From NCBI GenBank assembly GCA_947179485.1, contig OX359246.1, positions 186,001-250,000 of the forward strand: DNA of 64,000 nucleotides, in the 5' to 3' direction. The DNA comes from Allacma fusca. Taxonomy: Eukaryota; Arthropoda; Collembola; Symphypleona; Sminthuridae. Positions 1-64,000 of the stretch are shown piece by piece (the stretch's first letter is position 1; the number at the start of each line of letters is the position of its first letter). The notes below the pieces were generated by a model. The model did no database searches. It saw nothing but the letters and a program-made list of their open reading frames with translations, and was not told where the DNA came from. The position numbers and the translations under genes are program-made.

Positions 1-292
1 AAGCTTGTAGACTAATAGCATTATAACGCAATTTTTACAGTTAACATAATAAATAGCTAACATAAAGTGGAGCTATATATTTTCGAGAGTACATGCTCGT
101 TCAACTCCGTTCAAAATTTTTACAAAATGTCATAAATAAACCCAAGATTTATGACGTATCGTCGAGACGTTGTTTTAAAATTATTACAATAATCGAAAAT
201 ATGAATCCTAGTGTACACGTACAGCTCGATATAGACAAACTGTAAAGAGGCTGTGGAAAAAGCAATTACAAGGTACAAAGGACGAATTCAAA

Positions 293-2216
293 TCAGTCCG
301 AGTCAGATCCAGATTCTGATAACTGTAAATCGTCACGAAGTGAATACGAAGGCATTGATCGATTCGCTCCTGGAGCAGGGTGTGGTTTTTGTGAAATGGC
401 AGTGCTAGAGAAAGAGGACATGGTAGGGAGGGATGGAAGGGAAGGTAGCGGCTCTCGTTCAGTCACCACCTCCATATCATCATCGCTACTGTCGTCCTCG
501 CTGCTGTCGTCGTCACTACTAGAAACACTACTAGAGCTGCTACTGGACGACTCCGAGAGAGCTGAAGTGGTTGCTGACTTTTTCCGTGATGGAGGTGGAG
601 CTGGGACCGGGGCCGGGATCGCGACAGGGACCGGTGGTGGCGCTTGCTGTTGAGGTGGTGGATTCGAAATTTTGGGGATAGTAGGAGCTGGGACATGTGG
701 GACATGGGGAACATGTGGGACATGGGGGACATGTGGGACATGGGGGACATGGGGAACATGTGGGACATGTGGGACATGGGGGGTAGGTGGAGCAGGTGGG
801 GGGAAGGAAGTGGGGGAAGGTCCTGCCATGAGTAGATCATCGAAGTTTGTTAGCGATGGCATGGTCGAGGCAAGGGAAGGTAGTGATTGCGGTTGATGCT
901 GCTGTTTGCTGTGATTGCTAAGAAGAGCATCGAAGGCATTGCTACTGGCGCCAGGGGGCGAGAGTCGTTCCGGGGATGGATTCAAGGGGGATGTTCGCGG
1001 AAGCATTGGAGAGGACTGATGCTTCCTGGACGTTGTCGGTGGCTTCGACTTGTTATGCTTGGTTTCAAATGCGGAAGAGGGCTTACTCTCCATTCGGTGA
1101 TGCGAGGGAACCGGAGGCTGGTGATGCTTTTTAACTTCGGGCAATGTAGCCGCTGCGGGGGGAGCATCCTTTGGGACAATGTCCTTTACATACTTGGACA
1201 TCCGACTCGTTCCTTCTGGCCTGCAATCAAAAAGTAATTGATTTATACCCCATACTATAAAATTATTTGTTAAAGCATTCTTGACGTGATCTTGAAGCAG
1301 AGGCATCCAACAAAAATTCTTGGTGCCTACAACTCCGGACTTACTGGAAGCTTTCAAGAAGAAAATAAGAATGGATTAAAAATGAAGAATAATTCACTGA
1401 GTACAAAAATATCGAGTTAAGTACAACTATCAATATAATTAAGATATCCCACATAACAATACATACAAATATAAAATGACTAAATAATGCCAATAAAGTA
1501 TTGATGAATTAAACCAAACTATGTCAAGGTTTACCTACTGTTTGAGCTTCAACATTTAAAAATCCAAGTGCAATCGCTTTAATAAATTACTGAAAATAAG
1601 TAAAGTATACCCACCGAGTTTTCTTGACTTGAATGCTGTGATACAGCTTCTCAAGGACGCATTCTCCGGTGTCCGGATCAATGATAAGAACACATTCCTT
1701 GGCGTATTGCTTCCTAGGTCCTGAGAACAGACTGACACCACTTCCGTCCGCATTGGGCATAGAGATGGTCACCTGTCCACTCTGAACGTCCAACGTGGCC
1801 ATCTTTGACGTGTCCACGCTCGCAGGCTTGAAATCATACCTTTGAAGAGTTGCCAAAAATTAATGAAACAATTAATTATTAACCAATTTATTAACCAAGT
1901 AAATATTAACGATAACTACTCTGTCTCATAATTATACACTGATTTCACAAGATCTCATTCGAAATTTACCGTAGTCAATACACACTACAACAATCGCCAA
2001 ATATTTAAGGAAATTTTTGATTCAGCACATAACACTTAAATGAAAACAGGGGATTTACAACTGACACAAGCAATAAATAAGAAATTACCTGATTGTGTGG
2101 AAGGAATTGCCTTTGTTGCTGAAACTGTCACCGAACTTGAGTTCCCTCACCTCAGAGTCCAGTCCCATTTTCTCGGCGGCGGAGACACCGTTCAATTCAT
2201 GGGGTTGAAAGGTCAT
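293..2216 (-). CDS. EAF: ELL-associated factor (EAF), three exons
   Basis: Predicted exons are 2216-2089, 1839-1615 and 1220-293, giving 426 residues. Every junction is GT-AG and in phase; the joined codons give [12 protein letters not shown] and VKKTRPEG, both close to the vertebrate EAF1/EAF2 N-terminal domain. EAF proteins bind ELL, an RNA polymerase II elongation factor, and work in elongation complexes in the nucleus. The conserved EAF domain covers about residues 25-120 ([19 protein letters not shown] is visible in exon 2). The rest is low complexity: Pro/Ser-rich, ten HVP triplets at about 266-295, then a Ser/Asp/Glu-rich stretch at about 339-368 like the acidic activation region of the family. 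The protein is longer than human EAF1 (268 residues), mainly through this tail. The start was chosen at the first in-frame ATG, at 2216-2214. An additional upstream exon is possible. No clear AATAAA was seen beyond the stop. Confidence 0.9.
691..785 (-). repeat. 9-base coding tandem repeat (His-Val-Pro)x10 in EAF
   Basis: About ten tandem 9-base units (plus-strand form ggGACATGt with small variants) encode ten consecutive His-Val-Pro triplets. All length changes of whole units keep the frame. Variation between units is mostly at third codon positions. Confidence 0.9.
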
Positions 2217-3240
2217 CCCGGCGACTGACCCACTAAAATATGTTAGGAAATAAAAAAGGCTTTATCAGGATTCTTTCTTGGTTGTTACAGGCCCTTCTCC
2301 TGGGATTTTCTTGGAAAGACGGAGCAGCTGGTATTAGACCTGGGCCATCAACAACACACTCTCCATACGGCTCCGTAGCTCAAATCCTAAGTTACGATAC
2401 ACTTTAAATAATATCTAATTCTTAGAAAACAACCTCAACATTAATGCCAGTCAAATCATCTGTAAAAAAAAATGTAGAGTGACTTTATATTAAAGTTGAT
2501 TGGGAGTAAGTATAAGTAAAGTGGAACTTGTGCAAGAGCTTATTGGAGTGAGTTCAAGTAATTCAAGTATCGAGAAGGAGAGACGGAGAGAAGTGAAAGG
2601 GAAGAAAAATATTCCAGAGTCAACTGAAACTTGTCTCTACGTACATAAGTAACAAGTATGTAACTCCCATGTACTTATATACACACACACAGGTAAAAAT
2701 ATAATACGGCTCCCACATATGCACATATGCACCTTCCTAGTTCATATAGCCATATACACGCATATAGTTACCAGTACATACATACACTATAGGAATTGTC
2801 ATCTATGTAGACAGAGGGCAGGAGCAAGCTCTTTTTATCGCAATTACTTGGATAAATTACCAGCTTAAAAACGACATTCCCTATAATTATTACATACGTA
2901 TTTATAAAACTAATAACTACATTAACTACTAACTCACTTCCTTCCTAACCTCGTCGACTATATATATACTACTCAATTGCAAAAATACCAAATATCAACT
3001 ATCATTAGTCATTACCATTAAATTATACAATGTAATAATTACTCTCACTTGAAAGCACCCATAAAAGTACCAACATGCATGATTTGATTTTGAACGAACA
3101 CTCACTCAATTAATAAAGGTAGCGGGTTATGCAGGCCCATTCTGTAGTATGGAAAACAATTAACACAAAAAAATGATTGCTCATGTGGGAAAAAATATGA
3201 TTCTTAATTATCTTATCACACTTATTTTTACTTAAATCAT
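2217..3240. other. Intergenic, AT-rich, upstream of EAF
   Basis: No open frame with coding character on either strand. The first few hundred bases must include the EAF promoter, but no TATA box or initiator stands out. A short acac run lies near 2683-2692, and tatac/acata-rich DNA surrounds it. Confidence 0.5.
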
Positions 3241-3254
3241 AGACATGAGTTACA

Positions 3255-3545
3255 TGAGCCAAAGTCTAGATCGTCAGGATACTCTGGGCTGGAATAAAAT
3301 CCGGGAGGAATTATAGGGGAAACCGGGATGAGAGGATAAATTCCGGTGTTTACGGGATTGTGGGGCTGTATATAGATGAGAGGATAAATAACGGGATGGC
3401 GGAATGGGGTAAAAAATATTATGAGTGTCACTAAACTTACAGTAAGGAACGGGACAGGCAAATAGTTTCCAACGGTCCAGACAGCCTCAAGGGTCAAGGA
3501 ACCATATTTCATGGGACAGGACCGGACAGGACTTTTGTAACCAGC
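3255..3545. repeat. GGGAC/CCGGGA-rich repeat remnant
   Basis: This stretch is rich in GGGA, CCGGGA and GGGACAGG words and in short near-duplicates such as gatgagaggataaat, which occurs twice (about 3328 and 3376). The same words recur in the small element at 3648-3837 and near 7400 and 26500, which suggests a dispersed transposon family. Boundaries are not defined. Confidence 0.45.
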
Positions 3546-3647
3546 AGTTTTGAAGAAACCTAAAATTTTATTCAAAAAGATTTGTCGTCGTTATTTAATC
3601 TATAGTTTGCAATGTAAATTGTTGGTGACTTTTGGAAGACACCTGCG

Positions 3648-3837
3648 TAGGCGGCTTTTGTTCGGGATGGGACGTCCCGAGGTTTTCGGGACGGGATCGA
3701 GAATGGGACAGTTTCGGGAATTTTTTTTAACATGTTATTTCAGGACGGAATCAGGACGAACTTTTTTTGTCCCGAGGATTTCGGGACGGAACGGAATTGT
3801 CTGCAGGACAAAAAACTTGTCCCCAATAGAAGCCCTA
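3648..3837. mobile_element. Short hAT-like MITE with GGGACGG motifs
   Basis: The left end reads TAGGCGGCTTTTGTTCGGGA. The right end, reverse complemented, reads TAGGGCTTCTATTGGGGACA, so the two form imperfect terminal inverted repeats. The flanks carry acctgcg on both sides (3641-3647 and 3840-3846), with two extra bases on the right, so the duplication is near-exact. The inside is full of TCGGGACGG words in both directions and codes for nothing. The family assignment rests on end type and duplication size only. Confidence 0.55.
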
Positions 3838-3849
3838 CGACCTGCGATA

Positions 3850-5060
3850 AAATCTTCCCGTTCCTGCCAAGCAATTTCCATCCCAGTTCTCGCTGGTCAC
3901 GCATTTAATTCGAACCTCTAGCTCAGGTTCATTCATTCCATGAATAATAATTATCCTAAAGTGCCAAAACAGAGTAAAAAAAGGAGAAGCAAAACCCGGA
4001 GAGAGAATTTGAAAATAATTATTTCTTGTTACCCCACTGACACTTTCAAAATAAATTTTGATGCTTAATTATTGAATATGTCATTGGCCTGTCACAAATC
4101 AACCTACTACGCTGCAGAGTTGAGGAGAGTTGATAATTGTGGTCCATTGTGGGTATTGCGAATAAAGTTAAGGAGCAAAACGGGATGAATTCAGTATATC
4201 AACATGGAGCGTAAAACAGGACATGGAGAAATAGAAAATTTCAGTGCTTGATGCTGTAATTTTCGTCCTACAAATAGTGGTTATAAATAATAAAAATGCT
4301 GAGTTTGTAGCAAGATTTATGACAATTTTTCAGTTTATTTTATATGCACCCATTAAGCTAATTATATCACTGAAGGAGTCGTAACTGATGCGGATATTTA
4401 TAGGAAAAATTGTTGCTGAAATTCAAATCATTTAATGGGAGGGCTGGAAATACTGACCTTGACACCCAACAAAATAATTTTCTGAGCATTTATCATTTTA
4501 AGAATTTTAACAAGATGACGATATTTTTTCACCATATTTCTCAAATACCTTACTTGAGATTGAGACTTTCTGTCATCATCGTCATTTAACGCCCACCCAA
4601 ACCCTTCAAAAGGGTAGGCCCATAAATCTAGCATTTTCAAATTATTTATAACAGTCAGATTTAACATAAAAACTTGCAAAATAAAAAATTGGTCTCTTTC
4701 CATATTTTTGTTAATTTGACTCCAGATGTCCAGATTGTCATATCCACAAACTCCGCTCATAATCAGTGATTACAGCCGATGAAATTTGCTAGAACCGAAC
4801 ATCAATTTTAATTTTGTAAAAAATTTTTGGGGTAACAGGAAACATAATCTATTTAAATTCCGGTGGAAAAATTTCGTCAAAAGACCATTAATCCTAAGCA
4901 GTGGCAGGTCTTACAATCAGATAATTCCTTCTGATCAAAAAATTAGTCATGTCAAAACACTGGTCAAAATTTACGGGGTTTTCAAAATTTCGAGGTTTAA
5001 ATTTTGAGATTTCTTAAATTAATACAAAGGTCTGAATGGGGGTACTAACTAAGGCGGTTA
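3850..5060. other. Intergenic, no gene seen
   Basis: AT-rich DNA with scattered open frames of up to about 110 codons (for example 4428-4760 on the minus strand). Their composition looks random and they lack recognisable motifs. Confidence 0.5.
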
Positions 5061-5070
5061 GAACGAGGTG

Positions 5071-5078
5071 TTGCACTT
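5071..5078. repeat. Target-site duplication, left (outer element)
   Basis: ttgcactt, identical to 6987-6994. Confidence 0.9.
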
Positions 5079-5473
5079 CAGAGCTGCGCTCAAGTTCAAG
5101 TAGACCATGAGTATTTCAAGTCATGGTCAAGTTCGGGTCATGGTCAAGTAAAATATAATGGATACTTGAACATTCAAGGCATGGTCAAGTTATTTATTCT
5201 ACTTGACCCTGAGATTTGAAATCAAGTAGTTATCATGGTCAAGACAAAAAATTCTACTTGAGAGTCAAGTCATGTTCATGGTCAAGTAAAAATGTATAAA
5301 TCCTTGACCATGAACCATGAGTATTTCAAGTACTTATTCAAGTAACGTAACGTTACGCATATCGAAGTTGTGGCACTATATATTTCAATAGGTTTTCTTT
5401 CATAATGTTATCGTTACTCCGAGACTCCGTATCCATACATGTTCTTCTAAACTACATATTTTTGGGTTACGAT

Positions 5474-5481
5474 TCAATATC
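5474..5481. repeat. Target-site duplication, left (inner element)
   Basis: tcaatatc, identical to 6153-6160. Confidence 0.9.
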
Positions 5482-6152
5482 CAGTGCTCTCAATTTTACT
5501 CATTACTCGAATTTTTCATAAAGGGAGTAAGTGAGTATTGTACTTACTCGTACTCACACCTGCGAGTATGAGTAAGTAATGAGTAAGTAATTTTAAAAAG
5601 GTTGATGTTTAAGTAAGTAAAGAGTAAGTACGAACACTCATTCCCCGGTGTAATTTAAGTAATGAGTAAGACGAACTGCAAAGTATCAAAAAGTAAGTAT
5701 TGAGTAAGTAAACTCTTCTTTACTGGAGTAACTACCATAGAAAAAATGTTCTCCGACAATATCCATGACTTATATATGGTTTATGGAGGCAGATAACACA
5801 GGCCATAGGCAAACAATGCCTTTAAATACTTGCGACGATGCAAATCGTTAAACTTGAGTCGTTGACTACACTACCAAAGATGGCAGTGACGTGGATTATA
5901 TTTGAAAATGCGTAAGTATTACTTGAGTACTATGCAGACAAAAGTAAGTAAAGAGTAAGTAATATCAGCTTATTTTTGCGAATAAGTAAGTAAAGAGTAA
6001 GTATTACACTGCGACCCGAAATTTTGAGGGAATAAAGAGTAAGTCAGATAGCTACCATGAAGCCCCTGAGTAAGTAAAAAGTAAGTACTGGACATCATGA
6101 GAGGCAAAATTATGAGTAAAGAGTAAGTAAGGGTGTCTAACTGAGAGCACTG
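5482..6152. mobile_element. hAT-like MITE nested inside the outer element
   Basis: The ends are CAGTGCTCTCA and TGAGAGCACTG, an 11-base perfect inverted repeat. The flanks are the identical 8-base duplication tcaatatc (5474-5481 and 6153-6160). The 671-base interior is non-coding and built largely from GAGTAAGTA words, mostly on the plus strand, with reverse copies near the left end. Its end sequence differs from that of the outer element, so it is a separate family that inserted later. Confidence 0.9.
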
Positions 6153-6160
6153 TCAATATC
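6153..6160. repeat. Target-site duplication, right (inner element)
   Basis: tcaatatc, identical to 5474-5481. Confidence 0.9.
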
Positions 6161-6986
6161 TCTAGATATTGGAAAGCCACAGCTGTAATAGTGAACGAAA
6201 GAAAACGAATATAAAAACTTTGGAGCAGCACCTATGAAAGCAACAGTGTTCAATGTTCGATTGTTGTATAAAATAAACACGTTGTTAATCAATCAAGTTA
6301 CTTAAATCCAAGTACTCTTTTCATTCTAAACAATTTAACATCTGTAAAACGTTAAACACTACCACATAAGCCAGTTTGTTTCATTAACAGGGTGGACGCT
6401 GAACTGTAGATATTTTCAGTGAAGCACAACCCAAACTTGAATGTTAGCGTAAGTAATTATTATTAACAGGAAAATTCAATGGGAAATGATTTACTTACTT
6501 CTAAAAGACTGTTTACCTTACAATTAGCAGAGACTATTCGTAGTTTCTCGTGATTGAAGGTTGGCTAAAACTAAAACACAAGACATTAAAATATCCAACT
6601 GAAGCAGCAACTCAAAATTTACTTGGAGAAGCTTGACAATTGTGAATAATATTGTTATTTGCTGTTTTAACCATAAATGGTGTACTTGGTGTATTTTAAG
6701 TGTGAATACTATTTTTCTATTTCTATTTTTTTAAAAACTTGACAGTTCAAGTCAAGTTCAAGTTCGGGTCATGGTCAAGTCATGGTCAAGTCAAGAGTTG
6801 TCCCTGCTATACTTGACCAGGTTCAAGTTACGCGGAAAGTACTTGAATACTTGACCCTGAATTTTCAAGTAATTGTCTGACCATGAACCGTCAAGTTCAA
6901 GACCGTCTGAAAAACCTACTTGACTGTCAGGGTCAAGTCAAGTTCAGGGTCAAGTTTGGGATTTACTTGACTTGAGCGCAGCTCTG

Positions 6987-6994
6987 TTGCACTT
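6987..6994. repeat. Target-site duplication, right (outer element)
   Basis: ttgcactt, identical to 5071-5078. Confidence 0.9.
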
Positions 6995-7290
6995 GGTTCT
7001 AATCCGGTAAGTGCGTCAGAAAATCACGGAAGTAACGCGAAATAACGCAAAAAATTACGGTTTTTCAGGATTTAGCGGTCAAAATTTTGAAAACTCAAAA
7101 TTGAAATCAATATTCGATTCCCGGTTACCACCAAAGTTCGAACGAGGTATTGCACTGGATTTTATTCTTACTAAATACTTCTGGATTTATATAGAATTTT
7201 CATGCCGTGTAGCCAAATCGTATATAATTATAGGGAAATTATTTATATGTAAATGCGCGGTGATGAGATAAAACATATAGTTTAGATATT
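6995..7290. other. Repeat-like flank of the outer transposon
   Basis: The sequence gaacgaggtattgcact at 7139-7155 closely matches gaacgaggtgttgcact on the left flank of the transposon (5061-5077). ggttctaatcc at 6995-7005 resembles a tRNA B box. The host sequence may therefore be an old tRNA-derived repeat. An open frame at 7011-7271 has no recognisable feature. Confidence 0.35.
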
Positions 7291-7399
7291 TTTTTAAATA
7301 AAAGCAATTTGCTGTACACATGCAGTTTCACTATAGCCAAAGGAACTACTTGCATGAAATTCTTATGCGAAAATGTGCAATGATATATTTTCTGAGATG

Positions 7400-7575
7400 A
7401 CAATTTTGCTGTCCCCATCCCGTCCCGATTTTATCTAGGGAAAATTGTAATGCCTTCGTCCCTGCCCGACTTTTTGTGGGAACAATTTGCCTGTCCCCGT
7501 CACGTCCCGATTTCGTCTATATAGGGACATGTTAAGTCCTATGTCCAATGTCCCATCCCTAAAGCGCTTACAAAA
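7400..7575. repeat. GTCCC-rich repeat remnant, hAT-like family
   Basis: Repeated gtccccatcccgtcccga and related words, ending in catcccta (tagggatg in reverse), resemble the end of the small element at 3648-3837. No matching left end or target duplication was found, so it is likely truncated. Confidence 0.45.
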
Positions 7576-9270
7576 TATACACTTATTCTTACAATTAACG
7601 TAAGCGTATAAGCTTTACAAAGTAATTTCTGATTAGGATATTCCTTATATTTTACCATTATAACAGCTCGTAATCTCCAAGTTCGTGCTACAATTTGGAG
7701 TTAAATATTTTTTGTTCCAGTAATTACTAGTACTAAATGGTCTAATTGCAAGTGCTGTACAAAATCATGAACACGTAGACCATTGTTTAAGAATTTGTAA
7801 ATTATTAATCTATCATTCATTCCTCCAGTTCCATGTTTAAAAATCAACGTGATTCAAAAATTGAAGCTACGGAAGACTAAAAACGCTAAAATATGAGTGC
7901 TTACATTGGTTTAGCACTTTCCCTCCTAATGGTGAATTTTTCTCAACCTAGCTTTTTAACTGGTCACGGCCTCAACTGTCAACTAATTGTAAGGCCAACC
8001 TTACAATTACAATTGTTTCTGGAAAGTTCGGGCCTATAATTCAATTTCAATCATATTTTCAAAACATTTGAATTTGGATAAGAAAAAAATTTAATTTGGA
8101 GATCTAAGAAAATACCAACTTGGCATAATTATATGTACCATTGGCCAACTTTGAGTCTAAAGTGAGCATTGACAATATAGCCAAATATTCCGCGGTATTT
8201 ACTTTAAGGGACAATTCTCGCACTGCTTTTTACTCACAATACAATGCTGCACTAATTGTAAGTGCAACCCTTTCGGCCGAATTCTCTCCTTGTCAGTAGT
8301 ACCTTCTGATACGAATTGAAACGAACAAAAAAATGCATCTGTAATTTTGAGTGCAAAAATCATCTCTCCGCGATTGTTTAAGGATGTCACGTACAGGGCG
8401 ACGTCAGTTACGGCCATCTCTCGAATCCTCACTCCCTTTATTGTAATAATTATATGTTGAGCTCATTTCAAAAATTTCCGTTACAAATTTTTGAAAATGT
8501 TTATTTCGATTTTTTTAAAAAAATAGTGTTAACATTACTTACTAAAGTGTGTAAAAAATTTCAAAGAAATCGGTGGAACAGTTGAGGGGAAATCAATGTT
8601 TTTATATTTTACGTACGAAAACGCCAACCCATTTCATAACGACCCCATCCGCGTTTTCGGTCTAAACAGTGTTAGCAAAAATGAACGAAATCGGTCGAGG
8701 AGTTTTAGAAGAAAACTGCGCGACAAACAGACCCGCGGAATCACGGACAACACTATATTTTATAAGGGGTCTGATGCCGCCCTAGAGGCTTTGATTCTCA
8801 GTGATTACTGGTTGCTAAACAAATTCCCTAAGAAAAAGCCCCCATGGTATTGTTCCTCCTATAAACATCGAATTGTATATGTTCGTACTTTCGTAGTATA
8901 CGCGGTCATGTCTGTCCCAGTCAGCTGTAAAATATCACATCAGACTCAGTCATTATAATTGAACTGTATATCAGTCCCAGTCGGTTCTAAGATTTGTCCC
9001 TTCAGTCTTTCCCCTGAGTTCAACACTGAATAACCATGGATGACACACTTACTAGAGTTAAATATGTTGGGATAAATGTGTAGGTTTACGTTGTTAAAAT
9101 TTATAATTGAATCAGTACTTACTTTCTTAAACAATGAAGATAATATTTAGACTAATTAAATTATCACTCTTAAAGAACTGTTTAAGCGTGTCCTACAAAG
9201 CTGCTACAATGAAAATAGCAATGAGTTATAGTAACAACTGATTTTGTCATAGGTAAAAAAAATGTACAAT
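7576..9270. other. Intergenic with probable transposon-derived tail
   Basis: The stretch 8555-8760 contains two spaced gaaatcggt words (about 8565 and 8690), followed by gacaaacagacccgcgg. This kind of tail is common in arthropod repeated elements. The open frame at 8596-8958 runs through it and is not a credible gene. 8905-9030 has repeated cagtcccagt words, seen again near 13230. No gene is supported. Confidence 0.4.
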
Positions 9271-9274
9271 ATTT

Positions 9275-9284
9275 TTTATTTATT
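9275..9284 (-). terminator. PUS3 poly(A) signal (overlapping AATAAA)
   Basis: Two overlapping AATAAA hexamers on the minus strand, about 120 bases after the PUS3 stop. Confidence 0.6.
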
Positions 9285-9401
9285 GTCAATCGCATGAATT
9301 ATCCGATTAATCAAAACTTTACTCCAATATACTTAAAGTATATGATGGCGATTGATAAAAACTCACAATACGATTGATTAGTAAAATTACATTTGATCAG
9401 T

Positions 9402-11726
9402 TCACGCGGTGGAATTGCCCACACACTCGGAACTAGAATTCTGAACCTTGGCACAAACAGGACGCTGAGACAATGGCTTGTATATTTTGGTCTTCGTGCC
9501 CATCACTAGGCAATCTAGGTGACGCGTGGGAATTTTACTCGGGCTTGAACAAGCAGGTATGTACCTATGAGGAACAGACTTGCTCAAGAAATCAGTCTGT
9601 TCTACTGCACCGGATGAACAACATTCCAGGGACTTCAGCATTCCAAGGACCATCTGTGCTCTTTTGATTAGATTAAAAATTTTGATATTTTAATGTATTA
9701 TTAATTAATAATGACTAAACAATATTTAGCTAGCAAAAATAATCGCATAATTCTACAATTAGCAATAACTATGAAAACAGGAATAATTAACTAATAATAA
9801 TAATAAAAGCAGCTACCAGGTAATCAAGTAATACTGAAACTCCAGTTTAGTTCGGGGTTCGTATATACTCTTAATGTTAACTTTTCATACAAAAAGGCTT
9901 CTACATAATTCATGCTTTACATATATTATGTTACTAATAACTTGTTGACCCCAGCGCAGCTCTGCATTCACAAGGTTTTAATACAATAATAAATTACTTT
10001 AAAGCATGCTGAGACCACATGGTTTGCAGATCAGTTATCACGTGGTAAGTGTTTTCCGGACTGGAAATCCATTCCTTGATTTCACTCCCGTGATGAGTGT
10101 CAAAGAGCACAAGAGGAAAGTCCATTGCCATGGAGTACTGAGGCTTCCTGTAATAATAATAATAACAAGAATTAACAATAAATTAGCACGGTATCTACAG
10201 TATAGAATTGAAAAGCAGTGCAGTTCCAACACTTTATGATATTCGGGCGAAAACACAAGAACTATCAGCTTTTTCTGAAACTTGTAGATGGACAATTTGC
10301 CTGTTCCACGACTGCTGATTAAACATAGACTTACTTTGGCATTTTTTCCAGATCCAGTAAATCCCGAACAATCTCAGGCTCCTCCAGGCCCTTCCCCACT
10401 AGAATGAGCACTGCTACAATACATCGAATCTGGTGCCAGAGGAAGGACTGACCACAGATTTCCATTTCATAAATGCAATATTGGTCACACGATTGAACAT
10501 CCTCCGGAGGACTGCATTTACTCATTTTGAAAGATATAATTCTGCGAATGGTAGTTTTTTCCCCAGAAGTATCCACCTTGCAAAAATTCTGGAAGTTGTG
10601 TTCCCCAATTAGATAAGCGCCGGCTCGCCTCATTGCCTATTTCATAATCAACAGCTTTTAGTCATGCTTCATTGGGTTCTTTGAAAATCAATAATATTTA
10701 TTTGTCCCAGTTTTCAAACAACAACATACATTCAAGTCCGCATCCCCTGCAGGAATTAAGTACCTATACATTCGCTCCTTGCAGTCAAACCGGGCAGAAA
10801 ATTCTGGGGATACGGGAGCCCATGCTAATACTCGGATCTCTTTCGGCAAAATCGCATTCAAAATTTTACAGTAATCTATTTCCAGTGCCAAATCCGAGAT
10901 TAGTTTTTCATTTTGAGCACTATCTTCAAGTTGTGAAGTTATGACGCCTAAACCGGCATTACATTTACACCGTAGATCGATAGAAAGGACCTGAGAGGTA
11001 TTCAAAAATTTTTAATTCCAAAATGACATGAATATGAATTAATTTAACAATGTTTATTAAATAATTGATTCTTTATATTATTATACCTGGCAAAAAGCAC
11101 TAACTCCTTTATCAGTCCGCCCGCAACGATGATAATTAGATGTGCTTCTATCCTGAATTAATTTTGATTTGGTTAGAGCTAGGAAGACATGTGCCTCAAT
11201 AGTATTATCCGTGTCCTCTTGTACCGCCAGTCCTTGGTAGTCCCAGCCCAAGTATGCTACTTTTAATGCAACGTGTCTTTTTGGGTGCCTACATTGCAAC
11301 TTAATTATCAAGACTTGCTCAAATTTAACAACTCATCGTCTAATTGACTGTAGCGTGTATTTACACACAGATTTGAACACGTTCAAGCTTATTTTTAATG
11401 CTGCAAATACAGCTCCTTACATTAACTTTGCTTCCCACAGCAACAATCAGGATGTTCGCAATGAGTAGTTACTATCGTCTTGAGCGGGGAAGTAAGTAAT
11501 TATATGCATAATGTAATAATTATTTATTTATATTAATTCTTACCTACTTTGAAAAGTCAAAAGCCCGGTTACGTCGGGCTTTCTTAATTGAGCGAATATC
11601 GTCGGCAGTATCCCGTTTCACAACATTCCGGAGCTGCTTCACATGACAGGACAACTTCCGGATCTTCTCAATCAAGTCCTCTCGGGTCATCTTGTTATAA
11701 TCTTCTCCCTCAATTTCCAAATCCAT
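9402..11726 (-). CDS. PUS3: tRNA pseudouridine synthase 3 (PUS3/Deg1 type), six exons
   Basis: Predicted exons are 11726-11548, 11288-11087, 10990-10730, 10636-10335, 10147-9998 and 9660-9402, giving 450 residues (human 481). All junctions are GT-AG and in phase. The enzyme is a TruA-family synthase that converts uridine to pseudouridine at positions 38/39 of the tRNA anticodon arm. Exon 2 carries the catalytic motif CGRTDKG (about residues 115-121, with D119 as nucleophile) and the family segment RHVALKVAYLGWDYQG. Exons 3-5 give FDCKERMYRYLIP, GEHNFQNFCK, FLWHQIRCIVA and KPQYSMAMDFPLVL, all typical of Pus3. Exon 6 gives IYKPLSQRPVC, which matches the C-terminal part of vertebrate PUS3. Exon 1 is a charged, probably helical leader ending in FDFSK. 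The start is the first ATG of exon 1. Confidence 0.92.
9953..9964. mobile_element. Solo hAT-like terminal repeat in PUS3 intron 5
   Basis: agcgcagctctg is identical to the outer 12 bases of the right end of the 5079-6986 element. No partner end or duplication was found nearby, so this is either a truncated relic or chance. Confidence 0.4.
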
Positions 11727-13900
11727 GTTTGTTCCAACCGCTTGTATTAGTGAACTTGATGAAACAACTTGTTTTGTTTTTTTTTTTGGAAGCTGGTAAG
11801 ACAGCAGATTATGAAGTGATGTGTCGAACAGAATGATTGATGATGGGAGATGGAATTGAAGAATTCACGTTTAAGCAATGCTGCTTATTGTTAATGCTTA
11901 CAATTAATAGCGTTTTGAAGTGTGTAAGTACCTATGTTTTTAACTCTTGCCGCATACGCGTACGTCTTGGAGTGTGGAGTTTGGAGTTCGTAATAATAAC
12001 GATTTTCGCGGTTACACTCAACACACTCAATGGTCAATGATATGATCGAGTACAAGTACTTACTCAAGCACTAATCTATGACAATGTTATCTAATGCATT
12101 AATATGGAAGATGGTGACACCCTCTTTCCGTGTAGCAGTTCTTTATTACTTTTAATTGCAAACAATTGACATAAATTGACATTATTAATTTTGAAAGGAT
12201 GGAGAAGCGTAAGAGCGTGCAGTTTGTACCTAGCACACGCATCTATATGCAAGGCAATGCATTACACATAGGTTTCGTTTCACTTCTCATTTAACTTGGA
12301 AACTACACGCTTCCGAGTAAAAGTTGTTTCTGATTCGTAATCTACATACGCATCAATTTTACTCCCATAGACAAGTTTCGTCAAACACCAACCAGAGATG
12401 ACACAATTAGTTCAACATAGGATTAGCCCTGTATAATACTGACAATGAGGGCAGCCAGAGCACATGGGGTGGGCGCCATGTCTGAGGGCCATTATTTACG
12501 ATGAATAATCAAACTAGGGGGCGCTTGAAGTATAACCTAAGTTCTACCTATTTTACCTAAATCCTAGAATTCTTTTAAGTGTCTATCCTATAATGCCTAT
12601 TTTCGTCTAAAATTAAGCTAGGTCATGAATTATTATTGAAACGAAAATAAATGTTACCTTGCCTACCCTATATATCCTATTTTGGAACCAAAATTTGCTT
12701 GCTTACCCTATTTCCTTGCCAATTTTATGCATATTTATATTCATGCTATAGCATTATCCGTCAAACGTTACGGCTACAGTGGCTGAAAATGTGACGGAAA
12801 TTGAATTTATGTAGGAAGTGCTTATTGTTAGTAGTAAACACTTGCCCAAATCGATTTCAAATAAGTTATAACTTTGCATACGCTTTCCACAGTTGTTGTA
12901 CCGTTTAGGTGATTATAATGTGCAAGGAATGAATTTTACACCCGTGTCCCTTTTCATTAATTTAGCATTTTCTTGGTTCTTGCATCCTAAACCCTAATAA
13001 AGCTGCAATAATATTACAATTTTTCCAGGGTCGAGGGAGAATCAAAGCAAAGTGCTCCTGCATAGGAAATGAATGTTGTCTTAAATAAATTATGTAAATG
13101 AAGGTTCATGATTCACGTATATTGTGGGCGTTCAATTTGATTGTTCCTATTGCTCTACTAAACAAATCAAAGCCTTCACTAAACACTCCTTGGACATATT
13201 CGTACATACTGCAAATACCAGCTGTCATATCAGTCCCAGTCAATCCGTCCTAAAAATAGAGATTTAATGCTATGAATCGCCGCAGTCTTCAGTCCGCCTA
13301 TGATTTCCCCAGTCAGTTTTTCCTCTGACAATGCGTCCAAGACTGGTGAGTATTGAAGGTGAACTCAGCTGTCGTCTCTCCTTACGTCCTATATATGTAT
13401 ATATTAACTTACTGTGCAGGGTTCGAGCCAATATGAAAACATGAGGTTCATATTAAGGTGTAAAATATCAGGTATGTACGCAATGTAGAGTCGTTGTTGT
13501 CGAATGATGTTGGGGTTTAGTTTTTTTCTCACCACGGACTTTAAACTACTAATATAAAATGACAACAACAAAACACGTGGTATTTTAAGTTGAAACTTAG
13601 TTTTAGTCGGAAACTATATTTCATTGCTCTTTTGGCAGTTTAAGCCCAAAGTTATAATCCAAGTGGTGTCTACGATACGAACAAAATTACTATTTCATAA
13701 CTAAAGTGAAAATTGAAGAGCTCAAGAAAGTAGTACATCGTAGCCTAAAACAAGAACTAACGTCTAGTATTTAATTGCCAGAGCAGTTGAGTAAATACAA
13801 CAAAAGCGCTCCTCATTGTTATCAAGAGTTCTTATTGACGACAACGATGGGCCAAAGTCATATCTAGGTGGACAAATTTCTTTGGATAAATAATTAATAA
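11727..13900. other. Intergenic between ATP synthase beta and PUS3
   Basis: No gene is supported on either strand. 12530-12720 has many TACCTATTTT/CCCTAT words. 13220-13340 repeats the cagtcccagtc and cctctgac words seen near 8900-9030. The PUS3 promoter should lie just above 11726, but no TATA box is evident. Confidence 0.45.
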
Positions 13901-13912
13901 TATTTTTTAACA

Positions 13913-13918
13913 TTTATT
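13913..13918 (-). terminator. ATP synthase beta poly(A) signal
   Basis: AATAAA on the minus strand, 111 bases after the stop codon. Confidence 0.6.
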
Positions 13919-14028
13919 AAGTGTTTTCATTATTTAGACTGAACTATGACAATTGAATCATTTCCACAGACTCAACCAATAGATTTTTCATCATGGGACT
14001 ATCTATTTCATATTATCCTTCCAATTAT

Positions 14029-17745
<3,717 letters not shown>

Positions 17746-18990
17746 TTTGAGAGAATAAATTTAACACTTTAACTATGGCGGATCACTCTCCTTCTCCGGA
17801 ATGACTGAGCTATGCGCCCTCCCGTGTTCTCGTCTCGTCCTCTTCATTCCACACACGCACGAATCCACAACTCACTTAAACCAAAGCGCATGCTCCCACC
17901 TAATTTCTCGATCAAACTCAAAGCCCGCAACCTCCCCGTCCCATAGCTCTATGTCATCCCATCTTTTTCCATAGCACAACTTCGCTTCAGCTTTTCCAAA
18001 CGCCCTATAATACACTCTCTCTCTGGACTTGGATTGTAGTCAATGTGAGTGTGAAAATCAATGTCTTTCCAGCCAATATATGTCTGCAATTATTGTAGAT
18101 GCCTTCAAATTCAGGACAACTCCCAGTGTTTACCAATCTTACACTTTCATACTGTAGGCTAACTCATTTTTTTCAAACTAACGTTTACAATTAGTTAAAC
18201 CAAGAAATAGAGCAGAACAACGCAAGGCTGTAGAAGTGGCTCAACGCTCAACCTATTTGTTCCCGCTATTTTGATGGGAATTTTAACTTTTTTTTATTGT
18301 ACCTAAAGAAGTTTTGCGCACTAAATTGACCTGCACAAATTTATCTAAAAATTGAGACGAGCACCTACAAAATTGCGAAAAAAAAATTAGAGAGCTCTTT
18401 TACTTTTACCCGTATTTATGACACCTCATCAGCGCTGTCTTTATGCCCATTCTAAATTCTAATACGTATGCAGCTTCCGAACTACATGTTTTTACTAGTT
18501 GTAAGTTTTGGAGTTCCTTATCCCTCATATTTTCTACGAATCATATAATTTTAGCTAGTATGGGAAAATCCTAACTCAGATTGAAATTAAGGACTAAATT
18601 TTAATTTGCCACTTCCTAGTCGCTAGCTGTACAGATCATTTGAGGGCAACATTTCCTTCTGATGTGAGCCCTCAAAATTCCTCCATGGGACCATATCTTT
18701 TCAAGGGAATGGAAAGACAGTAAATAACTTTTACTTGTATAAATATTAAAGTAAAGTTCTATTGAAGCTTGAAATTAATCTCCAAAACAAATTTTACCGC
18801 ATGCAAAAATTATCCTGAGTAAAATCATGAATCATGAACACAATAAATTTTAATTTATTAAAAGAGTTTGTTTTCGGAAAGATCAGACCCTTAAATACAT
18901 AATTGCGCTCAACGAGGTTCTTTTCTGGTTCAAAAAATCTTCATTTATGGAATTAAAATTAAAATAAATAAATTTGAGCAAATCAACGGA
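17746..18990. other. Upstream region of ATP synthase beta
   Basis: The first 250 bases are relatively C-rich on the plus strand and contain atggcgga at about 17775, a YY1-like core often seen near starts of respiratory genes. This is a weak promoter hint. The remainder is AT-rich without recognisable features. Confidence 0.35.
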
Positions 18991-18997
18991 AATTTCT

Positions 18998-19003
18998 TTT
19001 ATT
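18998..19003 (-). terminator. Possible poly(A) signal of the small gene
   Basis: AATAAA on the minus strand, 95 bases after the stop at 19098. Confidence 0.35.
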
Positions 19004-19097
19004 GTTAGTATCTAACGCAGGAAGTGATGAAAGACTGGTTGGAAATTGGAATAGACGGAGGATATGAAAGGATGCCACACCCTGGTTTCAGACTCAC

Positions 19098-19641
19098 TTA
19101 TAAAAATAATGAGCTCACGTCAGCCATTCGTCCTTTCGCCGGTACTGCGACTCCCCGGGCAATTTCAATCCAAAGTTTCATCTCATGGGCCGCGCTCAAA
19201 TCTTTCCCTTCTCGAATTCCTTCTCTCAATGTTCTCAACATTTGTTCCATGCATAAAGGGGTAAAAAATCTCTGCATTTTCATTTGAGTGATTCAGATAT
19301 CTTGAGAACTTTCTGCTAATTAATTTTGAAAAAGGGGTTTAATTAAAATCTCAGCTATTATGGCAGGCTTTTAGAAGTGGACTTTTCAAATTCAAATTAC
19401 TACCAACCTGACTCAAGGAACAATTTCGTATTGCAAATGTATAACCAAAAATAAGAGATCAAGACGGGACAAGTAGTTTTAATAACAATTGTGGGCACAA
19501 TAAATTAGCAATCGTTGGCTCTTTCACAAACTGGCCTTTTTTATCGGGGTTGGATTTCCTTGTAATCCCTTTTAGAAAAGGGGAACAACTCGTCAACGGA
19601 GAGCGAAAGGAGGAGGAGTTAAATGTCCGAGGGTTAGACAT
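19098..19641 (-). CDS. Putative small two-exon gene, function unknown
   Basis: I do not recognise this protein. Proposed exons are 19641-19532 and 19269-19098, with donor gtttgt and acceptor ending cagag, giving about 93 residues. Exon 1 is Ser/Pro/Lys-rich. Exon 2 is a charged, likely helical segment with MLRTLREGIREGKDL and LWIEIARG, which looks coding rather than random. There is no signal peptide or membrane segment. An AATAAA on the minus strand at 19003-18998 lies 95 bases after the stop, as for the neighbouring real genes. The gene would be divergent from the PRPF40 gene, about 660 bases apart, possibly sharing a promoter region. Another acceptor two bases earlier (19271) or a single-exon form starting at 19283 is possible. 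It may equally be no gene at all. Confidence 0.4.
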
Positions 19642-20302
19642 TATTTCTGTATTTATCAAACCGGCTGACAGTTCATGTCATCAATTTATTTTATGACCCC
19701 TTGTTTGTTTGTGTCACTTCAATTAAAATATTACCTAGAGTTTCACCTGATCTGAATAATAATTATTATGATTGTACCCTGTAGTAAGTAATAATTACTA
19801 ACGAATCTATTTTTGAAATGGTTTGATTTATTACGGTTATTTTTTTTGACACTTGTAGCTTTGGATTGTATATGCTCACATTGACTTACTTAATAATTGA
19901 GAATTGACATGTTTGACATGAGTAAAGCTCTGACGGCGTCCGTGCTTTTATTTTACTTTGCGGTTCTGTTTGTTTTTGTAGCGTAGTGAAGAGTCGGATT
20001 GTGACTTGAATGTGCATGGCGTGTGACCCAAGTCCTCCCCAGACTTATTACTGCTCTCCTTGGACCTGTCCTTCCTCTCATCACACTACGGAGACTATGT
20101 GAGTGAGTTTGCCTCCGCCTCGAAAGGCTTTTGGACCGAAAGCTTCGAAAAAAAGTGTTGTAGCTCAAAATCTTAAGACTCTTGCCTTTTTTCAAGGAAG
20201 AGGCAGAAATTTGTGTGAACGAAGCGCTCCTCTCCCAAGCGCTTATTTGGTCGGGCGTTTTATTTAATGAGGAGGATTTTGAGGATTTCATAACGGACAA
20301 TA
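19642..20302. promoter_or_regulatory. Probable divergent promoter region and PRPF40 5' UTR
   Basis: Lies between the putative minus-strand gene and the start codon of PRPF40. The last 350 bases are less AT-rich than their surroundings, as expected of a 5' UTR. No TATA box is evident. The minus-strand open frame at 19953-20429 overlaps the first coding exon of PRPF40 and looks spurious. Confidence 0.35.
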
Positions 20303-24971
<4,669 letters not shown>

Positions 24972-25205
24972 AGGACTGAGGAGTTACGAAACTGCCATTT
25001 CTGTATCCATCATAAATCAGCATACCTATGTATAGCGATAAGAATGCGAATAATCGTGTCACATATTTTACTAAATAATGTTGCTTACTTTGTATTCCAA
25101 AACCTCTATTGTAAAATAATTCCTGTTGTATTATTCAGTGTCCTTTGGATATTCTTGATTTCCTACCCAATTTACTCCCTGACAGTTTATAATAGTTTCA
25201 GTTCC

Positions 25206-25211
25206 AATAAA
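25206..25211 (+). terminator. PRPF40 poly(A) signal
   Basis: AATAAA 235 bases after the stop codon. Confidence 0.6.
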
Positions 25212-27240
25212 CGTTGTTAGTTATATGTAATTACATTTCATAATATGTATTAGCATTCTATCCAGAGTCAACATACATGCATCGAACATCTTCCGAAATG
25301 TATATATAATTAAGTATGTCACAAAATCGGCTTCATATCTCTTCTCGAGTGTTTATTAGTCCTAAAATTCAGTTCATGTTAACATTTCTCGTGTTGAAGC
25401 ATAAGCTTTACTTTGGGTGTCTTTCCTTGAATATTGTTCGGTTGTTTTCACTGTTCTGCTTCCGCAAGTTCTTATTGTAAGACTAAAACATTTTGTTACA
25501 ATAATTCTTACCATATTTCCTACCATATAATTTTTGTATTTGATATTTACTTCCGTAACACGACCCTTGATCTCCGGTCTGTAGTGACAAGAGATTTTTG
25601 TACGCTATCAAAATCGTTGTCAAGCAAGTCGACTGCACCTTACTGTTTTCGTAAAGCAGGGAAATTGCTTTTATAAAATTCACCACTCGTGGTTTTTGAA
25701 AATGAAGGGCGGACTGAAAGTAGACTTCGGATGCATTAGTCAAGGCTTCACCCGGATCATGCTTGAAGCATAAAAGTATGAAATACCAGACAAATATGTG
25801 AATGTTGTTAGTAGATATTTGTGTAAACTTTTATTCACTCATATCATTTGTGGATCAAAATGACTTGGTTTTCAGAATTCATGAAAGTTTTGATTGTATT
25901 TATTAATTTTGCAATAAATGAAGGCTCGAAATGAAGGAACGGCAAAATCGTTATTTTAAATTGGCCTTTGAAGACTTGAAGGAGATTCATTTCATTTGAA
26001 CAACTCTGGTGCAAAATGTAAGTATGTACATAGTTTCTGCATACAAATGTTTACATTATATACAGTAACCTCAGGACTATTCAAATTAAACACCTCTCCT
26101 GTAGATACCATAAAAGTAATTACACATACATAGATATAGTTAACTGCACATGGGAAAAATCATATTTGTATATCGTCGGTTAAGAAGGGGCAAAATGATG
26201 TATATGCAACCTCCATTAGGAATAAAACTGTTTACATCCAGTTCCGCTAAAGAAAAGGATTTTGATAACAATTTTTCTGCTTGGAAGAAAAATCATATGG
26301 TCCATCATTTGTTGTACTAAAAAGGCACTCCGAAATAGAGGGGACACGAGTGACATTATATCCTACAAGTTTACAATTATATATTGTAAATGTGGGGATC
26401 CGTCAAGGCCACTCCCGTAAATTGTCTGACTGATAGAATAGAACAGCAGACTAAGTTACGACGCCTGGATTTTCGGGACACAAATATTGTCCCGGTAATA
26501 TTTCGGCGGAATCGGAGCACATATTTTTGACCGGATGATTTTGGGACGGGACGGAAACTTCTACGAGACAAAGCAAAAGCCCTAGTTTTGTAACATGTGT
26601 TATTATTTGTAATTATGTATAGTACTTTTAAAGTCATGAATATTGTTTTTCTTGTATATTGAAAGGGAATTTTTGAATTAAAATGACTGGAAACGCTGAT
26701 GAAAAGCTCAAAGGTTGCAAAAATTACAAGAAGTGGAGTCAACGTTTGTGAGTGACCATTCCTGAAGGAATAGAAGGGGACTTGCTTGGAAGGATTATTG
26801 TCAGATGCATTCCTGGAATACATGCTTGGATGACGTCATGGATGACGCCTATGCTTGAGTAGGTCAAACGGAACCGTTCTATGATTGATTTGTATTGAGA
26901 GGAACGTGTGACCCAAGTGTTCCAGCGCCCTTTCCCAAATGACACACATCGAAGCATTTCGTCCCGTTATACCCAAAATTGAGGATGCTTCCTCTGGTCC
27001 GCACAAAAGAAATGAAAGGGAATGGATCCTCTTGGTAGCGGTACACTTATTGTTAGCACTACTGTTAACACAACATGAGCCAGAATGAAAGGGTGCGAGT
27101 AGTGTAAGTCAAGAATCCAGCTCGAGCTAAAATAAGCCCCATAAATACATATGTATCTAATGTATGAATATCTACAGCCCTACATACCAAGTATGCTCCA
27201 AGAATTTGGAGCAACTATAGCAATAAGGCTCCTTCCCGGA
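25212..27240. other. Intergenic between PRPF40 and the secreted protein gene
   Basis: AT-rich with no supported gene. It contains the transposon remnant at 26450-26584. The open frame at 26377-26823 on the minus strand runs through that remnant and is not credible. Confidence 0.5.
26450..26584. repeat. GGGACGG repeat remnant with one hAT-like end
   Basis: Words such as tcgggaca, tgtcccggtaat and gggacgggacgg, then a right end aaaagcccta. In reverse this reads tagggctttt, nearly the same end as the 3648-3837 element. No left partner was found. Confidence 0.5.
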
Positions 27241-27263
27241 TCAGATTGGAAATTTCCAGAAGG

Positions 27264-27270
27264 ATAAAAG
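27264..27270 (+). promoter_or_regulatory. TATA-like box of the secreted protein gene
   Basis: ataaaag about 125 bases before the start codon. A pyrimidine-rich tcacttcactc about 30 bases downstream could be the initiator. Confidence 0.45.
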
Positions 27271-27392
27271 GCCTGTCTTCACAATTTCCACATCACTTCA
27301 CTCATCATCACCTCCGGAGAACAACAGTGTTCTTGGCTCTTGCTTTTAGTTTCTCTACCCAGTCCTATAATATTTCACATCTTCAGCCAAAG

Positions 27393-28620
27393 ATGATTTC
27401 CAGACTTATTATCTGTACCACCCTCCTTGTTGGAGTTGCTTTGGGAAGTAAGCCCGACGTGGCAAGTGACAGATTCTTCGGACTGGGTGGGAAGGGTGGT
27501 GGAGGCGGTGCGGGAGGGTTTAACCTCGGAGGACTTCCCATTGGTACTTATCCCATCTGGAAGTTCCACAAGTACGACGGACTCTCCTTGAAGCCCGTTC
27601 CGATTGGTCTGGACATTGGGACCGGGATCCCATCTCCTCCACCACAGTACATGACCAGCATGCCAATTCCGTATGAGAATGCTCCCCCGCAGGGCGGCTA
27701 CGGAGGAGGACCTCCTCCAGGTGTGTATTTTTCCGATTTTTTCTCAAATAAATCCGACAATTAACCACATGCAAATATAACTCCAAAAATTGTTTTTTAA
27801 AAATATTCTAATAATTATTATCATTCTCACAGCCTACGGAGATAGTACGGGTCTAGCTTCTGGAGAGAGCGGACCTTCGTTCAGCCCATCCAGCGGCGTT
27901 GGTGGTTACTCCTCTTCGGCTCCATCTTACGGGGGTTCCTCCTCAGCTCCATCTTACGGCGGATCCTCCTCTGGAGGCAGTAATTACGGAGCAGGACCCT
28001 CCGGACCAGGAGGTTATGCCGGATACGGAGGTGGGTCCCCTTCTTCAGGTTATGGGAGCGGATCTTCTGGGTCCCATGGAGGTGGTCCATCTGGAGGTGG
28101 CTATGGAGGCAGCAGCAACTACGCCGCCCCTCCAAGCTACGGAGGATCTTCTGGAGGAGGAGGAGGAGGAGGCTATGGACCTACCTCTCAAGGCGGTTAC
28201 GGAGGAGGTTCTTCGGGAGGTTATGGAGGACAGGCCGGAGGTAGCTACTCCGCTCCTTACGGAGGTTCCCCATCTGGTTATGGTGCTCCAGCCCAAAATT
28301 ATGGAAGCTCCCCTTATGGCGGTGCTCCGGCCCCAAGTTATCCCCAGGCGGCTCCTTATGGTGGTAACAGTTATCAGCCTCAAGGACCCCCACCAGTGTA
28401 TGGAACCCCTTATAATGCTGCTCCAGCGGGATATGACCAACCCATGCCCTACCCTGAGCCTGCTCCCCAATATGAACAACCCCCCCAGCCTCAGTATCCC
28501 CCTCCAATGGTTGAAGCACCCCAACCACAGTACGATGCCCCTGCTCCGGCTTATGAAGGCTACAAGAAGCGCCGCTCCGGAACTGTTGAACGAAAAGAAG
28601 AGAAGGAGGAGAAAAATTAA
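27393..28620 (+). CDS. Secreted Gly/Tyr/Pro-rich protein, two exons
   Basis: Predicted exons are 27393-27720 and 27833-28620, giving 371 residues. The junction is GT-AG and in phase. Residues 1-18 form a clear signal peptide (MISRLIICTTLLVGVALG). The mature protein starts with a Gly-rich segment and a short non-repetitive domain (about residues 47-85, including YPIWKFHKYDG). It then becomes Ser/Gly/Tyr-rich (SYGGSS, GGYGG units), then Pro/Gln/Tyr-rich (YGAP, PQYEQPPQPQYP), and ends in a basic and acidic tail with KKRR. Such composition occurs in arthropod cuticle, silk or adhesive proteins, but no chitin-binding R&R consensus or Tweedle block is visible, so the function is open. The ATG was chosen because it starts the signal peptide; an in-frame frame opening at 27246 lies above the TATA-like box. 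Confidence 0.85.
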
Positions 28621-28699
28621 TTTATATTTTCTAATATATAATTTATTGTTGTTACTCATTTATCTATTTATATTTATAATCCCATGGTTTTATTTTTAC

Positions 28700-28705
28700 A
28701 ATAAA
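28700..28705 (+). terminator. Poly(A) signal of the secreted protein gene
   Basis: AATAAA 80 bases after the stop codon. Confidence 0.6.
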
Positions 28706-30717
28706 AACGCCAAGTTTTAACTAAAGCTATAGTTTACATTTATGGCCCTCCCCCCCTCCAGCAAGCAACATATAATAGGCATAGCTGAAAGACATTAACC
28801 CTATACTCTAATGTCTCCCACCATACAAAATCTCATGCCGATACTGATTTTGCATTCCATACGGTTTCCTCGTAAACACTTCTTATTAGTTCTTTCTTTT
28901 CTTTTTCAAATTATTATAGAATTCCTTTATCAAAATATTCAATGACATTGAAACAATTGGAACAATTATTCCTCGCTTAATTGTCGAAACAACAAGAAGT
29001 ATATTAGAGTCGAGAAAAAACATGCCCGTACTTATACTTGTTAATTAAAATGTTATAATATTTGTGGATTTTCATGTTGGCTTGCATTGGAGAGTTAGAC
29101 ACGTTGTTTAAGTTTCGTGAGTTTGATTGTGAGTATTCCACTTGGTTCGTTCCCGCTCAAAGCCTATGTTGCGTGAGCTTATACTTTGACATCTTAATTC
29201 CTGGTATTCCATTTCCTTTAAAAAGGAATAAAAAAAACCAAATTGACTAAACCAAAGTTTATAGATTACATTTTCCTCTTACAATTAGCTGACAATAATA
29301 TTTGCATATGCTCAATCCTCATCTTAAACATGGTCACTGTTGACTGTTAGACTGTATTGGCAAATGTGGGACTTCTATCCTCGTGTTCATTTAATTATCC
29401 TTAATTCTACTAACGACCTGTTAATCCCAACCGTATTAAGAATTTCGGTGGAATAAAAATTAATTGTGTAGATATATGCGTGTGGATGAACAACTGAGAG
29501 ATGACTTGCAGAGGGGAATAAAGCGGAAATATTCATGTGAGATAATATAAAAGTAGAGCTGTACTGTATGACATTGTTGCTGATTGTGAGTTGATCGAGC
29601 TAGTTTTTTTTAATGTCCGTGAGCAGAAAACATATATCTCCCATCCTCCGTCCACTTTCTATTTCACTTTCCTAGAGATAGAGATATATGCTCTCAACTT
29701 CGTAGGTTTTCGGTCATGTACTGCTAGCACTGCATATAAGGCAGACGCTGGCTGATTGAAATTCATTTATGAAAGTTTTTGACTGATTGCAAACCATTTC
29801 TTTACGTACGCTCAAGTAAATTCATTTTTTATGACTAGTCAAGTACAATATATGTTCTATTCAATTTAAATACGCAAGGAATAATATTTCTAGAAATTAT
29901 CCCTTTGCATATGATTAGCACAGGCTTGTTCACATAAAAGAAACACAGCAGAACACTGCTCCCATATCCTGCTCATACTTCAACAATAATAGACTGGGCA
30001 GGAACACCCTTCAAAGGTTCCCGAAGATATGAGCAAACTTTTCTCGTGTCCTTACAATATCATATAGATTAACGAGGACAATGAAATAAAATCACTGGAA
30101 AAACAAGGGCAAAGTGATACATCCAAAGAGCAGTAGTGAGAATACCCTGTACAGGAGATTATGTAAAAAGTGCTCTGAATCCTAACTTTTACTCATTCAC
30201 AATGAGCTAACTCACGGGCCACGCTCTGTAATAGGCTCAATTACTCCAGAGATACTTACCCATGTTTATATGTAATTACATATGTAATTATTATATACAG
30301 TATATCTACTGACTCTTTGTAAGAACAGGGATTGACAGAATTGAGAAAAGCTATAGTGAGAGAATCCTGTGGTGATGATATTGGAAGATCAAAGGAAACT
30401 TTATGAGTAATAAAGAGAAACTGTGACGTATGGGATTAGTAATGTGCGGTGGGCTTTGTGCATTGGAAAAATTGGAATGAGCAAAAACGAAAAATCATAA
30501 GAGCCACCGTAATAATCCATCCATTCAAATCCCCAAGACTTTTATCTTTGAAGTCATGAGACCTCTCTAACATTACTATCTGTATTACATGAGAGGAAAA
30601 AATAAATAATATGCAAAGTCTCAGTATTTCTATCCCCGTGGTTTGTTTGTATGTACGAATTCTACATTTTTATTATAGCTGACAGGAGAATGGTAATGAT
30701 CGAGGAAAACGGAGGTA

Positions 30718-30741
30718 ATGTGTGTGTCTGTGTGTGTGTGT
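30718..30741. repeat. (TG)n microsatellite
   Basis: Interrupted tg run of about 24 bases. Confidence 0.8.
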
Positions 30742-33700
30742 CGTAAATTGTAATCATATTATCCAAAAGTTGTGGTCAGAGTTAGAAAATCTCCCTATTA
30801 TTCCCTACCATTGAGATTGTGGAGAAAAAATGACAAGAGGAAAGTTAACTCTGCTCATAACTCACTTTAAAAATACATTTGTTTTCATCTCACAACTTTA
30901 TTTCCATTTGTTAACATATGTTCCGCAGCCGGAATCATCTCCACTTACAATTCAATCCCTTTACTATACTGTAATTATATGCATTCCTAATATCCTAATA
31001 TTTACATACAGTAGCTCCCAAGACTTACATATTTTGTTCCTATACAAGCAATAATTATGACGGACTGTGTCATCCTCCTGTCAGCCTTTAGATTTGCTTA
31101 TGAGGAACCACAGGATTAAAAGAAAAATATTGTTTGGGACCCAGTAGATATGTACAAGTCCTATTCACATCTTCGGTCATGATCTCCCCGAGAGAACTCA
31201 CGCACAGGGAAGGTCAAGATATATGAAGTAGAATGGACAGGGACGCTCTCCCAAGTTCCCAGCTTCCTTTTCTTCATGAATGTTGACAGTGAGTTATTCT
31301 TTTCAAACCGCGGAATTTTAATTATATTTACGTATCACATGTCGGTCACGATCTTGACCATCTTCAATAGAGAGCCAGAGACCTCTTACACCTGTCAAAG
31401 GTGTAGCTCAAATTTGTCTTCCAATTTTCTCAAGACATTCACTATTAGTGACCCGTTTAGATTAATCAGCTTTCACAGTCTAGATATTTACCATGGGTCC
31501 GGGAGGAAACTGATTGTGAGATACATTTCCAAATAGCCTCAAAAGGATCAACTTACATGGACATCACTCAAATCAAAATGACCTACATGTTACGCATTTG
31601 ATTGTAATAATTGTAAGTAAATTATACTGAATTTAACTGGAAATTATCTCCATCATTTTCCCTCTTCACTCACAAATCCTACTCTTCCTATAAGATCACC
31701 CTTAAAGCTCCAAAATTTGACTTATTTAAAGGTATGATCTTATAACAACTAAGTACTTGGTCAAATGTCCCAGAATTTGGACACTTCTGGAGAAAGTCCT
31801 TTTAAAAGGAGGTCTGTTATAGAGCACGAGTGGGATTTATTCCTCATTTAATTTCACGCCACGTGGTTTTATTCTTGCCAAGTATACATTATAAAAAACA
31901 ATTTCCGGTTATTCTTGTTCCCCATCAAAAGAAGTTGTGCTGTGACTGGAATGGTTGTTCCTTGAAGGTCAATGAACATGAGAGGAAAGTGTATGGATTC
32001 AGGATATATATCCAGCATGAATTAGGACTTGAAAGGCAGTAGTAGATTATTAAGTCAACCATACTTTGGATTATTTTCTTAATTCGAAGCTACTGAATTG
32101 ATTGGTGGAGAGAGGAGAAAATATTGTTAATAGATTAGTTCGTGGGATGGGATGCTGTTACTCGGTATTTGATTTTCCAAGTCCTAACCACGAATTTAGT
32201 CTCCATACAATGCCCCTTCAACGGGATTGTTCACAGCAGTGGGGCATTGTGAGCATGTTTCTATTCAATATTATACACTTGATTCATATGAACCCAGGCC
32301 GATTCAATTAATGACTTCATAAACGACAGTTCAACTAGATCTTTCATCCTTCACGAGAATGTATTATTCATATCAGCATCAGCCCAATATATTAAATCCA
32401 GCCTTATTTTTCTTTCAACACTTGTGCAGGGAGACAAATGTTATTTTACAAATATATACACACGAGACCTGAAAATGATGAAGTTTTTCCCCAATAGTAT
32501 CTAGTTACAAAAATTTGAAATTCCCATTCAACATATCCGCTTTAACGAGAGCCTTATTATTAGCCTTTACCATGGCATCCTCAACTTGTTCTAAAAGCTC
32601 CTGTAACTTTGCATGCTTTGTGTATGTATGTATCTACCCATTATGTACATACCTCTATATACATTGAGCCCATAAATAATTCCTACGTGCTTCTTGTACG
32701 CTAAATAACTATAATAAAAACGATTTTCATGTATTCACTTTCAAAGGTTAGTAACCTGTCCAAGGAGTTAATAATAAGACTTGCTATTGAAAGTGAAGTG
32801 ATTTAGCAGGCTCCTCTTTTCATTCACAATTTAAGACTGTTTATTTTTATTCCTCACCAAAAACATTAATAATTATGTATATATACAGAGGATATAATAT
32901 TCATAAAGCATCAGATTTTAGTTTAAAGTTTTCTTTTTTTCGGGCTGTGTTTCCTTAATTCAAGGGAAGAATATTATTAGAGATATTGATAAAAAAAAAG
33001 GTGAAAAGGAAGGTGAAAACTTGACTATTTTGATTTTGATCAGAGAGAAGGTAATCTTCTGAAAGTTATAATTTTTGAATGGAATATTATGGTTCCGTAT
33101 AAAATCGATGGGTTTCCCTTTTTTCTCTCTCTCTCTCTCTTGGAAAGGGTTGATGGGAATAAGTGAAGGAAATAAATAATGGCTTAACGATGGAAACACG
33201 TTCATCATGCTTAGTTCATTGGATTGAATGGAAGGAAAAGACAGAGGACATGCTCTATTCAAATCTGTAATAAGATAAGCTCTCCTCGTTAGACCAACTA
33301 TTATTACTGAAGCCACCCTCATGCGGAGTTATATGACCATCACGGCAGTAACTATTACGGGACTCAACCTAACCATGCCTAATCCCACTAAATTCTGAAA
33401 ACCCGACGTAATTCACAAGCCCAGCATCCAAAACTCCTTCCCCAATGACTCTATTCTTCAACACAATGACCAATTTACTTAAGGAAAGCACTTCTACCAT
33501 AATTCACTCCTATTATAGCATGTTGTGACAGCAGGCCGTCAGATTGCCAAAAATCCACTCTTCATAAAAGTCGAATTACATCCCTCAATAGGTACGTTTC
33601 CTCGGAAGAGCCCAAGTCTCCTAATCCTACAATAAATGGGGCAATGTGACCCTACAAAAATACATGGGAACCCTTTAGAACAAGTTTTGTTTCCTATTTT

Positions 33701-36700
33701 ATTCCCATTAGTAAGTATATAAAATATTATTGTAACCGGGGAAAATATCCTACAAATCTGCACATGGAATATTTCATATAGATATAGATATCTATGTATG
33801 TACCTATACGTATGTACCTTTTATCAAAACCGCTGTTAGCTATCTACAATCCAAATACTTGATACAAGTATGATTGAATGAAAGTTCCAAAAAACGAGAA
33901 ATAAAAAAAAAAGGATTTTATTTATTACAAATTTCGGATTAAGAGCTATAATGAGTGTACCGGTTTGGAATGAAATTATAATAATTGACTTAATCACTCA
34001 AGAGCTTCCATGCTTATACACATGACGGAGGAATTTCAATAATTTACAAAACGTGTCAGATGTTTCTATTTTCGGATACAATCCAAATCTTTATTACGTT
34101 GTAATTAATTAAATATTTACATAAAGTAAAATAATTTTATTTTTATTTATTCAACTGCGTCGGCGTGTCCAAATTATTTGTAATTTAGGAACTCAAATAC
34201 TTAATTTATGCAATTGTATTATTATGTATGTACAATTATTGCAATATTCAATATAAATAACTTCATTTGTATGTCGGTATAATTCAAAAGGTGTAACTAT
34301 ACACACCTGGTTACAAAATGTTCATATTTTCCCTTGTATTTATTTTAATATGCACATTCAGATATACGCTGAAAATTCAAACCTTGTGATTGCGACATTA
34401 TAAAAATGTACTTTCTCAGAAAAGAACACTGGAAATCAATAAAGTTAGATGATAACAAGTGAGGAGCTCATTGTAAGGAGGCGTGGAAACAAGTTGAACA
34501 AATAAATCTAATCAAGTCAATAAAATATTTTCCTTGTTATGCAAAATGTCTTTGAAAGGAAATGAGAGCAAAAATAATCAGTGCAAAGCCATTGTACAGA
34601 AAACATTATTTTTTGTAAAAGTGAACAAAATAAAGTATTTAAATCGGAATCCAAACGTAACAAGTCTTCAAATTAAAAATGTATTTGAATCTGTTTCATT
34701 AGATATTTTTTAGAATTATTCCAGACCAAAGTCAAAAATGAAATTTGTGTTGAAATAAATTGTGGCTTGAAATTAGCGACAATAATTAGCAAATTCCTAA
34801 TGTTCTTTGGGACTATATACATATTTATGTATGCATTAGGGCAAACTGTGACAACTTGGACAGGTTGTGCATTTACAGACAATCCACAATTCAAATTGAA
34901 ACAACCATCAAAATAGGTTGAGTAATCCTTCGGACATGTCACACTTGTCAGTATAAGGCTCATGTACATAAAAAACAAGTCGTTTTTCAATTGCGGAAAG
35001 GAATAAAAGTTGTACTTTTGTATTTTTACATTGTTTGGACAACTATAAATTTAGTCCAACTATCCTTCTTTACAACTTCAATCCCCATTATAATCAGTAG
35101 TCAATACATACGTAAAATCATGATAATTTCCTAATACTGCTTTCCTCAACACCATGCCTGATCCATTCTATAGATCATTATCGAGGTGCATTGCAAGGAC
35201 GTTATCCTTATAACGTATCATGTCGTCTCTTTGATAATTCACAATATTTACAAGTATTTTCCAATTCAAATAAAGCCTGGTGTGGGAATAGTAACAGTGT
35301 AACGGCCCTTTAAATCAAGTATATAAAAAGTACCCGGAAAGTGAGAACGCCTGGGGGGATGAAATTGGGAAAGAGGCCGAAGAAGGAAAGAAATAAAAAA
35401 CAATTTTAATAAGTTTCACTTAGACTCCAATTATTAATGATCAAGTGATTCCGCACACACGAGTTTGGAAATGATTTGAGGGAGTAATTATTATGAAAGG
35501 ACGTGAGGTTCCGTGTAAATGAAGAGCCAGGTATAAAGTAATTACAACAGAAATTAATTTCCCCGTGACACATCCACAAAGTGTTTGTTATGTACCTATA
35601 ATAATTACTTATGTATGTATAATTATGTACACATGAATCGCTGTTTTTCTATTTTTCCTTCTCTTCCCCCCGCAGTCATAATGCACGCTTCGCAGTCATC
35701 ACATTTAAACGACCAAGGAACAAATGTGTACTTTATGAGTCTATGTACATACACACACTACTATTTGACAAAGATTAAGTAAAGGGAAGTCGGGAAATAA
35801 TAGATTGGATTTGAAATCAAATGTTCAAATTTGTTGACTAAATTTTGTATGTCTCTCATGAGTCCCCAGTCCTCACACAATCTAGATCACATGTCTAGAT
35901 TCTGCAAATTAATGATAATTCTTGTCACTTTTCCTCCAATCCCCTTTTGTCTTGAGTCCAACTTCTTCCAAATCCTTTCCTTTATTTACACACTGCTGCA
36001 TCCACCATATAATAGATTACCTTTTCATCCCTCATGCACATAAATACATAGTAGATACCTGTCTTTACTTGAAATGCATATCTTCATTTATCTTCAACAA
36101 AACTACAACTCTTGTGCTGCTGCGCTTTCATTTGAATTCCCATAGATTGCTCACTTGAATTAATAAAAAGGAATAATTACTCCTTCCCTCTCCTCATATG
36201 TACACTACTGTTCCCAAGGAAAAAAAAATGCTCATGACATTTCTATCTTTTTAGCCCTGTCAAGATCCATATAAATCTTGAGTGGAATGAATTTTACGTG
36301 ACGTCTCCCGCAGTAGTTCATGTCCTTACCTTTTACACGTCCTATTCTAGATTGTAGCAGTAGTGCCATAAACTCCGTGATTATATCAAATAGGAGTGGA
36401 CAGGATTCAAAATGACGTTTCGAATTGGATAGTGCTCTGCAGAAGCCGCAGTTGGAGTGAGCTAACGAAACAATTATTATGTGGGAAGTAAATTCATTAC
36501 TGCAAAATGTGCGACTTTGTACAATTAATTTCACCTTATACTTTCAATTCCTTTCGTTGTTGACACGTCTACTATGTGGATATATACGAAACTTCCACAT
36601 TGTCATTCATTTCTAACGGGATTTATATTTTGAATATTCTACTGCAAGTATAGAGCCTCTCTACGAAACAACTCTTTCACATCTATAGAGAGTTTTGTAT

Positions 36701-38247
36701 GTATTTATCTAAATGTTATTTAAATAATAATCATATTTTGCAAAAATGTGTCTCGTGGTCCTAATATTACAGTCAAGAGCCAAATCCCATTATTCCTACT
36801 AAATGGAATTTTTAAAACATAACACTAAATTGGAAGCTTACAGGTTCCAGTCATCGTACAAAACCCTTGGTAATATTGATCGGAATCCGAATTCTTTTCC
36901 TTGAACAATTTGTTAAAATTGTTAGCTTATTACAAATATTTCATTCATTGATATATTTATTCATTCTCGGAAATTCAGATAGCTGACTTTTATAAATAGT
37001 CTAAATACCGTTCCTTTCCACCTTTCCTTTTCATATCTATATCTACATAATTATTACCGTATTCTACAAATACAAATATTTACTCAATTTATTATTTGTA
37101 GTAATTATTAGAGAGAAAGAAACATTTTATTTTACTCATACTCAATAGCATTTGCCCAGGACAGAGAATGCAATAATTTAAAAACTTTGAACAGCACTGT
37201 AATAGTATTAAATCTTATGCATATAAATGGTCATGATCTATATTCTATTACTTCCACTAATCCTAGTTATCAACAGACATTAGGCTTTGAAATGTTTATA
37301 GTTATTTGAGACAATGACAATTATTTGTAAGAACAAACAATATCTCCGTGTTGGGGTGGAACTGTATAGAGAGTTCCGTGTTGACATTTTATCGTTATAC
37401 GTTAACTTGATCAACTACACTTGGAAATGTTTATGTCAATCCTACAATCGTAGCAAGTAGATAAATCAATCCGTCCTTTTTTTACATGTTCATTTAGTGT
37501 TTATTATGCTGAGCATACACAAAAGGGATACCTGTTCAAGTCAGAAATTATTGTCTCTCAAGGTCTTTATAAAGGAAATCAAATTTGTCAAATATGGGAT
37601 TGAAAACATGCAATTGCTCACACTCGGTAAAATGTAGGGAGACATATATAATACATAATTATTATAGGACTTGATTTCTTTGGAGCACAATCAAAAAAGA
37701 TAGCGTGTTCGTAATTCCTGTATTATTTGCAGATATCCACATATTTAAATAAATAATTGCATTTAAACTGGAATTATTACAAAAGCTGTGTAACGTCAAG
37801 TTTAAATTGATGTGGACATCGTTCATCGATACCTTATCAGTCCCATTGACTCCCATCTGATAGAATCCTGAACCTGAATTAGCATTTTTACTTCATTATT
37901 ATCTATTTAGAGTGAGAACAATAATTATTTAAGGACTATTGGCTGAGGAGAGCCGGTGACTGAATGAGGAAGGGATTGACTTGTTCCGAGACAACACAAG
38001 GAGTTGAATGACTGCGACGACGAGACGCTGAGTGCTTGAGTTTCTTCTAATTATATTATTTACACAGGAATGGGGGGCAAAAGCTTGACTATAATAAAAC
38101 CTTGCGAAATGTTACAAGCCATAATTTCATAATAGACGTATATTTTTATGCAGTGTACGGAAAGAGAAACGATCAGAAGTGGAGGGAAGATGTTGGCACG
38201 AAGCAATAATGTAAGTAAGGGAAGGTAAATGCCCTTGTTTCAATACT

Positions 38248-38312
38248 TGAACCACATCCACACAACACACAACATACAACACAATAACATACAACACAAC
38301 AACACATAACTC
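38248..38312. repeat. Simple CA/CAA-rich repeat
   Basis: Irregular repeat of acacaac and acatacaac words. Confidence 0.7.
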
Positions 38313-41300
38313 CACACCAAACTCCATCTCATGTTAATTACCATTTCCTCACCGGTCCAAATAATAAATACGCAATCGTGACCGTCATAATTTACACTCT
38401 TTTCTTCCCCGTCAACACTTAATCTCTCTTCATGCTCTTTGGGCCAATTTCTCAAACGCTTCCGAATCAATGCAAAACAACCACAATGAACCGCATCTCA
38501 CCTTTCCTCACATAGCATTTCTAATCCTCAAAATTACTAACTTCACTTATTCTATTTTCCCTTCAGTCCCCAAGTTTTCCATATCCTTTTAAAAGCAGAG
38601 CATCTCACACAGTTTTACTTGTAATTTCCAATCCTCCAACTAATTATGGGAGGAGAAAAAACATAGGGATGTGTTCAAATATAATGTCCTGTACAAACTC
38701 AATATATGTATATGCTCTTCCAAGGGAATTCTTACAGTGACTAATTTTATAAATCCCAAAAAACATTACAAATAGAATGATGATTGTTATACAAAGGCAA
38801 GAATTTTGGAATGAGTCCCTCGTCGCAGAATGTCTGCCTTTTCTAAATACAATCAACTCTCAGAGGAGGTAGAATTTCGTCAAACATTTAAATATCACCT
38901 TTATTACAGTCTTCATGAAATGTCTTACTGTCTTTACAAGAGTTAAAATAATAATTATTATTGTAGCATCCAAATATAATTCTTACAATGATCCTTTAGG
39001 AAGAAATGAGTGGTATATGTAAATTATGTATATAATTATTACAGCAAGGGTCTATACTGTTCAATATAAATGAGGGGCTTGAGGCAAAGTGTAATAAGTG
39101 AGGAAGGAGCTGACTCTGAGTAATAAACTACGACTAATGAACTTTTGCCAGGTGTATGAAAACTACCCTTTAACCTCAATTCTTGCAAAAGATGTGTCAT
39201 GGAGCAAAAGCGGAAGGAATCCTCAAGTCTTACATCAGCCCTTAACGGTTAATAATAAAATGTCACGCACACATATTTTTTTCTTTACTATGGAATTTTA
39301 GCACTTTTTATACCCAAAAAAAAAAAATCTCCTTGACGAGAGAAAAAGTTGGAAAGTTTCTCACCCGCCGTTATCATTTCACTTTCTTAGGCACGCATAT
39401 CAACCTTTTTTTTCTATTTACTCCAAGGAAAAAGGGAAGATCTGCATTCAAAAGGCGGTGCGATGATCCCGTCACCACAAATCATCCATAATCCAAACAC
39501 ATGTCACACGGACTCCACTAAACTCTCCAATAATTCCGCATTTACATAATTATCCTCCATTACAATGCTCCTTGTTACGCTGTCATCCTTCTTGTCATTG
39601 TTTCAGGTCCACCCAATCCCCATAGCACTGCATCTGTCGAGAGAAACTGCAGAGTTTCGTGCAAAAGCTAAAAAATATGTTTCATGTCATTTTTTCCTCA
39701 AGGAACGGCCTCTAACCGCTCCAACCCAAAACCTATGTATGTAATTATTTATGTCCAAGGGATCAAAATCTAACCCCTTTGCCTACAAAAATCTCTGACG
39801 AAAATTATTTACACATTAAAAATCCATACTCAAGGGACACAGCAAGGTCCGAATTTATTCAAATGCTCCAATAACCCATATTCCAACTTTTGATGAGAAT
39901 CTTATTATGACATTCTGAGGGGGAGGGGGAGAATTGATGAAGTTGAGGAATGATGGTGGGGGGAAGTGTTACTAAATTCCTTTCCAATAAAAGTCCTTTC
40001 ACTCACAAATCCAGATTACGTGCGAGTAATTGAATAGTGATGAAAAATTTTTGAGCAAGGAAAACATACATACATTGATAATAATTACGACAATTGAAGC
40101 TTTCGAGCTATGAGTTCAACATCCAAGTTCACATTTAGAAAGACTTTCGTACATGCAATAATTATTATTATTGCTGATGTTGCTGCTGCAGTGGAGGGAT
40201 TGGAGTAAACAAGTTGAGCCACTACTGCAATAATTACGTAGATTCAACAACGTCAAAGGAAAAGTTCAGATAACATACAATTTTCAAATGAAAAATTCCG
40301 CTCGTAATAGTTCACGGAAAGTGCTTTAATGAATTATTATTCGTCTTGATACATGACAGAGCAGGAGATGAAGCATAACTTGAGTGTATAGGAACAAAAG
40401 TTTCAATTTCCACCACAACCGGCTTTTTTTTTTTTAATTTCACCGCGAGCAAAATATTACAGGTGTATTTTCAGAGCATATAACAATCTAAATATACAGT
40501 ATGCATTCTCCCTCCTCTATCAGACTTTTGGACTCTCTATTAAGAGCAAAATATTTTCCTCTCATCAAATATGGGGATTTAATGTAAATAAATGTGAGGG
40601 TTGATGGGAATTTTTGTCAATTGAAATCTGGTCAAATATTTGAGCCACCAGAGAGACTACGGACTTTGTACTAATTACATGTAGGAGGTCCCTTTGTTAA
40701 AGATTATACTGTATATAGACTGCTCGGCCTGCTCCCATAAAATCAGTGGAACTTCCACACCGTCGACCATGTTCAACTTTTTTCCAATTCAATAAATAAA
40801 TAAATATAACTCCTCGTGAATATAAAATGTGGCGCGACCATAAAATAAGAGCCATAATAAATGAAATTGATCTGCTATGATGATAACTTGCGGAATGAGT
40901 GAGGTGAGGATAGTTTAGTTGCAGAAAGGAGATCAGTGGAGATTTGCCCATGGCTTATTATATTACGAGGAAGAACTTGAGGGCTCCTGGGACTCTCGTA
41001 ATCTATCTCGCATATAGTAGAACACAATGGCTCATTGTGAGCGGAAGGAAGTGAAGTTTTTTTATGGGTTGAGGGGGATATATGATTATTTAATCCGAAA
41101 TTAAATGACCAATTATCCTCACTCATTGTTCCTTGCGTAATGTGAGGAGAGCTATATCCACAGATAAATACAGTATGTGTGGAGCCGTGGGAATCCCACT
41201 CTGAATAATATCTACAGACAATCCATTACAAGTCCCCTACGGAACCAACCCCACAGAATGTTCTACAATGTCTTCTGCTCCACTGTAGTTTGTCACAATT

Positions 41301-44300
41301 GAGTGAGAGAAAGTCAGCGGATTCTTTTCCTTCCTAATTTCAAATACGCACACGTATCATCATCACATTTCAAATAATTATCTACACACACTCACAAACA
41401 CACACTATAACATGGAAGAAATATATTATGTATATGATTGTATGGACTTGAACTAACATACATATGTGCAGCAAGTAGTAGAACTTGAAAAAGTACCGGC
41501 ATTTTTTTTTTCAGCCCAATTATATCATGAGAAGTAAATATATTGAAAAGGGCAGGGAGCTAGAGAATTGATTGGTATAGGCACAGATGTAGGTATATAC
41601 ATACGTAATTATGTAGATACATAATTATGTATGTATACTTATTTATTTGTATGCTAAAAGCCTATCTCCATGAGCAGAAAAACACTGAATGTGGATTAGG
41701 GCAAGAGGTAATTAATACAGATCGGTTGAGTGTAGTTGTGGGGAATATTATCAATCCTTTGAAGTCCTTCCACTCGGCACTCCAATTCCGCATTTATAGC
41801 AATCAAACCAGTTAGCAATAAATCTCAACTTAACCATTCCCATATGCTTTTTAATACGAGGATTAAAGGGAGCAGAGTCATATCTACATATGTATGTACA
41901 TAAGTCATTTGATCATCCAACTAGATACTAAATTCCACTTTACATGCACATAAATCAGAACGTCGGGGAAAAATTTGATGAATTCCAAAATTTCCAACAA
42001 AATTTTTGTTACATGTTCACAAATAATTTCTAAATGTTCAAAAAATCCTTAAATATTTGTCATTTCAAATTTTTTTTTAGCCTCAAGACTGGAAATATTG
42101 GTGTGTGTTTGTGTTTGTGAATGGAAATAATTTTGTGGTCTCTTGGGCTATAGAGATACAGATAGGGCAAATGATAGACTCACCCTGTAGATACAATAAG
42201 TGTGTACTCATTATAATATATGGAAATGGTTTAAGTGGAGGGAAACCGCTCGAGCCGATTATGTTGATCGAGCTCATCAAGAACGCGGCCAATAATCACC
42301 TCTCAATATTTTTCCACTTGACCCCAACCTTCCCGAAGGAACTCTTCTCAGAAGTGGCCGAGAGATGAGAAAAAAAAAGGATGAACCAATTATTAATTAC
42401 GTATATGTAGATATTTCTCTACTTGTAGGATTAAGTCAAGGTCTAAACGCGGAATTTTTGAGCCGCCTCCAAAAGTGCAAGAAATATGTAACTATAAGTG
42501 GTCATTTATTAGCATGGAAGGGAAATATCCTCGTAATTTCCTTCCCCATGCAATTCGAGTTCACAGAGCATAGAGAAGCTCTTCTAGTATACAGTCTAGC
42601 CCTACCATACACCACCCTCCGCACTATAGCATTTCCCCTGAATAAATTGATCTCGAAAGGATCATTAATTAGTAGTATAGATATTTACTGGCAGTGAGAT
42701 TGGGTGCTGTCCCAGTGAGAGTGTACTGTAAGCAAGCCCAGATGCATATCTCTGATTAATATTCCTGAGGAGTCCCCCTCTCAATTAACGTGAGTAAGCA
42801 TCATTTCCCTAATTCTCTTAGACTTACAAATCATCCGCACGTCTCCTATATTCCCCTTTTACAATGCGTCCCATCATTTTATGGGAACACAAGATCTGTG
42901 TCAGGCCTCAAAAGACTCTCGCACAACCCCCAACAACAAAACAAAACCAAACAAGCAACTATAAACAAACAACCAAACAAATAAACAAACAAATAAGCCC
43001 AAAACCAGGATATTCCCAAAAACATTTAAGCTCACAATAATGTCACTTTTCATAAATTAATGCTCCCCCTCGCTTTTGTTTACCAGTAATTATTAATGGT
43101 CCCCTATTTCTTACGTACATAATTATGTCTAAATGCATCTTCCAACCGTTACCAAACATATATGACACATCATTATCACAAAATATTACCCTTTTCAATT
43201 TATAGGGTTTACGACCTCTCAATAATAATAATAATTAATTACATAAATCTGTGTACAAATAATCCGCAGAGTAATTAATTGGAGCTGGGAAGCTCCTATC
43301 ACAGTTAAATGAGGTTTCACTGTTGACTGTATCCCTGCCTTGTAATTATGTCTTTACTGTGTTTGTCTTGAATGCTCTTCTCTGAAGCCAAGGGAGAATC
43401 CTTAATTGCAATGAATGAGTCCCAAAGGAGGAATTACCATATTTGCTAGAATGAATGAAAAAAAAACGAAGGAAGAATAAAATAATTATAATTTTCCTAA
43501 AATTATTATTCCTCATTGATATACATATGTATGTAAGAAGAGGGAAAGGAAGTTGGGATTTGACAGTGTAAAAGGGAATGTTTTGATTTTGTTTTTGTGT
43601 GAAAAAAAGTGAAACCAACCGCAAGTTTGGTGAGGGATGATGATGAGGATGAGGTGGGGGCTATTTTTAATCTTTACGGAATAATTTTCCTTCTCACAAA
43701 CACACATTATTATTATTATTATGAGCGTTATTTATAAGCATGACGTTGGAAGTGCATACTTTTGGAGTGAGGCTCATCCGCGTTACAGCCACCACTGTCA
43801 AAGCCAAGTGTAAAATGTTGAAGACTGTGAGGAGAATAGCCTCAAAGAGAAATGATAACTCATGCAGTGATTATCGTCCCTTTTAGACTCACTTTACATA
43901 TTCCCAAGCATTTTTGCTATTTGACTCGATCATCACCAAAGGGATCTTTTTTGCAGAAACAAAATTAACTATTTGTCCGTAATTGTGACTATGTACTTAT
44001 TTTCCCCCCTATTTCATGGCACCCATTCAAATTCTTTTTTTTTCTTTAGTTTCTATAGATACATAATTATAAATATCTATTTATTTATCTCTGTATGTGT
44101 CAAAGTAGTATCTGTGGAATTGTGAGTGTGCGAGTGAGTCCCACATTATATGTAGAGGAGTAAAATCTTGTCAAGTGAGTTTTGTCAATTGAGACCCGAC
44201 TTGGGATCTATCATCATTGTTTTAAACCAAATAGAGTCCACAATAGTCAAATTTAAGGGGGAAAAGTGAGAAGAATTTTAAACTGGGTAACACTTCCACA

Positions 44301-44897
44301 CGACGCACATCAAAACGTGATCCTTCAAATCAACAGTCTATTCCACTCACACACACACACACATTTTTCAAGTATAATGTATGGAAATGAGCACAAAGGC
44401 AAATTACGCATAGAGTAGAGTACTTCAATCAAATTCTCTTTTAATGCAACCTAAACATTTAAACACATACATTTCCTCTCAATTATTCCCTCAATAAGTA
44501 TCTACCTTAACGAGAAAGTTAGGACAAATCAATTAAACATTTTTACAATGAGAATCTTCAACTTGACCCTGCGCTATACGGCGCTCGTACAAAAAAATTC
44601 CCTGCATTTCCTGGAATTACACTGGTTTTTTTGGCATATCATTTTTAATCAGACTAACTTTCCTACACTTCTTTACTTATATATGTAGATATACATAATT
44701 ATGCTCCACATGTTCCCCAGACAACACAAACCACTTTTTTTACACGGCCCCGTTTAAATAACATTGTGGATGCACAATGCATAGAGGGAGGGATGTTTTC
44801 ACACAATTATTATTCAGACACCTTAAATCTGAAAGATTTATTTTTCTCACCCATGCGCAGTACTCGTTAATTACGTCCGTCATAATTTTGAGTATCT

Positions 44898-45126
44898 ATG
44901 CGTTGTCATAATTGTGCACATTCGTTGGCACATTTGTGACGATGCGTTGTCGGATTTATGGTCATGCGTTGTAATAGTTGTGCGCATTCGTAGTCCTGTT
45001 TGTGATCATGCGCTGTCATATTTGTGGTCATGCGTTGTAATAGTTGTGCGCATATGTTCCCATAATTGTGCACAATCCTTGTCTAAATTGTGCGCATGCC
45101 GTATTGTGCCGTAACGCTCCGCTCTG
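44898..45126. repeat. Tandem repeat with probable hAT-like end
   Basis: Two units of about 65 bases, each made of a 44-base and a 22-base part that start with atgcgttgt or atgcgctgt. gtcatgcgttgtaatagttg occurs at 44961 and again at 45027. The block ends gtaacgctccgctctg, which reads cagagcggagcg in reverse, like the cagagctgcgct end of the 5079-6986 transposon. No left end or target duplication was found. Confidence 0.6.
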
Positions 45127-48100
45127 TCAGAATTTATTCAAATAGAATTGCACACAAGGGACTGAAAACTAGATATTTAAAAGTTACAATTTCCATTTAA
45201 ATTAAGCATTTTCTGAATTTAGAGGAGGTTGGAGCTTCTGAGATTTTTCGCCAAACCAAAATGATTGAAGATTCTTTTGTATATCTATCCGTTCAGCCAA
45301 GATTTTACAAAAGGGAAACTCAAATTCATTGGAATCGCTCCTCTATCTATGTAGAGATCCAAAGATTGAGCACAGTTTTTTTTTTATTTCCTATTAAATA
45401 TTTAATTATTCATTCACTCTCGACGCTTAACCCACAAGTTTTATTGATTGAAAAATGGAAGTCTTCCTCAAAATTGATGCTTGCTTCAAGCCAAATCAAT
45501 CAAATGGGAGACAGGACATAAGAAATCCTCAAAGACAAACGGAATATGCTACATAGTAAGTATAAAATGAGTACAGTTTCCTCAGCATTAGATACTTCCT
45601 TCCCTCCAAACACATAACGACATAACCAGTTAGCCCAATAATTGAACCTCACAAGCTTTAATACACAGTTCAGGTTTTGTTTTCCTTTTCGGGACATACA
45701 TATATATATGTATGTACATATGTACACATGTGTGTAATTACCTCTGAGCGCTGTCTCAACCAATAACTGTCGAAGAGTCGCTGCCGCAGTATTTCCCAAA
45801 ATTATTAATTTCCTTGACTCTTTCTATACGCTCACCTCATACAGTGGCTTCTAACTCTACACGACTCTCCTGTAAAGGAACTCAATTTACATTTGAAACT
45901 ATCAGCCTCCCTTCCAACAACTCATATGGGATGTTGTTACATGCAGAGGGGACTGTTTAAAATCCTTATCCCTACCATCAGCCCGATCAAGTTATACAGA
46001 TTTTTTAAAATAAAGATTTGTATATAAGTAATAAGGTTGGGGACAATAAGTGAGGTCACTGAAGATGAGTGAGGAAGAAAAAAATGGAGGAAAGCACACC
46101 CTGAGCGGTTGAAGGCACGTAATTGGAGCTCCTCATTTATTAGTTAACCACTGTCATGTACGTAAATCAATTAGCCTTCAATTTATAGCAAGCCCTATAT
46201 ATTCCCTTAACCCCAAATCCTTCGGAAGTAAAAACTCAGTAGTTCTTCAATCTTTCCTTTTGATTTTTCCCAAACCTCACAAGGAGTTTGTTAGAATGAG
46301 CTGTCTTTTTACAACTCAACCAATCTGCAGCTTCAAGTCAATACTAATCATCTAATAATTTTTTTTGTCCTGATCAAATCTAGTAGTGGTTAGAATTTAT
46401 TGGAAGAGTGGAAACTGTCACACTTTGAATATTCATTGAAAAATGCTTTAATGAGATGTTGTCTCCGTAAGTGCCTAATCCTATTCGTTAGAAAATGCTG
46501 GGTCAACATATTGTGAGGAGCTTTATGCTTCTTTGACAATTTTCTGCTTTCTTTCCATCCATCATTTTTTGTTGTCTCTGGCTTATTGTCTCCCCTCCGT
46601 TTTGTATTTTCACAAAATCAGAGTTCATTGTTTATTGTTGGGACTATTCCGATTCGTAATAGTCCAAAGGACTGGCGGACTGTGGATAATTCCCAATACT
46701 CTCCAAAACTAAGCCTATTTTCCTACACTTGTGGTAGATATATCTACGAACAAAAAGCATCTATAGGTATCAACTTATCCCATGCCTACAAAAGCACCTG
46801 ATTATCAAATGGGATAAGGGTCGGACGTGTAAGGCACACAATGAATGAGTAGATTGTCAATTGGATAAATAACATGTACCTGTAATTATTATTACTATTT
46901 CCTCCCATTTATATATTTTGGTCTGACGGGACGGGACGTGCACCCTTCTTGATTAAGTTTCAAGAAATGTTATGTGTGGCAAAATCAGTCCCATTCATCC
47001 AGTTGTACCCATTTTCTGCCCTTTGGCAATTAATTACAATTAAATGAGCTGAGATTGGGATCCTCATTAATCTTCTGCCCAAGTTTTTCCGTGTGAATTT
47101 TCCTTGGAAAGTGCGTGAAAAATAGTAATTAAAATATCATTTGAGAGGGGATGAGTGCGGTGCTAAATATGCGTGAAATTTGAGAGACAGCCACACTCAC
47201 CAGTAATAATTATATGCGGATGTGTGACTTAATGCTAATTAATTCACCCATCCAGTCCCAGCTGTCATTCATATATGTACATACGTGTGCATGTAATTAC
47301 CTCACAGACCCTATCAGCTTCAACACTCACTCATGCCAAGGGAAGTCCAAGGGAGCAGAAAGTAACAACAGTCAATTTCAATTTGGGATCGGAAATGAGG
47401 AAAGGAATAATTATTTGTACAGTGTACCCTTTTTGTAAGGTCCCACTTGTAACAGAAATATTGTCTTGTCAATTGCATATTAATTACATCACGTAAGAGT
47501 ACGAGTTATTTGTCCTTTGGGATGCATTGATATTGATAGGGCTGGAATTTAATCCATTTCTAAAAATCATGTCTTATAGGATTAATTAATTACTAGAAGG
47601 GTAGAATCCAAAGATAATATTCTGAGAGTTGAGGATAATAATAATTGTAAACTACTGTCCCAGAGAGAAGTGACGCGATCTAATTAGGATGGACTCTGCC
47701 AGAGAGGTTGGAAATACAGATATTGAGTTTGGGTTGTAATGAACTGGTTTCAATGTTCAATGTTGAATATCTGTATAAGCCCAGCATGAGGAGGAAAAGC
47801 TGGCTCGTGAGTTATTACTCCAATGTCAAGTGTACACTGTAAAGGAGTGCGAAGGAATATGAGACATATGGACTTGACAAGATGTTGTTTTACGGTTGGA
47901 GCAGAGCAATATGGCCCTATAGTTTCCCCCGTAATAATAGTAGAATAATTGAAAAAAATGAAAAGTCTCACACTTGGAAACTTGAGGATTATCCTCATCA
48001 ATAACTCCAATTTCCTTGCATGAGTGTAATTTTTCGTGCTGTTGCTGGTATCTGCATATACATATGTAGCGTATACATATATACTTATACTCGGAATGAC

Positions 48101-51100
48101 GGGAGGACGTGAGTGGATTATTTGCATTCCGTTTCCACGACAGAGGAGTCGTAAGTTATCTCCACGTTATTTATGAGGTGAAGGCTGTCACAGTTTTATT
48201 CATCTCCACAACATCCCAAAGCTCCTCTTGGCATCCAATATTAATAATGATGCAGTGGCCAAAAGTATACACACTCACAGGCATACAAGGTAGCTCAGAA
48301 TCATTCCTCCCATTTAGTCCTCCAGGGATGATGAGTCATAGACACATGTGAGATAAAGAGTTAGATTATACATATATCGCTCTCACACATTATTTTCCCT
48401 TAATCCCTAGTTTTTGACAGAAGATGCGTTTCATTCTTGTCTTACGCCTGAGCCTTTTTTTTTATCTATAGATACATAGATAAAAATATACGCTGAATTT
48501 AAAATGGTGAAGCATATCTTGGCGGGAAATTCAGAATCACATTTAATGCTGATATGGCTTACATATGCGGTTCTAGAACGATTTTAGACCGTACAAATAA
48601 GACAGGTGTCAAAATACAGTTTTTATCCCTCCCATATTTTTTTAACCTTTCAAAAAAAATTGTGGCGGAAAAAATTAAATTTTTATATATTAAAATGCAA
48701 TTTGGCTTTTAAAATTACACAATAATCGGACGAATCATTGTACAAGATCGCTCTGCATACGAGAATTATTACGTTCAGTGCACGTCCATATAGCCACTGG
48801 GATATCTACACACGGAGAGGGAATAAGATAGTAGGAAAAATGGGCCGGTGTTTTAGTTGCTACCCCGTACCCCCCAAGTAATTACATGGAAGTTACTTTC
48901 TCATAAATTCATGTCAACTATATATTTATGCGAGGCTTGGGCTAAAAACTGGAAAAATGATGATTGCAGCGTGGACTCACAAGCTGGTCAGAGAATCAGA
49001 CGAGAACTGACAATGAGAGGAAAAGTAAGCAAAACTCCAAACACTCGCTCAATAATGGTCAGTTTGAGCATATAATGTATGTAGATATGTATATGAATAA
49101 GCGCTACACTCACTCAGAGACTCATATCCCAGTCAAGGTGTGAGCATACCTATAGATATGTATAAAGAGAATTTTCCTCCTCTGTACAGGCAACAACTCA
49201 AGAGATGTACAGCACAAAAACTAAGGAATTGTCCGAACCTCTCCCATCACAATGAGACTTGCCGACGGAACGAGTTGGAAAACATTTTGTAAAATTAGGG
49301 GAAATTAAATGGAATACGCTTCTCACAAATTACCCTTTTACAATGGAAATTGACAAGGATTGGAGTCAATATTAACAATTTCATAAATGGCTCCCATCTC
49401 AAATCATCATTCCATTGCTTCTCCCGAGATTTTCATTAGAAATTCCCCTTTCTTCATACTTCCATTAATCATCCCTTCGAAATCAGGAAGGCTTCTCAAT
49501 TCCTGTACCAAATTATTTATATATCCTACAATAATTACACAGAACTGCAGTTTTATTTAAATATAGAAATCACATTTATTTATACATCCGTGCATGATAT
49601 TCAAACTCCTTGTAACTATTACCTATACATACCAACAGTAATATTATTATAGGTAACCATTTCCGGAACTGGCAGATTTCCCCCAAACGTATCGGCTAAT
49701 GTGATCTGACCAATTTTTATGAGAAAAACTTCAGATATTTAAATCCTTTTTTAAAGCTTGCTGAGGCCTTTTGTGTGCCAATACGTGATTGATTTGAATA
49801 TATCTACTTTCCATAATCCTTTTTCCTCACATTTTGCCCTGAAACTGATTATGAGGAAGACTGCTGGTTCATATGCTGCCAAAGTCTATCTCCACATTTC
49901 CCCCCTATCTAAGCCATATCTAAGAATAATAAGTATATGTATATACATATAGTGTAATTAATGCATGCGTTAAGATGCACGTAGGAGATGGGAAGCTTCC
50001 CAGTGGATGGTTGGAGTCCGCTTTTGATCTCGCATTACTTATATCTCCTGTTTCTGTGCTTGTTGGCGCGGAGTGGGTTTTCCTGCCATTATTTCTTAAA
50101 TATGTTGAGTTATGATAAATCCCTTGTTACGACTTGTTAATGGACTCCCTCTCTGCCCAGGCCCACCGCTGTGTCACTCAGTAAATAATATCTAGAGAAA
50201 TACGCTCCCAGACCTTTCTCGATCACGACAGAGGACGATGAGCCATTTCCTTGAGAGAGCACGACCCCAGTCATTGTGGAGCATCAATTACGACTCCAAT
50301 ACGCCCTGCCACCACCACCACGATGCAGGTGCTTCTGCAAACTCATCTCTCTCATCTCATCTCAACATCAACATCAACATATACTCCCCAGTCCCTACCA
50401 AACCTCTACCACATATCACCCAAAACTTTTACAAATCCTCCAAATTGATGTTAATTGCCCGACCCACGAGTCGCATCGAAATTACCACCAAACTAGTACA
50501 TCTCCTCAGTCCTCAACATCCATGTTCTCTTCTATATTCTCCGGCCTTATTGGCTCACTCACATACATACATAATTACATATATGCAGAAGACTCAGTTT
50601 ACTTTGCATTCAATTGTCCCTCAATCCCTTCACCATATAATTACACAGTGCACTGGCACTATTCCAGACCCTTTCCATAAAGGGATTTCACCCGACCAAA
50701 CATCTCGGGATTCCTTCAATAGATATAATTATTCAAAACATATCCTACTTTTCCCAGCGCCCTTATAAAGGGACTGCACTGTAAATGAGTACAAATGATA
50801 TTCCGTCCTAATACACCAGTATTATTTTCACAGTAGTGATCTAAAAAACTATCCCAACTGTCAACGCGGACTGTCAACACACATTCCTTCTCAAACTCGA
50901 ACATTAAGCTCATCTTTTGAGTACGCACTCTATATACAGTGTAATGTCTCTATAAGGACTTTATTTGTTGGAACTCAGATCAACCTGGATGTAATCATTT
51001 ACTTATAATTAATTCATTCCCTATGATTAATATGGCACCGGCTTAAGTATACATAATTGGAAGGACGCTCTACTTAAGTACGTAATTTTGCTCATAATTG

Positions 51101-51790
51101 GAAGACACACTTCTAAAGACAAGCATATCATTTCATGGAGAATATGGAGATGGATGAGCAGCGTCTTTCAATGATTAAGGGTCTCCTATATCTGTTCCAA
51201 GCCTTGAGGTGTATTTTTCCAAGGGAAATAAAATGTGATTGCTAATTTGGAATTGAGTAGACGTAGGAGGTAGGTATAGACTCTATATCAAGTTAAATTA
51301 AATAGGAAGAGCAATAATCAAAGGAACAAAGTTGTCTGAGCGGAAGGAGTTGAAAGTGTATAAGACACTACTGGTTTGAATGCAGAACTTGCCCCTTGCC
51401 ATAATTTTTAAACCTTGCAATTAAATTGAAACAAAGTTGTAATAATTATTAGGAAATGAACTCTCAGAATAATTGTCACAAGCATAAAAAGGGAGATTTA
51501 TTGTGTACTCAGGAGCAGTAATAAGAGCAATAAAAGATTCCTGGAAGTACGGAGTCAAATGGGGAACGAGTCCAGTCCGGCGTGGGAGAACAAGTCCTAA
51601 TCACGTTTAATCACATCTAATCACATTTAATGACATACTCCTCACAATCCATTGTTGCAAGGAGGAAGAACAGAGCTAGTCATAAATTAGTTTCCCATAA
51701 AGTCCCCAGTCTCTCCTTAAAACACCTCTCTTAAAGTACAAGCAAATAAACTTCAAGTGAGGTTAACTTCACTAACAATAAATATCTACA

Positions 51791-51848
51791 TATAATTAAT
51801 TATATACATATATATATATATATATAATATATATATGATTATATATAT
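51791..51848. repeat. (AT)n-rich repeat
   Basis: Nearly pure alternating at sequence of about 55 bases, self-complementary. Confidence 0.8.
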
Positions 51849-52866
51849 CTCCACGTGTGTATACTTATATCACTACAGAATATGTGAGAGCTTCAAGTGT
51901 TGAAGCGTCTCTCAAGGAAGAGACGTGTGACTGTTTGCGATGAGAGGGAATTCATATAAATACAGTAAATGAGTGGGAATGTCCAGCAATTAGAATTCAT
52001 CTAATTGAGCGTTTGTAGAGAAGAGAGCATTTACTTGAATTAAGGCTTTAATTCTCAAAGACCGGAATCAATTGGGTCCCCATGCACTTAGAATTAGACG
52101 TGTGGGAGAGAGATGATGAGACATGACGGGAACACGACAGCTCTTAACAATTAAGTAGCTCTTGATATAATTATTGAAGGAAGGGTCTCGCCTCATAATT
52201 GCATGTCATGTGAAGGATTTAGCGTCAATAGTCCGTCTCTATGTCTGCGTGTGAACGGAATTACGTGATTTTGCTCACTACTTTTTAATTGCTCGCTCCT
52301 TCAAATGCTTCTTCCTGAATGCCCCCCATTAAAATTATATATTGCACAACAATCTCCACTCATTTCCTCTCCATCGTCTCCCAAAGTCTCTGCAAATAGA
52401 TGAGTTCGTGCTATCCACAGTAGGGCTATTTATGACACCAATGTCCGAAGAGCAATTCAATCCACATTTACCTCCACACATGGGTAATTACATTTGTACA
52501 CATAATTATACGAATGGATCCTTTACAATGAAAGATGGGGGCTTAAAACAAAAATCAGAAATTAAAAGAATGTGATTCTATTGTATTAGAGTGTTTAGCT
52601 CGAGCAAGTGTAATAAGTAATGATTATGGATGGGCTACATATGTATACCTATGTATATATGTACGTGTATCTACGTATGCAGTGGGGTTTGGAAGTCCTG
52701 GGATCCCGGACAAGCCAAGACCGCTAATTTGAGAAAGGGCTAATCAGGTGTGAAAGAGTAAGTGCAGAAAGTATAAGGGATCTTACACACGCTTCATTTT
52801 ACATTATCTATAGATACTTCCATTTTTTTTCTGTCTCCCAAGCTGTTTAGCACACGCGGCCCAAAT

Positions 52867-52891
52867 AATAATCATAATAATAATAATAATT
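52867..52891. repeat. (TAA)n microsatellite
   Basis: Interrupted run of ataat/taataa units. Confidence 0.65.
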
Positions 52892-53278
52892 GGCCTGAAA
52901 AAGGGAAAATCCCATTTATCACATGGTTGTTATTATTGTCATGCAAAAACTTTGAAAATAACTTCTCTCCCCTGCACCTTTTATGAACTGGCTGAGAGAC
53001 GGCTCTTCTGGGGGATGCAAATCTATCTCTATTGTTCTCATAGCCCTTGTAGATCTGATTATTATCATCCTTTAATCTGAGAGAAACACAGACAAGTCAA
53101 GTATCAAGAACCACGAATAAATTAAACATTTCTTACGCGCGCACACGGGTGCACTCAATTCCTTGCATTTAGTTACAACTTGCCACGCTATCTTTATCCT
53201 CGGCTCTCAACAGCCCTCCGTCAAGGTGCATATCAGTGGGAACCCGTTTGTCCAATGGACATGTCAAATCCTATCATA

Positions 53279-53324
53279 TCACACACACACACAAGCAAAA
53301 ACATAAACACAAACACACACACAT
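53279..53324. repeat. (CA)n microsatellite, interrupted
   Basis: Two ca runs separated by a-rich sequence. Confidence 0.75.
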
Positions 53325-55509
53325 ACAGTGCACACGACTCCTCAAATAATACTTTCCAACACCATAATATGTACCCTCTTTAGTTACAGATCATTTTCTC
53401 AGAGCAGATTTTCTTATGCATACTCCTCATATCATAATACAAAGTCACCAGTTTTCTGTATATTTCATTTCAAACTGTAGCAGTGTGTCAATTCTAATAG
53501 AAAGTTAAAGCCGGCATAAAAGGAGCATAAAGGAGTAGACTGTTCCTGAGGACCGCATTTCATGTTAACAACTTATGATTAGCATTTCGTCACAAGGATT
53601 AGTATTCCATTCTCCGCATCTTTCCCAACATCCGAATCGTATACAAAAATCAAAATACTGATCAATAGGGAACCTGTTAATGAAGTAAATATAAATCTAC
53701 AAATATTTTCCTGTCTCTCAAAATTTCCTCGAAGACTTTTCTGGAACGATGGTTTTAATTTGTCCCAAACCACAGAATTTATTCTCACACAATAAGTGGG
53801 ATTGTGCCATATATCTACAGTCAGATAATTACGTGTATTTGGGGAAAGGCTGTTACAGGAAGGTCCCTTTTTACGGTTTGAGTAGAATTTAATATTATGC
53901 CTGAGCAATAATCCAACGTAATTTCTCCTATTATATTACAAGGAATACTCCATTGTTCCCTCAAAATTCTGCAGAGATTTAAGGACCAAGACTTACTTTA
54001 GAGACTCCATATATACAGATATGTAGAAGGGATGAATTAGACCCGCTTGTCCTTTTTTCTTTTTGAAATGTATGGTGTGAGAAGCGTTTCTCATTTAAGT
54101 CATTACATCTTATTTTTTTCCCCCTTTTGCTTTTGCTTTTGAAATAATGGGAAAGATAAGTTTGACTAGCGGAACCTCCCTGTGTGAGGAAGATTGCTCG
54201 GAGGAGGAGGATAAAAAAGGGAAGAAAAAAAAAGTGTTGTGGAGGTGAGAAATACCTACGTATGTACATAGATACGTTATGTACATAATTACATATGTAT
54301 GTGTGTAAGTAAGTCTAAGTAAGATGAATGCTAATTTCATAGGTAATCCTTTTTAGTGGAAATGCACTTTGTGTGCACTTTTGCGGTCTTCAGCATTTTA
54401 TTTCCCACACCTCATATACAGTCAGAGTCAGTCAGAGTCTGTGGAGCATGACGTAACATTGGAATAATTGGATTTGGATGCATTTGAGGAGAAAATCCAA
54501 TTACTATTGATTCATTTAAGCGTGAGATTTCTGTAGTGGGATTTACCCATCGATTACTACCCCCCAAACTCACAATCATTTATTATTATTATTACTCTAC
54601 TTCCAATTAACGTCAAAGCTCTTGCGTCACTCCTGGCGAACTTTTATTAATGCTCTCCTTTCCGCCCCAATCACACACCTTTATTATTGTCCTCTCAATT
54701 ATTTGTTTATTAACTTACTGTAGATAGGTATGGTTTGAGGTGTTCCGGGGAACTAATTCTGGAGCAGTCACATCAAAAACATACACAGTCTCTCAAGTCA
54801 ATCAAATCAAAGCAGAATTTTTAAATGAGGGCATTAACCAAGGAAGTCGGGACTATCGGGATTGAGATGATAGATAATTAGATAAATACATATACTTTGT
54901 AATTCCCTCCTGAACCTCATTACATTACAGGGGCCTTAAATCCTTCATCCTGGTGAAGAAAAAATAAATTACTTCATTACCCAAGAGGTTTCAAATTTAT
55001 GTATCTACACAAATTTAAAGTATGTTCAAAGCGTTTTCAGCTACGTCTCTTCTCGGACATATTCCAAATCTTAAATACGTTTCAAATAAATGCATGTAAT
55101 TATATAATTACATAAAGTGTTCAAAAAATCTCAGTTCTTCATAAGGGGGTCACTAACTCCTTATATTTATAATTACTCATAGGCCGAGCACAATATAAAC
55201 ATTTTGAGCGGTGGCTGTCCCATTACATTTTGAATTACAGGTATTATTTGCTTAGCTCTGAAAAAAGAATAGGAAAATTATAAACTAGGATTTATCATAA
55301 TTGGAGACAAAATATTGATAGTGCACTTGTAATTAATTGTAAGGATTTTGGAATGCAAGTTTGGACTATGAATAATAATTATAATTTCCATAGAGAAAAT
55401 AATAAAATGGGGAGGCTCAGAGAGATAAAAGACATGTCTCTACAATTTACTTTTAGACAGGGAGACCCAAGTGAATTGAAATGTTGATTAAATTCTGAAA
55501 AGGGAGTTG

Positions 55510-55536
<27 letters not shown>
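55510..55536. repeat. (TC)n microsatellite
   Basis: Uninterrupted tc run of 27 bases, followed by further tctg words. Confidence 0.85.
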
Positions 55537-55542
<6 letters not shown>

Positions 55543-55903
55543 GACTCTCGTGAGTCCGTAAAAGAAGAGGCTCTAAATCAAAAGATTAAATGGAGTTAAT
55601 TATGATGTTATTTAGCGTTTAAGTGTCTTGAAAGGAAGAGTCGGAAGGAGACATGGAATAAATACTCTTTGAATATAGAATGTGGGAATTGAATGCCAAA
55701 GGGAGTGAAATGACCAAGGTCCTATGATCCTCTGCATATAAGTAAGTAAGTACATGGGGACACGCAGAAAAAAAAACTCATTTGGATGAAGAGAAGGAGC
55801 TCCACTGTCATTCTGACTTCACCGACACACTGCCTTAGTTTAGATTGAAAAAAAAAGTTTCGTTTGGCAAACATTAAAAGATGCGCCATGAAGAAAAAAA
55901 GTC

Positions 55904-55905
<2 letters not shown>

Positions 55906-55941
<36 letters not shown>
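55906..55941. repeat. (GA)n microsatellite
   Basis: Uninterrupted ga run of 36 bases. It is the inverse of the tc run about 370 bases upstream. Confidence 0.85.
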
Positions 55942-55944
<3 letters not shown>

Positions 55945-57583
55945 CAAAACTGTAACAAAGAATAAGAGTTCCTGTGTCGGGCCCGATATGAGACCCAACG
56001 CAGACACCTGAGAGCGAGATATGAGGGAGAGAGAAATGAGTGCGAATCTTGAAGTCAACTTTCATTTTCACTCATCTTTCAAAATGCATTTGAGGGACAG
56101 GGAATGAACTCCCTCATCTACTGTCCCCATCACAGAGATCATATATGTATGTATGCATCAAAATCTAATCCTCAGAAGAACCAGAGACTGACAGAAGTCC
56201 TGTGTGAAGAGGGGCAATGGACAGGGAATGGGAAATTAAAGCCGAAAGGAAATGTTGGACATGCGAGGGGAGCGAAAAGAAAGGGAACAGAGGATCAAGT
56301 CCTCGTCCAACATTCATTTTTCGAGGTGTAAACAAACATCCCAACAAGGGATTTACAAGTATCCGTGGCAGCAGCAGCAGTCCTCACAAACTATCAAGTC
56401 CACGTCAATTTAATACCTCAGTCCAATTTATATGTAAAGAACACCTTTTCCCCAACCATTGACTATACCACCCCATCATTTTGCATGCACTCACACGCAC
56501 AAACACAAACACACACACAAGGAAATCAAAACAATAGAAATTACAGTGGGATCTCTTTATAAAGGAACTCCTTCTCATCGTATTTATTTCATTAACGATT
56601 AATCACATTATTTTTAGTGTCTTTCAACCATAATTATGGTTATGGCACCTCTTCCTACAATCACCCTTCGTGCCCAACAACTTCGAAATGTATGTTCCAA
56701 TCATTTATAATAATCATAAGAGCGTGCAAATACCTTCCTACTATTAATCTACTATTAATTCTATATTCACTTCATTCAAGGAAGATTTACACACCACAAA
56801 TTTATTACAGTAAATATAGCATCCATGACAAAAATCATCTCCTGTACAAAGACTTGGGCTTAAATGCCCAAACATTATTAATTATACATTAAAGTCACAG
56901 GTGAGTGTCCCGGGTATATGAATCATTGTAATAAATGTATATAATATGACACCATATGTATAGATACAACAGTATAATTATCCTATAAAGCATGACAAGG
57001 TATCCACAAAATATGCTAATATGGTTAAACATTAAGTTATACATGGACAGGACAAAATATACAGTGTAGTCTCACCGTAGGAGCGTGCCATTAAAAAAGT
57101 AACGGAGGATTTTCTCTGTACTGTGAAGGATTTGCATTTGTTATCATTTGTGATGATGATTTTTCCCAAGTGCAGTCTATGACTGTAAAAGTCAAATTTT
57201 ATCGTCCGGACTTATAAGGCTCTGCGTCCCTTGTATACAGATAGAGTGGACTGTTTTCTATACATAATTAATTATATTCTACATATGAGCTGAGAATGAG
57301 GGAGGATATGGAGATGCTGAGGATGTTTGGAAGGAGGGATGATGAGTTGATCCTGCCAAGCCAGGTACTACTTACTACTCCTTGCCACCGTCACAAGGAG
57401 AATGTGAGGTTAGTGGAAAGGTGGAAAAAAGAGCAAAAGTGGCAGGAAAACTTGTCTCACTTGTCAGGAGTCAAAGAGTGGATGCAGAAGTGGATGGGGA
57501 GATGTATGTACATGTAATGGGGAGGATAGGGGTATTTCCCTCGTGTATCTATCTCCTGGGCTGTCGGTGGTTGTAAGAGTTGT

Positions 57584-57602
57584 TGTGTGTGTGTGTGTGT
57601 GT
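57584..57602. repeat. (TG)n microsatellite
   Basis: tg run of about 19 bases. Confidence 0.75.
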
Positions 57603-58045
57603 TTGTGTTGTGGGGAAGTGGGAAAAGTGGGGATGGATGGAGGTCGGTAAGGAAAAGCGACAGCGGTCTGTCCACGTCACAATTCCCATGGAAAGGGACA
57701 CTCTTTTTGTATCTGTAGATACTTATTGTAGTATGGCCATGTAGTAGGAGATGAAGGTGGTTGTCATGGTGACGGAAGAGGACTATTGGTTATAGGAGAA
57801 TTATTGTGGAGTAGTTGGCGGCGTGAGGAAAGGGAAGGAAAGGGACACGTTTAAATCCAATTATGAGAGTAGTTTTAGCTCATCGCATTGTTGTTGACTC
57901 TGCGTGCGTTTCTTTCCACGACTCGGCGTCTTTCCAGCCCCCTTTGGACGGATGATGATGATGAGTGGGGCTGAGGAAGAAAGAGGAAAGAGGAAAAAGA
58001 GGAAAGAGTCAGAGCCACCACCAAACACTGCCCGACTTCACAGGG

Positions 58046-58053
58046 TTTAAAAG
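58046..58053 (+). promoter_or_regulatory. TATA-like box of the Tweedle gene
   Basis: tttaaaag lies about 31 bases before an initiator-like tcagca (58075-58080), giving a 5' UTR of roughly 140 bases before the start codon. Confidence 0.5.
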
Positions 58054-58215
58054 CGGAGCTCTCCCAAGCCAAAGTCAGCAGTTGACCACTCGTCTCTCCA
58101 TCAGCACCACAGTCTTTCTCAGCTCCTGTCAAGTGACCTGTGAATAGTCACAATTGTTTTTTTTCTCTTGATTGTGAGGCCAAATCGGATTCTGACATTT
58201 TTATAAAGTTTCACA

Positions 58216-60908
58216 ATGAAAGTCCTATTGGTAAGTCACCCTCAAAATTTTACATATTTACCGTCTTCCCTGTTTTCAAACATCTCGGTCACAAAATATC
58301 AAATTCCAATTTACTCCTCTTCTCGTACAAATACATTAGGAGTGTGCTCTCCGTAACGTCCAATCAGTATTTACCTATAGTTAATTACTACAATAAGTCC
58401 CGGTCTTCATACTGACAGTCTTCTACACTTCCCACATATTCTTTTCTGACTTGCTTCATTTTTTGTAGAATTTACATTGGAAATTTATATCAGGGCAAAT
58501 TTGAGACCAAAGTTGGGCTTCCAACCAAATTCTATACCTTAGAACTTGTGCCAACGAGTTTTCAATCTCTCCTAGGATTTAGTCAATCGTAATTTTAACG
58601 AAAATTTCAACCGGAACCATTTTAGGATCCTTTTGAATTTGAGCGTTTTCCCTTGCTATAATAATTATTATTGAATTAAGATTATTATAAGACTAGCTAA
58701 AGATGCGAAGATTGTCTTCACCGGAAGACGAGCTCTAAGCTACTTCCTATACCGGCAAATCTCCGCTATACTATTTGTTGTTTACCTTGAGAGTGTACTC
58801 AACCCTTATACAGTTGGGGTAACGATAACGTTAATTCCAGCTCATTTTGCCTTGTGTAAGGGAATATTAAATAAATATTCTAACATTTCATATTTTTTCA
58901 GTAGAACTTTTGCAATAAGCTCAGGTTTTTAATTCAAATCAAAAGTCTGTTGAATTTTGAAGGGAATTAGAAGGAACGAATACAACTCATATAAACTTTG
59001 TTTACAATCTCACAGCTCTCAAGCTAGCTGAGAGTACAGTCATTTAGATTCTTATGAGGAGATAAGGCGGAGGAACAGGAAATTCTCACAGTAGTAAAAT
59101 TAATGTCCTTTGGATACATTTGGAATTATATCCCTTGAAATCTGTAGTAGGAAATATAAACTGTTTTAGTAATGTCTTCAAGTATAGCTATTAAATCACA
59201 GGCTGGGAGTTTTAAACCAGTAAATAGAACAATATCGATGTAATAAGTATCTATCGATCAGAATATTTAACATTACAATACATTACGGGACAGGAAAGGA
59301 GTTCACATTAGAAGGAATAGGATCAAGGAATTTTTATGAGCTTTACTGTAGTACAACTTACATTTAATTATTACAGTAAAAGCAGAGCAATTTTTAAAAA
59401 GCAGAAAATTTATTAAAAAGCAACAAATTTATTAAAAAGCAACAAATTTATTAAAAAGCAACAAATTTATTAAAAAGCAACAAATTTATTAAAAAGCAAC
59501 AAATTTATTAAAAAGCAACAAATTTATTAAAAAGCAACAAATTTATTAAAAAGCAACAAATTTATTAAAAAGCAACAAATTTATTAAAAAGCAACAAATT
59601 TATTAAAAAGCAACAAATTTATTAAAAAGCAACAAATTTATTAAAAAGCAACAAATTTATTAAAAAGCAACAAATTTATTAAAAAGCAACAAATTTATTA
59701 AAAAGCAACAAATTTATTAAAAAGCAACAAATTTATTAAAAAGCAACAAATTTATTAAAAAGCAACAAATTTATTAAAAAGCAACAAATTTATTAAAAAG
59801 CAACAAATTTATTAAAAAGCAACAAATTTATTAAAAGCAGTGAACCTGAAATTGCCGGTAAATTTTGATTATGACTACAAATAATAGAGAAATAGCAAGA
59901 AATAGCACACACTGGAGTAACAAACAAAAGGTCTTGTCAACAATGTTTAGAGTAAAAGTGAAAATTTGCATTTTGACGGAAAATGGGGACACTCACTTTT
60001 GTGAACCGGTAAATTTGTTAGATAAATTGCAAAGAAAGCGTAGGAAAAAAATACAGGTTGTCAAATCATTCCCAAGTGCAGAAAAGCCCCAGATACGGAT
60101 ACATATCTGACAATTAGATTTTTTACTACTGTGACCCAGAAGGGGCAACGGGTTGGGAAGGACTACATTCTGCCCTAATAATAATAATAATAATAATTTT
60201 AGATGGTTTTTAAAATTTGAATTGGAATGATTACAGGTCCTGGCATCCTTTGGGGTGCTGGCGTCAGCGCAGTACGGCGTCCCATCTCAGAACTACGGAG
60301 CCCCACAGTCCGCCTATGGAGCTCCATCCCAACAGGGTTCACCCCAGTATGGACCTCCACCCCAGCAAAACTACGGACCCCCAATCTCCAACTCATATTC
60401 CCAACCCCCACCCCAACAATCCTACGGTGGCCCCACGGGAACAAGCGGAGGCGGCTACGGTGCCCCTGCCGCAGCTCCAGTCATCCACAAGCACGTCTAC
60501 GTCCATGTCCCCCCACCAGAGCCCAGCTACCCCAAGCCTAAGAAGGCCTACGTCCCACCCCCACCCCCACAAAAGCACTACAAGATCATCTTCATCAAGG
60601 CCCCTACCCCACCCCCTCCAGAGATCCCAGACATCCCAGCTATCCCACCCCCACCAGAGACCAAGACCCTTGTCTACGTTTTGGTCAAGAAGCCCGAGCC
60701 CACTCCCCAAGTTCAAATCCCTCTCCCAATCCCAACCAAGCCCACCAAGCCCGAGGTCTACTTCATCCGCTACAAGACTCCGAACAAGGATCTCGGAGGC
60801 TACGGACCCCCCGCTACCGGTCTGTCCAACGAGTACGGAGCACCCTCTCAAGGCCTGGACCTCTCCGGCCCAGCCCCAGGCTCCGACTATGGAGTCCCAA
60901 CTTACTAA
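58216..60908 (+). CDS. Tweedle-family cuticle protein (DUF243), two exons
   Basis: Predicted exons are 58216-58230 (five codons, MKVLL) and 60237-60908, giving 228 residues. Donor gtaagt and acceptor ttacag are in phase 0, and only the joined form gives a complete signal peptide (MKVLLVLASFGVLASA). The mature protein begins with Gln/Tyr/Gly/Ala/Pro repeats (YGAP, YGPP). It then shows the four conserved Tweedle blocks: HKHVYVHVPPPE (about 89-100), QKHYKIIFIKAP, KTLVYVLVKKPE and KPEVYFIRYKT (ends about 186). Pro-rich linkers lie between the blocks, and a YGAP-type tail closes the protein. Tweedle proteins are secreted structural proteins of arthropod cuticle that bind chitin and affect body shape in flies. 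The very short first exon is common in arthropod cuticle genes. A TATA-like box precedes it. Confidence 0.93.
59396..59832. repeat. 19-base minisatellite, 23 units
   Basis: The unit is aaaaagcaacaaatttatt. The first unit (59396-59414) is a variant with gcagaaaa in place of gcaacaaa; the next 22 units, from 59415, look identical. A partial aaaagcag follows. Each unit carries AATAAA on the minus strand. The lack of divergence points to recent expansion. Confidence 0.95.
60175..60198. repeat. (TAA)n microsatellite near the Tweedle acceptor
   Basis: About seven taa units, some 40 bases before the splice acceptor. Confidence 0.8.
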
Positions 60909-61800
60909 TCCAACACACCATTCATTTGTACCTGGCGCCAAAATGTATTATTATTATTATTTTTATACACCACTCATCATCACAACGGCACTTCTCTTCG
61001 GGGTGGTCCCTCTCAAAAATTACGACGCGAATCAAGCAGGCCTCAGCAATCCTACTACTGTGTGGAGCTGCGCTCTCATTCTTGCTGCTTATTGTCATCA
61101 CATTTGAACTAACCAGGACTCCCGCCACAAGTAAGAGTCCTGTTAGATCCCTCCAATGGAGATCACCTAGCATAACATCCCTGAGGCCCCTCACATCGGA
61201 TTTTACTACAAGCAATAAGGACTGGATTTGTGATTCCCGAATCCAACTCAATCCCCGGAAGATGAGTTCCCTTGTGCCTTTTTACGAAACCATTATATAG
61301 ATGAAGCTGATTCCAAAAACCTATGATATAATTTTTGTACTTAACACGCGCAGCTCATCATTTTTTGTATAGTGTTTGTGTACAGTTTTTTGTCTCTCGG
61401 AAAGCTCTTTATTTAAATGCCCCACCTCCTCCCCTCCCCTCCCCCCCTCACTCACTCACTCGCTCACCCCCCACTTCATCATCCTTTACTTGAAATTTCC
61501 CTCGGCAAAGCCTTTATTTTTGTATAACATTGTATTTTCATATATACATACAAAGGGTTGATATTAAGTTTTTTTTGTGGGTTAAATGCAACTTTTGCTG
61601 ATATATATAGACAACATATTATACTTTTGTATCCTAGCCATTTTTTTGTGTGTATAGACAAAGAATCGCGACAGTCTTACAAGGAAAAGAACAATTATAC
61701 GGCGGTTTCTCGGAAAACTCAAAAGACTATGTATATGTTAGAAAAGGTTGAGAAAAATTATAAGGAAATAAAAAAATTGTTTTTTAGTAAAATATAAACT
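60909..61800 (+). other. Probable 3' UTR of the Tweedle gene
   Basis: No further coding exon is needed after the stop at 60908. The first clear AATAAA that I see is at 61767-61772, so the UTR may be long. A C-rich run (ctcactcactcactcgctca region) lies near 61430-61470. Confidence 0.35.
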
Positions 61801-62575
61801 AAATCTCTCCCTTCATTTCATTTACTTGGCATCACATAATTATTCCAACCACATTCATACAGATACACAAACTTATCATTCCTCCAATTCACAGGTTAAG
61901 TGTCAAATTTCTTATGAGGTAGTAAATCTCTCTGATATTCAGCACGGTTCCGTTTTTAAGGGAATTTCCTCATGAGCACTATCTATATATAGATACATAT
62001 GTAATTACATATATGCATCCACATCCCATCGTCCACACTACATCCTGTCTAACACACATTTGTAATAGTAATAATAATAATTACGGAACACATATTACAT
62101 TCTACCATGTCATACATTGTACAAGTCAAGTTTTAAGGAAGTGTCCGAATCTAATGTTTCTACTGTACAAGCTCATTAGAACTTACCCTCCGAGAGATAA
62201 TTACCTCCCGGCACAAAACTCAACATTTCCATTTACACATTAAACCCACAATGAAAACAGACAGTTGTGGTTGGAAGAGCAACTCTGCAGGGAACAAATT
62301 TATCCATAATTTCATGTATATATCTACAGTGGCTCCTTCCTTCCTGTACAGTACACATGTTTTATTGATAGGTAAAGGAGTTTTTGCCATTGTGATGAAT
62401 TGAGCTCAAGTACCTATGCATGCGTTTGTAGAATTAAAAAATGCTATTGTACTAAAGACTGAGAAGTGAGACTAGGAGCGAGAGTACAATGTATAGATAC
62501 TTAAAACTTATATGTAGATAGATAAATCTATGCTGTGTATTTGTACAAAATCTTCTAAGAACAAGCTATAGGGCT

Positions 62576-62609
<34 letters not shown>

Positions 62610-64000
62610 GGGGACAGGAAAATGAAACTGGTTTAAAGGAAGGGCTAAAGCAAGTGAGATAGAATTAAGATGCACTTTGTCTGAGGAGATTCGCAGTGCC
62701 CCAAAAATGCAGCCCATTAACATTATATGCATTTGGATGAGGGGTAGGTGATAGTAAGGATGTATGTAATTATGTATAGTGCTTGGAGAAAAGCGAGAAT
62801 GGTCATCTGACTCTGTTCCTTGGGTGAGTTGTTCCAGATTGAGAATAAAAGTGGTTTTCTTCTAGTTTTACGATGTGAGACGAGATAGTTGGAGGTGAGA
62901 AGAATAAAGGAGGACATTTTAGCACTAAATCCTATCTCTCTCTCATCCATCGCTATATCTCCTGTCGTCCAACTCTTTTCCTTATCCTTCTAGCTATAAG
63001 TACTAGCTCTGCATGGGCATTCACAGGGAGAGAAGGCCGTGATAAGGGGCCAGTAGATATATAGTAGTTTGCGTCTCCTTATTTTTTTGTTTTCATGTTT
63101 TCACAAAAACTTACTGCAAAAACAAATAATAAGAGGAGGACTTAAGCCCTAGACTTGATATGAGATGATGTTGGGATAGTGAATAATAAGGTGATGCATT
63201 CAGCCCGTCAGTCATTGCGGATGCTTCTTTTGCATGGGATTTTTGATGGACTCGGCCGTAAAGACATCAAGTAGAAAGTTTTCCCATGAATTACCTCCCA
63301 ACGCCTGCTCTTTCCCATATCCCACCGTTTAACGTCATGAGCATCATTGTCAGCATGTATTTTACTCTCCTCCATTTATTCTATAAACTATATCTATGGA
63401 CAGGGAGCAGGGAAGGAAGCAATTCTTTTTTCTACATTTAACAATAATTATATCAGTCAATCCCCGTCAATACAATGTGGACACGTGGGATCAATGTGTA
63501 AGGGCTTTTCATAAGCTATACGTCTCTGTACAGTCACAAAAACTCAGTCCCATTTACAATTTTTTTTCCTTGTAAGGAATTCCCAATATAAGAGTCAAAT
63601 TTGGCTTTAATTTGTGCAGACCTGTAACATGGAGGGGGTACTGTATCTATATGCACCGGCTCTTATATGTAGCTTGTGAATGCATGCAGTTTGAAATCCA
63701 TGGTGCTTGTGAGTATCTATGTATGTAATTAGATATGTATGTATATACAGAGGAAGTAATGCGGCTCTAACACATCATTCACTTACTACTGTTTACTTCA
63801 AAATCCCCCATAAAAGGCCTTTGAAAGGGCACTTAATCATGTTCGCCGAGTCTTCCCTTCTCACATTGTCTCCATTAAATGACCTACTGGTAATTATTTA
63901 GTAGGCTATCCCTCAATCTTTTACTCCCCTATAGATATACCTACACATGCTCATTACATCCCATAACTCATGTTCTCATGTCGCTCATCACACTCGCTTT
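61801..64000. other. Intergenic, no gene seen
   Basis: AT-rich with tatgta/catata words near 61985-62010 and 63715-63750. No supported gene reaches the right edge. Confidence 0.5.
62575..62610. repeat. (GA)n microsatellite
   Basis: ga run of about 36 bases with one extra g. Confidence 0.8.

Follow-up and report, generated by a model that had tools for sequence, protein, structure and literature searches.

A hAT-like non-autonomous element nested within another in the springtail Allacma fusca, and the likely movement of the pair

How did one DNA transposon come to lie inside another in the springtail Allacma fusca, and could the resulting nest still move? The window analysed here is the whole of a 64-kb stretch, C8:186001-250000, of a contig that is very probably chromosome 2 of this species (assembly qeAllFusc8), and the genome searched comprises 392,743,791 bases in 91 contigs. 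A preliminary description of this DNA had reported, within 5071-6994, two elements with perfect inverted ends of 17 and 11 bases, each pair enclosed by its own exact 8-base duplication (ttgcactt and tcaatatc). Ends and duplications are present at exactly those bases, and the span is exact with the duplications counted in (Table 1).

The nested locus and its relatives in the genome

A scan of the 64 kb required inverted ends matching exactly over 8 bases or more, a separation of 50 to 3500 bases and an exact 8-base direct repeat around the pair; the outer and inner elements were the sole two pairs found. With ends relaxed to 7, 6 and 5 bases the scan gave 5, 10 and 29 pairs, the two elements included, as chance pairs enter. 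Subtracting the inner element and one copy of its duplication leaves an outer element of 1229 bp. No frame of at least 110 aa occurs in either element, and a six-frame Pfam reading of both gave no family over the cut-off and no hAT remnant, the single match below the cut-off (LydB, 0.016) being unrelated to hAT. Rfam gave no match on the window.

Table 1. Positions in the window of the two elements, their parts and the older repeat around them
Feature	Position	Strand	Remarks
Older repeat, left part	4917..5078	.	Resumes at 6995-7192; extent from usual match range
Outer target site duplication (TSD) TTGCACTT, left	5071-5078	+	Exact 8 bp
Outer element, non-autonomous, hAT-like	5079-6986	+	1908 bp with inner element inside
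Outer left terminal inverted repeat (TIR) CAGAGCTGCGCTCAAGT	5079-5095	+	17/17 match to right TIR
Outer left array, TCAAGT/ACTTGA motifs	5090..5343	.	Motif counts and conservation
Inner TSD TCAATATC, left	5474-5481	+	Exact 8 bp
Inner element, non-autonomous hAT	5482-6152	+	671 bp; no coding capacity seen
Inner left TIR CAGTGCTCTCA	5482-5492	+	11/11 match to right TIR
Inner left array, AGTAAG(TA) sites	5571..5710	+	41-42 bp spacing
Inner right array, AGTAAG sites	5943..6129	+	Sites at 5954, 5996, 6038, 6080, 6122; exact 42-bp steps, unrelated spacers
Inner right TIR	6142-6152	-	11/11
Inner TSD, right	6153-6160	+	Exact copy of left
Sole base differing between composites	6363	+	C in window, T in L009; 1 of 1908
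Outer right array, TCAAGT/ACTTGA motifs	6737..6975	.	Motif counts and conservation
Outer right TIR	6970-6986	-	17/17
Outer TSD, right	6987-6994	+	Exact copy of left
Older repeat, right part	6995..7192	.	Joined-flank genome matches

Both ends recur throughout the genome, where the preliminary description had proposed looking for them. The outer 17-mer occurs 535 times, against 0 for its reversed control; for the inner end extended by three bases the counts are 404 and, in the control, 3. When the nested stretch was searched against the genome and 40 of 1653 candidates were scored, we obtained 34 outer loci (the window among them), all of which were read, and six further inner loci. For the inner family the best 40 of 301 candidates were scored, each 96-100% identical; two are the composites described below, and 28 of the other 38 were read. 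Copies with boundaries elsewhere or with flanks other than 8-base duplications, named beforehand as grounds for refutation, were sought, and the outcome did not refute the reading: at the predicted edges the duplication is exact at all 33 outer loci that have both ends (one of the 34, L039, is without the left end) and at 26 of the 28 inner loci (L050 and L054 are the two others), as well as at the composite site itself. The inner length is 674-675 bp at all 28.

No two of the 32 tabulated outer duplications are alike; their second base is T in 25 and their seventh base A in 25, which fits nTnnnnAn, the reported target preference of Hermes (PMC10368747). The inner family fits this pattern less well than the outer (second base T in 12 of 26, seventh base A in 19 of 26), and the window's own two duplications fit it poorly.

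Judged from best-matching copies, figures that lean young, the mean pairwise difference is 0.42% for the left half of the outer element (n=32), 0.58% for its right half (n=31) and 1.05% for the inner element (n=29 copies), which bears out the earlier suggestion that neither insertion is very old. Short and non-coding, with numerous near-identical copies, the inner element is a MITE; at about 1.2 kb the outer is better named a non-autonomous element. An older outer copy, L079, is 75-86% identical (BLAST pieces longer than 100 bases), and further older copies are 82-92% identical to L079, so the outer family was active in more than one period.

Several other features were observed. At window positions 9953-9964 (-), after TTGACC, 12 bases match the outer TIR exactly; no partner end was found for them, and they are probably what is left of an older element of the outer type. 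Elements of the two families stand un-nested about 250 bp from each other at L057 (C8:18164393 region). Over 7400-7560 of the window, GTCCC and CCCGATTT blocks recur and end near ccatcccta; by eye they resemble one end of a further hAT-type element. The window also holds a young tandem array of a 19-bp unit at 59389-59836 (23.6 copies, 99% matches) and a 66-bp/22-bp tandem repeat at 44898-45099 (69-84% matches).

Order of events and probable movement of the pair

The landing place of the outer element is an older repeat. When the two flanks were joined as a 400-base query, 40 listed rows (38 places, the window's own two excluded) matched at 68-85% identity, the usual match range of 39-398 setting the extent in Table 1. 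The joined insertion site is crossed unbroken by 33 of these 40 rows, which places the arrival of the outer element after that of the repeat.

The inner element came later still, as the preliminary description had claimed, and the empty sites that it had proposed looking for in other copies are what shows it. Among 32 outer copies, 30 carry a single, uninterrupted TCAATATC without footprint at the inner site, and by eye the older copy L079 is uninterrupted there too; thus the inner element inserted into an existing outer one. The two interrupted copies are the window locus and a second composite, L009, at C8:57667343-57669252, on the same contig and 57 Mb away.

This second composite differs from that in the window by only one base (Table 1). 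Its 1-kb flanks show zero BLAST similarity to those of the window locus, and it has its own exact 8-bp duplication, TTTAAAAC. Near-identity, unrelated flanks and a different duplication together make transposition of the pair itself the most likely event. In addition, the window's inner copy has lost four bases found in all 28 other aligned inner loci, which leaves a 38-bp step in its left array, and L009 agrees with the window there, so both composites descend from one inner insertion. The nested pair most likely moved as one unit.

Since the composites share contig C8 and differ so little, segmental duplication or gene conversion could be proposed in place of transposition, although we regard either as very unlikely. 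Under a segmental duplication the likeness would not be expected to end at the inverted ends, as it does, with 1 kb of flank unmatched on either side and each locus bearing an exact 8-bp duplication of its own. Converting a resident outer copy could bring in the inner element, but the tract would need to span most of the element, because the composites share variants in the outer halves that are absent from most other outer copies: one in left column 269 (otherwise only in L041), one in right column 118 (also in L023 and L036) and a 2-base gap (also in L010). That two separate inner insertions instead struck one and the same base in two outer copies is conceivable in principle given that hAT elements have weak target preferences, but its probability is negligible, because the two inner copies are identical, share a deletion seen at none of the other aligned loci, and occupy a site that is free in all other outer copies examined.

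Returning to transposition of the pair, we consider it highly probable that two non-autonomous hAT families are nested here and that the composite later moved whole through its outer ends, by a transposase acting in trans. In such a sequence of events, the outer element (about 1.23 kb) would spread by cut-and-paste, copying 8 bp of target at each insertion, and one outer copy would then take in a 671-bp element of the second family at tcaatatc. With the outer ends of the nested copy intact, transposase supplied in trans could move all 1908 bp, carrying the inner element as a passenger, and the pair would then stand at two loci separated by 57 Mb, each with its own duplication. The direction of this jump and the transposase that moved the outer element are what we infer.

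Family assignment and candidate sources of transposase

The preliminary description had assigned both families to a hAT-type mechanism and had proposed a search for a full-length, transposase-bearing relative; on both points the inner family bears it out. A hAT-domain match was found near one inner-type end, and L080, a 1782-bp inner relative with an exact duplication (CCTATGCT), has two putative exons, the second of which matches the hAT dimerisation domain PF05699 (1.2e-14, over the 21.4-bit cut-off). A genome search with its first exon gave 26 matches, one of them 3.2 kb from a hAT-domain match, and this led to L084, which is 4552 bp long, with an exact duplication (TCCAAAAC) and inner-type ends that match the inner element at 86-89% identity. 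L084 holds a putative hAT gene spread over several frames. The last of its eight scanned pieces, the one that passes the Pfam cut-off, matches PF05699 (2.7e-14, over 21.4 bits) and also the Hermes transposase in the PDB (1.6e-4). The first exon of L080 and L084 has no Pfam match, and the BED and Hermes DNA-binding matches fall below the cut-off.

A CA.G start is the rule for hAT TIRs, and the inner TIR begins in this way. Judged by its relative L084, which we regard as the putative transposase-encoding parent, the inner family is a hAT family. Two further inner relatives, L082 and L083, are 1140 bp long and have exact duplications of their own. A different arrangement was observed in L081 150-3109 (C1:45035600-45038900), a 2960-bp element with inner-type ends (its outer parts being 99% identical) and an exact duplication (GTCATGGC), whose middle is taken up by other sequence, some 2.3 kb long.

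Among the outer ends listed (the first 100 of 535, and 40 places in 41 rows), no relative of the outer family with a transposase was found. We compared 146 of 150 hAT-domain matches with the outer ends, leaving out four on small contigs, and the sole listed end within 10 kb of such a match is C12:25542501. As an autonomous outer element this locus is unconvincing, the domain lying 9.3 kb away on the other strand. L078 444-4520 (C1:41973000-41979000) turned out to represent another hAT family. It has a 632-residue frame with a hAT dimerisation domain between CAGAGGTG ends and a duplication with one mismatch, gives zero BLAST matches to the outer, inner and L041 elements, and is possibly an intact hAT element.

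The outer copy at L041 211-2772 (C8:27705346-27709117) contains a different nested hAT-like element, of 1323 bp, with CAGGCCTG ends, the duplication ACTTTGGA, TCAAGT arrays and an exon remnant. A genome search with its BED-like exon gave 120 rows, 84 of them below E 1e-13, and led to L085, a 4.2-kb relative that carries PF05699 (3e-11) and whose own 8-bp duplication is inexact. Proposed as an outer relative, L085 was rejected, as it is a member of the L041-insert family; the BED zinc finger of this line (0.033) is under the Pfam cut-off. One end of the L041-insert family has 13 of 17 bases in common with the outer TIR, the other end 8 of 17, and for the single comparison giving 13 the chance is about 0.0002 given CAG. 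This likeness is suggestive of a hAT affinity for the outer element. We also observed an inner copy at C8:73345930, about 650 bp from a match to the L041-insert-family exon at C8:73347254.

Other superfamilies, such as P and Merlin, also make 8-bp duplications, and with no outer transposase among the matches listed, it might be argued that the elements belong to one of these and are only hAT-like. We judge this extremely unlikely: the inner relatives L084 and L080 carry the hAT dimerisation domain, L084 with the Hermes match as well, and the outer element has CAG-type ends, nTnnnnAn targets and the TIR likeness, at one end, to a family whose relative L085 bears PF05699. By its ends and arrays, the length of its duplication and its pattern of targets, the outer element appears to be a hAT element, and it is these that carry the earlier assignment on the outer side; a transposase-bearing relative was gained for the inner family and not, among the ends listed, for the outer.

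Subterminal arrays and implications for hAT nests

Both elements are dense in AAGT/ACTT tetramers, with 47 in the young outer copy L011 (shuffled mean 14.4) and 31 in the inner copy L059 (mean 8.3). Each comparison of motifs with spacers concerns one pair of sequences: between the inner element and L084, 2 of 157 motif bases differ as against 64 of 419 spacer bases (p 1e-7), or 1/149 against 65/427 with motifs defined in L084; between the ends of the outer element and L079, 3/129 against 44/401 (p 0.002), or 0/113 against 47/417 in reverse. Gaps between the outer element and L079 run opposite (motifs 19/148, spacers 33/434), L079 having lost or never had one segment of the array. An alignment of this pair over its whole length suggested no conservation of motifs (intact hexamers 14 of 32, control 93 of 196) and was dropped, as it crossed an unrelated insert of about 450 bp, and the comparison was redone on the two ends separately. 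L079 465-912, of about 450 bp, resembles a solo LTR by eye (TG...CA, 4-base duplication CAGG). Among young outer copies, the left side shows no clear deficit of changes in motifs (6 in 84 motif columns, 22 in 311 others), and the right side shows some deficit (9 in 117 motif columns, 121 in 711 others).

Motifs kept while spacers change are the pattern expected of selected binding sites, and the dense AAGT-containing motifs (TCAAGT in the outer element, AGTAAGTA in the inner) are probably subterminal sites for transposase. Repetitive subterminal sequence was reportedly found necessary for movement when Tol2 was dissected, work that the Hermes paper cites. The site of the Hermes BED domain is AAG(T/C), according to the excerpted account (PMC10368747), and we infer that a BED-type domain would read the arrays here.

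The spacing of the inner sites is a separate matter. At the right end of L059 six AGTAAG sites follow one another in exact 42-bp steps, and the steps in L084 are 41-43 bp; the outer motifs have no helical periodicity. We see an even chance that this stepping is a mere relic of a decayed tandem repeat and that the spacing has no role, since sites conserved in any case would leave a decayed array looking similar, and the outer element is without such stepping. The six exact steps in L059 weigh against a relic, as do its spacers, which at lag 42 are no more alike than chance would have them (identity 0.269; the mean for lags 20-129 is 0.262). In 20,000 random placements there were never as many equal-lag pairs as observed, a weak control because it breaks the 11-bp pairing of sites, which itself multiplies equal lags. 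Forty-two bp is four helical turns at 10.5 bp. A more speculative and doubtful reading concerns the inner AAGT-containing sites, often in 11-bp pairs, which lie every 42 bp on the same side of the helix along some 200 bp at one end: they could support a transposase complex extending beyond what the Hermes ring requires, and the nest would be a stable mobile composite whose two families each disregard the other's sites.

The two elements resemble Hermes and hobo in their 8-bp duplications, the nTnnnnAn targets of the outer family, AAGT-containing subterminal sites and the C-terminal hAT domain of the inner relatives. Unlike these, the copies read here are non-autonomous and their arrays are dense (47 and 31 tetramers), the inner one being stepped by 42 bp. 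With BuT2 of Drosophila, in the part of its description available, they have in common deletion-derived short, MITE-like copies, 8-bp duplications and a multi-exon parent (PMC3942097), by description and not by sequence; that part of the description is without nested pairs moving together (PMC3942097). Maize Ac/Ds, as excerpted, offers internally emptied relatives, short TIRs and subterminal hexamer repeats (PMC3260210), and also a Ds-like element nested in another, such nests being rarer, probably because of chromosome breakage (PMC3260210). In contrast to nested Ds, the springtail pair has different ends, and the nest moved whole; it may be whole and mobile because its ends belong to two different families.

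Nested elements and deletion-derived hAT copies are already well known, and no title or abstract among the top-ranked literature results describes these elements, which is weak evidence of their being unpublished. Each part of the locus is ordinary; what is unusual is how fully its history has been preserved: every step can be read in the sequence, from the old repeat through the insertion of an outer element with many sisters and that of the inner element to the movement of the composite. A nest of two hAT families can remain mobile; the Ds nests of maize are reported to be rarer, probably through chromosome breakage. With young, near-identical copies, a transposase-bearing relative of the inner element and conserved arrays, these families are natural material for testing the subterminal sites of hAT elements and their spacing.
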